Part shown: positions 1 to 59,175 of the stretch, piece by piece
How the letters are laid out: each line of letters opens with the position of its first letter
Position numbering within the stretch: the first letter of the stretch is position 1
From: Actinomycetes bacterium
Lineage (GTDB): Bacteria > Actinomycetota > Actinomycetes > S36-B12
Length of the DNA: 59,175 nt
Assembly (NCBI GenBank): GCA_024641635.1
Contig: JAHECS010000005.1
Span: forward strand, 1-59,175
Direction of reading: 5' to 3'
Program-made: the position numbers and the translations under genes
The notes under the pieces: model-generated
The model's input: the letters and a program-made list of their open reading frames with translations, nothing else
The model's database searches: none
What the model was told of the DNA's origin: nothing

Positions 1-2
1 CC

Positions 3-728
3 CTAAGGAGCCACTCGACCGTTCTTGACGAACGCCGCGTGCGTGATCGGCATGAGCCGGGCCCACTCCTCCTCGTACCGCTCCGCCACCATCTCGATCT
101 CACGCTGGGGGTAGGAGGGGAAGTGCGATCCCTCCGCCTTGCGCCGCAACGACAGGAAGTTCATCAGCGAACGCGCGTTCAGGGTGACGTAGGCGCTCGA
201 GTAGATGGAGACGGGCAGCACCATGCGCGCAACCTCGCGCGCGATGCCGGCCTCGAGCATGCGCAGGTACGACCGGTAGGCCGTCGCACACGAGTCGCGC
301 ATCTCGGCATCGATGAGGTCGTACTGCTCGACGGAGCCTGGCAGGAACTCGTAGGCCCCCGTCTTCCCGACCTGGAGGACGGCCCGCTCGCGGTTCGGCA
401 CGTAGAAGACCGGCTCGAGCTGCCGGTACCGCCCCGACTCCTCGTTGTAGCTCGCGATCCGGTGCCGCATGTGCTCCCGCCAGACGAAGATCGGCGCTCG
501 CACGAAGAAGGTCATGGAGTTGTGCTCGAACGGGCTCCCGTGCCGTTCCCGCATGAGGTAGTTGACGAGACCTGTCGAACGCTCGGCGTCGGAATCGACG
601 TCCTCGAGCGACTGCTCCCCCGCCGTCGACACGCGCGCGGCGAAGATGACATCTGCATCGCTCGCGCTCGCGCGGACGAGCTCCACGGTCACGTCACTGC
701 GGAAGGTGATCTCCTGGTCATCGGTCAC
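3..728 (-). CDS. thyX: Flavin-dependent thymidylate synthase ThyX
   Basis: Makes dTMP from dUMP using methylenetetrahydrofolate and FAD/NADPH, replacing ThyA. The 241-residue protein carries the ThyX signature RHRxxSxNxxSxR at residues 88-100 (R88-H89-R90 ... S93, N95, S98, R100), and its length is normal for the family. The ATG start at 728 is the first in frame and fits the family N-terminus. The stop lies at the very edge of the window, so the gene is complete. It sits downstream of, and in the same direction as, the dapB cluster, though a plus-strand block (770-2874) and one further minus-strand gene lie between them. Assignment is secure on motif and length. Confidence 0.97.
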   Translation of the reverse strand: MTDDQEITFRSDVTVELVRASASDADVIFAARVSTAGEQSLEDVDSDAERSTGLVNYLMRERHGSPFEHNSMTFFVRAPIFVWREHMRHRIASYNEESGRYRQLEPVFYVPNRERAVLQVGKTGAYEFLPGSVEQYDLIDAEMRDSCATAYRSYLRMLEAGIAREVARMVLPVSIYSSAYVTLNARSLMNFLSLRRKAEGSHFPSYPQREIEMVAERYEEEWARLMPITHAAFVKNGRVAP

Positions 729-769
729 CCGGCAACCCTATCGACGCTCCGTCGGCGCCCCCGGACAGA

Positions 770-1324
770 ATGGCCGTCATGCCCGTCTCCGGAGTCCGCC
801 TCGCCCGCACGTCCGACGTCGACGGCATCGCCGACGTGAACGTGTCCTCATGGCGCCAGCGGTTCGAGGCGATCCTCCCCGGGGATGTCCTGGACGGTCT
901 CGACTCGGGAGACCTGGCCATGGTCTGGGCGAGCGGGATCCTCAACCCCCCGACCGGGGGTCATCGGCTCCTCGTCGCGGTGGACGGCGATGAGGTCGTC
1001 GGATACGCGGCGGTCGGGCCCTGCCAGGATCCCGACGCCGACGCCGCGACCGGTGAGCTGCTCGCGCTCGAGGTCCACCCCGATCGCCAGCGGCAGGGAC
1101 ACGGCTCCCGCCTCCTGGCCGCCTCGGTGGATCACGGACGGGGCGCAGGCTTCGACACGGTCGTGGCATGGTGCCCGGTGGCCGATGAACCCCGTCGCGA
1201 GTTCCTGCAGTCCGCCGGCTGGGGTCCCGACTCGGCCTTCCGCGACCTCGCCGTGGACCCCAACGCCGCGGAGCCGACCGTGGTTCGCGAGGTCCGGCTC
1301 GTCACCGGGATAGCCGATGAGTGA
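770..1324 (+). CDS. GNAT-family N-acetyltransferase
   Basis: A 184-residue single-domain acetyl-CoA-dependent acetyltransferase; substrate unknown. The acetyl-CoA binding motif A is visible as LEVHPDRQRQGHGSRLL around residues 100-116 (the R/Q-x-x-G-x-G/A loop). An alternative ATG at 779 would shorten it by three residues. It diverges from thyX with only 41 bp between starts, so the two promoters must share that gap. Its end overlaps the azlC start by 8 bp (1317-1324), so it is probably co-transcribed with azlC-azlD. Confidence 0.85.
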   Translation: MAVMPVSGVRLARTSDVDGIADVNVSSWRQRFEAILPGDVLDGLDSGDLAMVWASGILNPPTGGHRLLVAVDGDEVVGYAAVGPCQDPDADAATGELLALEVHPDRQRQGHGSRLLAASVDHGRGAGFDTVVAWCPVADEPRREFLQSAGWGPDSAFRDLAVDPNAAEPTVVREVRLVTGIADE

Positions 1325-2018
1325 CGGGGCGCAGCGAGTGGCGGTACCGGCGCCGCTCAAGCGCACGATCACGTCCAACGCCGTCGGCATCGGCGTGGCC
1401 TCGTTCGCCTACGCCCTGTCGTTCGGTGCGATCGCGGTGTCGACCGGACTCAGCGTGTGGCAGACGCAGGCCATGTCCGTCCTGATGTTCACCGGCGCAT
1501 CGCAGTTCGCCCTCGTGAGCGTGCTGGGGGCCGGCGGTGGACTGATAGCGGCCGTGCTCACTGCGTGGCTGCTGGGCGCACGAAACGGCATCTACGGCCT
1601 GAGCATGGCTCCCCTCCTGCGAGCGCGTGGCCTTCGGCGCCTGGTCGGCGCTCAGCTGACGATCGACGAGTCGACCGCGATGGCCCTGGCGAATCCGTCG
1701 CCCCCGGCCGCGGCCCGATACGCGTTCTGGAGCACCGGAGTCTCCGTCTTCGTCCTGTGGAACACGGGCACGCTGATCGGCGCCCTCGGGGCAGCGGCGA
1801 TCGGCGACCCCTCCATGCTGGGACTCGACGCTGCCATCTCCGCCGCCTTCATCGCCCTCCTGTGGCCACGGCTCGTCGACCGGACGATGTGGGCCGTCGC
1901 CCTCGCCGGCGCCGGTGTCGCTCTCGTGCTCACGCCAGTCCTGCGGCCCGGGCTCCCTGTCCTCGCCGCCGCGCTCGTCGCCGTGCTGGCCTCCGTGATG
2001 ATCGGGAGGCGGACATGA
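1317..2018 (+). CDS. azlC: AzlC-type branched-chain amino-acid exporter, large subunit
   Basis: Inner-membrane permease subunit of the AzlCD (YgaZH) type, which exports branched-chain amino acids or related compounds. The 233 residues are almost wholly hydrophobic. The N-terminal segment SFAYALSFGAIAVSTGLSVW and the following FTGASQFALVSVLGAGGG are typical of the family. It overlaps the upstream GNAT gene by 8 bp and the next gene by ATGA, so it is translationally coupled to azlD. Substrate is inferred from family only. Confidence 0.9.
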   Translation: MSDGAQRVAVPAPLKRTITSNAVGIGVASFAYALSFGAIAVSTGLSVWQTQAMSVLMFTGASQFALVSVLGAGGGLIAAVLTAWLLGARNGIYGLSMAPLLRARGLRRLVGAQLTIDESTAMALANPSPPAAARYAFWSTGVSVFVLWNTGTLIGALGAAAIGDPSMLGLDAAISAAFIALLWPRLVDRTMWAVALAGAGVALVLTPVLRPGLPVLAAALVAVLASVMIGRRT

Positions 2019-2326
2019 TGTGGGCGGCGGTTCTCGCCGGCTCGCTCGGCTGCTACGTCGCCAAGGTGGTGGGGTTCCTCCTGCCCGCGTCCGTCCTCGA
2101 GAATGCGACCGTCCGGCGGGTGTCGGGACTCATGCCCGTGGCCCTGATGGCGGCCCTCGTCGTCGTGCAGACCTTCGCCCAGGGGCAGTCCCTGGTGCTC
2201 GACGCGCGAGCGGCCGGCCTCGTGGCTGCCATCATCGCGCTCATGCTGCGCGCCCCGTTCCTCGTCGTCGTCCTCGTTGCGGCCATCACCGCCGCCGGCC
2301 TCAGAGCGCTGGGCCTGGCCGCATGA
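2015..2326 (+). CDS. azlD: AzlD-type branched-chain amino-acid exporter, small subunit
   Basis: Small membrane partner of AzlC: 103 residues with about four hydrophobic segments, starting MMWAAVLAGSLGCYVAKVVG. The start was chosen at the ATG at 2015 because it overlaps the azlC stop (ATGA), the reading frame then runs to a stop at 2326, and the resulting length matches the AzlD family. The open frame extends far upstream in antisense-like composition, but that part has no coding likeness. Its stop overlaps the next ATG (2323) in the same ATGA manner. Confidence 0.9.
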   Translation: MMWAAVLAGSLGCYVAKVVGFLLPASVLENATVRRVSGLMPVALMAALVVVQTFAQGQSLVLDARAAGLVAAIIALMLRAPFLVVVLVAAITAAGLRALGLAA

Positions 2327-2870
2327 ACGAGCCGCGCAAGCCCATCTTCGGGTTCCTCTGGCCGAAGCCCGACCCGGACGCTCCCGTCGACGCCGCCTAC
2401 CGGCAGGTCCGGCACGTGCGGATCATGCCTCGAGGACCGATCCGGATCGCCGGACTGGGGCTCGGCAGCGTGGCGGTGGTGACGGCCACCGGCACCGCGA
2501 TCCTCGCCAACGTCCAGGAGGGGCTGTCCCTGCCGGGCGTCATCGTCGCCGGCGCCTGCGCGACGATCCTGCTGCTCGTGCTGCGCGGCTGGGTGGTCGG
2601 CACCTTCGTCAACGATGACCACGTGACCATTGAGACGACCTGGCGCCGAACGGCCATCCCCTGGGACCGGGTGCGCGCCGTCACGACTGAGGCGGAGCGC
2701 GCGCCGTTCCTCGGGCTGCCGATCAGGATCGCGTCCGAGCGCACTGTCCTTCACCTCACCGACGGGACGATCGCCAGGACCCACGTGTATGCGTCCTCAC
2801 CTGACCTGTGGCTGCGGCCCGAGGCCTTCGACATGGCCCGTCTCCGACTCGAACGCTGGCAGCGGCGCGC

Positions 2871-2874
<4 letters not shown>
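2323..2874 (+). CDS. Membrane protein with bacterial PH-like domain
   Basis: A 183-residue protein with two transmembrane segments (about residues 40-62 and 68-90), followed by a soluble beta-rich C-terminal half containing 'IPWDRVRAV' and 'LHLTDG', typical of bacterial PH (DUF304-like) domains. Function unknown. Start ATG 2323 is fixed by the ATGA overlap with azlD. Its TAG stop shares the palindrome CTAG (2871-2874) with the stop of the convergent gene, so the two coding regions overlap by 4 bp with no room for a terminator between them. Confidence 0.75.
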
Positions 2875-4063
<1,189 letters not shown>

Positions 4064-4079
4064 CTACCCATCGCCACGT

Positions 4080-5390
4080 TCAGCCGATGGTGTTGAACGT
4101 CGTCGTCTCGTCGAACGGACCGATCACGGCGAGCGTGGTCGGGGCCGACAGCAGGTCGTGCGCGACGTCGCGGATGTCGTCCGCGGTCACGGCATCCACC
4201 CGTCCCAGCAGGTCGTCGATGCTGAGCAGCGGATCCGCGTGCAGCTCGCTCTTGGCGATGCGGGTCATCCGGGCGCCGGTGTCCTCCTGGCCGAGCACGG
4301 TCGCCCCGCGAACCTGCCCCTTCCCCCGCACGATCTCCTCGTTCGAGAGCCCGGCGTCCGCGACGCGCTGCATCTCGGTGAGGCAGACGTCGAGCACGGT
4401 GTCGACCTTGCCGGGCAGGCAGCCCACGTACACCCCGAAGACCCCGTCGTCGGAGTAGCCCTGCGCGTAGGAGTAGACCGAGTACGCGAGTCCCCGCTTC
4501 TCACGGATCTCCTGGAACAGACGGCTGCTCATCCCGCCGCCCAGCGCTGTGGACAGCACGGAGAGGGCGTAGCGACGACCGTCCGCGCGGGTGATGCCGG
4601 GAACTCCCAGGACGAGGTGGGCCTGCTCGGTCGGCCGCTTCGTCACCCGGACACCGGCGGTGTGCCGCCCCGGACGACGGGCTGGACGGGGCTGAGCGAC
4701 CTCTGCGGTCGGGTCCAGCACTGGCGCGAAGGCCGCACGCACCTGCCGCACGACCGTGTCGTGGTCGAGGTTCCCGGCCGCGGCGACGACCATCTTCTCC
4801 GGCCGGTACTTGGTGCGGTAGAACGAGTTGATCGACCGCCGCGAGATCCCCGAGATGGTCTCGATCGTGCCCAGCACGGGCCGCCCGAGGGGGGTGTCAC
4901 CGAACATCACCGACGCGAAGTCCTCATGGACGGCGTCGGTGGGGTCATCCTCGTGCATGGCGATCTCCTCGAGGATCACGCCACGTTCCTGCTCAACGTC
5001 CTCCGTGCGGATCAGTGCGTCCGTGACCACGTCGCAGACGACGTCGATCGCCAGCGGCAGGTCCTCGTCCAGCACCCGCGCGTAGTAGCAGGTGTACTCC
5101 TTCGTGGTGAAGGCGTTGAGGTCACCGCCGCAGGCCTCGATGGACGCCGAGATGTCCATCGCGGATCGGCGGCTCGTGCCCTTGAACAGCAGGTGCTCCA
5201 GGTAGTGCGCGGACCCCATCTGACTTCCGGTCTCGTCGCGGGAGCCCACGTTCACCCACACCCCGAACGCCACCGAACGGACCCCCGGCACCTGCTCGGT
5301 GATCACGCGCAGGCCGCCCGGGAGGGTGGTGCGGCGGACGAGTCCGCCGTCACCCTCCCGCAGCAGCGTGCGGGTCTGCGCCTTAGGCAT
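4080..5390 (-). CDS. M16-family zinc metallopeptidase
   Basis: 436 residues, the length of bacterial processing-peptidase-like (PqqL/YmxG-type) M16B proteins. The inverted zinc motif HxxEH is at residues 62-66 ([12 protein letters not shown]), with the expected downstream acidic ligand region ([17 protein letters not shown]). A second, inactive-type M16 half follows. The gene overlaps the end of pnp by 8 bp (5383-5390), a coupling seen widely in actinomycetes. Substrate is unknown; candidates are peptides or misfolded exported proteins. Confidence 0.92.
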
Positions 5391-7584
5391 CAGTCGAAGC
5401 AGCGTCGCCCTCGAGGACCGGGGCCAGCGACAGCTTGCCCCGCGAGTCGATCTCCTTGATCTCCACCTTCACCTTGGTGCCCACCGGAAGGACATCGTCG
5501 ACGTTCTCGACGCGCTTGCCGCCCGCGAGCTTCTTGATCTCCGACACGTGCAGGAGACCGTCCTTGCCCGGCATGAGCGAGACGAACGCCCCGAAGGTCG
5601 TCGTCTTGACGACCGTTCCCAGGTACCGCTCGCCGACCTCCGGCATCGTCGGGTTGGCGATGTTGTTGATCGCCGTCCGGGCCGCCTCTGCAGACTCGCC
5701 GTTCGTCGCACCGATGTAGATGGTGCCGTCGTCCTGGATCGTGATGTCGGCGCCCGTCTCCTCCTGGATCTGGTTGATGATCTTGCCCTTCGGCCCGATC
5801 ACCTCGCCGATCTTGTCCACGGGGATCTGGATCGCGATGACACGGGGTGCCGTCGGAGCCATCTCGTCAGGCGCGTCGATGGCCTCGTTCATGACATCGA
5901 GGATCGTCATCCGGGCATCGCGTGCCTGCTGCAGGGCGGCACCGAGCACGGAGGCTGGGATGCCGTCGAGCTTGGTGTCGAGCTGGAGTGCCGTCACGAA
6001 GTCCTTCGTGCCCGCGACCTTGAAGTCCATGTCGCCGAAGGCATCCTCGGCGCCGAGGATGTCGGTGATGGCGACGTACTCGGTCTGGCCGTCGATCTCG
6101 CCCGAGATCAGGCCCATGGCGATGCCCGCCACCGGTGCCCGAAGGGGCACGCCGGCGTTCAGCAGTGACATGGTCGAGGCACAGACCGAGCCCATCGAGG
6201 TGGAGCCGTTGGACCCGAGGGCCTCCGACACCTGACGGATGGCGTACGGGAACTCCTCCTTGGTCGGCAGGACAGGAAGGAGGGCGCGCTCGGCGAGGGC
6301 ACCGTGACCGATCTCGCGCCGCTTGGGCGAGCCCACGCGACCCGTCTCGCCCGTGGAGTAGGGCGGGAAGTTGTAGTTGTGCATGTAGCGCTTGCGGCTC
6401 TCCGGGTTCAGCGTGTCGAGCTGCTGCTCCATCCGGAGCATGTTGAGGGTCGTGACCCCGAGGATCTGGGTCTCGCCCCGCTCGAAGAGCGCCGAGCCGT
6501 GCACCCGAGGAAGCACCTCGACCTCCGCGGAGAGGGTCCGGATGTCGGTGAGCCCGCGACCGTCGATGCGGACCTTGTCACGCAGGACGCGCTCGCGCAC
6601 GACCTTCTTGGTCACCGAGCGAAGCGCCGCCGAGATCTCCTTCTCGCGGCCCTCGAACTCGACCCCCGCCTCGGCCACGACGACCTTCTTGATGTCGTCG
6701 AGGCGTGCCTCGCGCTCGGCCTTGCTGACGATCTGCATCGCCTCGCGGATGTCGGCGACGGTGAGGCGCTCGACCGCGTCGTACACGTCGTCCTGGTAGT
6801 CGAGGAAGACCGGGAAGTCCGCCGTCGGCTTGGCCGCGGCAGCGGCGAGCTCCTGCTGGGTCTCGCAGAGCACCTTGATGAAGGGCTTGGCCGCGTCGAG
6901 GCCAGCGGCCACGACCTCCTCGGTGGGAGCAGTCGCACCACCGGCGATGAGCTCGATCGTGCGGTCGGTGGCCTCGGCCTCGACCATCATGATGGCCACG
7001 TCGTCACCGGCGATGCGGCCGGCAACCACCATGTCGAACACGGCCTCGGTGAGCTGCTCATGCGTCGGGAACGCCACCCACTGGCCCCGGATGAGGGCGA
7101 CGCGGACGCCGCCGATCGGACCGCTGAACGGAAGGCCGGAGATCTGCGTGGACGCGGACGCCGCGTTGATCGCGACGACGTCGTACAGGTCGTTCGGGTT
7201 GAGGGCCATCACCGTGATGACGACCTGGACCTCGTTGCGCAGGCCCTTGACGAACGTGGGGCGAAGCGGGCGGTCGATGAGGCGGCAGGTCAGGATCGCG
7301 TCCTCGGAGGGCCGACCCTCGCGGCGGAAGAAGGAGCCGGGAATGCGGCCCACGGAGTACATGCGCTCCTCGACGTCGACCGTGAGCGGGAAGAAGTCGA
7401 ACTGCTCCTTCGGCGACTTGCCCGCCGTCGTGGCGGACAGCAGCATCGTCTCGTCGTCGAGGTACACGGCAACGGATCCTGCGGCCTGACGGGCCAGGCG
7501 GCCGGTTTCGAACCTGATCGTGCGAGTGCCGAACGAGCCGTTGTCGATAACGGCGTCGGCGGTAGAGATCTGGGAACCCTCCAC
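5383..7584 (-). CDS. pnp: Polyribonucleotide nucleotidyltransferase (PNPase)
   Basis: Phosphorolytic 3'-5' exoribonuclease of the RNA decay machinery; in actinomycetes it also serves as RNA 3'-polymerase. 733 residues with two RNase PH-like cores separated by a helical domain. These are followed by a KH domain ([15 protein letters not shown], about residue 610) and a C-terminal S1 domain ([28 protein letters not shown]). The length matches actinobacterial PNPases. It lies 202 bp downstream of rpsO, in the classical rpsO-pnp order, with a hairpin in the gap. Confidence 0.98.
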
Positions 7585-7750
7585 GGGTGCCTCCTGTTTC
7601 TGTGACAGGGGCGCACACGCTGGCTGCCGGTGGCGGTCTTCGATCGAGGCCCACGGGCGCTGACGTGCTCCCGGAGGTCACTACCGAGGACCGACGAGCG
7701 GCGCTGGTGCAGCGCCCCGGATTCTTGGTGTGGTGTATTCGGTTGTACGC

Positions 7751-7779
7751 GAACGGGCCCCCACGAAGGAGGCCCGTTC
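7751..7779 (-). terminator. Hairpin between rpsO and pnp
   Basis: A perfect 9-bp inverted repeat (GAACGGGCC / GGCCCGTTC) with an 11-nt loop lies 7 bp downstream of the rpsO stop on the minus strand. No U-run follows, as is usual in high-GC actinomycetes. It could be a rho-independent terminator or a processing site that separates rpsO from pnp. In enteric bacteria the rpsO-pnp gap also holds the RNase III site that controls pnp; that role here is inference. Confidence 0.7.
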
Positions 7780-7786
7780 ACGGAGA

Positions 7787-8056
7787 CTAGCGGCGGATAC
7801 CGAGCTTCTCGATGATGGCGCGGTACCGGGCGATGTCGGTCTTCACCAGGTACTGGAGGAGACGACGACGCTGGCCGACCAGGATCAGCAGGCCGCGCCG
7901 GCTGTGATGGTCGTGCTTGTGTTCCTTGAGATGCTCCGTCAGGTCCTGGATGCGACGCGTCAGCATCGCAATCTGGACCTCGGGGCTGCCGGTGTCACCG
8001 GGCTTGGTGCCGTACTCGGCGATGATCTCCTGCTTGGTGGCGCTGTCGAGCGACAT
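7787..8056 (-). CDS. rpsO: 30S ribosomal protein S15
   Basis: 89-residue S15 that binds 16S rRNA and helps nucleate the central domain of the small subunit. The sequence shows the family core ([17 protein letters not shown], then HHSRRGLL and RRLLQYL). The start was placed at the ATG at 8056 (MSLDSATKQ), which gives the standard S15 length and has an AAAGGG ribosome binding site just upstream. A longer in-frame start at 8101 would add 15 residues that no S15 has. Flanked by a leader hairpin and a 3' hairpin. Confidence 0.97.
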
Positions 8057-8072
8057 GCATGACCCTTTCAGA

Positions 8073-8088
8073 CGTCCCTGTCGGGACG
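8073..8088 (-). promoter_or_regulatory. Stem-loop in the rpsO 5' leader
   Basis: A 6-bp perfect stem (CGTCCC / GGGACG) with a 4-nt loop lies just upstream of the rpsO ribosome binding site. On the mRNA the stem ends about 9 nt before the AAAGGG. S15 represses its own translation through leader structures in several bacteria, so this small stem is a candidate regulatory element; the role is inference from position only. Confidence 0.35.
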
Positions 8089-8159
8089 GTTGAGATGACA
8101 CGAATCGCAGCGCCTCGGTTGCCCGTCAGCCCCACGACCGTCTGTACCCCCGCAGGATA

Positions 8160-9116
8160 TCAGCCCCTGGAGGCGTCCCCGACCACGCCGACGGCCGCAA
8201 GCGCCCGCCGAGCCTCCTCGACGTCGACGCCCATCCGGGCGACGAGCTCCCCGACGTCCGCGAACCGCCTCTGCCCGCGGATCCGGGCGACGAACGACAC
8301 GCCGATCTCGTGGTCATACAGTTCGAGGTCGTCTCGTCCTATCGCGTACGCCTCCACTCGCCTCTCCCGCCCATCGAACTGGGGGTTCGTGCCGACGGAC
8401 ACAGCCGCGGGGAGCACCTCGAGCCCTGTCGCGAGCCACCCCGCGTAGACACCGTCCGCGGGCACGGTCGGATCGCCACGCCACGCCAGGTTCGCGGTGG
8501 GGAATCCGAGCTCACGACCCCGGTGGTCGCCGTGGACGACGGTGCCATCCAGCCGGTAGGGGCGGCCCAGGGCCTTCGCTGCCGCCTCGACGTCGCCCGC
8601 CTCGAGGAGCCGACGGGCCTGCGACGACGACCAGCGGTGCTCGCCGTCCCCCACCAGGGGCGCTGCCAGGGCGCGGAAGCCGTGCCGTGCTCCCTCATGC
8701 TCGAGCGTCTCGAAGGTGCCTGCCGCCCGGTGCCCGAAGCGGAAGTCCTGGCCCACGACGACGGCACGCACGTGCAGCCGGTCGACGAGGATGCGGTGGA
8801 TGAACTCCTGCGGCTCCATCGCTGCCGTGACCTCGTCGAACTCCAGCACCTCGACGGCGTCGGCGCCGGCCATCTTCAGGAGGTCGATGCGGTGCGCGAG
8901 AGTGGCAAGTGACGACGGCGCCCGCCGCGGCCCGACGACCGCCATGGGATGCGGGTCGAAGGTCATCGCCACGAGCGGGACGCCGATCTCGTCGGCCTGG
9001 CCCCGGGCCAGGGCGAGCAGTGACTGATGACCCCGGTGGACCCCGTCGAACACCCCGATGCAGACCACGCAGCCACGCTGGTCCGCATGGACGTGGGGCG
9101 TGCTGACCTTCTCCAT
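8160..9116 (-). CDS. ribF: Bifunctional riboflavin kinase / FAD synthetase
   Basis: Converts riboflavin to FMN and then FAD. The 318-residue protein has an N-terminal nucleotidyltransferase domain (FDGVHRGHQSLL, with the HxGH-like motif at about residues 24-30, and the later QARRLLEAGD region). The C-terminal flavokinase domain has GRELGFPTANL (PTAN motif) and the downstream catalytic glutamate region ERRVEAY. It sits 5 bp after truB. FAD supply matters in this window because several flavoenzymes are encoded nearby, although the placement next to truB is simply the conserved actinobacterial order. Confidence 0.96.
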   Translation of the reverse strand: MEKVSTPHVHADQRGCVVCIGVFDGVHRGHQSLLALARGQADEIGVPLVAMTFDPHPMAVVGPRRAPSSLATLAHRIDLLKMAGADAVEVLEFDEVTAAMEPQEFIHRILVDRLHVRAVVVGQDFRFGHRAAGTFETLEHEGARHGFRALAAPLVGDGEHRWSSSQARRLLEAGDVEAAAKALGRPYRLDGTVVHGDHRGRELGFPTANLAWRGDPTVPADGVYAGWLATGLEVLPAAVSVGTNPQFDGRERRVEAYAIGRDDLELYDHEIGVSFVARIRGQRRFADVGELVARMGVDVEEARRALAAVGVVGDASRG

Positions 9117-9121
9117 CGCGG

Positions 9122-10018
9122 TCAGAGCCTAGGGGTCACGAACACAGCGAGGTACCGAGCCAGACCATCCTCATCCTGCGCGAGGGCAAGGAAGTCCCCC
9201 GCCGCGTCGAGAACGGCGACAGGTGCCGGCGGGCCCGCCGGTCCGGCCCAGGGGATCCGGCGGCCGTTCGTGACCGCGCTGGCCTCCTCGTCCGAGGCGA
9301 GCCGCCACACCGGGAACGATGTCGCGGCAACGTCTGACATCGGGACGATCGCCGACTCATCCACCTCTTCCGGGTTCACCGCCTGGTCTATCCCGAAGGT
9401 TCCGACGCGAGTGCGCCGCAGTGCCGTCAGGTGCCCGCCGACGCCCAGCGCGGCCCCCACATCACGAGCGATGGCACGAACGTACGTGCCGGTGCTGCAC
9501 TCGACGTCGAGGTCGACGTCGATACCGCTTCCGGACCGGCGGACGTCGATCACGTCCATCCGGGTGATCTCGACCTGGCGCGGTTCGAGCTCGACGTCCT
9601 CGCCGGCGCGCACCCGGTCGTAGGCCCGGCGGCCGGCAACCTTCACGGCACTCACGGCACTCGGGCGCTGCGCAATGCGGCCCACGAGTGCCGCCAGGGC
9701 GGCGCTGACCTCGTCGTCCGTGACCGCTGCGAGGACCCCGGGATCAGCCGACGAGACATGCTCGCCCTCCGCATCGTCGGTCACCGTGGTGGAGCCGAGC
9801 CGCATGGTCGCCAGGTAGCGCTTGTCGCGCAATGCGAGGTGGCCGAGAAGCCGCGTGGCACGCTCCACGCCGATCACCAGGACGCCCGTCGCCATCGGGT
9901 CGAGCGTCCCAGCGTGACCGACCTTCCGGGTGCCCAGCGCCCGACGGACGCGACCGACGACGTCGTGCGACGTCATCCCCCCGGGCTTGTCGACGACGAC
10001 GATGCCGGAGGCAGTCAC
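9122..10018 (-). CDS. truB: tRNA pseudouridine-55 synthase
   Basis: Forms pseudouridine 55 in the T-arm of tRNAs. The 298-residue protein carries the catalytic motif HAGTLDPMATG at residues 35-45, with nucleophile D40, plus the conserved KRY (DKRYLATMRLG) and the C-terminal RTRVGTFGID segment. The start overlaps the rbfA end by 4 bp (10015-10018), showing translational coupling within the nusA-infB operon. Confidence 0.97.
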   Translation of the reverse strand: MTASGIVVVDKPGGMTSHDVVGRVRRALGTRKVGHAGTLDPMATGVLVIGVERATRLLGHLALRDKRYLATMRLGSTTVTDDAEGEHVSSADPGVLAAVTDDEVSAALAALVGRIAQRPSAVSAVKVAGRRAYDRVRAGEDVELEPRQVEITRMDVIDVRRSGSGIDVDLDVECSTGTYVRAIARDVGAALGVGGHLTALRRTRVGTFGIDQAVNPEEVDESAIVPMSDVAATSFPVWRLASDEEASAVTNGRRIPWAGPAGPPAPVAVLDAAGDFLALAQDEDGLARYLAVFVTPRL

Positions 10019-10476
10019 CCGCCGCCCGTGGCGACCGGATCGTCGCCCGTGTCGACGAGCTCGGGATGCCGGTAGGGATCGGCGTCCCCGGCGTAGGTGG
10101 CCGACGCGGCCTGCTCGTGCACCGCCGCGTCAGCCTCCGCAGCCAGCTTGAGCAGGTCCTCGAGATGGGCCGCCGTCTCAGGGATGGCGTCGAGGATGAA
10201 CTCGAGCGTCGGGGTGAACTTCACTCCGGTCTGCTTGCCCACCTCGCTGCGGAGCACCCCCTTGGCGGACTCCAGGGCGGCCGCGGTCGACTGCCGAGCC
10301 TCGTCGTCTCCGTAGACCGTGTAGAACACCGATGCCTCACGGATGTCCGGGGTCACGCGCACGTCGGTGACCGTGACGAAGCCGAGCCGCGGATCCTTGA
10401 TCCGCTTCTCGAGAGTCTCCGCCACGATCACCTTCACGCGATCGGCCATCCGTCGCTGTCGTGCTTCGCTCGTCAT
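10015..10476 (-). CDS. rbfA: Ribosome-binding factor A
   Basis: Late 30S maturation factor that binds the 16S rRNA 5' region. 153 residues with a KH-type fold. The conserved opening RQRRMADRVKVIVAETLEKR and the downstream LRSEVGKQTGVKFTPTLEFI are clear family markers. The C-terminal 30-40 residues are an acidic, low-complexity extension common in actinomycetes. It lies 27 bp downstream of infB and overlaps truB by 4 bp. Confidence 0.97.
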   Translation of the reverse strand: MTSEARQRRMADRVKVIVAETLEKRIKDPRLGFVTVTDVRVTPDIREASVFYTVYGDDEARQSTAAALESAKGVLRSEVGKQTGVKFTPTLEFILDAIPETAAHLEDLLKLAAEADAAVHEQAASATYAGDADPYRHPELVDTGDDPVATGGG

Positions 10477-10503
10477 GTCGCGTCCTGTGCTTCTCGATGC
10501 CGA

Positions 10504-13254
10504 CTACGGCTTGCGAGGCTTCTCACGAAGCTCGAAGGTCTCGATGACGTCGTCGACCTTGACGTCCTGGTAGTTGCCCAGGTTGACGCCGCACTCGAAG
10601 CCCTCGCGCACCTCGGTCACGTCGTCCTTGAACCTGCGCAACCCGGCGATGGAGAGGTTGTCGGCAACCACGGCGCCGTCGCGGATGAGGCGAGCCTTGC
10701 CGTTGCGCCGCATCTCCCCCGACTGCACGAGGCAGCCCGCGATCGTGCCGAACTTGCTCGACTTGAAGACCTCGCGCACCTCGGCAGTACCGAGCTGCAC
10801 CTCCTCGTAGATGGGCTTCAGCATGCCGCGGAGTGCCGCCTCGACCTCTTCGATCGCGTTGTAGATGACGCTGTAGAAGCGGACGTCGACACCTTCCTCG
10901 GCGGCGAGCTCCGCCACCTTGCCCTCGGGCCGCACGTTGAATCCGATGATGACGGCCTTCGACGCACTGGCGAGCGTGACGTCGTTCTTGTTGATGGCGC
11001 CGACGCCCCGGTGGATGACCCGCAGGCTGACCTCGTCGCCCATGTCGATCTTGAGCAACGCGTCCTCGAGCGCCTCGACGGAGCCGGAGACGTCGCCCTT
11101 GATGATGAGCGTGAGCTCGGCGACCTCGCCCTTCTCCAGCGACTCGAGGAAGTCCTCGAGCGAGCGCTTGACGCGGTTCTTGGCCAGCAGGGCGTTGCGC
11201 TCGCGTGCCTGGCGCGTCTGGGCGATCTGCCTGGCGACGCGATCCTCGGCCACGACCATGAAACTGTCGCCGGCGCCCGGGACGGACGTCAGGCCGAGCA
11301 CCTGGACGGGCATGGACGGGAGGGCCACCTCGACGGGATTGCCCTCGTCGTCGAGCATGGCCCGGACGCGACCGAACGCATCGCCGGCCACGATCGAGTC
11401 ACCGGCGCGAAGGGTGCCGCGCTGCACCAGGACGGTGGCAACGGGGCCGCGACCACGGTCGAGGTGCGCCTCGATGGCGACACCCTGCGCGTCCTGGTGC
11501 GGGTTGGCGCGAAGGTCCAGGGCCGCATCCGCCGTCAGCAGCACGGCCTCGAGCAGGCTCTCGATACCGGTGCCCTGCTTGGCCGACACGTCGACGAACA
11601 TCGTCTCGCCGCCGAACTCCTCAGCCACGAGCCCGTACTCGGTGAGCTGACCACGGACCTTCATCGGGTCCGCGCCCTCCTTGTCGACCTTGTTCACGGC
11701 GACGACGATCGGCACTCCGGCCGCCTGCGCGTGGTTCAGCGCCTCGATGGTCTGCGGCTTGACGCCATCGTCCGCGGCCACGACGAGGATCGAGATGTCC
11801 GTGACCTGCGCACCGCGGGCACGCATGGCGGTGAACGCCTCGTGGCCCGGGGTGTCGATGAAGGTGATCTTCCGCTCGACGCCCTCGGACGTCATGGTGG
11901 CCACCTGGTAGGCACCGATGTGCTGGGTGATGCCACCGGCCTCGTCGCTCACCACGTTGGTCGACCTGATCGCGTCGAGCAGCTTCGTCTTGCCGTGGTC
12001 GACGTGGCCCATGACGGTGACGACCGGCGGACGGATCTCCAGATCGGCATCCTCGCCCTCGTCCTCGCCGAACTCGAGGTTGTAGGACTCGAGCAGCTCT
12101 CGGTCCTCGTCCTCGGGAGAGACGACCTCGACGGCGTAGTTGAGCTCGCCGCCGAGCAGTCGCAGGGTGTCGTCGTCGATCGACTGCGTCGCCGTCACCA
12201 TCTCGCCGAGGCCGATGAGGACCTTGACGAGGTCAGCGGGCATCGCGTCGATCTTGTCGGCGAAGTCCGTCAGGCTCGCGCCGCGCGGAAGGCGCACGAC
12301 CTCGCCCTGACCGCGCTTGATCCGGACGCCGTCCATGATCGGCGCCTGCATGTTGTCGAACTCCTGGCGCTTGGCCCGCTTGGACTTGCGTCCACGCGAA
12401 GGCCGGCCACCAGGTCGTCCGAAGGCGCCCGCGGTCGTGCCGCGCCCTCCCGGACCCCCGGGACGGCCGGGGAAGCCGCCTGGTCGGCCGCCGGGTCCAC
12501 CGGGACCGCCGGTGCCGCCGGGTCCACCGGGGCCACCCGGACCACGACCGCCGGGTCCACCCGGACCTCCCGGTCGTCCGGCGAAGCCTCCGGGACGCGC
12601 ACCCGGACCGCCGGGACCACGACCGCCGGGGCCGCCCGGGGCACCGGGACGACCCGGCGCACCCGCGGGCCGCATCGGGCGCGGGGGCATCGTGCCCGGG
12701 TTGGGACGTGGGGCTCCGGGTACGGCCGGCGCGGGACGACCCATGCCGGTACCGGTGCCGTAGGGGTTGTTGCCCGGACGCGGACCGGCGGGACGACCCA
12801 TGCCGGTTCCGGTGCCGAAGGGGTTGTTGCCCGGACGCGGACCGGCAGGCCGCGGGGCGGGCCGGGGAGCATCGGGACTGAGAGGAGGCGCCGCGGGGGC
12901 CTCCGGTGCCGCTGCAGCCGGGGCCTCCGGCGCGGACGCGGCGGGGGCCTCTGGCGCGGGCACGACGGGAGCAGGGACCGGGGCCGGCTCGGCAGCCACG
13001 GGCTCAGGAGCCGCCGGCGCTTCAGGCGCCTTGGCGCTCGGCGCGGCGGTCTTCTTGGCTGCCGCCTTCTTCACCGGAGCTGCGGGCGTCTCCGCCGGCG
13101 GCGGCATCGCCTCTCGCAGCTTCCGCACGACGGGCGCCTCGACCGTCGATGAAGCGGACTTCACGAACTCGCCGAGCTCCTGGAGCTTGGCGAGGACTTC
13201 CTTGCTGGTAACCCCGAACTCCTTGGCGAGTTCATGGACCCGAACCTTCGACAC
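10504..13254 (-). CDS. infB: Translation initiation factor IF-2
   Basis: GTPase that brings fMet-tRNA to the 30S P site. 916 residues. The N-terminal IF2_N helical module starts [19 protein letters not shown] long Ala/Pro- then Gly/Pro/Arg-rich linker runs to about residue 300. The G domain has G1 GHVDHGKT near residue 415, G3 DTPGHE and G4 NKVD, followed by domains II-IV. The linker contains a tandem repeat at 12733-12846. Part of the rimP-nusA-ylxR-infB-rbfA-truB-ribF order; a 161-bp gap separates it from ylxR. Confidence 0.98.
12733..12846 (-). repeat. Two tandem 57-bp units inside infB
   Basis: Two adjacent 57-bp units (12733-12789 and 12790-12846) differ at only a few bases. Each encodes 19 residues built on [12 protein letters not shown](F/Y)GTGTGM within the disordered linker of IF-2. 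The unit length is a multiple of three, so copy-number change would keep the frame. No binding role is known to me. Confidence 0.85.
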
Positions 13255-13415
13255 GACTCTCCTGTCTTGGTCCGGGCAGGGTGCTCCGGACCGTCAGTGC
13301 AAGCGATACACGTTCATGCTCGCGTGCTCATGGGGTGTTCATCCTCGAACTCCCGTTCCGCTCGTCCCGGTGACGGTCACCGGCCGTGGTTCGCCATGGG
13401 CGGTTGCCCGTGACG

Positions 13416-13703
13416 TCACTGCGCCTGGTCGATCGTGTGCCCCAGGGCTGACAGGTCCAGTGGACCGGTCGCCCGAAGGGCTCGAGTCAGCGCCTTCGTC
13501 CGCACGGCGCGGTCGAGGCACTGCCGGGTCGGGTGCACGTGCGCACCTCGGCCAGGGAGCCGTCGGTCGGGATCCGGAACACAGGCTCCGGCGACGACGA
13601 CCACCCGAATCAGGTCAGACGCGGCAGCGCGCTGGCGGCACCCGACACACATACGTCGGGGACCGGGCGAACTGCCTGGGCCCGAGTGTACCCCGCCGGC
13701 CAC
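13416..13703 (-). CDS. ylxR: YlxR-family RNA-binding protein
   Basis: Small protein of the nusA-infB operon; family members bind RNA and modulate RNase P or transcription in some bacteria. The core CVGCRQRA, then RRLPGRGAHVHP, matches the family (CxxC plus GRGA). The start is uncertain. The only ATG (13652) is directly at the MCVGC motif, giving 78 residues, whereas the GTG at 13703, a few bases after the nusA stop, gives 95 residues including the usual basic lead-in (GPRR) before CVGC. I chose the GTG. Confidence 0.85.
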   Translation of the reverse strand: MAGGVHSGPGSSPGPRRMCVGCRQRAAASDLIRVVVVAGACVPDPDRRLPGRGAHVHPTRQCLDRAVRTKALTRALRATGPLDLSALGHTIDQAQ

Positions 13704-13708
13704 CCCAC

Positions 13709-14728
13709 TCAGCCCGCAGTCGACGTGTGTCCGCCCTCGGCGGGAGCTGGGGGTGCCGGCGGCGGGGCGGTGTCGGAGCGGATATCGATGCGCCAACCCG
13801 TCAGGCGTGCCGCCAGCCGGGCGTTCTGGCCTTCGCGGCCGATGGCCAGGGACAGCTGGTAGTCGGGGACGATGACCCTCGCCGCACGGGCCACTGGGTC
13901 GACGATCTGGACCCCGGTCACGCGGGCCGGTGACAGCGCGTGCGCGATCATCTCGGCCGGATCCTCGCTGCTGTCGACGATGTCGATCTTCTCCCCGTTG
14001 AGCTCGGCCATGACCTGCCGGACCCGCTGGCCGAGCGGCCCGATGCAGGCTCCCTTGGCGTTGACCCCGGACACGGTGGACTTCACGGCGATCTTCGTGC
14101 GGTGCCCCGCCTCCCGAGCGATCGCCGTGATCTGGACGGTGCCGTCGGCGATCTCCGGGACCTCGAGCGCGAAGAGCTGCTTGACCAGCGTGGGGTGCGT
14201 GCGGGACACCGTCACCTGGGGACCCTTGAAGCCCTTGCGCACGTTCGTGACGATGCACTTGATGCGCGTGCCGTGGGGGTACGACTCCCCCGGCGCCTGC
14301 TCCTCGGGAGGAAGATTCGCCTCGACCTTGCCGATGTCCACGCGAACCATGCGCGGATTGCTCGACTGCTGGACCACCCCGGACACGAGATCCCCCTCGC
14401 GCCCGCTGAACTCGTTCAGCGTGACGTCTCCCTCGGCTTCACGGAGCCGCGACAGCAGGACCTGCTTCGCCGTGGTGGCGGCGATCCGTCCGAACCCGTC
14501 CGGGGTGTCCTCGTACTCCCTCAGCACCACGCCGTCGTCGTCGGTCTCCGCCGCCAGCACCGTCACGTGCCCGGTCTTTCGGTCCAGCGTCACCCGTGCC
14601 CGCTGCGCCGCGCCCTCGGTCCGGTGGTAGGCAACGAGCAGCGCCTGCTCGATGCTCTCGACCACGAGGTCGAGGGAGAGGTCCTTCTCCCGGACCAGCG
14701 CCTTGAGTGCGCTGACGTCGATGTCCAT
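13709..14728 (-). CDS. nusA: Transcription termination/antitermination factor NusA
   Basis: RNA-polymerase-associated factor acting on pausing, termination and rRNA antitermination. 339 residues: N-terminal RNAP-binding domain ([20 protein letters not shown]), S1 domain (about 125-195), then two KH domains ([22 protein letters not shown] and the later [20 protein letters not shown]). It lacks the C-terminal acidic repeats of enteric NusA, which is normal for actinomycetes. It starts 5 bp after rimP and is followed at once by ylxR. Confidence 0.98.
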
Positions 14729-14733
14729 GGCGC

Positions 14734-15261
14734 CTACCCCTGTTCCTCGTGCGGTGCGTCCGCTGGCTCGTCACCAGTCGGTTCGTCAGCGTCGTCGTCC
14801 TTGCGGTTGAACTCCACCTGGACCACGGCACTCCCCACGTCCGTGCGCGCGAGGGTGCGGGTCCCGTCGTCCGTCGCCACGACGACCTCATCCTCGGACG
14901 GCACGTCCACGATCCGACCGTCGAGGGAGGTGCCGTCGGTCAGGACGACATGGACAAGGCGTCGGCGGGCGCGGCGCCAGTGCCGGGCCTCCGTCAGTGG
15001 GCGGTCGATCCCGGGCGAGGTGACCTCGAGCACGAACGGCCCGGGCACTTCCTCGGCCAGCGGACCTGAGTCGAGCAGCTCGGACGCGCGCTGGCTCACG
15101 CTCGCCACCAGGTCGAGGTCGACCCCGCCGTCACGGTCGACCACGATCCGGACCACATGACGCCGCCCGGCCTTCTGCACCTCGACGTCCTCGACGTCGA
15201 CTCCGAGCTCGCCCAGCGGTCCGAGGAGACCCTCGCGCAGCGCCTCGCTGGATGCTGACAT
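14734..15261 (-). CDS. rimP: Ribosome maturation factor RimP
   Basis: 30S assembly factor. 175 residues, with the family core [14 protein letters not shown] and the following RHWRRARRR. The start was placed at the ATG at 15261 ([11 protein letters not shown]). It has a GGAGAC ribosome binding site, gives the usual length, and the in-frame extension upstream looks non-coding. The C-terminal 25 residues are acidic ([20 protein letters not shown]). First gene of the nusA-infB operon; a promoter candidate lies in the 84-bp gap to the divergent lipoprotein gene. Confidence 0.95.
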
Positions 15262-15315
15262 GTCGTCTCCGGTCCTGTTGTGATGGTGCGATTGTGGCCG
15301 TGCCGTGCTGCCTGC

Positions 15316-15345
15316 ACTGTACCCAGCGCATGCCATCCTTGGCAC
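15316..15345 (-). promoter_or_regulatory. Candidate promoter of the rimP-nusA-infB operon
   Basis: Read on the minus strand, GTGCCA (15340-15345) and TACAGT (15316-15321) are separated by 18 bp. Each matches the sigma-70-type consensus at 4 of 6 positions, and they lie about 55 bp upstream of the rimP start. This is the only divergent gap in this part of the window, so a promoter is required here; the exact boxes are my reading and are not certain. Confidence 0.4.
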
Positions 15346-15888
15346 ATGCCGCAGCGGGTCGTCGACGTCGAATCGTCCACGATTCCGAGCCACCAGACCC
15401 GATCAGCGGCCTTCACCCGCCGCGACGGCCTGCTCGCGCTGGCGCTCCTCGGGCCTGCGGGCCTGCTCGCAGCCTGCACGGGGACGTCGGAGCCCGGCCC
15501 CGACGCGACGACCGAGCCCAGCACGGCCCCGGTGGTCGAGCAGGGCGTCGCCACGGAAGAGGCTGAGCTGATCGCTCTGTACGACGCAGCCATCGCCGCC
15601 CTCGCCGACTCGCCACCGGACGTCGTCGGCGTCCTCACCGACCTTCGCGACCAGCACGCCGCCCACCGCGACGCGCTCGGCGGGTCGACGGCGGAGCCGA
15701 CCGCTCCCTCCGCTCCCGGCACCGTCGCAGCCGTCATCGACGGCCTCATCGACGCGGAGCGAGAGGCCTCACGGGCTCGCATCCGGTCGTGCACGGACGC
15801 GGACGATCCGGAGCTCGCACGCCTCCTCGTCTTCGTGGGCGCCTCTGAGGCGTCGCACGTCCCGGCACTGAGGGACCTGCGCCCGTGA
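15346..15888 (+). CDS. Predicted lipoprotein, ferritin-like helical body
   Basis: 180 residues. A signal segment (LLALALLGPAGLLAACTGT) ends in a lipobox LLAAC, followed by a Pro/Thr/Glu-rich linker and a helical domain with spaced H/E residues (RDQHAAHRDALGG, VGASEASHVPAL). This fits a membrane-anchored ferritin-like domain. The start was placed at the ATG at 15346, since further upstream the frame runs into the divergent promoter. GTGA overlap with the next gene suggests the two products act together. Function unknown. Confidence 0.75.
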   Translation: MPQRVVDVESSTIPSHQTRSAAFTRRDGLLALALLGPAGLLAACTGTSEPGPDATTEPSTAPVVEQGVATEEAELIALYDAAIAALADSPPDVVGVLTDLRDQHAAHRDALGGSTAEPTAPSAPGTVAAVIDGLIDAEREASRARIRSCTDADDPELARLLVFVGASEASHVPALRDLRP

Positions 15889-16304
15889 CCCCCGTCGAAG
15901 CGTGGACCGCGGTCGTCGCCGGTGAGGATGCCGCCGTCTACGCGTACTCGGTCGCAGGCGGCCGCGTCCGCGGTTCGGCCCAGCAGCGGGCCCTGGCCGG
16001 GCTCGAGGTCCACCGGTCGAACCGCTCACGCGCTGCCTCCCTCGTCACGGCGTCCGGTGGCACGCCACCCCCGGCCGCGCCGGCGTACGAGCTGCCCGAG
16101 GAGGTCGGCGTGCCGCGGGAGGCGAAGGCCCTCATGGCAGAGGTCGACAACGCTCTCGTGGCCGTGTACGCCGATGCTGCCGCGGCCTCCACCGGAGAGG
16201 ACCGGAGATGGGCCGCGAGGGTGGCAGCGGACAGCGCCGTCCGCGCCGTCGGGTGGGGCGCGCCGACGCAGGCCTTCCCCACCGCCGAGCCCTCAGCCCA
16301 GTAG
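15885..16304 (+). CDS. DUF4439 ferritin-like protein
   Basis: 139-residue all-alpha protein with an E...H pattern (GEDAAVYAYSV, AGLEVHRSNR), the form of the actinobacterial DUF4439 ferritin-like family that is usually found beside rimP. GTG start at 15885 overlaps the lipoprotein stop (GTGA). It ends by running 12 bp into the convergent exporter gene (16293-16304). Function unknown; metal binding is inferred from the fold. Confidence 0.8.
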   Translation: MTPVEAWTAVVAGEDAAVYAYSVAGGRVRGSAQQRALAGLEVHRSNRSRAASLVTASGGTPPPAAPAYELPEEVGVPREAKALMAEVDNALVAVYADAAAASTGEDRRWAARVAADSAVRAVGWGAPTQAFPTAEPSAQ

Positions 16305-17078
16305 GTCCCAGCCCAGTCGCAGGATCAGCACGCCGACGACGGACAGGAAGACGAGCCGGACGAACTCGCTGCCTCGCCGGATCGCCATCCGTGCACCGAC
16401 GAAGGCGCCGGCCGCGTTGCACACCCCCATCAGCAGTCCGAGGACCCACAGCACCGAGCCGGTCAGCCCGAAGACGACGATGGCCGCCAGGTTGGTCCCG
16501 AGGTTGACCACCTTCGCCGTCGATGACGCGTTGAGGAACGAGTAGCCGAGCACCGCCACGAGGACGATGAGCAGGAAGGACCCCGTCCCGGGACCGAGCA
16601 GCCCGTCGTAGAAGCCGATGACCAGGCCGGCGAAGGCCGCCACGACGTAGTGCCGGTTGCGGCCGTGCCAGCGCAGCTGCTGCGTGCGGCCCATCTGCGG
16701 ACGGAGCAGTGTCCACACCCATACGACGACGAGCAGGGCGACGATGACCGGGCGGAAGACGTCCTCAGGCAGGCTGCTGGCCGTCGCCGCACCGGCGGCC
16801 GAACCGATGACCGCGGCGACCAGCATCGGAAGGGCGGTCCGTACGTCGGGCGGCGCCTTCCGCGAGTAGGTGGCGGTCGCGGCGGTCGTGCCGAGGACGG
16901 CCGAGAGCTTGTTGGTGCCCAGCACCTGCACGGCGGCCACGTCCGGGAGGGCCAGGAGCAATGCGGGCAGCTGCAGCAGGCCGCCGCCGCCGGAGACGGC
17001 GTCGACCCAGCCCGCCATCGCAGCAGCTGCGCACAGGAGGAGGACCGTCGAGAGGTCCGGCAGTGCGGCCGCGTCCAC
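16293..17078 (-). CDS. TauE/SafE-family membrane permease
   Basis: 261 residues, about eight transmembrane helices in two halves. The family features GWVDAVSGGGGLLQLPALL near the N-terminus and GFYDGLLGPGTGSFLL in the second half are present. TauE/SafE proteins export sulfite or organosulfonates, or import similar anions; the substrate cannot be told here. The GTG start at 17078 was chosen because it lies just after the HAD gene stop (17081) and begins a normal family N-terminus; the longer open frame covers another gene. Confidence 0.85.
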   Translation of the reverse strand: MDAAALPDLSTVLLLCAAAAMAGWVDAVSGGGGLLQLPALLLALPDVAAVQVLGTNKLSAVLGTTAATATYSRKAPPDVRTALPMLVAAVIGSAAGAATASSLPEDVFRPVIVALLVVVWVWTLLRPQMGRTQQLRWHGRNRHYVVAAFAGLVIGFYDGLLGPGTGSFLLIVLVAVLGYSFLNASSTAKVVNLGTNLAAIVVFGLTGSVLWVLGLLMGVCNAAGAFVGARMAIRRGSEFVRLVFLSVVGVLILRLGWDLLG

Positions 17079-17080
17079 GA

Positions 17081-17794
17081 CTACTGCCAGGACTCCACGA
17101 TGGAGAAGACGTCGAGCAGCCGGTGCGCGATGGCGTCGGGCCGCGCTGTGGCGTCCGGCACCTGCTCGTCCGGAATCCGCGAGTGCGGGATCCAGATGGC
17201 GCGCATGCCGACCTGCTGCGCGCCGGCGATGTCGTCCCACAGCCGGTCGCCGACGTACACGGAGTCCGTCGGCTCTGTCCCGAGCTGCTCGAGGATCGTC
17301 CGGAATGCGTCGGCGTGCGGCTTCGCGACGGGCAACTCGCTCGTGTACAGCGCGGCGTCGATGTACTCGTCGAGGTCGTCGCGCTCGAACACCTCCTGAT
17401 GGTGCGCGCGCGGCCACATGGTGTTGCTCAGCACCCCGACTCGGTATCCCCGCTGCTGCAGCGCCGCGAGGACATCCTTGGCGTCGGGGTCTGCGTGGGT
17501 GTGCGGCGCCCAGAAGTCCAGGTAGCTCCCCAGGGCGCGCAGGTGGCGGGCGCCGTTGATGTCGATGCCCTCGTCCAGGAAGAGCTGATCCAGCGCTCCG
17601 GCCGCCACCGCGCCGTTGCTCTCGCGCTGCTGCAGCCATCGCCGTGCCTCGTGCTCCTGCAGGCGGTGCGCCAGCGAGGCGGCGTTCTCGGGGTCGTACA
17701 CCTCGGCGTACGCGTACCACTGCGCGAAGAGGTCAACGTCGTGCCAGGGCGTGAGAGTCCCACCCCAGTCGAAGACCACCGCCCGTACGCCCAT
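17081..17794 (-). CDS. HAD-family hydrolase
   Basis: 237-residue haloacid-dehalogenase-fold hydrolase. Motif I is FDWGGTLT (residues 8-15), with nucleophile D9 but Gly in place of the usual second Asp. This is seen in a subset of HAD proteins and may weaken phosphatase activity. Motif II is VLSNTMW, motif III lysine is in LPVAKPHADAF, and motif IV is VYVGDRLWDDIAGA. It lies 1 bp downstream of proS and is probably co-transcribed with it. Substrate unknown. Confidence 0.85.
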   Translation of the reverse strand: MGVRAVVFDWGGTLTPWHDVDLFAQWYAYAEVYDPENAASLAHRLQEHEARRWLQQRESNGAVAAGALDQLFLDEGIDINGARHLRALGSYLDFWAPHTHADPDAKDVLAALQQRGYRVGVLSNTMWPRAHHQEVFERDDLDEYIDAALYTSELPVAKPHADAFRTILEQLGTEPTDSVYVGDRLWDDIAGAQQVGMRAIWIPHSRIPDEQVPDATARPDAIAHRLLDVFSIVESWQ

Positions 17795-17795
17795 G

Positions 17796-19565
17796 TCAGC
17801 CCGCCACGATCTCCCGGATCCGATCGAGGGCGGTGGCGACCGCGACGTCCTCGCGATCGCCCGTGGTTCGGTCCTTCACCTCGACGAAGCCCTCCGCGAG
17901 GCGCTTGCCCACCACGACGATCGTCGGGACGCCGAGCAGCTCCGAATCGTTGAACTTCACGCCCGGGGACACGCCGCGGCGGTCATCGAGAAGCACCCTC
18001 ACCCCGGCTGCGTCCAGGTCCTGGGCGAGCCGGTCGGCCGCCTCGAACGGCTCGTCGGCCTTGCCCGTTGCGATCACGTGCACGTCGGCGGGCGCCACCT
18101 CGCGTGGCCAGATCAGGCCCTTGTCGTCGTGCGACTGCTCGGCGATGGCCGCCACCGCCCGGGAGACACCGATGCCGTACGAACCCATGGTGACGGTCAC
18201 CAGCTCGCCGTTCTCGTCGAGCACCTTGAGCCCGAGCGAATCCGCGTACTTGCGGCCGAGCTGGAAGATGTGGCCGATCTCGATGCCGCGCGCCAGGGCG
18301 AGCGCACCACCGCAGGCAGGACAGGTGTCCCCCTCGCGAACCTCGGCGACCTCGATGGTCCCGTCCGGCGTGAAGTCGCGGCCGCAGACAAGGTCGTAGA
18401 CGTGGCTCCCAGCGACGTTGGCCCCCGTGATCCAGCGGGTTCCGGTAACGACGCGCGGGTCCACCAGGAAGCGGATTCCCGACGCGCTCGACCGGCCCAG
18501 TGACTGCGGGCCGATGTACCCCTTGACGAGTCCGGGATGGGCCACGAAGTCGCCCTCCTCGAAGGGGCGCGCAACCGCCGGGTGCAGGACGGCCTCGAGG
18601 CGCTTCATGTCGACCTCCCGATCCCCCGGAAGACCCACCGCCAACGGGTGCTGGGCGCCGTCGGGCTCGGTGACCATGAAGACCACGTTCTTGAGGGTGT
18701 CGGCGCCGGTCCACGCCCGATCGGCTCGGGCCAGATCGGCGCGCCCGTTGGACAGGGCTACGAGGCTCTCGATCGTCGGTGTGTCCGGAGTCTGCTCCGC
18801 GTGCGCGGCCGGAGCATCCGCGTACTCGCGTGCCGGTGGTACGGGCGTCTCGACCGCCTCCACGTTGGCCGCGTAGTCGCACGACGTGCACCGGACGTAG
18901 GTGTCCTCGCCCACCTCCGTCGGCGCCAGGAACTCCTCGCTTGCCGAGCCGCCCATGGCGCCAGACATGGCAGACACGACGACGAACTCCAGACCGAGTC
19001 GCGTGAAGCAGGAGATGTAGGCGTCGCGGTGCCGCTGGTAGGACCGCTCGAGTCCGGCGTCGTCCGCGTCGAAGGAGTACGAGTCCTTCATCACGAACTC
19101 GCGCCCGCGGAGGATGCCCGCCCTCGGCCTCGCCTCGTCGCGGAACTTCGTCTGGATCTGGTAGATCACCAGGGGAAGGTCCTTGTAGGACGAGTACTCG
19201 CCCTTGACGAGGAGGGTGAACATCTCCTCGTGGGTGGGCCCGAGAAGGTAGTCACTCCCCCTCCGGTCCTTGAGCCGGAACAGGTTGTCGCCGTACTCCG
19301 TCCAGCGGTTGGTCTGCTCGTACGGCTCGCGCGGCAGAAGCGATGGGAAGTGCACCTCCTGGAAGCCGGCGCGGTCCATCTCGTCGCGGACGATGTTCTC
19401 GACGTTCCGGTACACGAGGTAGCCCAGCGGGAGCCAGCTGAAGACCCCGGGAGCCACCCGCCTGACGTAGCCGCCGCGCACGAGCAGGCGGTGGCTGGGC
19501 ACCTCGGCGTCGGCTGGGTCGTCGCGCAGCGTGCGCAGGAACAGGGAGGACATCCGCAGGATCAC
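17796..19565 (-). CDS. proS: Prolyl-tRNA synthetase, bacterial type
   Basis: Class II aminoacyl-tRNA synthetase charging tRNA-Pro. 589 residues: catalytic core with motif 2 region [19 protein letters not shown], an editing (INS) insertion at roughly residues 225-390, and a C-terminal anticodon-binding domain ([13 protein letters not shown]...). The start is the GTG at 19565, giving an N-terminus ([24 protein letters not shown]) like that of mycobacterial ProS; an internal ATG at 19553 is possible. Confidence 0.97.
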
Positions 19566-19619
19566 GGAGACACCCTAGCCTCGGCGACCGCCCCCATCCG
19601 GGCCCCGTCGAGCGCGCCG

Positions 19620-20471
19620 TCAGAACAGGACGGTCGCGAACTCTCCCTGCTCGCGGAACCCGACCGCGCGGTACGCCTTGCGCGCTGCCGTGTTGAAGTC
19701 GTTCACGTACAAGGACACGGTCGGAGCGACGGACTCGCGGGCACGCGCCACGACTGCGGCCATGCCCGACTCCGACAGGCCCCGTCCGCGATAGGCGGGG
19801 TCCACCCACACGCCCTGCACCTGGCAGACCTCCGTCGTGACCGCTCCGATCTCTGCCTTGAAGACGACCGTGTCCCCGTCGATCCGGACGAATGCTCGGC
19901 CGTCGCGCACGATCTCGGCGACACGGGCCCGGTATGCGGATCCCAGGCCGCCTGCCGTGGGCGACACCCCCACCTCGGCGGTGAACATCGCGACGCATGC
20001 GGGCACCAGCAGGTCGAGGTCGTCGAGAGTGGCTCGGCGGACCGAGGGATCCTCGGGCACCGACGCGACCTGGTCGATGACCATGACGGGCTGACGGTCA
20101 CGCACCTCCCGGGCGGGGCCCCACGCGGGCTCGAGCAGGCGCCACAGGTCGAGCACCTCGACTGCCGGCCCCACGAAGGACGAGCACCGCCTGCCCAGAG
20201 GCCGGAGCCGGTCGGCGAAGGCCGCGCGGGAGGCCGGCGTCGTGCCGACGGGGACCAGGTTGGCGCCGCAGAACACGAGTGACCGCAGGGCGCCCTCGTC
20301 GAAGTAGCCGATCATCTCGCCGCCGAGACGCCAGGGGTCCACTCCACCCGAGTGCACCCTCGACATGACGAAGCAGTTCGCCACCGGGTCGGCGGCGAGC
20401 ACACCCTCCACCGCGGGCAGGTCGCGCGCCGTCACGGAACGGACGACGCCGACGGTGGCGGAGACGGTCAT
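19620..20471 (-). CDS. GNAT acetyltransferase with N-terminal DUF4081-like domain
   Basis: 283 residues: an N-terminal domain (about 1-130, MSRVHSGG...LGGEMIGYF) of the type paired with GNAT domains in actinomycetes, then a GNAT domain with motif A VWVDPAYRGRGLSESGMAAVV and the terminal NDFNTAARKAYRAVGF. The start ATG at 20471 lies 5 bp after the ispG stop, so it is in the dxr-rip-ispG operon. Substrate unknown. Confidence 0.85.
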   Translation of the reverse strand: MTVSATVGVVRSVTARDLPAVEGVLAADPVANCFVMSRVHSGGVDPWRLGGEMIGYFDEGALRSLVFCGANLVPVGTTPASRAAFADRLRPLGRRCSSFVGPAVEVLDLWRLLEPAWGPAREVRDRQPVMVIDQVASVPEDPSVRRATLDDLDLLVPACVAMFTAEVGVSPTAGGLGSAYRARVAEIVRDGRAFVRIDGDTVVFKAEIGAVTTEVCQVQGVWVDPAYRGRGLSESGMAAVVARARESVAPTVSLYVNDFNTAARKAYRAVGFREQGEFATVLF

Positions 20472-20476
20472 GAGCG

Positions 20477-21634
20477 TCAGGAGGCGGTGACCGTGGGGGC
20501 GCCGGACTCGTCGCCCATCTGCTCGGCGAGCTTCATGGCCTCCTCGATGAGCGTCTCGACGATCTGCGCCTCGGGGACGGTCTTGATCACCTCGCCACGG
20601 ACGAAGATCTGGCCCTTGCCGTTGCCCGAGGCGACGCCCAGATCGGCCTCGCGCGCCTCGCCGGGACCGTTGACCACGCATCCCATGACGGCAACGCGCA
20701 GGGGAACGTCCATCCCCTCGAGACCCGCGGTCACCTGCTCTGCCAGCGTGTAGACATCCACCTGGGCGCGACCGCAAGACGGGCACGACACGATCTCCAG
20801 TCCGCGGGCTCGCAGGTTCAGCGACTCCAGGATCTGGAGGCCGACCTTCACCTCCTCCACGGGAGGCGCCGACAACGAGACGCGGATGGTGTCCCCGATG
20901 CCGCGGCTGAGCAACCCGCCGAAGGCCACGGACGACTTGATCGTCCCCTGGAACGCCGGCCCCGCCTCGGTGACACCGAGGTGCAGCGGATAGTCACACT
21001 GCTCGGAGAGCTGCATGTACGCCTGCATCATGACCACCGGGTCGTGGTGCTTCACGGAGATCTTGATCTCCCGGAAGTCGTGCTCCTCGAACAGCGACGC
21101 CTCCCACAGGGCGGACTCCACGAGCGCCTCCGGCGTCGCCTTGCCGTACTTCTCCATGAGGCGCTTGTCGAGGGAGCCGGCGTTGACACCGATCCGGATC
21201 GGGGTGCCCATGTCCTTGGCCGCCCGGGCGATCTCGCCCACCTTGTCGTCGAACTGCTTGATGTTGCCCGGGTTCACCCGCACACCGGCACAGCCGGCCT
21301 CCAGCGCGGCGAACACGTACTTCGGCTGGAAGTGGATGTCCGCGATGACGGGGATCCCGCTCTTGCGGGCGATCTCGGGGAGCGCATCAGCATCGTCCTG
21401 GCTGGGCACGGCGACCCGGACCACCTGACAGCCGGCCGCCGTCAGCTCGGCGATCTGCTGGAGAGTGCTGTTCACGTCGGCGGTGAGGGTCGTGCACATC
21501 GACTGGACGCTGACGGGTGCGTCACCTCCGACGGCCACGGGGTGCGTCGCGTGCCGGAGCAGGATCTGCCGGGTCGGCCGCCGAGGCGCAACGACCGGCG
21601 GTGGGGCGGACGGAATGCCGAGGTTCACAGTCAC
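20477..21634 (-). CDS. ispG: 4-hydroxy-3-methylbut-2-enyl-diphosphate synthase (flavodoxin/ferredoxin)
   Basis: Iron-sulfur enzyme of the non-mevalonate isoprenoid pathway, converting MEcPP to HMBPP. 385 residues: TIM-barrel half followed by the [4Fe-4S] domain with cysteines in [13 protein letters not shown] and [11 protein letters not shown]. The GTG start at 21634 was chosen to fit the usual length; the GTG two codons later is nearly as good, and the longer in-frame start at 21664 is unlikely. Works with dxr, two genes upstream. Confidence 0.96.
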
Positions 21635-21685
21635 CCCGCCATTATGGGGGCACAACGGCCCCAAGGCGCCCCTGCGGGCGGAGCC

Positions 21686-22999
21686 CTACTGCAGGCTGAT
21701 CGGCTTCACCAGGTCGGCCCAGATGACCACGACAGCCATGGCCATCAGCGCCCCCGCCACCACGTACGCCACGGGCAGCAGACGTGCGACGTCGACCGGT
21801 CCGGGATCGGGGCGCCCTCGAACCCTCGCCCACCGGCGCCGCCCGCCCTCGTAGAGCGCCCCCGCCACGTGCCCTCCGTCCAACGGCAGGATAGGCAGCA
21901 GGTTGAACAGGAAGAGGAACAGGTTCAACGAGGCCAGCAGCCCGAGGAAGGTGGCCGTCTTCGCCATCAGCGGCTCGTCCATCGCCGCCACGTCGCCCCC
22001 GATGCGGCTGACTCCCACGACGCTCACCGGGCTGTCCATCGGCCGATCGCCGCCCCCGAGGAGGGTCTCGGTGACGAGTTCGTAGAGCCGGACCGGCAGG
22101 GTCACCAGTGCGACGACGGAACGCGACGTGATGTCCCACATGTAGGCGGGCACCGCGCTCCACGGCTGGCTGACCCACTCGAAGTCCGGCGCGAGCCCGA
22201 CGTAGCCCGCCGTGATGGTCTCCTCGGTCGGATATCCGTTCTCGTCGAGGACGGGACGCGCAGCCGCGGCGATGGTCACCGGCAGGTCGAGCGTGCCACC
22301 GTCCCGTTCGACGGTCACGACGGTCTCGGCACCGGGATGAGCCCGGATCCATGCCGTCGTCTCCAGCCAGTCAGTCGCAGGAACCCCGTCGATCGCGACC
22401 ACGGTGTCCCCCGGCTCGAACCCGGCAGCCACCGAGGGCGCCGGCTCGGTTCCGGTCGGGCACTCGCCGGAGGGCAGCGCCTCCCCGGTGGGCTGGCTCG
22501 CGGTCGGGGTGCACTGCCCCAGTGACGCGACCTGCATCGACGGCTCGGGAAGGCCGATGCCGACAAGGAGCACCGCGAAGAGCACGAAGGCGAACAGCAG
22601 GTTCATCGTCGGTCCGCCGAGCATGACCACGACGCGCTTGCGGACCGGAAGCCGGTAGAAGGCCCGATCCTCCTCGCCGACCGTGATCTCCTCCATCGAC
22701 TGACGCCGAGCGTCGTCGATCAGCGCGGCGAAGCGTCCCGTCGTCATGGTGCGGTGAGTGCCGTCCGGAGACGGGGGGATCATGCCGATCATGCGGATGT
22801 AGCCGCCGACGGGTATGGCCTTGACCCCGTACCGGGTCTCGCCCCGCATCCTGGACACGATCGTCGGCCCGAACCCGATCATGTAGTCGGTGACCTTCAC
22901 GCCGAACCGCTTGGCCGGGACCAGGTGCCCCAGCTCGTGAAGGGCGATGGACAGGCCGATGAGCCCGGCGAAGATGAGGATGCCGACCAGCTCAAGCAC
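21686..22999 (-). CDS. Site-2-type intramembrane metalloprotease (RseP/Rip1 family, M50)
   Basis: 437 residues. The zinc motif HELGH (residues 21-25) sits inside the first transmembrane helix. A PDZ domain follows in the middle ([19 protein letters not shown]), and the C-terminal helix carries the third ligand ([12 protein letters not shown]). Family members cut anti-sigma factors or transmembrane proteins in the second step of regulated proteolysis; in mycobacteria, Rip1 has the same position between dxr and ispG. The GTG start at 22999 overlaps the dxr stop by 8 bp. Confidence 0.94.
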
Positions 23000-24242
23000 C
23001 GGAGCCCTCCCTCGCGTGATCGGCAAGCAGCTCGCCCGCCCGACGCCTGGCCCAGGCGTCTGCACTAGTGACGTCCGCGAGTGTCGCATTGTTCCCCGGC
23101 ACCCACGACTGGCCGGGCCCCCCGCCCTCTCCATGAAGGTGCTCGTCGACCACCCGCCGCACGGTCTCGACGATGCCGGTGAACCGCAGCCGACCGTCGA
23201 GGAAGGCCGCCACGCATGCCTCGTCCGCACCGTTGAAGACCGCCGGGGCCGTGCCACCCGCCGATCCGGCCAGTCGCGCGAGCCGGACCGCTGGGAAGGC
23301 GTCCTCGTCGAGCGGAAGGAAGTCCCAGGACGTGGCGGCGGCCCAGTCGCAGGCGGGGGCGGCGTCCGCCACCCGGTCCGGCCAGCTCATGCCCCAGGCG
23401 ATGGGAATGCGCATGTCGGGTGGGCTGGCCTGCACGATCGTCGACCCGTCGATGAACTCGACCATCGAGTGGACCACCGACTGGGGGTGCACGACGACGT
23501 CGATCGCGTCGAACGGCACATCGAACAGCAGGTGGGCCTCGATCACCTCGAGGCCCTTGTTCATCAACGTCGCGGAGTTCACGGTCACGAGTGGGCCCAT
23601 GGCCCAGGTGGGATGGGCAAGCGCCTGCTGCACCGTGACGTCGGCCAAGGCCGCCGCTTCCCAGCCGCGGAACGGGCCCCCGCTCGCCGTCAGGATGAGC
23701 CGTCGCACCTCGTCGCGTGATCCCGACCGCAGCGCCTGGGCAAGTGCAGAGTGCTCGGAGTCGACGGGCACGATCTGCCCCGGAGCAGCCACCGCCTTGA
23801 CGAGCGGACCACCGATGATCAGGGACTCCTTGTTGGCGAGGGCGAGGATCCGCCCCGACTCCAGCGCGGCCAGGGTCGGCTCGAGTCCGGATGCCCCGGC
23901 CAGGCCGTTGAGCACGACATCGCAGTCCCATCGGGCGACCTCGGTGCTCGCATCCGGACCGGCGACGATCCTGGGCAGATCGGCCTCTCCCCTCGCGAAC
24001 CCGCGTCGCTGCGCCTCCGCGTACAGGGCGAGCTGCAGGTCCGACGAGGCGGACGCCCGCTGGACGCCGATCACCTCGACGTGGAAGTCGAGCGCCTGGC
24101 GAACGAGGAGGTCGATGTTGTTCCCACCCGCGGACAGTCCGACGATCGCGAAGCGATCAGGGTTGCGCCCAGCGACGTCGAGGGCCTGGGTGCCGATCGA
24201 CCCTGTGCTCCCGAGAACGACGATGCGGCGCGGCGCGGCCAT
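22992..24242 (-). CDS. dxr: 1-deoxy-D-xylulose 5-phosphate reductoisomerase
   Basis: First committed enzyme of the non-mevalonate pathway (DXP to MEP, NADPH and a divalent metal). 416 residues: the NADPH motif [13 protein letters not shown] is at 9-21. The metal/substrate region [12 protein letters not shown] and the catalytic loop SGGPFRGW are present, as is the C-terminal helical domain. The gene lies 10 bp after the PucR-type regulator stop on the same strand, and its stop lies within the rip start. Confidence 0.97.
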
Positions 24243-24252
24243 GGGTCGCAGG

Positions 24253-25788
24253 CTACCCGCGCTCGTGATCGGGAGCAGCGTGGCGTACGGCGTCGAGCGC
24301 GAACCACAGGTCGGCCCGGACCCCGGGGTCGTCGAGCGAGCGACCCAGGGCCCCCTCTGCCCGCCGCAGGCGATGGCGCACCGTGTGCCGGTGGATGCCG
24401 AGCTGCTGCGCCGCCGCGTCCACCTGGCCGTGCTGGTCCAGCCACGCGCGCAGCGTGTCCATCAGCTCGGGCCCCTCGGCCGCCACCATGAGGTCACCGA
24501 GATAGGAAGCCGCCCACGCCGTCGTCGTCGCTGCGTCGAGGAGTGACGCCAGCCCGCGGCTCGAGTCGTCCCCGTACGCATGGAGTCCGGGACCGAACGT
24601 CGCCGCCCGATCGGCCTGGTCGATCGCCTGACGGACGTTGACCGGGTCGGTGAGGTCAAGCACGCAGGAGACGCCCACGGTCAGGACACCCGGAGCCGAG
24701 GCGAGCGCCCTGAGATGCGCGGGCAGGGCGCCGTCCTCGTCGACTCCCGCGACTCCCCCGACGTCGCCGCCGGACCGACGCGACAGCACCACCCGCCCGG
24801 TGCGCTGCGCCGCCGACACCACCGCGTCCGGAACCGGTCGGCCGTCGGCGCCTCGCCAGGTGAGGGCGACCGCCCTGGCCGGCCCAAGGTTGTGCAGGCC
24901 CAGTTCGGAGAGGACGTGCTGAGACAGTCCGTGCTCGACGGCGTGGGCGATCAGCAGGCCACGCCACGCGTCCATCCCCTCGTCGATGGCGAGCGGCCGA
25001 GAGGCCTCCCACGACAGCAGTGACACCGACACGTTCATGACGGCCTGATCAGCCGAGCGCAGCGGGTGCGGGGAGCCGACCACGAGGAAGCCGTCCGCTG
25101 ATCCCTTGACCCCGATGGGAAGGATCACGATGTGCTCGTCCGCCGACGCGATCGAGGCCGAGCCGAGCAGACCGCGCGGGCGAAGCCGGTCCACCTCGCC
25201 GGACAGCTCGGCTATCCGCGCTGCGGACGAGCGCGGATGGGCGGAGATGACGTCACCGGAGGAGTCCAGGTGCAGCGCGAATCCGCCCACGTGCTTGGCC
25301 AGCACCGGGATCACCCCCTCGGCCTCGGCGCCTCCGCGCTCAGCGAGGGCGGCCCGGATGAGGCGACGCTGGCAGTCGAACGAGGCCGCCGAGTCCGCGT
25401 ACTCCTCGGCCGTCAGCAGCCGCGACACCGCCTTGCTGACGGCGACGAACGGGACCGGCTTCGGCACCTCGAGCACGGGGAGGCCGACCCGGTCCGCGGC
25501 GGCCAGCAGAGTCGTGGGAACGGTGTCGCGCCCGAACCCGACCCCGAAGCCGAGGCCGGCAACGTCGGCAGCCACGAGCCGCTCGACGTAGCCCTCGATG
25601 ACGTCGACCGCGTCGGGCAGGGACATGCCGGTCGTGAGCAGGAGGTCACCCGCCTCGATCCACGGGGTCGGGTCGGCATGCTCCGACACGGCAACCCACC
25701 GCACCGGTCGGTCCAAGCTGGACGACGTCGTCCGGACGAGTAGGCCCAGCTCAGGCAGGCTGGCCACCTGCCCCACGGTCAACGGCAT
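24253..25788 (-). CDS. PucR-family transcriptional regulator
   Basis: 511 residues. N-terminal PucR sensor domain ([21 protein letters not shown]... [14 protein letters not shown]), a middle GGDEF-like/GAF-like part, and a C-terminal helix-turn-helix of the HTH_30 type ([18 protein letters not shown]). PucR proteins usually activate genes for purine, GABA or amine use. The ATG at 25788 has GGAGGG at good spacing and was preferred over the ATG at 25812. It diverges from the GABA aminotransferase gene across 112 bp, so it most likely controls that gene. Confidence 0.9.
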
Positions 25789-25829
25789 GACACCCTCCAA
25801 CGATTCGGACAAGGGTACGCCCCCCTAGT

Positions 25830-25842
25830 GTCCACTTTGGAC
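25830..25842. promoter_or_regulatory. Candidate operator between the PucR gene and gabT
   Basis: A perfect inverted repeat, GTCCA-CTT-TGGAC, lies in the 112-bp divergent gap, 58 bp before the gabT ATG. Flanking it is a direct repeat, CCCCCTAG at 25820-25827 and 25863-25870. It is the best palindrome in the gap and a candidate PucR site; binding is inference. Confidence 0.4.
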
Positions 25843-25900
25843 CCTGCATCGGGCACGTCGCTCCCCCTAGGCTCAGGCCATCGACTAGGGAAGGACCTCG

Positions 25901-27256
25901 ATGACCGCCACCGCCGACCGCACAGACGCCACCGACCTGCCTCAGGTCCGGCGTCTGGTCACCGAGATCCCGGGGCCGCGCTCCCGGGCCCTGCAGATGC
26001 GCAAGCTGGAGGCCGTGTCCGCAGGCGTCGGGGTCATGCTGCCCATCTACGTGGTGCGGGCAGGCGGCGGCGTCCTCATCGACGCCGACGGCAACTCCCT
26101 GATCGACATGGGGTCGGGGATCGCGGTCACGACCGTCGGCAACGCGAACCCCGAGGTCGTGGCGGGCGTCCAGCAGCAGGTGGCCGACCTCACCCACACC
26201 TGCTTCATGGTCACCCCCTACTCCGGCTACGTCGAGGTGTGCGAGGCACTCAACCGCCTCACGCCGGGCGACCACGAGAAGCGGTCCGCGCTCTTCAACT
26301 CCGGAGCCGAGGCCGTCGAGAACGCCGTGAAGATCGCGCGCGCCTACACGAAGCGACAGGCGGTCGTCGTCGTGGAGCACGGCTACCACGGCCGCACGAA
26401 CCTCACCATGGCCCTGACGGCGAAGAACATGCCGTACAAGCAGTCCTTCGGCCCCTTCGCACCCGAGGTGTACCGGGTACCCACCTCGTACCCGTTCCGC
26501 GACCGCGGGCTCAAGGGACCGGAGATGGCGCAGATCGCGATCACCCGGATCGAGAAGGAGATCGGGGCGACCAACGTCGCGGCCATCATCATCGAGCCGA
26601 TCCAGGGTGAGGGCGGGTTCATCGTCCCGGGCGATGGCTACTTCAAGGCCATGGCCGACTTCGCCCAGGCCAACGGCATCGTCTTCGTCGCCGACGAGAT
26701 CCAGTCGGGCTTCTGCCGCACGGGCGACTGGTTCGCCAGCGAGTACGAGGACGTCGTGCCCGACCTCATCACCACGGCCAAGGGAATCGCCGGTGGCATG
26801 CCGCTGGCAGCGGTCACCGGCCGAGCAGAGATCATGGACTCGGTGCACGCGGGCGGCCTGGGCGGCACGTACGGAGGCAACCCCGTCGCGTGCGCCGCGG
26901 CCCTCGGCTCCATCCGCTGGATGGAGGAGAACGACGCGAACGCCCGTGCCAAGCAGATCGAGGCGCTCATGATGCCGCGTCTGAAGGCCATGGCGGAGCG
27001 CTACCCCGCCATCGGCGACATCCGTGGCCGGGGCGCGATGATCGCGATCGAGCTCGTGAAGCCCGGCACCATGGACCCCGATGCCGACCTGGCGGCCGCG
27101 CTGAACAAGCACTGCCACGCCAACGGCGTCGTCACCCTCACGACCGGCACCTACGGCAACGTGTTCCGCTTCCTGCCACCGCTGACGATGCCGGTGCCCC
27201 TCCTCGAGGAGGCACTCGGCGTCCTCGACCAGGCATTCGAGGACGCCACGCGCTAG
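25901..27256 (+). CDS. gabT: 4-aminobutyrate aminotransferase
   Basis: Class III PLP aminotransferase moving the amino group of GABA to 2-oxoglutarate, yielding succinate semialdehyde. 451 residues, with D265 (ADEIQSG) and PLP lysine K294 (TTAKGIAGGMPLAAV), and the substrate-side motifs SGAEAVENAVKIAR and YHGRTNLTM. The ribosome binding site GGAAGGA precedes the ATG. No succinate-semialdehyde dehydrogenase is clearly paired with it here, though three aldehyde dehydrogenases lie downstream. It completes putrescine-to-GABA breakdown encoded nearby. Confidence 0.93.
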   Translation: MTATADRTDATDLPQVRRLVTEIPGPRSRALQMRKLEAVSAGVGVMLPIYVVRAGGGVLIDADGNSLIDMGSGIAVTTVGNANPEVVAGVQQQVADLTHTCFMVTPYSGYVEVCEALNRLTPGDHEKRSALFNSGAEAVENAVKIARAYTKRQAVVVVEHGYHGRTNLTMALTAKNMPYKQSFGPFAPEVYRVPTSYPFRDRGLKGPEMAQIAITRIEKEIGATNVAAIIIEPIQGEGGFIVPGDGYFKAMADFAQANGIVFVADEIQSGFCRTGDWFASEYEDVVPDLITTAKGIAGGMPLAAVTGRAEIMDSVHAGGLGGTYGGNPVACAAALGSIRWMEENDANARAKQIEALMMPRLKAMAERYPAIGDIRGRGAMIAIELVKPGTMDPDADLAAALNKHCHANGVVTLTTGTYGNVFRFLPPLTMPVPLLEEALGVLDQAFEDATR

Positions 27257-27342
27257 GGCACGAGGGCGGCAGGGCCGGCCCGTCGTCCACAGGCCGCCCA
27301 ACGCGGTTTCCGGCGGGCGGGGTTCCCGTCTACCGTCGGCGC

Positions 27343-27741
27343 ATGCGCGTGCTGGTGGTCACGGCCCTGGTGTCGGCACTTGTCCCCCTGACGGCCGCTC
27401 CCGCCTTCCCAACGACGCACGTGGGGAGCTTCTGGCGCTGGAGCGACGGCAGCCAGGCGCGCATGCGGACGCTCAGCGAGCATCGGTATCTCGGCGGCTC
27501 GCGACTGCCCGACCTCATCGTCTCGACCGATCCGGCAGCTCCCGGACGCCGTGTGGCCCTGCAGTTCCGGGACTCTCACGGCTGGCGGACGGACGATGTG
27601 GCCACCACGGACGGGCGCGGAGTGGCCCGCCTCGAGGTGAACCCCTACTGCGAGGACGGCGCCTGGTGCCGCCGTGCGTACGAGTACCGGCTGGTGTCCG
27701 GCGAGGCGACGGCAGCGCTGACCCTTCGCTTCACGCCGTAG
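27343..27741 (+). CDS. Small secreted protein, function unknown
   Basis: 132 residues with a Sec signal peptide (MRVLVVTALVSALVPLTAAPAFP, cleavage likely after AAPA or AFP). The mature, beta-rich domain has two nearby cysteines (NPYCEDGAWCRRAYEY) that could form a disulfide. The start is the ATG at 27343; the open frame continues upstream through gabT in a shadow frame. It converges on the saccharopine-dehydrogenase-like gene with 15 bp between stops. I do not recognise the family. Confidence 0.65.
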   Translation: MRVLVVTALVSALVPLTAAPAFPTTHVGSFWRWSDGSQARMRTLSEHRYLGGSRLPDLIVSTDPAAPGRRVALQFRDSHGWRTDDVATTDGRGVARLEVNPYCEDGAWCRRAYEYRLVSGEATAALTLRFTP

Positions 27742-27756
27742 CCTCGCCGGGTCCGC

Positions 27757-28971
27757 CTACGCCTGGCTGTCCCGGATCCCGTACGGCTGGCCGTACCCGT
27801 TCGTCATCAGCTCGAGGTACGGCACGGCGTCGAACGCCTCCGGTCCGAGGACGCCCTCGCCCTCCCATGCGCCGGTGGCGAGGAGCTCAAGGGCGATGAC
27901 GGGGTTCATGGCCGTCTGCCACACGACAGCCTGGGTCCCGTACTCCGCCATCGTCCACTCGTTGTCGGCAACGTGGTAGAGGTAGACCTCCCGCGGGTTG
28001 CCGTCCGTCCCCGTGCCGGTGATCCACGTGCCGGCGCACGTCTTGCCCGACATCCTGTCGCCGAGAGTGGCCGGATCCGGCAGCGCGGCCGCGACGACAT
28101 CGCGTGGGCTCACCTCGACGCCCTTGACCGAGACAGGCTCCGTGCGGTCGAGGCCCAGCTTGTGCAGGGTCTTGAGCACGTCGATGAACTCGTCTCCGAG
28201 CCCGTACTTGAACGTCACCCGCTTGCAGTCGATCCAGCGCGGCACGAGGAGGACCTCCTCGTGCTCGACGTTGATGACCTCGACCGGGCCGATGCCCTCG
28301 GGGAAGTCGAACACCTCCGGCTCGGAGAACGGCGGAGTGGTGAACCAGCCCCGCCCCTTCTCCCAGATCACCGGCGGGTTGAGGCACTCCTCGATCGTGG
28401 TCCAGATGGAGAACGACGGGGCGAAGTCGTATCCCTCGACCACGAGGTTGGCGCCGTCGCGGATGCCGATCTCGTCGATCTCGCTGAACAGGTGATCCGC
28501 CGCGTAGCGTGCGAAGACGTCGGCCAGGCCCGGCTCGACGCCGATCCCGCAGAGGGCGAGCCGGCCGCGCACCTTCCATTCGGAGCCCTTGTCGAACTGC
28601 TCGTCTCCCAGCTTGACGCCGACCTCCGAGTAGGGGTCCTTCATGCTGGGGCGCGACAGGCTCATCGCCGTGTCGAGGTAGTCCGCGCCGGCCTCGAAGG
28701 CCCCGTCGAAGATCGGCATGACGAATCGCGGGTCGACCACGTTCAGGACGTGCGTGATCCCGTGCGCGCGGCACAGGGTCGCCACGGCGTCGGCGTCCGA
28801 GGCGTCGACCTGGGCCGCGACGAAACGATCGTCCTGGATCCGGTCCACCACCGCCTCAGCGCGGGCGACGTCGTAGTCCGACACCACCCACCGCTCGAAG
28901 AAGTCGCGGCGCGCTGCGATGAGCGCTGCCGACGTACCTACTCCTCCTGCACCAACGGCGAGGACTCGCAT
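27757..28971 (-). CDS. Saccharopine-dehydrogenase-like NAD(P)-dependent protein
   Basis: 404 residues. N-terminal Rossmann fold with MRVLAVGAGGVGTSAALIAA (GxGxxG at 7-12) and a conserved follow-on (YDVARAEAVVDRI). The C-terminal alpha/beta domain is of the saccharopine/carboxynorspermidine-dehydrogenase type. Its ATG overlaps the ureohydrolase stop by one base (TGATG), so it is in the polyamine operon. Family members reductively join or split amines and keto/aldehyde compounds (lysine, homospermidine, carboxyspermidine). The precise reaction is not known; context points to polyamine chemistry rather than lysine. Confidence 0.8.
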   Translation of the reverse strand: MRVLAVGAGGVGTSAALIAARRDFFERWVVSDYDVARAEAVVDRIQDDRFVAAQVDASDADAVATLCRAHGITHVLNVVDPRFVMPIFDGAFEAGADYLDTAMSLSRPSMKDPYSEVGVKLGDEQFDKGSEWKVRGRLALCGIGVEPGLADVFARYAADHLFSEIDEIGIRDGANLVVEGYDFAPSFSIWTTIEECLNPPVIWEKGRGWFTTPPFSEPEVFDFPEGIGPVEVINVEHEEVLLVPRWIDCKRVTFKYGLGDEFIDVLKTLHKLGLDRTEPVSVKGVEVSPRDVVAAALPDPATLGDRMSGKTCAGTWITGTGTDGNPREVYLYHVADNEWTMAEYGTQAVVWQTAMNPVIALELLATGAWEGEGVLGPEAFDAVPYLELMTNGYGQPYGIRDSQA

Positions 28972-29999
28972 CACTGCTCTCCAGGGATCCTGTCGGTGAG
29001 CAACGGCTGACGCGGATCCCAGTGCGTGCCGTCGCGTGCATCCTGTCGCCGTCGGGCGATGGCGGACAGGGCTTCCAGCACCACGCGGTTGCCCAGCAGG
29101 GCGGTGATGTCCGCGTGGTCGTACGGGGGCGCCACCTCGACCACGTCCATGCCCAGGACGGGGAGCTGGTAGCAGATGCGGCGGACCGCGTCGAGGAGCT
29201 GCCGCGAGCTGAGTCCGCCCGGTTCCGGCGTGCCCGTGCCGGGAGCGTGGCCCGGGTCGCACACGTCGATGTCGACGCTGAGGAAGACCCCGTCGCAGTC
29301 GTCCATCGCGATGGCGAAGGCCTCTGTCAGGCACTCGTCCAGTCCACGGGCGACGATCTCCGTCATCTCGTAGCTGCGCATGCCCTGCTCGGCCATCCAG
29401 TCGAGGACGTCCGGCGGCGGCCAGTACCCGCGAAGTCCGATCTGCAGGAAGCGGTCGCCGCGGGCGGCCCCCGACTCGATGAGGCGACGCATGGGCTGCC
29501 CATGGCCGATGAGGGAGCCGAAGGAGATGTCGCCGGTGTCGGCGTGAGCGTCGAAGTGGATCACCGAGACACGACCCCAGCCACGGGCTCGAGCCACGCC
29601 GGTGACGTCCGGCCACGTGATCGTGTGGTCGCCACCCAGGATGATCGGGACAGCCCCGGTGCTGGCCACCTTCTCGACGGCGACCTCCAGCACACCGCAG
29701 GACGTGGCCGCGTCGCCGCTGAACATCTCGACATCCCCGGCGTCCAGCACCCGGAGGTCCCGCAGCCCGTCCACCCGGAGGGCCAGCGATGGTCGCGATC
29801 CGTCGTGCTCCAGGTAGCAGGCCGCGCGCAGCGCAGATGGCCCGAAGCGCGCGCCGCTGCGGTAGGACGTGCCGCCGTCGAACGGCGCGCCGACGATGAC
29901 GACGTCCGCGTCCGCGTATGACGCTGTCTCGTCCAGGTCGCAGCGATCCACGCCGAGGAAGGTGTAGTCGGGTCCGAACATGCTGCCGTAGCGGGTCAC
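28971..29999 (-). CDS. speB: Ureohydrolase (agmatinase/guanidinobutyrase family)
   Basis: Mn-dependent hydrolase that releases urea from a guanidino compound; agmatine to putrescine is the type reaction. 342 residues with all metal ligands: GGDHTITWP (H125), HFDAHADTG (D150, H152, D154) and SVDIDVCDPGHAPG. Start GTG at 29999 (VTRYGSMFGPDYTF); MFGPDYTF at 29981 is an alternative. Operon context (polyamine importer, amine oxidase, aldehyde dehydrogenase, gabT) supports agmatine or 4-guanidinobutyrate as substrate; the sequence alone does not decide. Confidence 0.88.
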   Translation of the reverse strand: MTRYGSMFGPDYTFLGVDRCDLDETASYADADVVIVGAPFDGGTSYRSGARFGPSALRAACYLEHDGSRPSLALRVDGLRDLRVLDAGDVEMFSGDAATSCGVLEVAVEKVASTGAVPIILGGDHTITWPDVTGVARARGWGRVSVIHFDAHADTGDISFGSLIGHGQPMRRLIESGAARGDRFLQIGLRGYWPPPDVLDWMAEQGMRSYEMTEIVARGLDECLTEAFAIAMDDCDGVFLSVDIDVCDPGHAPGTGTPEPGGLSSRQLLDAVRRICYQLPVLGMDVVEVAPPYDHADITALLGNRVVLEALSAIARRRQDARDGTHWDPRQPLLTDRIPGEQ

Positions 30000-30022
30000 G
30001 GGCGCCAACCTACGAGACCGAC

Positions 30023-30089
30023 CTTCGTTGAGTGCGGGGTTGTTGGCGTATCCGGCCGGGTCTGGGCCCCAACAAGTCCGCACTCAACG
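30023..30089. repeat. Inverted-repeat element, copy 1 (GTTGAGTGCGG family)
   Basis: Arms CGTTGAGTGCGGGGTTGTTGG's left copy (30026-30046) and its near-complement (30069-30089) pair at 19 of 21 positions around a 22-nt loop. It begins 7 bp after the FAD amine oxidase stop on the minus strand and may end that transcript. The arm sequence recurs at 46651-46714 beside unrelated genes, so this is a dispersed element rather than a chance hairpin. Confidence 0.8.
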
Positions 30090-30096
30090 AGGGTGG

Positions 30097-31515
30097 TCAT
30101 GAGTCGAAGCCCAGGCCGAGCCGATCCAGCGTGCGCAGCCAGAGGTTCCTGCGGCCACCCTCGGCGTCCGCCTTCTGAAGGGCCGACGTGGTCAGCCCGA
30201 TGCCGAACGAGCGCAACGGCTCGGGCGGGAAGGGCAGCGGCTTCGTCCGCACCATCTCGAGCTCGGTCCGCTCCGTGGCGCGGCCATCGATCAAGTCGAG
30301 CATGGTGGCGGCGCCGAAGCGGGAGGCGCCCACGCCCAACCCCGTGTACCCCGCAACGTATCCGACACGGCCGTCGTACGCCGTGCCCCAGAACGCGCTG
30401 AACCGCGAGCAGGTGTCGATCGCGCCACCCCACGCATGGGAGAAGCCGATGCCCGACAGCTGGGGGAAGGTCTGCAGGAAGTGCTCGGCCAGCCGCTCGT
30501 ACGACTCCTGATGGTTCTCGTACTGCGGCCCGAACCCGTTGCCCCGGTGGTAGATCGCGTCGTAGCCGCCCCAGAGGATCCGCCCATCGGCCGTGGGCCG
30601 GTAGTAGTGGAACTGGTTTCCACCGTCGCTCACGCCTTCGCGCCCGGACCATCCGATGCTGGCCCACTGAGAGTCCGTCAGGGGCTCGGTCACGAGCACG
30701 TAGTCGTACACGGGCACGACGTAGTGCGACAGGCGACGCAGGAGCGGCGGGTAGGCGTTGGTGGCCAGCGCGACACGGTCGGCACGGATCAGGCCTCGCC
30801 GCGACGTCGCCACGACGTGGCCCGCCGCGGAGGAGATCCCCAGCACGGGAGTCCGCTCATAGAGCCGGACACCGACGTCCAGGCACGCCTGGCGCAGGCC
30901 CCAGGCAAGCCGCGCAGGATCCACCAGGGCGGCGCCTCTGCGATCGATCACACCCCCGAGGTAGGTCGGGGAGTCGACCAGGGCACGGGTCCCGTCGTCG
31001 TCAAGGAGCGTCAGGTCCTCCCCCAGCGCCGAGGCGTCCGAGTAGTGCTCCCGCAGCCCGTCGAGCTGGTGCGGCTCCACCGCGACGTCGAGCTCCCCCG
31101 CTCGAACGAAGTCGCAGTCGATCCCGAGGTCGGCGACCGTCTGCTCGATCGCGTCGAGGTTCTCGTGGCCGAGTCGCAGCAGGGTCGGCATGTCCGCAGG
31201 CCAGCGTTCCATGCCGTTGCCGAAGCCGTGCGTGAGGGACGCCGCCACGAATCCGCCGTTGCGGCCCGTTGCACCGTCCGCGGCGCGGCCGCCTTCGACG
31301 AGGACGACGTCGCGTCCGGGGTCAGCCTGCTTCGCGAGAAGGGCCGTCCACAGGCCCGTGAATCCGGCACCGACGACGAGGAGGTCGGCCCGATCCTCGC
31401 CGTTCAGCTCATCGGCTGGAGACGGGCGCTCGGGTCGGTCGAGCCAGAAGACGGAACGTTCGGTACCGGCCAACGAGGCCAGCGCCTCGGGTCCGGGGGT
31501 GTTGCGGAAAAGCAT
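30097..31515 (-). CDS. FAD-dependent amine/amino-acid oxidase (DAO family), copy 1
   Basis: 472 residues, DadA/PuuB-like. Dinucleotide motif VVGAGFTGLWTALLA (GAGFTG at 49-54), the following GxGR-type ATGRNGGF, and C-terminal FAD-closing segment YVAGYTGLGVGASRFGA. Start ATG at 31515 has a strong AAGGAG site; an in-frame ATG 25 codons upstream lacks one. Located between the Pot importer and the ureohydrolase. In such loci the enzyme oxidises putrescine or gamma-glutamylputrescine to the aminoaldehyde with H2O2. No gamma-glutamylputrescine synthetase is in the window, so free amines are the more likely substrate. Confidence 0.88.
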   Translation of the reverse strand: MLFRNTPGPEALASLAGTERSVFWLDRPERPSPADELNGEDRADLLVVGAGFTGLWTALLAKQADPGRDVVLVEGGRAADGATGRNGGFVAASLTHGFGNGMERWPADMPTLLRLGHENLDAIEQTVADLGIDCDFVRAGELDVAVEPHQLDGLREHYSDASALGEDLTLLDDDGTRALVDSPTYLGGVIDRRGAALVDPARLAWGLRQACLDVGVRLYERTPVLGISSAAGHVVATSRRGLIRADRVALATNAYPPLLRRLSHYVVPVYDYVLVTEPLTDSQWASIGWSGREGVSDGGNQFHYYRPTADGRILWGGYDAIYHRGNGFGPQYENHQESYERLAEHFLQTFPQLSGIGFSHAWGGAIDTCSRFSAFWGTAYDGRVGYVAGYTGLGVGASRFGAATMLDLIDGRATERTELEMVRTKPLPFPPEPLRSFGIGLTTSALQKADAEGGRRNLWLRTLDRLGLGFDS

Positions 31516-31551
31516 GGAAGGGCTCCTTGCAGAGTTTGACGGATCGGAGTG

Positions 31552-31569
31552 CGGAGCGTTCGTGCTCCG
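31552..31569 (-). terminator. Short hairpin between potC and the amine oxidase gene
   Basis: A 6-bp perfect stem (CGGAGC / GCTCCG) with a 6-nt loop lies in the 122-bp gap downstream of potC and upstream of the amine oxidase, on the minus strand. It may attenuate transcription between the importer and the oxidase genes, or protect the potDABC message. There is no U-run. Confidence 0.35.
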
Positions 31570-31637
31570 TCGTCCCACCAGTCCCTTCACATTCTCGCGG
31601 TCAAGCCAAGGCTACCCGACGATGCTGGCCCCTTCGG

Positions 31638-32435
31638 TCAGCGAGCTTCCAGCGCCTTGCGCCTGCGGTAGCTGAGCAGTTGCCCGCTCAGGACGATCAC
31701 CAGGGCGACGAGGAAGACGATCGTGGCCAGGGCGTTCACCTGCACCGGGATTCCGCGCTGCGCGGCGCCCCAGATGTAGATCGGGAACGTCACCAGCGTG
31801 CCGGCATTGAAGAAGCTGATGATGAAGTCGTCGAAGGACAGTGAGAAGCCCAGCAGAGCGGCCCCGAGAATGCCCGGCAGGACCAGGGGGAAGGTCACAT
31901 ACCGGAACACGGCGCGCGGGTTGGCGTAGAGATCGCGCGCCGCCTCCTCGAGGCGTGGGTCCATGCCCTGAAGCCGCGCCTTCACCGTCACGACGACGAA
32001 CGAGATGATGAACATGATGTGCGCGATCGTCACTGTCAGCTGCCCGAGCGGGAACCGCAGGTTCAGGAACAGGGCCAGCAGGCTGGCGCCCATGACCACC
32101 TCGGGCGTCGCCATCGGCAGGAAGATGAGCAGGTTCGTCGTGCTGCGGCCACGGAAGCGGTACCGCACGAGGGCGAACGAGATCATCGTGCCGAGGATCG
32201 TCGCGAAGATCGTGGAGATGATCCCGATCTCGATGCTGGTGACGAACGACGAGCAGACTCCCGGCACGCCGCAGATATTCGTCCACGCGGCGAGAGAGAA
32301 CTCGTTCCAGCTGAGGTTGTACTTGCCCGCCGGGTTGTTGAAGGACAGCACCATGATGACGGCGATGGGGATGAACAGGTAGACGAGCACCAGCACCGCG
32401 ATGATGCCGACAAGACGCTTCCGTAGCCAGCGCAT
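31638..32435 (-). CDS. potC: Spermidine/putrescine-type ABC transporter permease, PotC-like
   Basis: 265-residue inner-membrane permease with about six transmembrane helices. It has the ABC-coupling EAA loop (LEEAARDLYANPRAVFRYVTFPLVLPGI). A basic C-terminus (SYRRRKALEAR) follows the last helix. Its start overlaps the PotB stop by one base. Together with PotA, PotB and PotD it forms a complete polyamine-class importer. Confidence 0.92.
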   Translation of the reverse strand: MRWLRKRLVGIIAVLVLVYLFIPIAVIMVLSFNNPAGKYNLSWNEFSLAAWTNICGVPGVCSSFVTSIEIGIISTIFATILGTMISFALVRYRFRGRSTTNLLIFLPMATPEVVMGASLLALFLNLRFPLGQLTVTIAHIMFIISFVVVTVKARLQGMDPRLEEAARDLYANPRAVFRYVTFPLVLPGILGAALLGFSLSFDDFIISFFNAGTLVTFPIYIWGAAQRGIPVQVNALATIVFLVALVIVLSGQLLSYRRRKALEAR

Positions 32436-33331
32436 CAGAGCAGATCCTCCGTCCCCGCACGGCGGATATAGGTGAAGACGAGGACGAGGATGGCCGCCAT
32501 GAGCATGAACGACAGGGCGCTCGCCGTCGGATAGTCACGGAACTGGATGAAGTTGATCTGGATGGCGTTGCCGATCATCCGGTTTCCAGTGGAGCCCAGC
32601 AGGGCGGCATTGATGTAGTCGCCGGCGGCCGGGATGAAGGTGAGCAGCGTGCCAGCAACGACACCAGGCAGGGACAGCGGCCATGTGACCTTGCGGAACG
32701 CGGTCTGGGGCGACGCGTAGAGGTCGCCGGCCGCTTCGATCAGCCTGGGGTCGATCTTCTCCAGCGCGGCGTAGAGCGGCAGGATCATGAAGGGAAGGAA
32801 GTTGTACGTCAGGCCGGCCACGACGGCTATCCCGGTATTGAGGATGCGCCCCTCCGGCAGCAGGTGCAGGGCGTTGAGCGTGCTGGTGATCCAGCCCTCG
32901 TCCGCGAGGATCGTCTTCCACGCGTATGTGCGCAGCAGGAACGACGCGAACGACGGGGCGATCACGAGCACGAGCATGAGCGAACGCCACTGGCCGGCTC
33001 GGAAGGCGATGAAGTAGGCCAACGGATAGGCGATCGCCAGGGCCAGGACCGTGGCAATACCGGCGTAGACGAACGAGCGGAGGTACAGCTCCCAGTACTC
33101 GGAGAGGGCCGTCGCGTAGTTGCCGAACTCCAGCCCGAACTGGTACTTGCCGGACTTGCCAGGGATCGGCTGCTGAAGGCTGGTGAGGAACAGCGTCACG
33201 AACGGGATGGCGAAGAAGACCGCCAGCCACGCGAGACCAGGGAACAGCAGCAGGTAGCCCGTGCGCGAGGAGCGCTGGGCGACCTGCTGCGGCGCGGCCT
33301 GTCCACCACGGGCCGGGACGACGGCAACCAC
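32435..33331 (-). CDS. potB: Spermidine/putrescine-type ABC transporter permease, PotB-like
   Basis: 298-residue permease with six predicted helices and the EAA loop (LIEAAGDLYASPQTAFRKVTWPLSLPGVVAG). The first 25 residues are a cytosolic Ala/Gln-rich lead. It starts 1 bp after the PotA stop and abuts PotC, so the three are surely co-transcribed. Substrate specificity comes from PotD. Confidence 0.92.
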   Translation of the reverse strand: MVAVVPARGGQAAPQQVAQRSSRTGYLLLFPGLAWLAVFFAIPFVTLFLTSLQQPIPGKSGKYQFGLEFGNYATALSEYWELYLRSFVYAGIATVLALAIAYPLAYFIAFRAGQWRSLMLVLVIAPSFASFLLRTYAWKTILADEGWITSTLNALHLLPEGRILNTGIAVVAGLTYNFLPFMILPLYAALEKIDPRLIEAAGDLYASPQTAFRKVTWPLSLPGVVAGTLLTFIPAAGDYINAALLGSTGNRMIGNAIQINFIQFRDYPTASALSFMLMAAILVLVFTYIRRAGTEDLL

Positions 33332-33332
33332 G

Positions 33333-34526
33333 TCAGGCCCCCGCGGAGTCGCCGAGCAGCCGTGCGTTCAGCGCACCCAGCGCGAGGACCTCGGTGTCCA
33401 CCCCGACGGTCGAGCCGCCTGACGGGTCAAGTCCGAACGTGTGGCTCGGCGACCAGTGCAGGACGACGCGGTCGCCGACATCGCAGCGGTCTCCGACGAC
33501 GACGTTCTGCTCGAACACGCCGAGCTCCTGGCCCCATGCGGCCTCGACGAGGTACTGGGTCGACACGCCGGTGTAGGACACATCGGTCACCCGCCCGGGA
33601 ACGCGGTTGTGGTTCTCCGGCACGGTGTCGACGTCGGCGCCGTCCGCGATGTGGATCTTCTCCGGACGGACCCCGACGATGGCGTCCTCGCCCTCGGCGA
33701 AGAACCGATCGGAGGGGATCGCGAAGGTCAGGCCGTGGGAGTCGACGAGGATGTCGTCGCCCGACATTCCCGACCGTCGCCCGTCGAAGAGGTTGGACTG
33801 ACCGAGGAAGTTCGCCACGAAGACCGTACGCGGCAGCTCGTAGATGTCGGCCGGGTGGCCCATCTGCTCGATGCGCCCCTTGTTCATGACGGCCACGGTG
33901 TCGGCCATCGTCATGGCCTCCTCCTGGTCGTGCGTGACGTGCACGAAGGTGGTGCCGACGTCCACCTGGATCCGCTTGAGCTCGATCTGCATCTGCCGGC
34001 GCAGCTTGAGGTCGAGTGCGCCCAGGGGCTCGTCCAGGAGGAGCACGTCGGGCTTGTTGATCAGCGCACGGGCCACCGCGACTCGCTGCTGCTGCCCGCC
34101 GGACAGTTGAGTGGGCTTGCGGCGGGCCATCGGGCCCAGCTCCACGAGGTCGAGGATCTGCTCGACCTGCGTCGTCACGTCCTTGATCCCCCGCCGGCGC
34201 AGACCGAAGGCCACGTTCTCGAAGATGTCGAGGTGCGGGAACAGGGCGTAGGACTGGAACACCGTGTTGACGGGCCGCTCGAACGCCCTCAGCCCCGTGA
34301 TGTCCTTGTCGCCGATGCGGATGGTGCCGGCCGTCGGGTCCTCGAGCCCGGCCACCATCCGCAACGTCGTCGTCTTGCCGCAGCCGGACGCGCCCAGGAG
34401 GGCGAAGAACGACCCTGCGGGGATCGTCAGCGTGAGGTCGTCGACGGCGGCAACGTCGCCGAACTTCTTCGTCAGGCTCTGCAGATGCAGGTCCTCGACG
34501 TTGCGATCACCCTGTTGGTCAGCCAC
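33333..34526 (-). CDS. potA: Spermidine/putrescine-type ABC transporter ATPase, PotA-like
   Basis: 397 residues. Walker A GASGCGKTT at 45-53, ABC signature LSGGQQQRVAVARAL, Walker B LLLDEPLGALD and the switch His in FVHVTHDQEEA. A C-terminal TOBE domain (about 280-370) is typical of PotA/MalK-type ATPases and may sense substrate or regulators. It lies 32 bp after potD. Confidence 0.94.
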   Translation of the reverse strand: MADQQGDRNVEDLHLQSLTKKFGDVAAVDDLTLTIPAGSFFALLGASGCGKTTTLRMVAGLEDPTAGTIRIGDKDITGLRAFERPVNTVFQSYALFPHLDIFENVAFGLRRRGIKDVTTQVEQILDLVELGPMARRKPTQLSGGQQQRVAVARALINKPDVLLLDEPLGALDLKLRRQMQIELKRIQVDVGTTFVHVTHDQEEAMTMADTVAVMNKGRIEQMGHPADIYELPRTVFVANFLGQSNLFDGRRSGMSGDDILVDSHGLTFAIPSDRFFAEGEDAIVGVRPEKIHIADGADVDTVPENHNRVPGRVTDVSYTGVSTQYLVEAAWGQELGVFEQNVVVGDRCDVGDRVVLHWSPSHTFGLDPSGGSTVGVDTEVLALGALNARLLGDSAGA

Positions 34527-34558
34527 GGCTGCCTCTCTCGCTTCGCTCGCGGCCGCGA

Positions 34559-35770
34559 CTAGTTGCCGATGGCCTTCTGGAACTCACGCTCGTACTTCTC
34601 ATTCTGCTCAGCCGTCAGCTCCATGAAGACGTAGGCCTGGTCGAGCAGCTCCTGCGAGGGGAAGATGAACGGATCGGACGCCAGGTCGGGATCGATGGCC
34701 TCCATGGCGGCCTGCGCGCCCTCGACCGGGCAGATGTAGTTGACGTAGGCGGCCACCTCGGCGGCGACACTGGGGTCGTAGTAGTAGTTCATCAGCAGCT
34801 CGGCGTTCTTCTTGTGCTGGGCCAGGGCCGGGATGAGCATGTTGTCGGTCCAGAGGGTGCCACCGGTCTCGGGCATCTCGAAGCTGAAGTCCTCGCCGAT
34901 CGCGATGATGTCGCCCGACCAGCCGATCACCGCGATGACGTCGCCGGACTCGAGGGCGGCGATGTAGTCGTTGCCGGTCACCTGGCGGATCTGTCCGTTG
35001 TCGACCTGCTGCGTCAGCAGCTCGATGGCCTGGCTGAACTGGTCGTCGGTGAAGTTGCTCGGATCGTTGCCCTGGGACGCGATGAGGACGCCCATCGTGT
35101 CGCGCATCTCGGACAGCACCGTGACGCGGCCCTTCAGGGCCGGGTCGAACAGCTGGTCCACGGTCGTCAGCTTGTCGTTGCCCGTGGCGCTCTGGTACGA
35201 GGCGACGTTGTACCCCAGGCCGCCGAAGCCCGACTGCCAGGGCATGGTGTATTCACGGTTCGGGTCGAAGGACACACTCGCCAGGCGCGGGATGATGTTC
35301 CCCGAGTTGGGCATGATCGACTTGTCGAGGGTCTGGGCGAAGCCGTTCTCGATCCACAGGGCCGCCATCCAGTCCGTGAGGACGACGAGGTCGCGACCGA
35401 TGTCCTGCCCCTGCTCGAGCTGGGTGCGGACCTTGGCGTAGAACTCGTTGTTGTCGTTGACGTCCTCGGTGTAGGTGACCTGGATCCCGGTCTCCGTCTG
35501 GAACGCCTCCAGCGTGGGCCGCTCACCGGTGTCCTCGTTGACGTCGATGTACAGCGGCCAGTTCGACCAGTTGGCGGTCATGTCGGTGTCGCTCATGTCC
35601 TCGGCCGACGCGGCGGCCGTCGAGCCGCCCTCGTCACCACCGGCTCCACAGGCCGCGGCCACCATGGCAGCGCTGCCGATTCCGGCGGCCTGGAGCAGGC
35701 GCCGACGGGAGACGGAGGACCTCATGGTGCCGGCGATGGCGGCAATGGCTTCGGGGCGCTTCGTGGTCAT
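34559..35770 (-). CDS. potD: Polyamine-type ABC substrate-binding lipoprotein, PotD-like
   Basis: 403 residues of the PotD/PotF family. The N-terminus holds a twin-arginine motif SRRRLLQ (21-27) directly before a hydrophobic stretch ending in a lipobox (VAAAC, Cys41), so it is probably exported folded by Tat and lipid-anchored. The mature part has WPLYIDVNEDTGERPTLEAF and YTEDVNDNNEFYAKV, typical of the family. Ligand (putrescine, spermidine or related) is inferred from family and operon. Confidence 0.93.
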   Translation of the reverse strand: MTTKRPEAIAAIAGTMRSSVSRRRLLQAAGIGSAAMVAAACGAGGDEGGSTAAASAEDMSDTDMTANWSNWPLYIDVNEDTGERPTLEAFQTETGIQVTYTEDVNDNNEFYAKVRTQLEQGQDIGRDLVVLTDWMAALWIENGFAQTLDKSIMPNSGNIIPRLASVSFDPNREYTMPWQSGFGGLGYNVASYQSATGNDKLTTVDQLFDPALKGRVTVLSEMRDTMGVLIASQGNDPSNFTDDQFSQAIELLTQQVDNGQIRQVTGNDYIAALESGDVIAVIGWSGDIIAIGEDFSFEMPETGGTLWTDNMLIPALAQHKKNAELLMNYYYDPSVAAEVAAYVNYICPVEGAQAAMEAIDPDLASDPFIFPSQELLDQAYVFMELTAEQNEKYEREFQKAIGN

Positions 35771-35816
35771 GTAACGGTCCTCCGGGTTGTCGTCAGTGGA
35801 ACTCTGTCGTCACGTA

Positions 35817-37301
35817 CTAGTGGTCGGTGAAGATCGTGCGGTGCCAAGGCTTGCGTGCTTCCCCCGTGATGTCGAGCGAGACGTGCTTGATGTTGGTGTA
35901 CTCATCGAACGAGTACATGGACATATCTTTGCCGAACCCCGACTGCCCGTAGCCCCCATGGGGCATCTCGCTGACAATCGGTATGTGATCGTTAACCCAG
36001 ACGCAGCCGGCGCGGATCTCCCGCTGGGCTCGCAAGCCGCGGAAGATGTCCGTCGTCCAGGCCGACGCAGCGAGCCCATAGACGGTGTCGTTGGCCAGCG
36101 CCAGGCCCTCGTCGTCGGTATCGAAGGGCAGCACGACCAGCACCGGCCCGAAGATCTCGTTCTGCACGATGTCGGAGTCCTGCGCCGCGTCGACGACCAG
36201 CGTGGGCGAGTAGAAGGCGCCCTTGGCCAGCTCCCCGCCAGGGGCCATGCCTCCGGTGACGATCCTGGCCCCATAACCTCGCGCGCGGTCGACGAAGCCG
36301 GCGACCCGCTCGGCCTGCCGAGCGGAGATCAGCGGCCCGAGATCGGTGGCGGGATCCTCCGGGTTGCCCATGCGGACGCCCGCATAGAGGTCGGCGACGC
36401 CGGCCACGAACGCGTCGTACAGGGGGCGCTGGACGTAGGCGCGGGTGGCCGCGGTGCAGTCCTGCCCGGTGTTGATGAGTGAGCCGGCCACGGCGCCGTG
36501 CACAGCGGCCTCGAGGTCAGCGTCGTCGAAGACCACGAACGGCGCCTTGCCCCCGAGCTCGAGGTGCACCCGCTTGACCCCCGCGGTCGCCAGTTCCATC
36601 ACGCGCTTGCCGACAGGCGTCGACCCGGTGAAGGACACCATGGAGACGTCGGGATGGCTCACGAGCGCCTCGCCGGCCTCGAGGCCCGTACCGACAACCA
36701 CATTGACCACGCCGGCGGGGATGCCCGCCGCGACGCAGTCCTCCGCGAGCATGAGGCTGGTGAGGGGCGTGATCTCGGCCGGCTTGAGCACGATCGTGTT
36801 GCCCGCGGCGATGGCGGGCAGGATCTTCCACATCGACATCTGGAGCGGGTAGTTCCACGGGGCGATCGACCCGACGACCCCGATCGCCTCACGCCGGATG
36901 ATCGAGGTGTGCGCCCCATCCCACTCGGCCGACGCCTTGCCCTCGAGGTTGCGCGCGGCTCCCGCGAAGAACGAGACGTTGTCGATCGAGCCGGGTACGT
37001 CGAACTCGCTGGAAAGGCGGATGGGCTTGCCGGTCTGCCTGGTCTCGACGAGGGCGTACTCAGCCGCTCTGCCCTCGAGGATCGCGGCCAGCCGCGTCAG
37101 GGCCGTGGCTCGCTCGACCGGAGGCGCCGTCGACCACCCGGGAAAGGCGTCCTTGGCAGCGGCAACGGCGGTGTCGACGTCGGCGGCGGCGGCCATGGCG
37201 AAGGAGGCCACGATGGTGCCGTCGGCCGGATTGACGACCTCCCCCACGGTCGTGGACGAGCCCGCTCTCGAGGTTCCGCCCGCGAACACCGCGTTCGTCA
37301 C
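35817..37301 (-). CDS. Aldehyde dehydrogenase, gamma-aminobutyraldehyde type (copy 1)
   Basis: 494 residues. Catalytic Cys282 (NTGQDCTAAT) and Glu248 (LELGGKAP), plus the NAD-binding FTGSTPVG. The C-terminal GKDMSMYSFDEYTNIKHV is characteristic of the PatD/YdcW group that oxidises 4-aminobutanal to GABA. The GTG start at 37301 has a strong GGGAGG site and begins a normal family N-terminus. It is the first gene of the polyamine operon, 46 bp before potD, and links amine oxidation to gabT. Confidence 0.9.
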   Translation of the reverse strand: MTNAVFAGGTSRAGSSTTVGEVVNPADGTIVASFAMAAAADVDTAVAAAKDAFPGWSTAPPVERATALTRLAAILEGRAAEYALVETRQTGKPIRLSSEFDVPGSIDNVSFFAGAARNLEGKASAEWDGAHTSIIRREAIGVVGSIAPWNYPLQMSMWKILPAIAAGNTIVLKPAEITPLTSLMLAEDCVAAGIPAGVVNVVVGTGLEAGEALVSHPDVSMVSFTGSTPVGKRVMELATAGVKRVHLELGGKAPFVVFDDADLEAAVHGAVAGSLINTGQDCTAATRAYVQRPLYDAFVAGVADLYAGVRMGNPEDPATDLGPLISARQAERVAGFVDRARGYGARIVTGGMAPGGELAKGAFYSPTLVVDAAQDSDIVQNEIFGPVLVVLPFDTDDEGLALANDTVYGLAASAWTTDIFRGLRAQREIRAGCVWVNDHIPIVSEMPHGGYGQSGFGKDMSMYSFDEYTNIKHVSLDITGEARKPWHRTIFTDH

Positions 37302-37360
37302 TGCACCTCCCGCTCGGTCCGCGTGCCCGCACATCCTGTCGGCACCAATGAATCCCCGCA

Positions 37361-37387
37361 TGAAATCACGAAATCGTGATGAAATCA
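37361..37387. promoter_or_regulatory. Palindromic operator candidate upstream of the polyamine operon
   Basis: ATCACG-AAAT-CGTGAT (37365-37380) is a perfect 6+6 inverted repeat flanked on both sides by GAAATCA, 64-80 bp upstream of the aldehyde dehydrogenase start. It sits in a locally A/T-rich stretch within very GC-rich DNA, as promoters and operators do. It shares CACGAAxTC with the palindrome upstream of the Lrp gene at 48 kb. Confidence 0.5.
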
Positions 37388-37467
37388 AGGGTATTCGGGG
37401 GAATTCCTCTCCAGAACCGGACTGTAACGATGGAAATCGTCGCGCTTGAGGCTCTTCGCCACGATTG

Positions 37468-37638
37468 TCACACTCCGCGAAGGGTCGGATTGGCCCGGGC
37501 GGCAGTCACCAGCGACTCGACGACGTGCCGGACCTGGTCCGCGTCGCGGCCCCCGCTCGTGAAGCGGACGTGTCCACCCGTAGCACCTCCGACCATGAAC
37601 GGCGTCCCCGGCGAGGCGCGCACCAAGCGCGAGGATGC
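37468..37638 (-). pseudogene. Possible C-terminal relic of a MocR/aminotransferase-like protein
   Basis: The 629-bp gap between the aldehyde dehydrogenase and the ureidopropionase gene (37302-37930) has no intact gene that I can support. Within it, the minus strand reads ASPGTPFMVGG then GGHVRFTSGGRDADQVRHVVESL before a stop. This is like the end of fold-type-I aminotransferases and of MocR regulators, which close with 'PGTPF...HVRxTxG...D..V..V...L'. No helix-turn-helix or PLP lysine is found upstream. The rest of the gap (37639-37930) shows nothing beyond a leader and ribosome binding site for the plus-strand operon. Confidence 0.3.
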
Positions 37639-37930
37639 GCACGGCGTAGGTGGATCGATCACCTCCGCCGATTCACCCACAGCGGCGCTTCGAAGATCCG
37701 GACCGCTCACTGTGCGGTACCTGCCGAGAGGCACGGTCCTGTCCGGGAGGTGCCGGCCGAGACTGACGGCCTCCCAGGACGGCGTCCCCCGAGCGGCCGT
37801 TCTCCGGTCGCCCGACGGCTCGGGGATCTTGATCGAATCGCCGTCGTCACACAACCGAAAGTGTCTAAGGTCGAGAATCACGTAACGTCCCGACCGGCAG
37901 AGGCTCGGGTCCATCCACCGGGAGGATCGA

Positions 37931-38767
37931 ATGACTGTCGTCCGTGCCGCGCTCCTGCAGACCAGCTGGACCGGCGACAAGGAGTCGATGATCGTCGCCC
38001 ATGAGGGCTATGCGCGGGAGGCCGCGGCCCAGGGGGCGCAGGTGATGTGCTTCCAGGAGCTCTTCTACGGCCCCTACTTCTGCCAGGTCCAGGACAAGGC
38101 CTACTACGAGTACGCGGAGTCGATCCCCGGCCCCACGACGGAACGGTTCCAGGCGCTGGCCAAGGAGCTGGGCATGGTGATGGTGCTGCCGATGTACGAG
38201 CAGGAGCAGCCGGGCGTTCTGTACAACACCGCAGCGGTCGTCGACGCGGACGGCAGCTACCTCGGCAAGTACCGCAAGCAGCACATCCCGCACGTGGGCG
38301 GCTTCTGGGAGAAGTTCTACTTCCGGCCCGGCAACGGGGGCTACCCCGTCTTCGACACCGCCGTCGGGAAGATCGGCGTCTACATCTGCTACGACCGTCA
38401 CTTCCCCGAAGGGTGGCGCGCCCTCGGCCTCAACGGCGCCCAGATCGTCTTCAACCCCTCCGCGACGTCGCGCGGCCTGTCCCAGTACCTGTGGGGCATC
38501 GAGCAGCCCGCGGCCGCGGTGGCGAACGAGTACTACGTCGGCGCCATCAACCGCGTCGGCATCGAGCCGCTGGGCGACGACGACTTCTACGGCCAGTCGT
38601 ACTTCGTCGACCCGGAGGGCAACTACGTCGGCGACAAGGGCGATCCGTACCAGCCCGAGCTGATGGTGCGCGACCTCGACATGGACCTGCTCGCCGAGGT
38701 GCGGAACCGGTGGCAGTTCTACCGCGACCGCCGGCCGGACGCCTACGACGACCTCGTCCGCCCGTAG
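37931..38767 (+). CDS. Beta-ureidopropionase (N-carbamoyl-beta-alanine amidohydrolase), nitrilase family
   Basis: Third step of reductive pyrimidine breakdown: N-carbamoyl-beta-alanine to beta-alanine, CO2 and ammonia. 278 residues with the nitrilase triad E43 (FQELFYGPYF), K116 (GKYRKQHIPH) and C153 (YICYDRHFPE). The sequence around the triad, especially the PHVGGFWEKFYF stretch, fits carbamoyl-beta-alanine hydrolases; N-carbamoylputrescine amidase is a close relative and the main alternative. A GGGAGG site precedes the ATG. The next gene is dihydropyrimidinase, which favours the pyrimidine role. Confidence 0.88.
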   Translation: MTVVRAALLQTSWTGDKESMIVAHEGYAREAAAQGAQVMCFQELFYGPYFCQVQDKAYYEYAESIPGPTTERFQALAKELGMVMVLPMYEQEQPGVLYNTAAVVDADGSYLGKYRKQHIPHVGGFWEKFYFRPGNGGYPVFDTAVGKIGVYICYDRHFPEGWRALGLNGAQIVFNPSATSRGLSQYLWGIEQPAAAVANEYYVGAINRVGIEPLGDDDFYGQSYFVDPEGNYVGDKGDPYQPELMVRDLDMDLLAEVRNRWQFYRDRRPDAYDDLVRP

Positions 38768-38789
38768 CCACCCAGAAGGGACCTCAGCG

Positions 38790-40208
38790 ATGACCATCCT
38801 CATCACCAACGGAACTGTCGTGACCGCCCAGGGCAGCACCCAGGCCGACGTGCTGATCGACGGCGAGACGATCGCTGCGGTGCTCGCACCGGGCGACACC
38901 TCCCTGGGTGCGGACCTGGCCGCGAGCGCCGAGCGCATCATCGATGCGAGGGGCAAGTACGTCGTGCCCGGCGGGATCGACGGCCACACCCACATGGAGA
39001 TGCCGTTCGGGGGCACCGTCGCGTCCGACACATTCGAGACCGGCACCCGGGCCGCGGCGTGGGGTGGGACCACGACGATCATCGACTTCGCGGTCCAGAA
39101 GCAGGGCGAGCGAGTTCAGGACTGCCTCGCCGAATGGCATCGGAAGGCGGACGGCAACTGCGCGATCGACTACGGCTTCCACCAGGTCGTCGGCGGTGTC
39201 GACAGCGAGTCGCTCAAGGCGATGGACGAGCTCGTCGACGAGGGCGTCACGACGTTCAAGCTCTTCATGGCCTACCCCGGTGTGTTCCTCAGCTCCGACG
39301 GCCAGATCCTGCAGGCGATGCAGCAGGCCGCCGGCAACGGATCGATGATCATGATGCACGCGGAGAACGGCAGCGCGATCGACGTGCTCGTCGCGCAGGC
39401 GCTCGCCGAGGGCAGGACCGACCCCAAGTACCACTCGCTGACCCGGCCGTGGGAAACCGAGGCCGAGGCCACCAACCGCGCGATCATGCTGGCGAGGATG
39501 ACCGGGGCGCCGCTCTACGTCGTGCACATGTCGGCCAAGCAGGCTGTGGAGGTCCTCCAGAGAAATCGCGACGAGGGCTGGAACGTGTTCGGCGAGACAT
39601 GTCCGCAGTACCTCTACCTGTCCCTGGAGGACCAGCTGTCCCAGCCGGGCTTCGAGGGAGCCAAGTGGGTGTGCTCGACCCCCCTGCGATCGAAGGCCGA
39701 GGAGCACCAGGACGAGCTCTGGCGCTACCTGCGCACCAACGACCTTTCGGTCATCAGCACGGATCACTGCCCCTTCTGCTTCAAGGAGCAGAAGGAGATG
39801 GGCCTGGGTGACTTCTCGAAGATCCCCAACGGCATCGGCTCGGTGGAGCACCGTATGGATCTTGTGTTCCAGGGAGTGGTCGAGGGCCGGATCAGCCTCG
39901 AGCGCTGGGTGGAACTGTGCTCCACCACGCCGGCCCGGATGTTCGGCCTCTACGGCCGCAAGGGCGCCATCGCGCCCGGCTTCGACGCCGATGTCGTCGT
40001 GTACGACCCCGCGGGGCGGACCGAGATCGGGCTGCACAAGACCCACCACATGAACATGGACCACTCGGCGTGGGAGGGATTCGTCATCGACGGTCATGTC
40101 GACACGGTTCTCTCGCGCGGACGCGTGATCATCGACGACGACTCCTACGTCGGGCAGAAGGGCCACGGGCAGTTCCTCAAGCGCGGCCTGTCGCAGTACC
40201 TGATCTGA
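38790..40208 (+). CDS. Dihydropyrimidinase / hydantoinase
   Basis: Hydrolyses the ring of dihydrouracil or dihydrothymine. 472 residues, amidohydrolase fold with metal ligands H66 and H68 ([11 protein letters not shown]), the lysine to be carbamylated K157 ([11 protein letters not shown]), H190 (MMHAENG), and the catalytic Asp in ISTDHCPF. Length and motifs match D-hydantoinase/dihydropyrimidinase. It lies 22 bp after the ureidopropionase gene, so the two successive steps are co-expressed. Confidence 0.92.
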
Positions 40209-40219
40209 GCGGAGAGAGC

Positions 40220-41707
40220 ATGCGCACCATCGACCATTGGATCAACGGGGCGCTGACCCCATCGGCATCGGGACGCACGAGCCCGGTATTCAACCCGGCC
40301 ACCGGCGAGCAGCAGGCGGAGGTCGGACTGGCGAGCGCGGAGGAGGTCGACACCGCGGTCGACGCAGCAGCGAGGGCCTTCCGCACCTGGCGGTCCGCTT
40401 CGCTGTCGAAGCGCGCCGAAGTCATGTTCCGCTTCCACCAGCTGGTCGTCGCACACCGCGACGAGATCGCGGACCTCGTCTCCTCCGAGCACGGGAAGGT
40501 CCCGAGTGATGCCGCCGGCGAACTCGCCCGCGGCATCGAGAACATCGAGTTCGCCTGTGGCGTCCCCCAGCTCATGAAGGGAGGCTTCAGCGAGCAGGCA
40601 TCGGGCGGCGTCGACGTCTACTCGATCAAGCAGCCGCTGGGCGTCGTCGCCGGTATCACCCCGTTCAACTTCCCGGCCATGGTGCCGATGTGGATGTTCG
40701 CCAACGCCATCGCGACCGGCAACACCTTTGTGCTGAAGCCCAGCGAGAAGGACCCGTCCGTCTCACTGCTCATGGCCGACCTGCTCCGGCAGGCCGGACT
40801 CCCCGACGGCGTGTTCAACGTCGTCCAGGGCGACAAGGTTGCTGTCGACCGGATCCTGGACCATCCGGACATCCAGGCGGTCAGCTTCGTCGGCTCGACG
40901 CCGATCGCCAAGTACATCTACTCGACGGGGACCGCCAACGGGAAGCGGGTCCAGGCCCTCGGCGGGGCGAAGAACCACATGGTCGTGCTGCCGGATGCCG
41001 ACATCGACATGGCAGCGGACGCCGCTGTGAGCGCTGGGTACGGATCGGCGGGCGAGCGGTGCATGGCCATCTCGGTGGTCGTCGCCGTGGGCGATGTCGG
41101 TGACCGGCTCGTGCCGGCCATCGCCGAGCGACTGCCACGTCTTCGCGTCGGCCCTGGTACTGACCCTGCTGCAGAGATGGGACCGCTCATCACGCGCGAG
41201 CACCGCGACAAGGTGGCGTCCTACGTGTCGGGCGCACCCGACGAGGGAGCCACGATCGTCGTCGACGGGCGCGACAACGACCTGCCCAGCGAGGGCTTCT
41301 TCCTCGCGCCGACGCTCCTCGATTGGGTGAAGCCCGGCATGCGGGCCTATGACGACGAGATCTTCGGACCGGTGCTCTCGGTCATGCGGGTCTCGACCTA
41401 CGAAGAGGCCGTCGACCTCATCAACGCTCACCAGTACGGCAACGGAACCGCCATCTTCACCCGCGACGGCGGAGCGGCTCGGCAGTTCCAGTTCGACATC
41501 CAGGTGGGCATGGTGGGCATCAACGTGCCTATTCCGGTACCGGTCTCGTACTACAGCTTCGGAGGCTGGAAGGCGTCGCTCTTCGGCGACAGCAACATGT
41601 ACGGCCCCTCGGGCATCGAGTTCTACACGCGTACCAAGACGGTCACCTCCCGGTGGCCCGATCCGGCCACGTCATCCGTCGATCTCGGATTCCCCCGCAC
41701 CCGCTAG
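40220..41707 (+). CDS. mmsA: CoA-acylating methylmalonate/malonate-semialdehyde dehydrogenase
   Basis: Turns malonate semialdehyde (from beta-alanine) into acetyl-CoA, or methylmalonate semialdehyde (from thymine/valine) into propionyl-CoA. 495 residues with catalytic C281 in [12 protein letters not shown], a signature of the CoA-acylating family, which lacks the usual general-base Glu (LGGAKNH instead of LELGGK). The start ATG at 40220 has GGAGAGAG and follows the dihydropyrimidinase stop by 11 bp. It fits as the carbon-end step for uracil and thymine. Confidence 0.93.
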
Positions 41708-41731
41708 CACCCGACCTGCGAAAGGCGACTC

Positions 41732-42763
41732 ATGGACATCGGCGTCGTGCTCCAATGCACTCCCCCGGCCGCTCGCGTCATCGACCTCGCCAAGCGCGCC
41801 GAGACGTACGGCTTCTCGTACGTGTGGACCTTCGACTCCCACATCCTGTGGGAGGAGCCGTACGTCATCTACAGCAAGATCCTCGACGAGACGCGCAAGG
41901 TCATCGTCGGGCCGATGGTGACGAACCCGGCCACCCGCGACATCACCGTGACGGCATCCGTGTTCGCCACGCTGAACGAGATGTACGGCAACCGCACCGT
42001 GATCGGGATAGGTCGTGGCGACTCAGCCGTCCGCGTGACCAACGGGAAGCCGGTGTCGGTGGCCGAGCTGCGGCAGGCCGTGATCGACCTCAAGGGACTC
42101 GTCAACGCCGAGGCGATCGAGTACAAGGGCAACCAGCTGCGGCTGCCCTGGGCAGGTGGCTCTCACAGCGGCGTGTGGGTGGCCGCCTACGGACCGAAGA
42201 TGCTGAGCGTGACGGGCGAGGTCGGAGACGGCTTCATCCTCCAGCTGGCGGACCCGAGCATCGCCGAATGGACGATCTCCGCCGTACGCGAGGCGGCCCA
42301 GTCCGCCGGACGCGACCCCGACGACGTGTACATCTGCGTGGCGGCCCCCGCCTACATCACCGACGGGACCGATGAGGCGCACGCCCATGCCCGGGACCAG
42401 CTGCGCTGGTTCGGTGGCATGGTCGGCAACCACGTCGCCGACATCGTCGAGCGGTACGGGGAGGGTGGCGGCGCGGTGCCGCAGGCGCTCACCGACTACA
42501 TCCGGGACCGGAAGGGCTACGACTACAACGAGCACGGACAGGTCGGGAACACCCACACCGACTTCGTGCCCGACGACATCGTCGACCGCTTCTGCATCAT
42601 CGGGCCGCCCGAGGAACATGTGCGACGCCTTCAGGAGCTGAAGGACCTCGGCGTGGACCAGTTCGCGGTCTACCTCCAGCACGACGACAAGGACCACACG
42701 CTGGCCCAGTACGGCGAGAAGGTCATCCCGGCCGTCCATGAGCACCTCAAGGCCCGAAGCTGA
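41732..42763 (+). CDS. Luciferase-like (LLM class) oxidoreductase, probably F420- or FMN-dependent
   Basis: 343-residue TIM-barrel protein of the bacterial-luciferase superfamily (MDIGVVLQCTPPAARVIDLAKRAETYGFSYVWTFDSHI, then IGRGDSAVRVTNGKP and ISAVREAAQSAGRDPDD). The family uses F420 or FMN; in actinomycetes F420 is common. It sits inside the pyrimidine operon where dihydropyrimidine dehydrogenase would be expected. It is not clearly RutA-like. Its substrate is unknown; reduction of uracil or oxidation of a related base is the hypothesis raised below. Confidence 0.8.
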   Translation: MDIGVVLQCTPPAARVIDLAKRAETYGFSYVWTFDSHILWEEPYVIYSKILDETRKVIVGPMVTNPATRDITVTASVFATLNEMYGNRTVIGIGRGDSAVRVTNGKPVSVAELRQAVIDLKGLVNAEAIEYKGNQLRLPWAGGSHSGVWVAAYGPKMLSVTGEVGDGFILQLADPSIAEWTISAVREAAQSAGRDPDDVYICVAAPAYITDGTDEAHAHARDQLRWFGGMVGNHVADIVERYGEGGGAVPQALTDYIRDRKGYDYNEHGQVGNTHTDFVPDDIVDRFCIIGPPEEHVRRLQELKDLGVDQFAVYLQHDDKDHTLAQYGEKVIPAVHEHLKARS

Positions 42764-42806
42764 GCGGCATGCATCGGAACACGTCCGAAACAGGAGCGAA
42801 ACCGAG

Positions 42807-43727
42807 GTGACCGAGGATTCCGGCGTGCAGGTCGCCAGCGAGCCGCGCCCCGGGCGACAGGGCACCGTGGGTCGCCGCTTCCGTCGAGGCCTGACCGGCG
42901 TCCTGTGGGCCCTCGCCGGCATGCTCCTGACCGTCCTCATGTGGGAGCTCGTGAAGCTGGTCGGCACGATCGTTTCGCTGCCCTTCACCACCTCGGACCA
43001 GGCCATGCCGCACGTGTGGACCATGGTCCAGGGCTTCGGCCAGCCCGAGGTACGCGGTTCCGACACCACTGTTCTGCAGGCCGTGGTGTCCGCGGCCGCC
43101 TACTCGCTGCTGGTCGCTCTCGGGGGCTTCGTCATCGGCGTCGGCGTGGGGCTGCTCCTCGCCATCGTGATGCAGCGGTTCGCCTTCATGGAGCGAGGGC
43201 TCCTCCCGTTCGTGATCGCGTCCCAGACCGTTCCCCTCATCGCGCTCGCGCCGCTGATCACCGGCATCGGCAACCGCATCAGCATCGGCCCGATCCAGTG
43301 GAACACGACCTACTCGGTGATGTTCATTGCGGCGTACCTGGCGTTCTTCCCCATGAGCGTCGGGGCCCTGCGAGGCCTGCAGGCTCCGACCGCAACCTCG
43401 CTCGAGCTCATGCGCTCGTACGCAGCGAACCCACGGCAGGTGCTGTGGAAACTGCGGTTCCCCGCGTCCCTGCCCTACCTGGTTCCCGCCATGAAGGTCT
43501 CCGCGGCCGCGGCCGTCGTCGGAACGGTGGTCGCCGAGATCTCCACCGGGGTCCGCGGGGGGATCGGACGCCTGATCATCGAGTATGCCCGCGAGACCAC
43601 CTCACAGCCTGCGAAGGTCTACGTAGCCGTCTTCGGGGCGATCGCACTCGGTCTGGTGGCCGCGGGCCTGGTCACCGCCCTTGACGTCTACCTCACCCGG
43701 AACCTTCCCAAGGAGAGCACCGCATGA
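42807..43727 (+). CDS. ABC transporter permease, SsuC/TauC/ThiX class (1)
   Basis: 306 residues: a cytosolic N-terminal tail of about 45 residues then six helices and the EAA loop (SLELMRSYAANPRQVLWKLRFPASLPYLVPAM). The GTG start at 42807 has AGGAG upstream. An ATG at 42738 would overlap the previous gene by 26 bp and is less likely. It ends by ATGA overlap with the ATPase. With the other two proteins it forms an importer with two different permeases. Confidence 0.88.
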   Translation: MTEDSGVQVASEPRPGRQGTVGRRFRRGLTGVLWALAGMLLTVLMWELVKLVGTIVSLPFTTSDQAMPHVWTMVQGFGQPEVRGSDTTVLQAVVSAAAYSLLVALGGFVIGVGVGLLLAIVMQRFAFMERGLLPFVIASQTVPLIALAPLITGIGNRISIGPIQWNTTYSVMFIAAYLAFFPMSVGALRGLQAPTATSLELMRSYAANPRQVLWKLRFPASLPYLVPAMKVSAAAAVVGTVVAEISTGVRGGIGRLIIEYARETTSQPAKVYVAVFGAIALGLVAAGLVTALDVYLTRNLPKESTA

Positions 43728-44542
43728 GCGCCGCCCCCACAAGCACGGTCGCGGTCCAGGCGGCCGGGGTGTCGAAGGTCTTCAACGAGGGCCTGGCCAA
43801 CGAGGTCACCGCACTCCAGGACATCGACCTCAGCGTTCGTGAAGGCGAGTTCGTCTCCCTCATCGGCCCCTCCGGCTGCGGCAAGAGCACCCTGCTCCGA
43901 GTCATCGCCGATCTCACGCACCCGACACAGGGCACGATCGAGGTCGCTGGAATGCCCGCGGCGGCAGCTCGCGAGCAGCAGCGCTACGGCATGGCCTTCC
44001 AGCAGGCGGCGCTGTTCGACTGGCGCACGGTGCGGCGCAACGTGGAACTCCCCCTCGAGCTGCAGGGCTGGTCGAAGGACCGTCGGCAGGCGCGGGCCAT
44101 GGAGCTGCTGGAGATGGTGCAGCTCGCGGACTTCGCATCCCATCGGCCGTGGGAGCTCTCGGGCGGCATGCAGCAGCGCGTCGCCATCGCCCGCTCCCTC
44201 GCAGTCGACCCGCCGCTCCTGCTCATGGACGAGCCGTTCGGGGCGCTCGACGAGATGACCCGCGAGCGGATGCAGAACGAGCTGCTCCGCATCCGCGAGG
44301 AGACGGGCAAGAGCATCATCTTCGTGACGCACTCGATCCCCGAGGCGGTCTACCTGTCCGACCGCGTCGTCGTCATGTCTCCTCGGCCCGGTCGGATCAC
44401 GCACGTCGTCCCGGTCGACCTCGGTCCCCGCAACGAGGACACCCGCGAGGCGGACGCCTTCTTCGACGCCGTGACTGCAGTGCGCGAGGCGCTGCGCGGC
44501 CACGGTGGCGGAACGGTCCGAGCGAAGGCTGGAGAGGTCTGA
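43724..44542 (+). CDS. ABC transporter ATPase, SsuB/TauB/ThiZ class
   Basis: 272 residues. Walker A GPSGCGKST at 48-56, signature LSGGMQQRVAIARSL, Walker B LLLMDEPFGALDE, switch His in FVTHSIPEA. Single ABC domain without TOBE, as in nitrate/taurine/thiamine-precursor importers. The start is locked by the ATGA overlap with the first permease and its stop by a TGATG with the second. Confidence 0.92.
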   Translation: MSAAPTSTVAVQAAGVSKVFNEGLANEVTALQDIDLSVREGEFVSLIGPSGCGKSTLLRVIADLTHPTQGTIEVAGMPAAAAREQQRYGMAFQQAALFDWRTVRRNVELPLELQGWSKDRRQARAMELLEMVQLADFASHRPWELSGGMQQRVAIARSLAVDPPLLLMDEPFGALDEMTRERMQNELLRIREETGKSIIFVTHSIPEAVYLSDRVVVMSPRPGRITHVVPVDLGPRNEDTREADAFFDAVTAVREALRGHGGGTVRAKAGEV

Positions 44543-45312
44543 TGGGCGGACGCCTGCGCTCAGTATGGCCGCCCCTGCTCATCGGCTTCCTCTTCCTGGC
44601 GGCCTGGCAGCTCCTCGTCATCGTGCAGGACCTCAAGCCCTACCTGCTGCCTGCCCCGAGCCTCATCGCCTCCAACTTCTTCGGCGACCTGGGCCTGATG
44701 TCCTCTACCGCCATCTACACCGGCACGACGGCCCTTCTCGGGCTCGCCTTCGGGACCATCCTGGGCATCGTCGCCGCGCTTCTCGCGGCGCGGTTCTCCA
44801 TCGTCAACAACATCGTCACGCCGCTCGCCGCCGGACTCGCTGCGGTCCCCATCATCGCCCTGACCCCGATCCTCAACAACATGTTCAATATCACCAGCAG
44901 GACTCCTCGGGTCCTCGTGACCGTGATCATCGTGTTCTTCCCGATGTTCGTGAACATCACGCGAGGGCTCCTCCAGGTTCAACCCGTTCAGCTTGAGCTC
45001 ATGCGTTCCATGAACGCCTCCCCGCGGACGGTCCTGCGCATCCTGCGCATCCCGAACGCCGTGCCGTTCTTCTTCACCGGGCTGAAGGTGGCCGCCCCAC
45101 TGGCCGTCATCGCCGCCCTCGTCGCCGAGTACTTCGGCGGACCCCAGGAGGGCCTGGGCAGTCGAATCGCGTCGTCCGCCGCGAACACTGCCTACGGTCG
45201 GGCCTGGGCCTATGTCGTCGCTTCGATCATCCTGGGCCTGCTGTTCTACCTGGCGGTTCTTGCAGTCGAGCGATGGACCGCCCCCTGGGTCGGTCACCGG
45301 CGGAGCACGTGA
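44542..45312 (+). CDS. ABC transporter permease, SsuC/TauC/ThiX class (2)
   Basis: 256 residues, six helices, EAA loop QLELMRSMNASPRTVLRILRIPNAVPFF. The ATG at 44542 shares one base with the ATPase stop. It is paralogous to the first permease (SLELMRSYAANP versus QLELMRSMNASP), so the channel is probably a heterodimer, unlike the single-permease Tau/Ssu systems. Confidence 0.9.
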   Translation: MGGRLRSVWPPLLIGFLFLAAWQLLVIVQDLKPYLLPAPSLIASNFFGDLGLMSSTAIYTGTTALLGLAFGTILGIVAALLAARFSIVNNIVTPLAAGLAAVPIIALTPILNNMFNITSRTPRVLVTVIIVFFPMFVNITRGLLQVQPVQLELMRSMNASPRTVLRILRIPNAVPFFFTGLKVAAPLAVIAALVAEYFGGPQEGLGSRIASSAANTAYGRAWAYVVASIILGLLFYLAVLAVERWTAPWVGHRRST

Positions 45313-45364
45313 CCGCCGGCGGCACCAGGAACCCACCACGCACCACCCATCCATAGGAGGAAGA

Positions 45365-46591
45365 ATGCGAGGAATCGCACGCAGTCCCTGGGTTCGCCTG
45401 GCGACCCTGGCGACCGTCGGCGCCATGGCGCTGTCGGCATGCACGAGCAGTGACTCCGGCACAGCCGAGAGCTCCGCGGCTCCGGAGCCGTCTCTGTTCG
45501 CGTCGTCCGCTGCGGCATCGGCGATGGCCGAGGAGTCGGCGATGGCCACGGAGTGCACTGAGCTGACCCCGGTCACTCTCCAGCTCCAGTGGGTCGTCCA
45601 GGCCCAGTTCGGCGGCTACTACGCAGCGAAGGACAAGGGCTTCTACGAGAACCAGTGCCTCGACGTGACCATCCTCGAGGGCGGAGTGGACATCGTCCCG
45701 CAGACGGTCCTCGCCCAAGGAGGGGCGGACTTCGCCATCTCGTGGGTCCCCAAGGCCCTCGCCTCGCGTGAGCAGGGTGCGGGCATCGTCAACGTCGCGC
45801 AGGTGTTCCAGCGGTCCGGCACCCTCCAGGTGTCGTTCGCGGACAAGGGCATCACCTCGGCGGCCGACTTCAAGGGCAAGAAGATCGGCAACTGGGGCTT
45901 CGGCAACGAGTACGAGGTGTTCGCCGCCATCAGCAAGGCCGGCCTCGACCCGTCGGCCGACGTGGAGCTCTTCCAGCAGCAGTTCGACATGCAGGCCCTG
46001 CTGAACGGCGAGATCGACGCCGCCGAGGCGATGACGTACAACGAGTACGCCCAGGTGCTGGAGGCCATCAATCCCGACACCGGCGCGCTGTACCAGCCGG
46101 AGGACTTCAACGTCGTCAACTACAACGACGAGGGAGTGGCGATGTACCAGGACGCGATCTGGGCATCGGAGGAGCGGCTCGCCGACCCGGCGTACCAGGA
46201 CATCACCCAGCGGTTCGTGCAGGCGTCACTGATGGGCTGGGTCTACTGCCGTGACAACGCCCAGGAGTGCGCGGACATCATCACCGCAAACGGCTCCAAG
46301 CTCGGCGCGAGCCATCAGCTGTGGATGATGAACGAGGTCAACAAGCTGGTCTGGCCGTCGCCGGCAGGCGTCGGAGTGATCGACCAGGCGCTGTGGGACC
46401 AGACGGTGAATGTGGCCCTGAACACCAAGAACCTTGAGGGTGCCACCATCATCACGGCGGCACCGCCGGCGGAGGCGTTCACCAACCAGTACGCCGAAGC
46501 GGCCAACGCGGCGCTGCAGGCGGAGGGCTTGAACACGACCGGCGATGACTTCGCGCCGATCGAAGTGACCCTGAACGAGGGCGGCAACTAG
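45365..46591 (+). CDS. NMT1/THI5-type ABC substrate-binding lipoprotein
   Basis: 408 residues. Lipoprotein signal MRGIARSPWVRLATLATVGA with lipobox LSAC (Cys at about 26), a Ser/Ala/Glu-rich linker, then the periplasmic-binding domain with VTLQLQWVVQAQFGGYYAAKD. This resembles RibY/ThiY-like proteins that bind riboflavin or thiamine-pyrimidine precursors. ATG with GGAGGAAGA in front. In pyrimidine operons such a system would import uracil/thymine, hydantoins or related rings; the ligand is inference. A strong terminator follows. Confidence 0.9.
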   Translation: MRGIARSPWVRLATLATVGAMALSACTSSDSGTAESSAAPEPSLFASSAAASAMAEESAMATECTELTPVTLQLQWVVQAQFGGYYAAKDKGFYENQCLDVTILEGGVDIVPQTVLAQGGADFAISWVPKALASREQGAGIVNVAQVFQRSGTLQVSFADKGITSAADFKGKKIGNWGFGNEYEVFAAISKAGLDPSADVELFQQQFDMQALLNGEIDAAEAMTYNEYAQVLEAINPDTGALYQPEDFNVVNYNDEGVAMYQDAIWASEERLADPAYQDITQRFVQASLMGWVYCRDNAQECADIITANGSKLGASHQLWMMNEVNKLVWPSPAGVGVIDQALWDQTVNVALNTKNLEGATIITAAPPAEAFTNQYAEAANAALQAEGLNTTGDDFAPIEVTLNEGGN

Positions 46592-46597
46592 CCGCTA

Positions 46598-46647
46598 GAA
46601 CGAGGGAGGGTGGGCGGGGCCGAGGCCCCGCCCACCCTCCCTCGTTC
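46598..46647 (+). terminator. Strong 23-bp hairpin ending the pyrimidine operon
   Basis: A perfect 23-bp inverted repeat (46598-46620 / 46625-46647) with a CGAG tetraloop lies 6 bp after the binding-protein stop. There is no U-run, but stem length and GC content make a termination or mRNA-end role very likely. It directly abuts the second repeat element. Confidence 0.85.
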
Positions 46648-46650
46648 GTT

Positions 46651-46714
46651 CGTTGAGTGCGGGGTTGTTGGGCCTTCGAAGGCCTTACAGACCCCAACAA
46701 CCCCGCACTCAACG
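46651..46714. repeat. Inverted-repeat element, copy 2 (GTTGAGTGCGG family)
   Basis: Perfect 22-bp arms (46651-46672 and 46693-46714) around a loop that itself contains the small palindrome CCTTCGAAGG. The arms are nearly identical to those at 30.0 kb. It begins 8 bp after the aldehyde dehydrogenase stop on the minus strand, the same relative place as copy 1 after the amine oxidase stop. Confidence 0.85.
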
Positions 46715-46722
46715 AGGGTGAG

Positions 46723-48171
46723 CTATGAGTCGATGTTCGCCATGACGTGCTTGATGCGCGTGTAGTCCTCGAACCCGTACATCGACAGGTCCTTGCCGTA
46801 GCCCGAGTGCTTGAAGCCGCCGTGCGGCATCTCGGCGACCAGCGGGATATGCGTGTTGATCCACACGCAGCCGAAGTCGAGGTACTTGGCCATCCGCATC
46901 GCCCGGCCGAAGTCCTTCGTCCACACCGATGACGCGAGCCCGAACGGGACGCCGTTGGCCCAGGTCAGCGCATCCGCCTCGTCGGTGAACTTCTGGACCG
47001 TGATGACCGGTCCGAAGATCTCGTTCTGGATCATCTCGTCGTCCTGCCGGAGGTCGGCGACCACCGTTGGCTCGATGTAGTAGCCGCGCTCGCCCTGACG
47101 GATGCCGCCCGCCGTGATCTGCGCGTGCGACGGCGCGCGCTCGATGAAGCCCAGCACTCGCTCGAGCTGACTTGCGTTGTTGACCGGCGGAACCATCGCC
47201 TCGCCGCCGGGGCCCTCCTCGAACGTGGTCGCGGTGGCCTTCGCCTGCTCGGACAGCGCAGCGACGAAGTCGTCGTAGATGCCTGCGCTGACGATCATGC
47301 GCGTGGCAGCCGTGCAGTCCTGGCCGGCATTGAAGTAGCCCGCGACCGCCAGCCACTCGGCGGCCGCCTCGAGGTCGGCGTCATCGAAGATGACGACGGG
47401 TGCCTTGCCGCCCAGCTCCAGGTGCACGCGCTTCACGTCGCGGGCGGCCGACTCGGCCACCTGCATGCCGGCGCGCACGGATCCGGTGATCGACACCATC
47501 TGCGGGATCTGGTGCTCGACGAGGGCGCGGCCGCTGTCTCGATCGCCGCAGATGACGTTGAGGACGCCGTCCGGAAGGGCGCCGGCCTCGTGGATGATCT
47601 CGGCCATCCGCACGGCGCTGACCGGCGTCGTGTCGCTGGGCTTGAGCACCACCGTGTTGCCGGCGGCGATGGCGGGCGCGAACTTCCACACCGCCATCAT
47701 CATCGGGTAGTTCCACGGTGCCACCTGACCGATGACCCCGACCGGCTCCCGGCGGATGATGGACGTGAAGCCCTTCATGTACTCGCCGGCCGAGCGGCCC
47801 TCGAGCACGCGCGCGGCACCCGCGAAGAACCGGATCTGGTCGATCATCGGGGGGATCTCCTCCGACATCGTCACCGCGACCGGCTTGCCGGTGTTCTCGC
47901 TCTCCAGGGCGACGAGCTCGTCGGCGTGCTCCTCGAGGGCGTCGGCGATCTTGAGCAGGGCCGTCTGACGCTCCGAGGGAGTGCTGTCGCGCCAGCTCTC
48001 GAACGCGGTCGCCGCCGCCGTGACGGCGCGGTCGACGTCGGCCTCCCCCGATACGACGGCCGTGGCGTACGCCTCGCCGGTCGAGGGGTTGTAGAGGTCG
48101 CTGGCGGTACCGTCGAGGGTGTCGACGCTCTCGCCGTTCACGAAGTTGCGGATGATGCGCTTCTCGCTCAC
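46723..48171 (-). CDS. Aldehyde dehydrogenase, gamma-aminobutyraldehyde type (copy 2)
   Basis: 482 residues; Cys286 (NAGQDCTAAT), Glu252 (LELGGKAP) and the C-terminal GKDLSMYGFEDYTRIKHVM place it with PatD-type enzymes, as a paralogue of the 35.8-kb gene. The GTG start at 48171 has GGGAGA in front; the frame upstream of it runs into the divergent operator region. It diverges from the Lrp gene and is probably regulated with it. Likely substrates are omega-aminoaldehydes from the nearby aminotransferase or amine oxidase. Confidence 0.9.
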   Translation of the reverse strand: MSEKRIIRNFVNGESVDTLDGTASDLYNPSTGEAYATAVVSGEADVDRAVTAAATAFESWRDSTPSERQTALLKIADALEEHADELVALESENTGKPVAVTMSEEIPPMIDQIRFFAGAARVLEGRSAGEYMKGFTSIIRREPVGVIGQVAPWNYPMMMAVWKFAPAIAAGNTVVLKPSDTTPVSAVRMAEIIHEAGALPDGVLNVICGDRDSGRALVEHQIPQMVSITGSVRAGMQVAESAARDVKRVHLELGGKAPVVIFDDADLEAAAEWLAVAGYFNAGQDCTAATRMIVSAGIYDDFVAALSEQAKATATTFEEGPGGEAMVPPVNNASQLERVLGFIERAPSHAQITAGGIRQGERGYYIEPTVVADLRQDDEMIQNEIFGPVITVQKFTDEADALTWANGVPFGLASSVWTKDFGRAMRMAKYLDFGCVWINTHIPLVAEMPHGGFKHSGYGKDLSMYGFEDYTRIKHVMANIDS

Positions 48172-48232
48172 GCGGTTCTCCCGGATCTGCCTGCGGACTG
48201 GTGCGGTTGAGCGTAGCCGACAGGCGACGAAT

Positions 48233-48244
48233 ATTGGATACAAT
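48233..48244. promoter_or_regulatory. GntR-type palindrome ATTGGATACAAT at the lrp/aldehyde-dehydrogenase promoter
   Basis: Identical on the opposite strand to the 12-mer at 57294-57305 and differing by one base from the two copies at 55452 and 55471. Its form (TTGkATmCAA) fits the operators of FCD-type GntR proteins. It sits about 61 bp upstream of the aldehyde dehydrogenase start. Confidence 0.55.
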
Positions 48245-48270
48245 CCACGGATTCGATACGGAATTCGTGG
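48245..48270. promoter_or_regulatory. Imperfect 26-bp palindrome, candidate Lrp operator
   Basis: Arms CCACGgATTC ... GAATtCGTGG pair at 9 of 10 positions about a 6-bp centre, directly joined to the GntR-type site. Lrp/AsnC proteins usually bind such sites upstream of their own gene. The location between two divergent starts would let it control both. Confidence 0.5.
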
Positions 48271-48314
48271 TCTTTGTCGTAAATTACCGCGAAATCGCTT
48301 GCCTTGGCTACCCC

Positions 48315-48809
48315 ATGTCGCGCATTATGTCCGTCATGCCGCCACGTGACCGCGCTCCAGCCGCTCCTCTCGATGACGTCTCCAAGGCGATCATCGAGCA
48401 GCTGCAGCAGGATGGCCGACGCCCCTATGCGGCGATCGGCAAGGCGGTCGGGCTCTCGGAGGCCGCGGTGCGCCAGCGCGTGCAGCGGCTGCAGGACTCC
48501 GGGGTCATGCAGATCGTGGCCGTGACCGATCCCCTCCAGGTCGGCTTCTCGCGAGCGGCCATGATCGGGATCCGGACGGAGGGCGACGTGGAGGAGATCG
48601 CCGACACGCTGTCTGAGATGCCCGAGGTCGACTATCTCGTCGTCTGCGCTGGCAGCTTCGACATCCTCGCTGAGGTCGTCGCCGAGGACGACGACCACCT
48701 CCTCGAGGTCATCAACCGGCGGATCCGGATGATCCCCGGGGTTCGAGCGACCGAGACATTCGTCTACTTGAAACTGCGCAAGCAGATCTACACCTGGGGA
48801 ACACGATGA
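48315..48809 (+). CDS. Lrp/AsnC-family transcriptional regulator
   Basis: 164 residues. N-terminal helix-turn-helix (DDVSKAIIEQLQQDGRRPYAAIGKAVGLSEAAVRQRVQRLQDSG) and C-terminal RAM/AsnC ligand domain (EVDYLVVCAGSFDILAEVVAEDDDHLLEVI). The start is uncertain: ATGs at 48315, 48327 and 48336 are in frame without a clear ribosome binding site, and the last gives 157 residues. It overlaps the aminotransferase start by ATGA, so it likely senses the aminotransferase substrate, such as beta-alanine or a diamine. Confidence 0.88.
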   Translation: MSRIMSVMPPRDRAPAAPLDDVSKAIIEQLQQDGRRPYAAIGKAVGLSEAAVRQRVQRLQDSGVMQIVAVTDPLQVGFSRAAMIGIRTEGDVEEIADTLSEMPEVDYLVVCAGSFDILAEVVAEDDDHLLEVINRRIRMIPGVRATETFVYLKLRKQIYTWGTR

Positions 48810-50209
48810 CGAGCACGCCACAGCCCATCACCGAGCCCGGCCCGGACGTCCTGGCCGACAAGGCGCGCGACCACCTCTGGATGCCGTTCACCCGGCACTC
48901 GCACTTCTACGACGGGTCGGGGCACGTGCCCGTCATCGTCAGGGGCGAGGGCGCCTACGTGTTCGACGACCAGGGCAAGCGGTACCTGGACGGCCTTGCC
49001 GGCCTGTTCACCGTGCAGGCGGGCCACGGTCGTGCCTCGATCGGCCAGGCCATGGCCCGGCAGGCCGAGGAACTGGCGTTCTTCCCGATCTGGTCGTATG
49101 CGCATCCGAGGGCCATCGAGCTGGCCGAGCGCCTGGCCGACTACGCCCCGGGTGACCTCAACCGCGTGTTCTTCACCAGTGGCGGCGGCGAGGCCGTCGA
49201 GACCGCGTGGAAGCTGGCGAAGCAGTACTTCAAGCTGACCGGCCAGCCCACCAAGCACAAGGTCATCTCCCGGTCGGTCGCCTACCACGGCACCCCGCAT
49301 GGGGCGCTGTCGATCACCGGGATCCCCGACGCCAAGGTCGACTTCGAGCCGCTCGTCCCCAGCGCGGTCAAGGTGCCCAACACGAACTTCTACCGCGCGC
49401 CCGACGAGTACCAGCACGACGAGAAGGCGTTCGGCCGATGGGCCGCGGAGCGCATCGCGGAGGCCATCGAGTTCGAAGGCCCCAACAGCGTCGCCGCCGT
49501 GTTCCTCGAGCCGGTGCAGAACTCCGGCGGCTGCTTCCCGCCGCCCCCCGGATACCTCGAGAGGGTGCGGGAGATCTGCGACCAGTACGACGTCCTCATG
49601 GTGGCCGACGAGACGATCACGGCGTTCGGGCGCATCGGCGACATGTTCGCCATGAACCGCTTCGGCGTGACTCCCGACATCATCACCTGTGCGAAGGGCA
49701 TGACGTCGGGCTACGCGCCGATGGGCGCCATGATCGCGAGCGAACGACTCTTCGAGCCGTTCCGCCATGGCACGAACACGTTCCTGCACGGCTTCACCTG
49801 GTCGGGCCACCCGGTCGGTGCGGCCGCGGCCCTCGCCAACCTCGACATCTTCGAGTCCGAGGGCCTGAACGCGCACGTGCGCGAGAACGAGTCCCGGTTC
49901 CGCCAGACCCTCGAGAAGCTCCTCGACCTCCCGATCGTGGGCGACGTCCGCGGAGCCGGCTACTTCTACGGCATCGAGCTGGTCAAGGACAAGATCACGC
50001 GTGAGACGCTCAGCGACGACGAGGCCGAGCGCGTCCTGCGTGGCTTCCTGTCGAAGGCTCTGTTCGATGCGGGCCTCTACTGCCGTGCGGACGACCGCGG
50101 CGACCCCGTGGTGCAGCTCGCTCCCCCGCTGATCATCGGCCAGCCGGAGTTCGACGAGATCGAGCAGATCCTTCGCTCGGTGCTGTCGGAGGCATGGACG
50201 CTCCTGTGA
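48806..50209 (+). CDS. Class III omega-aminotransferase (beta-alanine/diamine:pyruvate type)
   Basis: 467 residues; D268 (VADETITAFG) and PLP lysine K297 (TCAKGMTSGYAPMGA). The opening LWMPFTRH and FFPIWSYAHP segments are typical of the omega-amino-acid:pyruvate and putrescine:pyruvate group rather than GabT. It could make malonate semialdehyde from beta-alanine, the step missing from the pyrimidine operon, or deaminate putrescine. Substrate is inference. Confidence 0.88.
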   Translation: MTSTPQPITEPGPDVLADKARDHLWMPFTRHSHFYDGSGHVPVIVRGEGAYVFDDQGKRYLDGLAGLFTVQAGHGRASIGQAMARQAEELAFFPIWSYAHPRAIELAERLADYAPGDLNRVFFTSGGGEAVETAWKLAKQYFKLTGQPTKHKVISRSVAYHGTPHGALSITGIPDAKVDFEPLVPSAVKVPNTNFYRAPDEYQHDEKAFGRWAAERIAEAIEFEGPNSVAAVFLEPVQNSGGCFPPPPGYLERVREICDQYDVLMVADETITAFGRIGDMFAMNRFGVTPDIITCAKGMTSGYAPMGAMIASERLFEPFRHGTNTFLHGFTWSGHPVGAAAALANLDIFESEGLNAHVRENESRFRQTLEKLLDLPIVGDVRGAGYFYGIELVKDKITRETLSDDEAERVLRGFLSKALFDAGLYCRADDRGDPVVQLAPPLIIGQPEFDEIEQILRSVLSEAWTLL

Positions 50210-50225
50210 CCAGCACCTCACGTCC

Positions 50226-50891
50226 ATGACGTCCGCTCCGGGGTCCACGGAGCGGACGAGGGTCCGACGCCTTCCGGAGAAGGCAGTCACCGACGTCGCC
50301 GCGCTGCACGCTGTGCTCGATGCCGGTCTCGTGGCCCACGTCTCGGTTGTCGACGGGGGGATGCCCTTCGTGCTCCCGGTCGCCTACGCCAGGCGCGGGG
50401 ACGAGGTGGTGTTCCACGGGTCGACTGGTTCACGCCTGTTCCGCCTGCTCGCGGACGGGCAGCCCATGTGCCTCACGGTGACCCTGCTCGACGGGCTCGT
50501 CCTTGCCCGCAGCGCCTTCGAGTCGAGCATGAACTACCGCTCGGCGATGGTGCTCGGCACGGCACGGCGACTGCGCGACGACGACGAGCTCGATGCCCTT
50601 CGGGTGATCACCGAGCACCTGCTTCCCGGACGCTGGGCCGAGGCGCGCCACCCATCCCGCAAGGAACGGGCAGCGACGATGGCCCTCGCCCTCGACCTCA
50701 CCGAGGCTTCGGCCAAGGTCAGCGCAGGAGGGCCGAGCGACGACCCGGACGACCTGCTCGACCCCGAGCTGATGCGCCTGTGGGCAGGGCGGGTGCCCAT
50801 CGTGGAGCGATTCGGGGATCCGATCCCCGACGAACTGTGCCCTGCTGGTACCGCGGTCCCGGACTACGTGCGGTCATGGCGGCGTGGATGA
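50226..50891 (+). CDS. Flavin split-barrel protein (pyridoxamine-phosphate-oxidase-like)
   Basis: 221 residues, split beta-barrel fold (VAHVSVVDGGMPFVLPVAYAR... FHGSTGSRLFRLLADGQPMCLTV) of the Pyridox_ox_2 type that binds FMN, F420 or haem. The C-terminal helical extension has PGRWAEARHPS, common in this group. It lies 16 bp after the aminotransferase and overlaps the amine oxidase start by ATGA. Function unknown; it might serve PLP or flavin chemistry for its neighbours. Confidence 0.8.
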   Translation: MTSAPGSTERTRVRRLPEKAVTDVAALHAVLDAGLVAHVSVVDGGMPFVLPVAYARRGDEVVFHGSTGSRLFRLLADGQPMCLTVTLLDGLVLARSAFESSMNYRSAMVLGTARRLRDDDELDALRVITEHLLPGRWAEARHPSRKERAATMALALDLTEASAKVSAGGPSDDPDDLLDPELMRLWAGRVPIVERFGDPIPDELCPAGTAVPDYVRSWRRG

Positions 50892-52273
50892 ATGACGACC
50901 TGCGGCACCTGTCCCTGTGGTGGGACACCCTGCCCGACGACCTTCGCCGACCCCTCGGGGGTCCACTGCCCGGGGACCTGACCGCCGATGTCGCCATCGT
51001 CGGTGCGGGCTACACGGGGCTCTGGACCGCCTACTACCTCGCGCGACTGGACCCCAGCCTGCGCATCGTCGTACTCGAGGCCGAGGAGGCCGGGTTCGGT
51101 GCCTCGGGCCGCAATGGCGGCTGGGCATCCGCGCTGTTCCCGGCCGGCCTGAGTGCGTTGGCCCGCAAGTCGAGCCGCGACGCGGCGATCAGGATGACCC
51201 GCGAGATGTTCGCGACCGTCGACGAGATCGGCCGGGTGGCACAGCTCGAGGGGTGGCAGGTCGACTGGAGCAAGGGTGGCACGGTCGTCGCGGCTCGGAC
51301 CCCGCTGCAGATGGCCACCGCACGCGACGAGATCGACAACCTCCGCTCGTGGGGTTTCGGCGCCGAGGACTACGCCCTGCTGGACAAGGCGGAGGCTGAG
51401 CGTCGCCTGGGCGCGACGGACGTTCTGGGCGGCACCTACACGCCGCACTGCGCTGCCGTGCACCCCGCCCGCCTCGTCAGGAGCCTGGCCCGTGCCGTCG
51501 TGCATTCCGGTGTCACGGTGCATGAGCACACTCGCGTGCTGGCCATCGAGCCCGGGGTCGTCCGCACCGAGCACGGCAATGTCCGGTCGGAGATCATCGT
51601 GCGAGGCACGGAGGGCTACACGCGCACGCTGTCCGGGCACACGCGCACCCTGGCGCCGGTGTACTCCCTCATGCTCGCGACCGAGCCTCTGCCCGCCACC
51701 GCATGGGCGGGGATCGGCCTTGCTCAGCGGGAGACCTTCTCTGACGGACGACACCTCGTCATCTACGGCCAGCGAACCGCTGACGACCGCCTCGCGTTCG
51801 GGGGCAGGGGTGCGCCGTACCACTTCGGGTCGCGGATCACCGCTGAGCAGGATCAGAACCCTCAGGTCCATGCCGCCCTCTGGGAGGTGCTGACCGACCT
51901 GTTCCCGGTCGTGAGCCACGCGGCCGTGACGCACACGTGGGGCGGACCGCTTGGCGTCCCACGCGACTGGTGGGCGTCGTGCGGGCTCGACCGCAAGACC
52001 GGGCTGGCCTGGTCGGGCGGCTACGTCGGTGACGGAGTGGGCACGAGCAACCTCGGCGGACGCACCCTCGCCGACCTCATCACCGGGCGGGACTCCGACA
52101 TCACGTCCCTGCCCTGGGTCAACCATCGATCCAAGCCGTGGGAGCCCGAGCCGTTCCGCTGGATGGGCACGAACGTGGGGCTTCGGGTCATGACCCGTGC
52201 CGACGACACGGAGACCCGGACCGGACGCCGCTCCCGGACCGCGGCGCTGTTCGCCCGGAAGATCGGCCACTAG
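50888..52273 (+). CDS. FAD-dependent amine/amino-acid oxidase (DAO family), copy 2
   Basis: 461 residues. GAGYTGLWTAYYLA motif at 39-52, ASGRNGGWASALFP and C-terminal GYVGDGVGTSNLGG. It is paralogous to the 30.1-kb oxidase (GAGFTGLWT... ATGRNGGF). The start ATG at 50888 was chosen for its ATGA overlap with the previous stop; an ATG at 50876 would add four residues. Likely a second amine oxidase with different specificity. Confidence 0.87.
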   Translation: MNDDLRHLSLWWDTLPDDLRRPLGGPLPGDLTADVAIVGAGYTGLWTAYYLARLDPSLRIVVLEAEEAGFGASGRNGGWASALFPAGLSALARKSSRDAAIRMTREMFATVDEIGRVAQLEGWQVDWSKGGTVVAARTPLQMATARDEIDNLRSWGFGAEDYALLDKAEAERRLGATDVLGGTYTPHCAAVHPARLVRSLARAVVHSGVTVHEHTRVLAIEPGVVRTEHGNVRSEIIVRGTEGYTRTLSGHTRTLAPVYSLMLATEPLPATAWAGIGLAQRETFSDGRHLVIYGQRTADDRLAFGGRGAPYHFGSRITAEQDQNPQVHAALWEVLTDLFPVVSHAAVTHTWGGPLGVPRDWWASCGLDRKTGLAWSGGYVGDGVGTSNLGGRTLADLITGRDSDITSLPWVNHRSKPWEPEPFRWMGTNVGLRVMTRADDTETRTGRRSRTAALFARKIGH

Positions 52274-52301
52274 TCTGGGGCGTTCCCCATCCGGAGGCGC
52301 C

Positions 52302-52766
52302 GTGGAGATCCAGGAGCTCGGGCATCTCGTCCTCTACGTGCGCGACCTGCGCCGTTCGGTCCACTTCTACCGGGACGTTCTCGGGTGGCGGCTCGTCATG
52401 GGAGGCGACGACCCCCCGGGATTCCCTGTGGCCGCGTTCGCGGCGCCGAGCGGGCGAACCCACCACGAGCTCCTGCTCATCGAGGTCGGCGTCGACGCGG
52501 CGGCGCTGCCCGAGGGCCGACGTGTCGGGCTCTACCACTTCGGCCTGAAGGTGGGCGACAGCGACGACGACCTGCGGGATGCCCTCGGGACCGTGCAGGA
52601 GCACGGCGTGCCGATCATCGGGGCCAGCGACCACACCATCACGCACAGCCTGTACATCCTCGATCCGGACGGGAACCAGATCGAGCTCTACATCGACGTC
52701 CCCGGCGTTGACTGGCGCAACGACCCGAGCCTCATCGCCTCGCCCGTCCGGCCGCTGCGGCTGTGA
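52302..52766 (+). CDS. VOC-family (glyoxalase/extradiol-dioxygenase-like) protein
   Basis: 154 residues with the paired beta-alpha-beta-beta-beta modules of vicinal-oxygen-chelate proteins. Metal-ligand pattern: H8 (ELGHLVLYVRD), H in HTITHSLY and E in GNQIELY. Length and LDPDGNQIELY close to catechol-2,3-dioxygenase-type members. GTG start at 52302 has GGAGG. Convergent with the aldehyde dehydrogenase of region 5, 19 bp between stops. Substrate unknown. Confidence 0.82.
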   Translation: MEIQELGHLVLYVRDLRRSVHFYRDVLGWRLVMGGDDPPGFPVAAFAAPSGRTHHELLLIEVGVDAAALPEGRRVGLYHFGLKVGDSDDDLRDALGTVQEHGVPIIGASDHTITHSLYILDPDGNQIELYIDVPGVDWRNDPSLIASPVRPLRL

Positions 52767-52785
52767 CGCGCGACCGGCAGGGCCG

Positions 52786-54234
52786 CTAGGGAGAGCCGGG
52801 GGCGGTGTAGGACGTCTTCGACGTCGTGAAGAAGTCCACGGCGGCGGTGCCCTGCTCCCGGGGACCGTGGCTGCTCTCCCCTCGACCTCCGAACGGCACG
52901 TGGAAGTCGACCCCGGCTGTCGGCAGGTTGACCATCACCATCCCGGCGCGCGAGTTGCGGCGGAAGTGAGCGGCCTCGGCAAGCGATGTCGTGACGATCC
53001 CGGCCGAGAGGTTCATCGTTCCCGCATTCGCGGCCTCAAGTGCACCGTCGTAGTCGGCCACACGCACCACCGACATGACCGGACCGAATACCTCCTCGCG
53101 GTTGATGGTGTCCGCCATGGACGTGCCAAGGGCGAGGGCCGGAGACAGGTAGTGCCCGGACGCGCCCGCGTCGACCTCGTCGCCGCCGATGATGTCCGCC
53201 CCCTCGGCACGGGCGACGTCGAGATAGCGCCGGTCCTGTGCGTACTGGCCGGCGTCGACGACGGGACCCATGTCCGTCCCCTCAGCGCGGGCGTCGCCGA
53301 CCCGCCAGTGGGTCATGCGCTCGGTCATTGCCGCGACGAAGGCGTCGTGGACGTCGTCCGTGACGACGAGGATCGACGAGGCGGTGCACCTCTGCCCGGT
53401 CGAGCCGAAGCCTCCCTGCATGGCGCACTCGACCGCGACGCGGAGGTCGGCCTTGCCCGTGACCACCAGGGGGTTCTTGCCGCCGAGCTCCAGCTGCACC
53501 TTCGTGCCCGAACCCGCGCCGGCGGTCAGGATCCCCTGTCCGGTCGCGACCGACCCCGTGAACGTCACCGCGTCAACTGCGGGATCCCCGGTGAGGACCG
53601 GGCCGACCTGGGACCCGCGACCGAGGACGAGATTGAGTGCCCCGGCGGGCAGGCCCGCCCTGATGAGGATGTCGACGAGCTCCCACGCGCTTGCCGGGAC
53701 CAGGTCGGCCGGCTTGAACACGACGGTGTTGCCGAATGCGAGCGCGGGCGCGATCTTCCAGGCGGGGATGGCGATGGGGAAGTTCCACGGCGTGATCACG
53801 CTGACCACGCCGACCGGCTCGCGGGTGACCGTGACCTCGATGCCGGGGCGAACGGAGTCGAGGGCCTGGCCGTGCGGCTGGAGTGCCACGCCGGAGAAGT
53901 ACTTGAGGATCTGGCCGGCACGGACGACCTCGGCCCTCGCCTCGGGATACGTCTTCCCCTCCTCGCGCGCGAGGAGATCGCCGAGCTCGTCGGCCCTGGC
54001 GAAGATCTCCGTCCCGGCGCGGTCCAGCACCTCGGCCCGCTGCCACGGCGTGGATCGGGACCACGATGGCAGGGCGTCCGCCGCCGCCGTGACGGCCGCT
54101 CGCGCCACGGCAGGCCCGGCGATGCTCGAGACCGCGACGACATCGGACAGGTCGGACGGATTGACGTCGGGGCGCTCCTCGTCGCCGTCGATCGGCTCCC
54201 CGGCGAGAACCGACGTCAGGACACGTGGCGTCAC
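52786..54234 (-). CDS. Aldehyde dehydrogenase, semialdehyde type (copy 3)
   Basis: 482 residues; Cys283 in GSTGQRCTASS and Glu249 in LELGGKNP. The GSTGQRCT signature resembles 2-oxoglutarate-semialdehyde and related dicarboxylate semialdehyde dehydrogenases and differs from the PatD-type copies. The GTG start at 54234 overlaps the acyl-CoA dehydrogenase stop by GTGA. In context, glutarate semialdehyde (from 5-aminovalerate) or succinate semialdehyde would be sensible substrates. Confidence 0.85.
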   Translation of the reverse strand: MTPRVLTSVLAGEPIDGDEERPDVNPSDLSDVVAVSSIAGPAVARAAVTAAADALPSWSRSTPWQRAEVLDRAGTEIFARADELGDLLAREEGKTYPEARAEVVRAGQILKYFSGVALQPHGQALDSVRPGIEVTVTREPVGVVSVITPWNFPIAIPAWKIAPALAFGNTVVFKPADLVPASAWELVDILIRAGLPAGALNLVLGRGSQVGPVLTGDPAVDAVTFTGSVATGQGILTAGAGSGTKVQLELGGKNPLVVTGKADLRVAVECAMQGGFGSTGQRCTASSILVVTDDVHDAFVAAMTERMTHWRVGDARAEGTDMGPVVDAGQYAQDRRYLDVARAEGADIIGGDEVDAGASGHYLSPALALGTSMADTINREEVFGPVMSVVRVADYDGALEAANAGTMNLSAGIVTTSLAEAAHFRRNSRAGMVMVNLPTAGVDFHVPFGGRGESSHGPREQGTAAVDFFTTSKTSYTAPGSP

Positions 54235-55406
54235 CGGTACGCCGCGATCCCGGTCAGGGCCTGGCCGACGACGAGGGTGTGCATCTCGTTCGTGCCCTCG
54301 TAGGTCAGCACGGACTCGAGGTTGTTCATGTGGCGGATGACCGGGTACTCGAGCGTGATCCCGTTTCCGCCGAGGATGCTCCGGCACTCGCGGGCGATGG
54401 CCAACGACTCGCGCGCGTTGTTGAGCTTGCCCACGCTGACCTGCTCCGGACGGATGAGGTGCTCGTCCTTGAGCCGCCCGAGATGGAGGGCGAGCAGCAT
54501 GCCCTTGCCCAGCTCGAGGGCCATGTCGGCCAGCTTCTTCTGCGTGAGCTGGAACGCGGCGATCGGCTTGTCGAACTGCTCGCGGGAGATGCTGTAGTCG
54601 ATGGCCGTCTGCAGGCTGTCACGGGCGGCGCCCAGCGTGCCGAAGACGATCCCGAAGCGGGCCTCACCCAGGCAGGACAGAGGTCCACGCAGCCCCACGA
54701 CGCCAGGAAGGACCGCGTCCGCAGGGAGGCGGACGCCGTCGAGGACCAGTTCGCTGGTCACCGAAGCGCGCAGCGACATCTTCTTGTGGATCTCGTTCGC
54801 CCGGAAGCCAGGGGTCTGAGTCGGCACGACGAAGCCGCGGATCCCGTCGTCCGTGCGGGCCCACACGACAGCGACGTCGGCGACACTCCCGTTGGTGATC
54901 CACATCTTGGAGCCGTCCAGGACCCAGTCGTCTCCGTCACGGCGAGCGCTCGTGCGCATGCCGCTGGGGTTCGAGCCGAAATCGGCCTCGGTGAGGCCGA
55001 AGCATCCGATGGCTTCGCCGGTCGCCATCCGTGGCAGCCAGTCCTGCTTCTGCTCCTCCGAGCCGAACGCGCGGATGGCGTGCATCGCCAGGGAACCCTG
55101 CACGCTGACCAGGGAGCGGATGCCGGAGTCTCCCGCCTCCAGCTCGAGGCAGGCGAGACCGTAGGCCACCGCCGATGTCCCCTGGCAGCCGTAGCCCTCG
55201 AGGTGCATGCCCAGGACGCCGAGGGAGCCCAGGTCGCGGGCGAGCTCCCGGGCCGGGATGCTGCCGGACTCGAACCAGTCGGCGATGTGCGGGCGGATCT
55301 CGGAGTCGACGAACTCGCGCACGACGTCGCGGATGGCTCGCTCCTCCTCCGACAGCAGGTGATCGATGTCGAAGAGTGCGAAGGGCGTCTGCGGCGCCTG
55401 GGTCAT
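54231..55406 (-). CDS. gcdH: Glutaryl-CoA dehydrogenase-like acyl-CoA dehydrogenase
   Basis: 391 residues, acyl-CoA dehydrogenase fold with FAD motifs (FGLTEADFGSNPSGM, WITNGSVADVAVVWA). Features of glutaryl-CoA dehydrogenase are present: Arg97 within DSGIRSLVSVQGSLAMH, which binds the substrate carboxylate, and the general base Glu370 in TYEGTNEMHTLVVGQ. It would convert glutaryl-CoA to crotonyl-CoA and CO2. The upstream gap carries two GntR-type palindromes. Neighbour CoA-transferase supports glutarate as the entry compound. Confidence 0.88.
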   Translation of the reverse strand: MTQAPQTPFALFDIDHLLSEEERAIRDVVREFVDSEIRPHIADWFESGSIPARELARDLGSLGVLGMHLEGYGCQGTSAVAYGLACLELEAGDSGIRSLVSVQGSLAMHAIRAFGSEEQKQDWLPRMATGEAIGCFGLTEADFGSNPSGMRTSARRDGDDWVLDGSKMWITNGSVADVAVVWARTDDGIRGFVVPTQTPGFRANEIHKKMSLRASVTSELVLDGVRLPADAVLPGVVGLRGPLSCLGEARFGIVFGTLGAARDSLQTAIDYSISREQFDKPIAAFQLTQKKLADMALELGKGMLLALHLGRLKDEHLIRPEQVSVGKLNNARESLAIARECRSILGGNGITLEYPVIRHMNNLESVLTYEGTNEMHTLVVGQALTGIAAYR

Positions 55407-55451
55407 GTCTCCTCCGAAGGGACGGTGGGGTCGGCCGATGTTGTCACGGGA

Positions 55452-55482
55452 ATTGGATCCAATCTAGCAGATTGGATCCAAT
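55452..55482. promoter_or_regulatory. Tandem GntR-type operators upstream of gcdH
   Basis: Two identical perfect palindromes ATTGGATCCAAT at 55452-55463 and 55471-55482, centres 19 bp apart, in the 76-bp gap between the GntR stop and the gcdH start. Spacing of about two helical turns would place two dimers on the same face of the DNA. Strong candidates for binding by the GntR protein encoded directly upstream. Confidence 0.75.
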
Positions 55483-56139
55483 TCACGGCGAGCGCTCCCC
55501 GAGGAGAGCCCGCACCGCGTCGACCGAGTGGTCGCGGTGCTCATCGTGCAGGCGGACGAGCGCCTCCGCGTCCCGCGCCCGCAGCGCCGTCATCATCTGG
55601 GCATGCTCGCCCGAGACACGCTCACGGTTGCCGGGAGACTGGAAGTACAGCGCACGATAGGCGTCGGTCGCCTCCCACAGCTGACGGAGCAGGCGGGACA
55701 GCCGGGGCAGCCCCGCCGCGTCGAAGAGCGCGAAGTGGAACCGTCGGTTGGCCACCGTCATCTCCATGACGTCGACCCGGTCCGCCGCGGCCTCAACCTG
55801 CGCGGCCAGCTCGGCCACCGCGTCGACATCGGCATCGGTCAGCGTCGGCACGGCCGCCCGGATGGCCTCCGCCTCCAGCAGCTCACGCAGCCGGTACACC
55901 TCGAGCAGGTCGGCCACGCTGAGCTCGCTCACGAAGTAGCCGCGATGCGGGTGGTAGACCACCTGCCCCTCCGACTCGAGGGTCTTCAGCGCCTCGCGCA
56001 GGGGGACGCGGCTGACGCCGTACCTTTCGGCCAGGGACTCCTGGACGATCTGGTCCCCCGGCTCCAGCTCACCGGTGAGGATGTCCGAGCGCAGCGCGGC
56101 CAGCACGGCGTCCTGCGCGGTGACCCTGCGCTCGCTCAT
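55483..56139 (-). CDS. GntR/FCD-family transcriptional regulator
   Basis: 218 residues. Winged helix-turn-helix (ALRSDILTGELEPGDQIVQESLAERYGVSRVPLREALKTLESEG), then an all-helical FCD ligand domain with conserved metal/ligand residues (RLRELLEAEAI, NRRFHFALFDAAG, EHAQMMTALRARD, HDEH). FCD proteins sense small carboxylates. It lies between the CoA-transferase (ATGA overlap) and gcdH; the operators flank its operon, so autoregulated repression relieved by glutarate or its CoA ester is likely. Confidence 0.93.
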   Translation of the reverse strand: MSERRVTAQDAVLAALRSDILTGELEPGDQIVQESLAERYGVSRVPLREALKTLESEGQVVYHPHRGYFVSELSVADLLEVYRLRELLEAEAIRAAVPTLTDADVDAVAELAAQVEAAADRVDVMEMTVANRRFHFALFDAAGLPRLSRLLRQLWEATDAYRALYFQSPGNRERVSGEHAQMMTALRARDAEALVRLHDEHRDHSVDAVRALLGERSP

Positions 56140-57287
56140 CGAGACCGTCCGGCGAGCAGCTGCAGCACCGCGGTGCGGTCCTCGTCGAGGCGCGGCGGCG
56201 CCGATCGGTACTCCGGCGGCGTCACACCGAATGCGACGGGGTTGGCGACCTGCGGCTCGGGACCTGGACGCCTCGCATCCTCGACCTCGACGACCGGAGC
56301 GAGCCCAAGCCGCTCAGCCAGGGCGAACGCCTGGGCAACGTCGTTGATGGGTCCGCAGGGAACGCCCGCCTCCGTCAGGCGCTCCTGCCAGATGTCCGCG
56401 GCCGCCCCGCCCAAGACCTCCTCCAGCAGATCCCTGAGCTCCTCGCGATGCTTCACCCTCTGGGAGTTGGTGCAGAAGCGCGGGTCGTCGGCGAGCCCAG
56501 CGAGGCCGAGGACCGACGACAGCTGCGAGAACTGCCCGTCGTTGCCGACCGCCAGGACGAGGGGCCGATCCGCCGCCTCGAACACCTCGTACGGCGCGAT
56601 GGACGGGTGCGCGTTGCCCATGCGCCCGGGCACGCTGCCGGCGCCGACGAATCCGGAGGCCTGGTTGACCAGGGAGGACAGCAGGCTGCCGAGCAGTGTC
56701 ACCTCGAGCAGCTGCCCCTGACCGGTCACGTCCCGGTGCCTCAGTGCCGCGAGGATCGCAACGGTGGCGTGCAGGCCGGTGAGGACGTCCACCACCGCAA
56801 CCCCGGCCTTGGTGGGCTCCTGCGAGCCGGTGATGCTCATGAGTCCGCCCATGGCCTGGACCAGCAGGTCGTATCCGGGCAGGTCGCGGCCTCCCGTCGA
56901 CCCGAAGCCGCTGATCGAGCAGTAGACGAGGCCGGGGTTGTCGATGGCGACGTCCGGATGGCCGAGGCCGAACCGAGCGAGGGCCCCCGGCTTGTAGTTC
57001 TCGACCAGGACGTCGGCTGAGATGGCGAGACGACGAGCGACGTCGAGGTCGTCCGGATCGCGCAGGTCGAGCGCGATGGACAGCTTGTTGCGGTTGACGG
57101 ACTGGAAGTAGGTGGACTGCCCGTCGGGCGCGAAGGGTGGCCCCCAGGACCGGGTGTCGTCCCCCGATCCTGGACGCTCGACCTTGACGACCGTCGCGCC
57201 GAGGTCGGCGAGCAGCATCGTCGCGTACGGTCCGGCCAGCACGCGCGAGAAGTCGGCGACGACGATCCCGTCGAGGGCACCCGGCAT
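56136..57287 (-). CDS. Class III CoA-transferase (CaiB/BaiF family)
   Basis: 383 residues; the family's opening LDGIVVADFSRVLAGPYATMLLADLGATVVKVE and the catalytic Asp140 in PGYDLLVQAMGGLMSITG are present. Paired with gcdH it is most likely a succinyl-CoA/glutarate CoA-transferase (SUGCT-like), making glutaryl-CoA. Other dicarboxylates are possible. Start ATG at 57287; a GntR-type palindrome lies 7-18 bp upstream of it, so a bound repressor would block initiation. Confidence 0.88.
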   Translation of the reverse strand: MPGALDGIVVADFSRVLAGPYATMLLADLGATVVKVERPGSGDDTRSWGPPFAPDGQSTYFQSVNRNKLSIALDLRDPDDLDVARRLAISADVLVENYKPGALARFGLGHPDVAIDNPGLVYCSISGFGSTGGRDLPGYDLLVQAMGGLMSITGSQEPTKAGVAVVDVLTGLHATVAILAALRHRDVTGQGQLLEVTLLGSLLSSLVNQASGFVGAGSVPGRMGNAHPSIAPYEVFEAADRPLVLAVGNDGQFSQLSSVLGLAGLADDPRFCTNSQRVKHREELRDLLEEVLGGAAADIWQERLTEAGVPCGPINDVAQAFALAERLGLAPVVEVEDARRPGPEPQVANPVAFGVTPPEYRSAPPRLDEDRTAVLQLLAGRSR

Positions 57288-57293
57288 AGCGGG

Positions 57294-57305
57294 ATTGTAT
57301 CCAAT
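57294..57305. promoter_or_regulatory. GntR-type palindrome at the CoA-transferase start
   Basis: ATTGGATACAAT on the minus strand, 6 bp from the CoA-transferase ATG and within the 31-bp gap after the acyl-CoA-synthetase stop. Matches the site at 48233 exactly. The position inside the leader suggests either repression of an internal promoter or a roadblock to read-through. Confidence 0.6.
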
Positions 57306-57318
57306 CCTGCCGCCTAGG

Positions 57319-59175
57319 TCAGCCCGTTGTGCCGGAGGCCTGCAGCAGCGGGGTGATCGCGTCGAGGACCCGGACGTCCTCGATGGTGCTCGGGACCGCC
57401 TCGGGCCGACCGTCGGCGATCCCCCGCATCGTCCGTCGCAGGATCTTGCCGGACCTCGTCTTCGGCAGGCCGGGCACGATGACGACCTCCTTGAGGGCAG
57501 CGACCGGACCGATCTGCTCCCGGATCGCCGCCACCACCTCCGCCTGGAGCTGCGCGGGGTCCGCGTCGACCCCGGCCTTGAGCACGACGAAGGCCCTCGG
57601 CACCTGTCCTTTGAGGGCATCGCCCACGCCGATCACCGCGCACTCGGCCACCTGCGGATGAGCGGCGACAACGGCCTCCATGGACCCGGTCGACAGGCGG
57701 TGCCCGGCCACATTGATGACGTCGTCCGTGCGGCCCATGACGTACACGTACCCGTCCTCGTCCAGATAGCCGCCGTCGCCGGTCGTGTAGCACCCGTCGA
57801 ACACGCTCAGGTACGAGTCGATGTAGCGCTGGTCGTCGCCCCAGAGGGTGGGCAGCGTGCCTGGCGGCAGCGGCAGCCCGATGACGATCGCGCCGTCCTG
57901 TCCGGCCGGCACGTTGTCCCCTGCGCCATCGACGACGCGCACGTCGTAGCCGGGAACGGGCACGGTGGGCGAGCCCGGCTTGATCGGCATGGGCTCCAAC
58001 CCACGCAGGTTCGAGGCGATCGGCCAGCCCGTCTCGGTCTGCCACCAGTTGTCGACGACCGGGACCCCGACGTGATCCGTGGCCCAGTGGTATGTGTCGG
58101 GGTCGAGGCGCTCGCCGGCCAGGAACAGCGCGCGAAGGGACGACACGTCATGGTCGCGGACGAGGGCCCCCTCAGGGTCCTCCTTCTTGATCGCCCGGAT
58201 CGCCGTGGGAGCGGTGAACAGTCCCGCCACCCCGAGCTCGTCGATCACCCGCCAGAAGGCACCGGCATCGGGGGTACCTACCGGCTTCCCCTCGTAGAGG
58301 ACCGTGGTCGCGCCACTGAGCAGCGGTGCGTACACGATGTACGAGTGCCCGACGACCCAGCCCACGTCCGAGGCGGCCCACCAGGTGTCGTCCGGACCCA
58401 TCCCGTACACGTTGTCGAAGGACCACGTCAGCGCCACGGCGTGACCGCCGTTGTCCCGCACGACGCCCTTCGGCCGCCCCGTCGTCCCTGACGTGTAGAG
58501 GATGTAGAGCGGATCCGTCGCCTTCACCGGGACGGCCGCGTGCGGCTGGGCGACGGACATCCGCTCGTGCCAGTCGACGTCGAGGTCACCCATCTCCGCT
58601 CGTGCCTGCGGGCGCTGCAGGACCACGGATGCGACGGGAACGTGTCGGGCCAGCCGAAGGGCCTCGTCGAGCAGGGGCTTGTACTCGACGATTCGCCCCG
58701 GCTCGATTCCGCAGCTGGCCGACACGATCACGGTTGGCTCGGCGTCGTCGATCCTGGCCGCCAGCTCCGCCGGGGCGAAGCCGCCGAAGACGACCGAGTG
58801 CACGGCGCCCAGACGGGCGCAGGCGAGCATGGCCACGACGGCCTCGGGAACCATCGGCATGTAGACGATCACCCGATCGCCGCGGCGGACGCCGAGGTCG
58901 GCGAGCACGCCCGCGAATCGCTCCACCATGTCGAGCAAGGCCGCGTACGTGATCGCGGCCTTCGTGCCCGTCACGGGGCTGTCGTAGCGGATGGCGATCC
59001 GGTCCCCGCGGCCGCTGGCCACATGCCGGTCCACGGCGTTGGCGCACGTGTTGAGCACCCCGTCCGGGAACCATCGGTAGAGCGGCGGAGTTGATGCGTC
59101 CAAGCCGACGGACGGCGGCACCACCCAGTCGACCCGCTGGGAAGCCTCGAGCCAGAAGCCGCTCGGATCGCCGAG
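57319..59175 (-). CDS. Propionyl/acetyl-CoA synthetase-like acyl-CoA synthetase (5' end outside window)
   Basis: 618 visible residues of an AMP-forming acyl-CoA synthetase. Motifs: A3 YTSGTTGRPKG, A5-like WWQTETGWP, YTTGDGGYLDEDGY, VMGRTDDVINVAGHRLSTG and the C-terminal lysine region PKTRSGKILRRTMR. The last of these is a Gcn5-type acetylation site of acetyl/propionyl-CoA synthetases. The N-terminal start is cut: codons continue to the window edge (LGDPSGFWLEASQRVDW). PrpE is the best guess; it probably activates propionate, acetate or a similar acid. Confidence 0.88.
   Translation of the reverse strand, partial: LGDPSGFWLEASQRVDWVVPPSVGLDASTPPLYRWFPDGVLNTCANAVDRHVASGRGDRIAIRYDSPVTGTKAAITYAALLDMVERFAGVLADLGVRRGDRVIVYMPMVPEAVVAMLACARLGAVHSVVFGGFAPAELAARIDDAEPTVIVSASCGIEPGRIVEYKPLLDEALRLARHVPVASVVLQRPQARAEMGDLDVDWHERMSVAQPHAAVPVKATDPLYILYTSGTTGRPKGVVRDNGGHAVALTWSFDNVYGMGPDDTWWAASDVGWVVGHSYIVYAPLLSGATTVLYEGKPVGTPDAGAFWRVIDELGVAGLFTAPTAIRAIKKEDPEGALVRDHDVSSLRALFLAGERLDPDTYHWATDHVGVPVVDNWWQTETGWPIASNLRGLEPMPIKPGSPTVPVPGYDVRVVDGAGDNVPAGQDGAIVIGLPLPPGTLPTLWGDDQRYIDSYLSVFDGCYTTGDGGYLDEDGYVYVMGRTDDVINVAGHRLSTGSMEAVVAAHPQVAECAVIGVGDALKGQVPRAFVVLKAGVDADPAQLQAEVVAAIREQIGPVAALKEVVIVPGLPKTRSGKILRRTMRGIADGRPEAVPSTIEDVRVLDAITPLLQASGTTG

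Follow-up and report, generated by a model that had tools for sequence, protein, structure and literature searches.

A VanR-group GntR regulator and its putative 12-bp operators at candidate −10 boxes: a predicted repressor of glutarate catabolism in Nanopelagicales

Glutarate arises from the breakdown of lysine or cadaverine. The analysed window, a stretch of 59,175 nucleotides from an actinomycete genome, carries a gntR gene located between caiB and gcdH, in what is probably a cadaverine/lysine catabolic cluster (Table 1). The best NCBIfam model for CaiB is succinate--glutarate CoA-transferase, with a score of 362.5 bits that lies under the cut-off of 750, while the two structures matched by GcdH, 3swo and 3sf6, are both named glutaryl-CoA dehydrogenase. 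The aldehyde dehydrogenase following gcdH has 2,5-dioxovalerate dehydrogenase as its best NCBIfam match, also under the cut-off, and one may guess that it acts on glutarate semialdehyde.

Table 1. Genes and putative operators discussed in the text, in window coordinates
Feature	Position	Strand	Basis or context
patD-like aminoaldehyde dehydrogenase, divergent target	46723..48171	-	NCBIfam PRK13473 aminobutyraldehyde dehydrogenase, 704 bits, above cut-off 615
putative patD/lrp operator	48233..48244	+	in the gap separating patD (start 48171) from the divergent lrp (about 48315)
lrp/AsnC-type regulator, first gene of divergent operon	48315..48809	+	PF13404, PF01037; start about 48315
class III (omega-) aminotransferase, probable diamine or amino-acid aminotransferase	48806..50209	+	PF00202; PRK06541, 797 bits, above cut-off 574
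aldehyde dehydrogenase after gcdH, exact start uncertain	52786..54240	-	PF00171
gcdH, glutaryl-CoA dehydrogenase	54231..55406	-	630 bits to 3swo, 623 bits to 3sf6
putative proximal gcdH operator	55452..55463	-	overlaps candidate -10 TAGATT (55466-55461, -)
putative distal gcdH operator	55471..55482	-	abuts gntR stop codon (gene end 55483)
gntR, 218-aa FCD GntR regulator (VanR group), predicted repressor	55483..56139	-	PF00392 + PF07729
caiB-type class III CoA-transferase, probably succinate/glutarate CoA-transferase	56136..57287	-	PF02515
putative caiB operator	57294..57305	-	within 31-base gap: acyl-CoA synthetase stop (57319) to caiB start (57287)

A sequence-only reading of this DNA had described four copies of a 12-bp palindrome, non-coding and at promoters, and its coordinates and strands proved exact: in the window sequence, ATTGGATCCAAT is read at both gcdH sites and ATTGGATACAAT at the caiB and patD/lrp sites, none of the four falling within an accepted gene. 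Mechanical ORFs with upstream alternative starts cover two of them. The same reading judged the recurrence improbable by chance. Short palindromes can recur randomly, but the window holds eight strand-matches to ATTGGATMCAAT against a shuffle mean of 1.14, a count reached by 0 of 100 shuffles, and no fifth match appears in the window even when two mismatches are allowed. The genome-wide count that the reading had suggested was carried out on the whole assembly (3,060,365 bases, or 3.06 Mb, in 82 contigs, 96.88% complete), where the exact motif is not scattered, its four copies all lying inside the window, and where the reversed pattern used as a control has no match at up to one mismatch. Together with the absence of the reversed pattern from 59 genomes of the order, these counts lead us to reject chance, whose probability is negligible. 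Allowing one mismatch adds a single place, C12:11052, within an unrelated ORF; at up to two mismatches the motif is found at 18 places and the control at 3, so that weak matches are unspecific and the loose motif was rejected as a genome-wide regulon finder. Of these 18 matches, six had their surroundings read, namely, the four exact copies and two more. One loose match, C82:37232, has a paralogous GntR gene 590 bases away.

The 59 genomes of the order (Nanopelagicales) contain 75 exact places, of which 57 precede gcdH (33), caiB (20) or patD/lrp (4), and 12 more precede etfB (10) or ccr (2), which agrees with the expectation that the motif be conserved beside orthologous operons. Three others belong to a pyruvate-dehydrogenase operon beside a paralogous GntR, bringing to 72 the places with such a gene behind them, and the last three, G014:C7 and two in G039, are unassigned and have no pathway gene. 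The motif also follows the regulator: when a close GntR orthologue is defined at E <= 1e-45, both are present in 32 genomes, the orthologue only in 3, the motif only in 5, and neither in 19 (Fisher p = 3e-8, uncorrected for kinship). The 32 include G039, which has a 41% orthologue and whose two exact copies do not lie at the pathway genes. The three genomes with the orthologue only (G035, G048 and G057) carry 1-mismatch sites, whereas G026 has the motif at gcdH, yet no close orthologue was found there. In our own genome, exact and loose scans gave no site at etfB or ccr, which were thus rejected as members; sequence comparison suggests, as a new feature, that etfBA, and ccr in one species, join the regulon in relatives.

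With regard to gene order, caiB or gcdH adjoins gntR in 33 of 35 mapped loci. Among the 18 loci arranged caiB-gntR-gcdH, an exact site precedes both caiB and gcdH in 10, caiB only in 7, and gcdH only in one (G017, where caiB has no site); loci ordered gcdH-caiB-gntR have it before gcdH. Although gcdH, caiB-gntR and etfBA are separated in G047, G051 and G055, the motif is present at each of them. Some relatives likewise have two sites before gcdH, with 19-21 bases between them. In genomes from other orders of the class, the orthologue occurs without a site at up to one mismatch, in the stretches read, in 3 of 11 cases (G191, G259 and G278); the caiB site there stands at spacings of 34, 21, 24, 23 and 6 in five loci.

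GntR matches PF00392 (66.5 bits) and PF07729 (95.6 bits), both over the gathering scores, and is therefore a member of the FCD subfamily. Its structure model (pLDDT 93.4) places FCD helices at residues 75-99, 102-120, 124-140, 145-157 with 159-166, 169-187 and 191-212, which makes six helices if 145-157 and 159-166, broken at 158, are counted as one. The VanR group is described as having six FCD helices and as lacking the extra helix that follows the linker in the FadR group (PMC7797058). The best fold matches of the model are VanR-group proteins, namely, AlkR (TM 0.87/0.90), McbR and TM0439, compared with about 0.5 for FadR, and the modelled fold thus assigns GntR to the VanR group. An alignment of 26 proteins, including two paralogues, shows no variation at R85, H135, H179 and H201 and almost none at N131. 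In Atu1419, the residues aligned with R85, N131 and H135 are Arg86, Asn137 and His141, and the spacing of H179 and H201 matches that of His192 and His214 in the same protein (PMC7797058). N131, H135, H179 and H201 would therefore form the metal site of three His and one Asn/Asp present in several VanR-group members. The general rule given in the sequence-only reading, that FCD proteins bind TTGkATmCAA-like palindromes, is too broad because FadR-subfamily and VanR-group or VanR-named sites differ: the FadR subfamily consensus is given as NyGTM-N0-1-KACNy (PMC4494728), the Atu1419 site as ATGTATACAT (PMC7797058) and the VanR2 site as GGGATCCC (PMC12314914).

At caiB, the right half of the operator is TACAAT (57299-57294, minus strand), 6 bases before the ATG. 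In all 30 caiB loci of the order and its near relatives that have an exact site, from 20 genomes of the order and 10 further named records, ATTGGATACAAT is followed by 6 bases and an in-frame start, which puts the first T of TACAAT 12 bases ahead of the first in-frame start codon. Leaderless genes are reported to be marked by a TANNNT signal around 12 bp upstream (PMC3160421). Given this constant spacing, TACAAT is likely the -10 box of a leaderless caiB mRNA. A promoter scan of two stretches returned a single promoter in each, and in both cases TACAAT falls within the operator, the caiB promoter being CTGACC-17-TACAAT; the candidate -10 of gcdH, TAGATT, was spotted by eye and missed by the scan.

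From these sites, their conservation and placement, and the family of the protein, we consider it highly probable that GntR is a repressor of the glutarate pathway acting through palindromes at -10 boxes. The predicted dimer would bind the 12-bp palindrome ATTGKATMCAAT on or beside the -10 box of each promoter and control the segment from glutarate to crotonyl-CoA. At caiB, the TACAAT half would itself be the -10 box, and a bound repressor would therefore block the promoter; at gcdH, the -10 box would lie between two operators 19 bases apart; and the single operator at patD/lrp would span both the -10 box of lrp and the -35 region of patD. Release of the repressor would depend on a pathway metabolite, glutarate or glutaryl-CoA being the likeliest. 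The same sites could serve an activator form switching the genes on, as the -35-like position of one site, judged by eye on the patD side, might suggest; this is very unlikely, however, since a protein bound over the probable -10 box of caiB should exclude RNA polymerase, and the relatives Atu1419 and VanR2 are repressors. Another candidate for the operators is the paralogous FCD GntR beside pyruvate dehydrogenase E1, which might own them or share them with GntR. Its own upstream regions hold varied TGGATCCA palindromes, one of which is exactly ATTGGATCCAAT in G018, G022 and G030. These three paralogue loci were found through that exact copy, a selection bias, and G026, a genome without the regulator, has none there. 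The three genomes, however, have no close GntR orthologue. Moreover, the 11 paralogue loci read in other genomes contain no exact ATTGKATMCAAT (two have a 1-mismatch copy), and the pathway motif tracks the pathway-linked orthologue in 32 of the 35 genomes having it. Paralogue ownership or sharing is thus highly improbable, but cross-binding is possible, because both regulators share the GGATCC operator core.

The target list proposed by the sequence-only reading is supported for gcdH-aldehyde dehydrogenase and the CoA-transferase, on account of their sites and conservation, but patD is a plausible target rather than the first choice, as TACAAT faces lrp. At 48233, this -10-like half, with CCGACA 16 bases upstream, faces lrp-aminotransferase, and on the patD side the site would, by eye, cover the -35 region; the site may thus control both patD and lrp-aminotransferase. 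Of the 30 patD loci, 4 carry an exact site, and all of these belong to our own genus (4 of its 9 loci), where one additional locus has a 3-mismatch remnant at the same place and another, L095, offers too little upstream DNA to judge. Among the 30 loci read, those outside the genus have no GntR site at up to two mismatches and a few 3-mismatch matches, so that a GntR site at patD beyond the genus was rejected and the 48233 site appears lineage-specific. Alternatively, it may act on lrp-aminotransferase only, or be a decaying remnant, with patD under its own Lrp-type regulator only. An CAAGYGAWTYCGY-like block present in 19 of 30 patD-lrp gaps, against 4 of 30 for the GntR site, agrees with this, as does the fact that the sole promoter found by the scan at 48233 uses the operator as its -10 and faces lrp. 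Since the exact site nevertheless occupies the same alignment place in four species despite diverged flanks, we hold this alternative to be rather unlikely and keep dual control as plausible.

Several known systems resemble the predicted one. In Caulobacter, the stretch with ATTGGATCCAAT is presumably the vanillate promoter with the VanR operator, and ATTGGATCCAAT would thus not be new as an operator sequence. This stretch, which also contains a second ATTGGATCC, stands at the start of two DNA inserts made for Caulobacter strains, one or both of which were screened by vanillate induction (PMC6538847). VanR of Caulobacter crescentus is described as a GntR-type repressor of vanAB (PMC6888825), a role like that predicted here, but it serves vanillate demethylation in an alphaproteobacterium rather than glutarate use in an actinobacterium, a comparison made by description. 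GntR does not qualify as a VanR orthologue, its neighbours being caiB, gcdH and aldehyde dehydrogenase, not vanAB. Atu1419 of Agrobacterium fabrum shares with GntR the VanR-group fold, Arg86 and the metal-site positions, and is reported to repress through its 10-bp palindrome overlapping -10 boxes (PMC7797058), as predicted here; it differs by its hydroxycinnamate pathway, its tetrameric state, other palindrome bases, and 24% identity in structural alignment. In Pseudomonas putida, glutarate catabolism is regulated, as proposed for GntR, by CsiR and GcdR: CsiR is a GntR repressor that glutarate or L-2-hydroxyglutarate releases and whose footprint spans -10/-35 (PMC6667623), but it controls csiD-lhgO, whereas gcdH there is activated by a LysR protein. 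An orthologous relation to CsiR/GlaR was rejected, as the score of GntR with the CsiR model, 60 bits, is below the cut-off of 218, and csiD and lhgO are absent among the eight proteins of the scanned region. A search by title and abstract start, with subscription journals and RegPrecise outside its scope, found no GntR regulator of gcdH in actinobacteria.

The mechanism itself is ordinary, a GntR repressor blocking a catabolic promoter, but it would define a specific and testable regulon for little-studied aquatic or freshwater actinobacteria, known here mostly from metagenome-assembled genomes. It would add a probable glutarate-responsive repressor, and a possible biosensor, to CsiR and GcdR, and would be a clear-cut natural example in which operator and leaderless promoter are fused. 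More tentatively, and with somewhat less than even confidence, in part because of the selection bias on the paralogue side, we can propose that in the Nanopelagicales one VanR-group repressor coordinates the conversion of glutarate to glutaryl-CoA and crotonyl-CoA, in many species etfBA and in places ccr, through an operator and -10 box fused in one 12-mer that also sets the leaderless mRNA start, while the paralogous pyruvate-dehydrogenase regulator is kept apart by the outer bases of the shared GGATCC core, perhaps in a relaxed manner where the glutarate regulator is missing.

As judged from the genomes compared, the predicted glutarate regulon of the window is real, well conserved and of a known kind. 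A motif search placed all four 12-bp palindromes at exactly the positions given by the sequence-only reading, with no further place in the window at up to two mismatches. These four are also the only exact copies in the whole assembly (3,060,365 bases in 82 contigs), the genome-wide count proposed there yielding none outside the window; one extra place appears at one mismatch, and the reversed pattern, taken as a control, has no match. At two mismatches, 18 places were found versus three for the control, and the specificity of the pattern is thus lost.

The survey of the 59 genomes of the order, own genome counted in, revealed the exact motif ATTGKATMCAAT in 37 of them, at 75 places, and the reversed pattern in none. 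According to the gene downstream, 33 places belong to gcdH, 20 to caiB, 10 to etfB (the tenth, in G043, being a fragment of 78 residues where its contig ends), four to patD/lrp and two to ccr; the remaining six comprise three in front of pyruvate dehydrogenase E1, next to a GntR paralogue, and three without an assigned gene. In 29 of the 35 gntR-centred loci mapped, caiB or gcdH is preceded by an exact site, which bears out the expectation of a motif kept beside orthologous operons in relatives; three have only a one-mismatch site and three none. In a collection of named records, 14 of whose 28 contigs were, by their length, already part of the first set, the site is present in 26 of 28 loci, the exceptions being a gene at a contig end and a Rhodobacteraceae hit of 31% identity. 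Of 11 orthologue-bearing genomes read from other orders in the class, six have an exact site, two have one with a single mismatch only and three have none. When orthologues are called at E <= 1e-45, orthologue and exact motif occur together in 32 genomes (including G039, with copies only at places without an assigned gene), the orthologue alone in three, the motif alone in five (including G028, whose orthologue is truncated where the contig ends) and neither in 19 (Fisher p = 3e-8, not corrected for kinship).

Positions of the features discussed (window coordinates unless a locus, L, is named)
Feature	Position	Strand	Remark
Acyl-CoA synthetase	57319-59124	minus	first in transcription order
Palindrome	57294-57305	minus	
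Palindromes	55452-55463, 55471-55482		
Fourth site	48233-48244	plus	
Promoter CCGACA-16-TACAAT	48217-48244		toward lrp; promoter scan
TACGCT box	48215-48210		opposite strand; by eye
patD-lrp gap	48172-48314		
etfB loci with exact upstream operator	L130-L134, L137, L144, L145, L149, L151		
Crotonyl-CoA carboxylase/reductase, then mutase-like gene	L147:529-4057		two operators upstream
Paralogue loci	L245 (G000:C82), L246-L255, L138-L140		
Copies without pathway gene nearby	L135:4299, L142:3987, L143:4032		
Acyl-CoA synthetase-caiB interval, G012	L036, 9700-12480		

At caiB, the predicted fusion of operator and promoter is unusually tight. In each of the 30 caiB loci where an exact site lies in the 180 bases ahead of the gene (20 from genomes of the order, 10 from further named records counted as relatives), the sequence runs ATTGGATACAAT, six bases and an in-frame start codon, and the first T of the TACAAT half stands 12 bases before that codon. 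TANNNT signals of leaderless genes are reported to occupy the same position (PMC3160421). A simple promoter scan of two stretches returned a single promoter in each, with TACAAT inside an operator both times. Elsewhere in the class the two are not generally fused in this way, since five caiB loci from other orders have spacings of 34, 21, 24, 23 and 6. In front of gcdH, most sites in the order and in the named records are symmetric (24 ATTGGATCCAAT, 12 ATTGGATACAAT); the leader is longer than at caiB, and by eye a TAnnnT box often follows the site. Since a protein bound at these sites would be expected to keep RNA polymerase off the promoter, the regulator is most naturally read as a repressor, for which Atu1419 and VanR2 set a precedent.

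The GntR model (pLDDT 93.4, 26 sequences) has three helices in its N-terminal part, a wing, and six helices in its C-terminal part, provided that one interrupted at a single residue is counted once; its nearest solved folds are VanR-group proteins. Residues R85, H135, H179 and H201 are invariant and N131 nearly so; aligned with Atu1419 or compared with it for spacing, they match its Arg86, which contacts citrate, and its metal site, so that a carboxylate effector would fit. Our guess for the effector would be glutarate, to which both P. putida regulators reportedly respond. The sequence ATTGGATCCAAT, which we take to be the VanR operator, is not new as an operator, since it also heads published Caulobacter inserts. 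Two such DNA inserts appear in a study in which vanillate induction was used for screening (PMC6538847). Regarding this regulon itself, no report was found by title or abstract in the literature searched.

Many of the genomes encode a second FCD GntR, next to an operon for pyruvate dehydrogenase E1. Upstream, nine of the 14 loci read have neighbouring TGGATCCA cores 62-64 bases apart, one has them 73 apart, and the others show one or none in the gap. The outer bases vary, with ATGGATCCAT in L246, L247, L250 and L252 and mixed forms elsewhere. Exact ATTGGATCCAAT occurs in three loci (G018, G022 and G030), picked up because of that copy and all without the glutarate regulator; G026, which lacks a close orthologue as well, has no exact copy at its paralogue locus. 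We would only suggest that the outer bases may separate the two regulators.

Loci arranged gcdH-caiB-gntR have the site before gcdH. The order caiB-gntR-gcdH is found in 18 loci, window included, with exact sites before both genes in ten, before caiB only in seven and before gcdH only in one (G017); five of the seven have a second, one-mismatch copy 21 bases further upstream. In G047, G051 and G055, gcdH and etfB are separated from caiB-gntR by tens of kilobases or lie on another contig, and still have the site, before gcdH in two copies 20-21 bases apart. The predicted regulon is in fact somewhat wider in relatives than the gcdH, CoA-transferase and patD-like genes first proposed. Electron-transfer flavoprotein, encoded by etfBA, is the usual partner of glutaryl-CoA dehydrogenase. 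An exact site precedes etfB in five of 14 genomes of the genus (G002, G003, G007, G008 and G011) and in G021, G043, G047, G051 and G055; it was not found before etfB in the other genomes of the genus among these 14, the window's included, the upstream DNA in G004 being too short to judge. In two loci of the genus (L132, L133), etfBA continues into a 660-aa ORF, methylmalonyl-CoA-mutase-like in L132 and possibly an ethylmalonyl-CoA mutase; L130 contains part of such an ORF. In G051 only of the 59, a double site precedes a crotonyl-CoA carboxylase/reductase (601 bits, over the cut-off), which would consume the GcdH product.

The proposed control of patD is plausible, though second to that of lrp. 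The operator would cover the patD -35 region if TACGCT is its box, and according to PMC4494728 two divergent operons are usually both controlled by a single site lying between them. Against this, the scan promoter faces lrp, as does the TACAAT half in three of the four fourth-site loci (G008 being symmetric). Moreover, the exact site occurs in only four of the best 30 patD loci of the list (L095 with 43 bases upstream only), all in the own genus (4/9) and at one alignment place, where G012, nearest by PatD, has a three-mismatch remnant. A CAAGYGAWTYCGY-like block, a possible part of an inverted repeat and a candidate Lrp operator, is present in 19 of the 30 patD-lrp gaps.

The minus-strand transcription order is acyl-CoA synthetase, caiB-type CoA-transferase, gntR, gcdH and aldehyde dehydrogenase. 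By sequence, gcdH is confidently assigned as glutaryl-CoA dehydrogenase (630 bits to a solved enzyme of that name), and the CoA-transferase resembles succinate--glutarate CoA-transferase, but with a score under the model's cut-off. At a distance from the gcdH group, lrp and a class III aminotransferase (plus) diverge from patD (minus), which codes for an aminoaldehyde dehydrogenase. Cadaverine and lysine can be broken down through 5-aminovalerate and glutarate, and the presence of PatD and the aminotransferase nearby makes the cluster fit this route. Gene neighbourhood likewise links glutarate to amine genes: of the 35 stretches mapped, 18 contain both aminotransferase and gcdH, with the fourth site present or absent. 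The three motif copies without a pathway gene nearby neighbour an epimerase, a nickel superoxide dismutase with a permease, and MFS and Nramp transporters. In G012, unlike the window, about 2.8 kb separate acyl-CoA synthetase and caiB.
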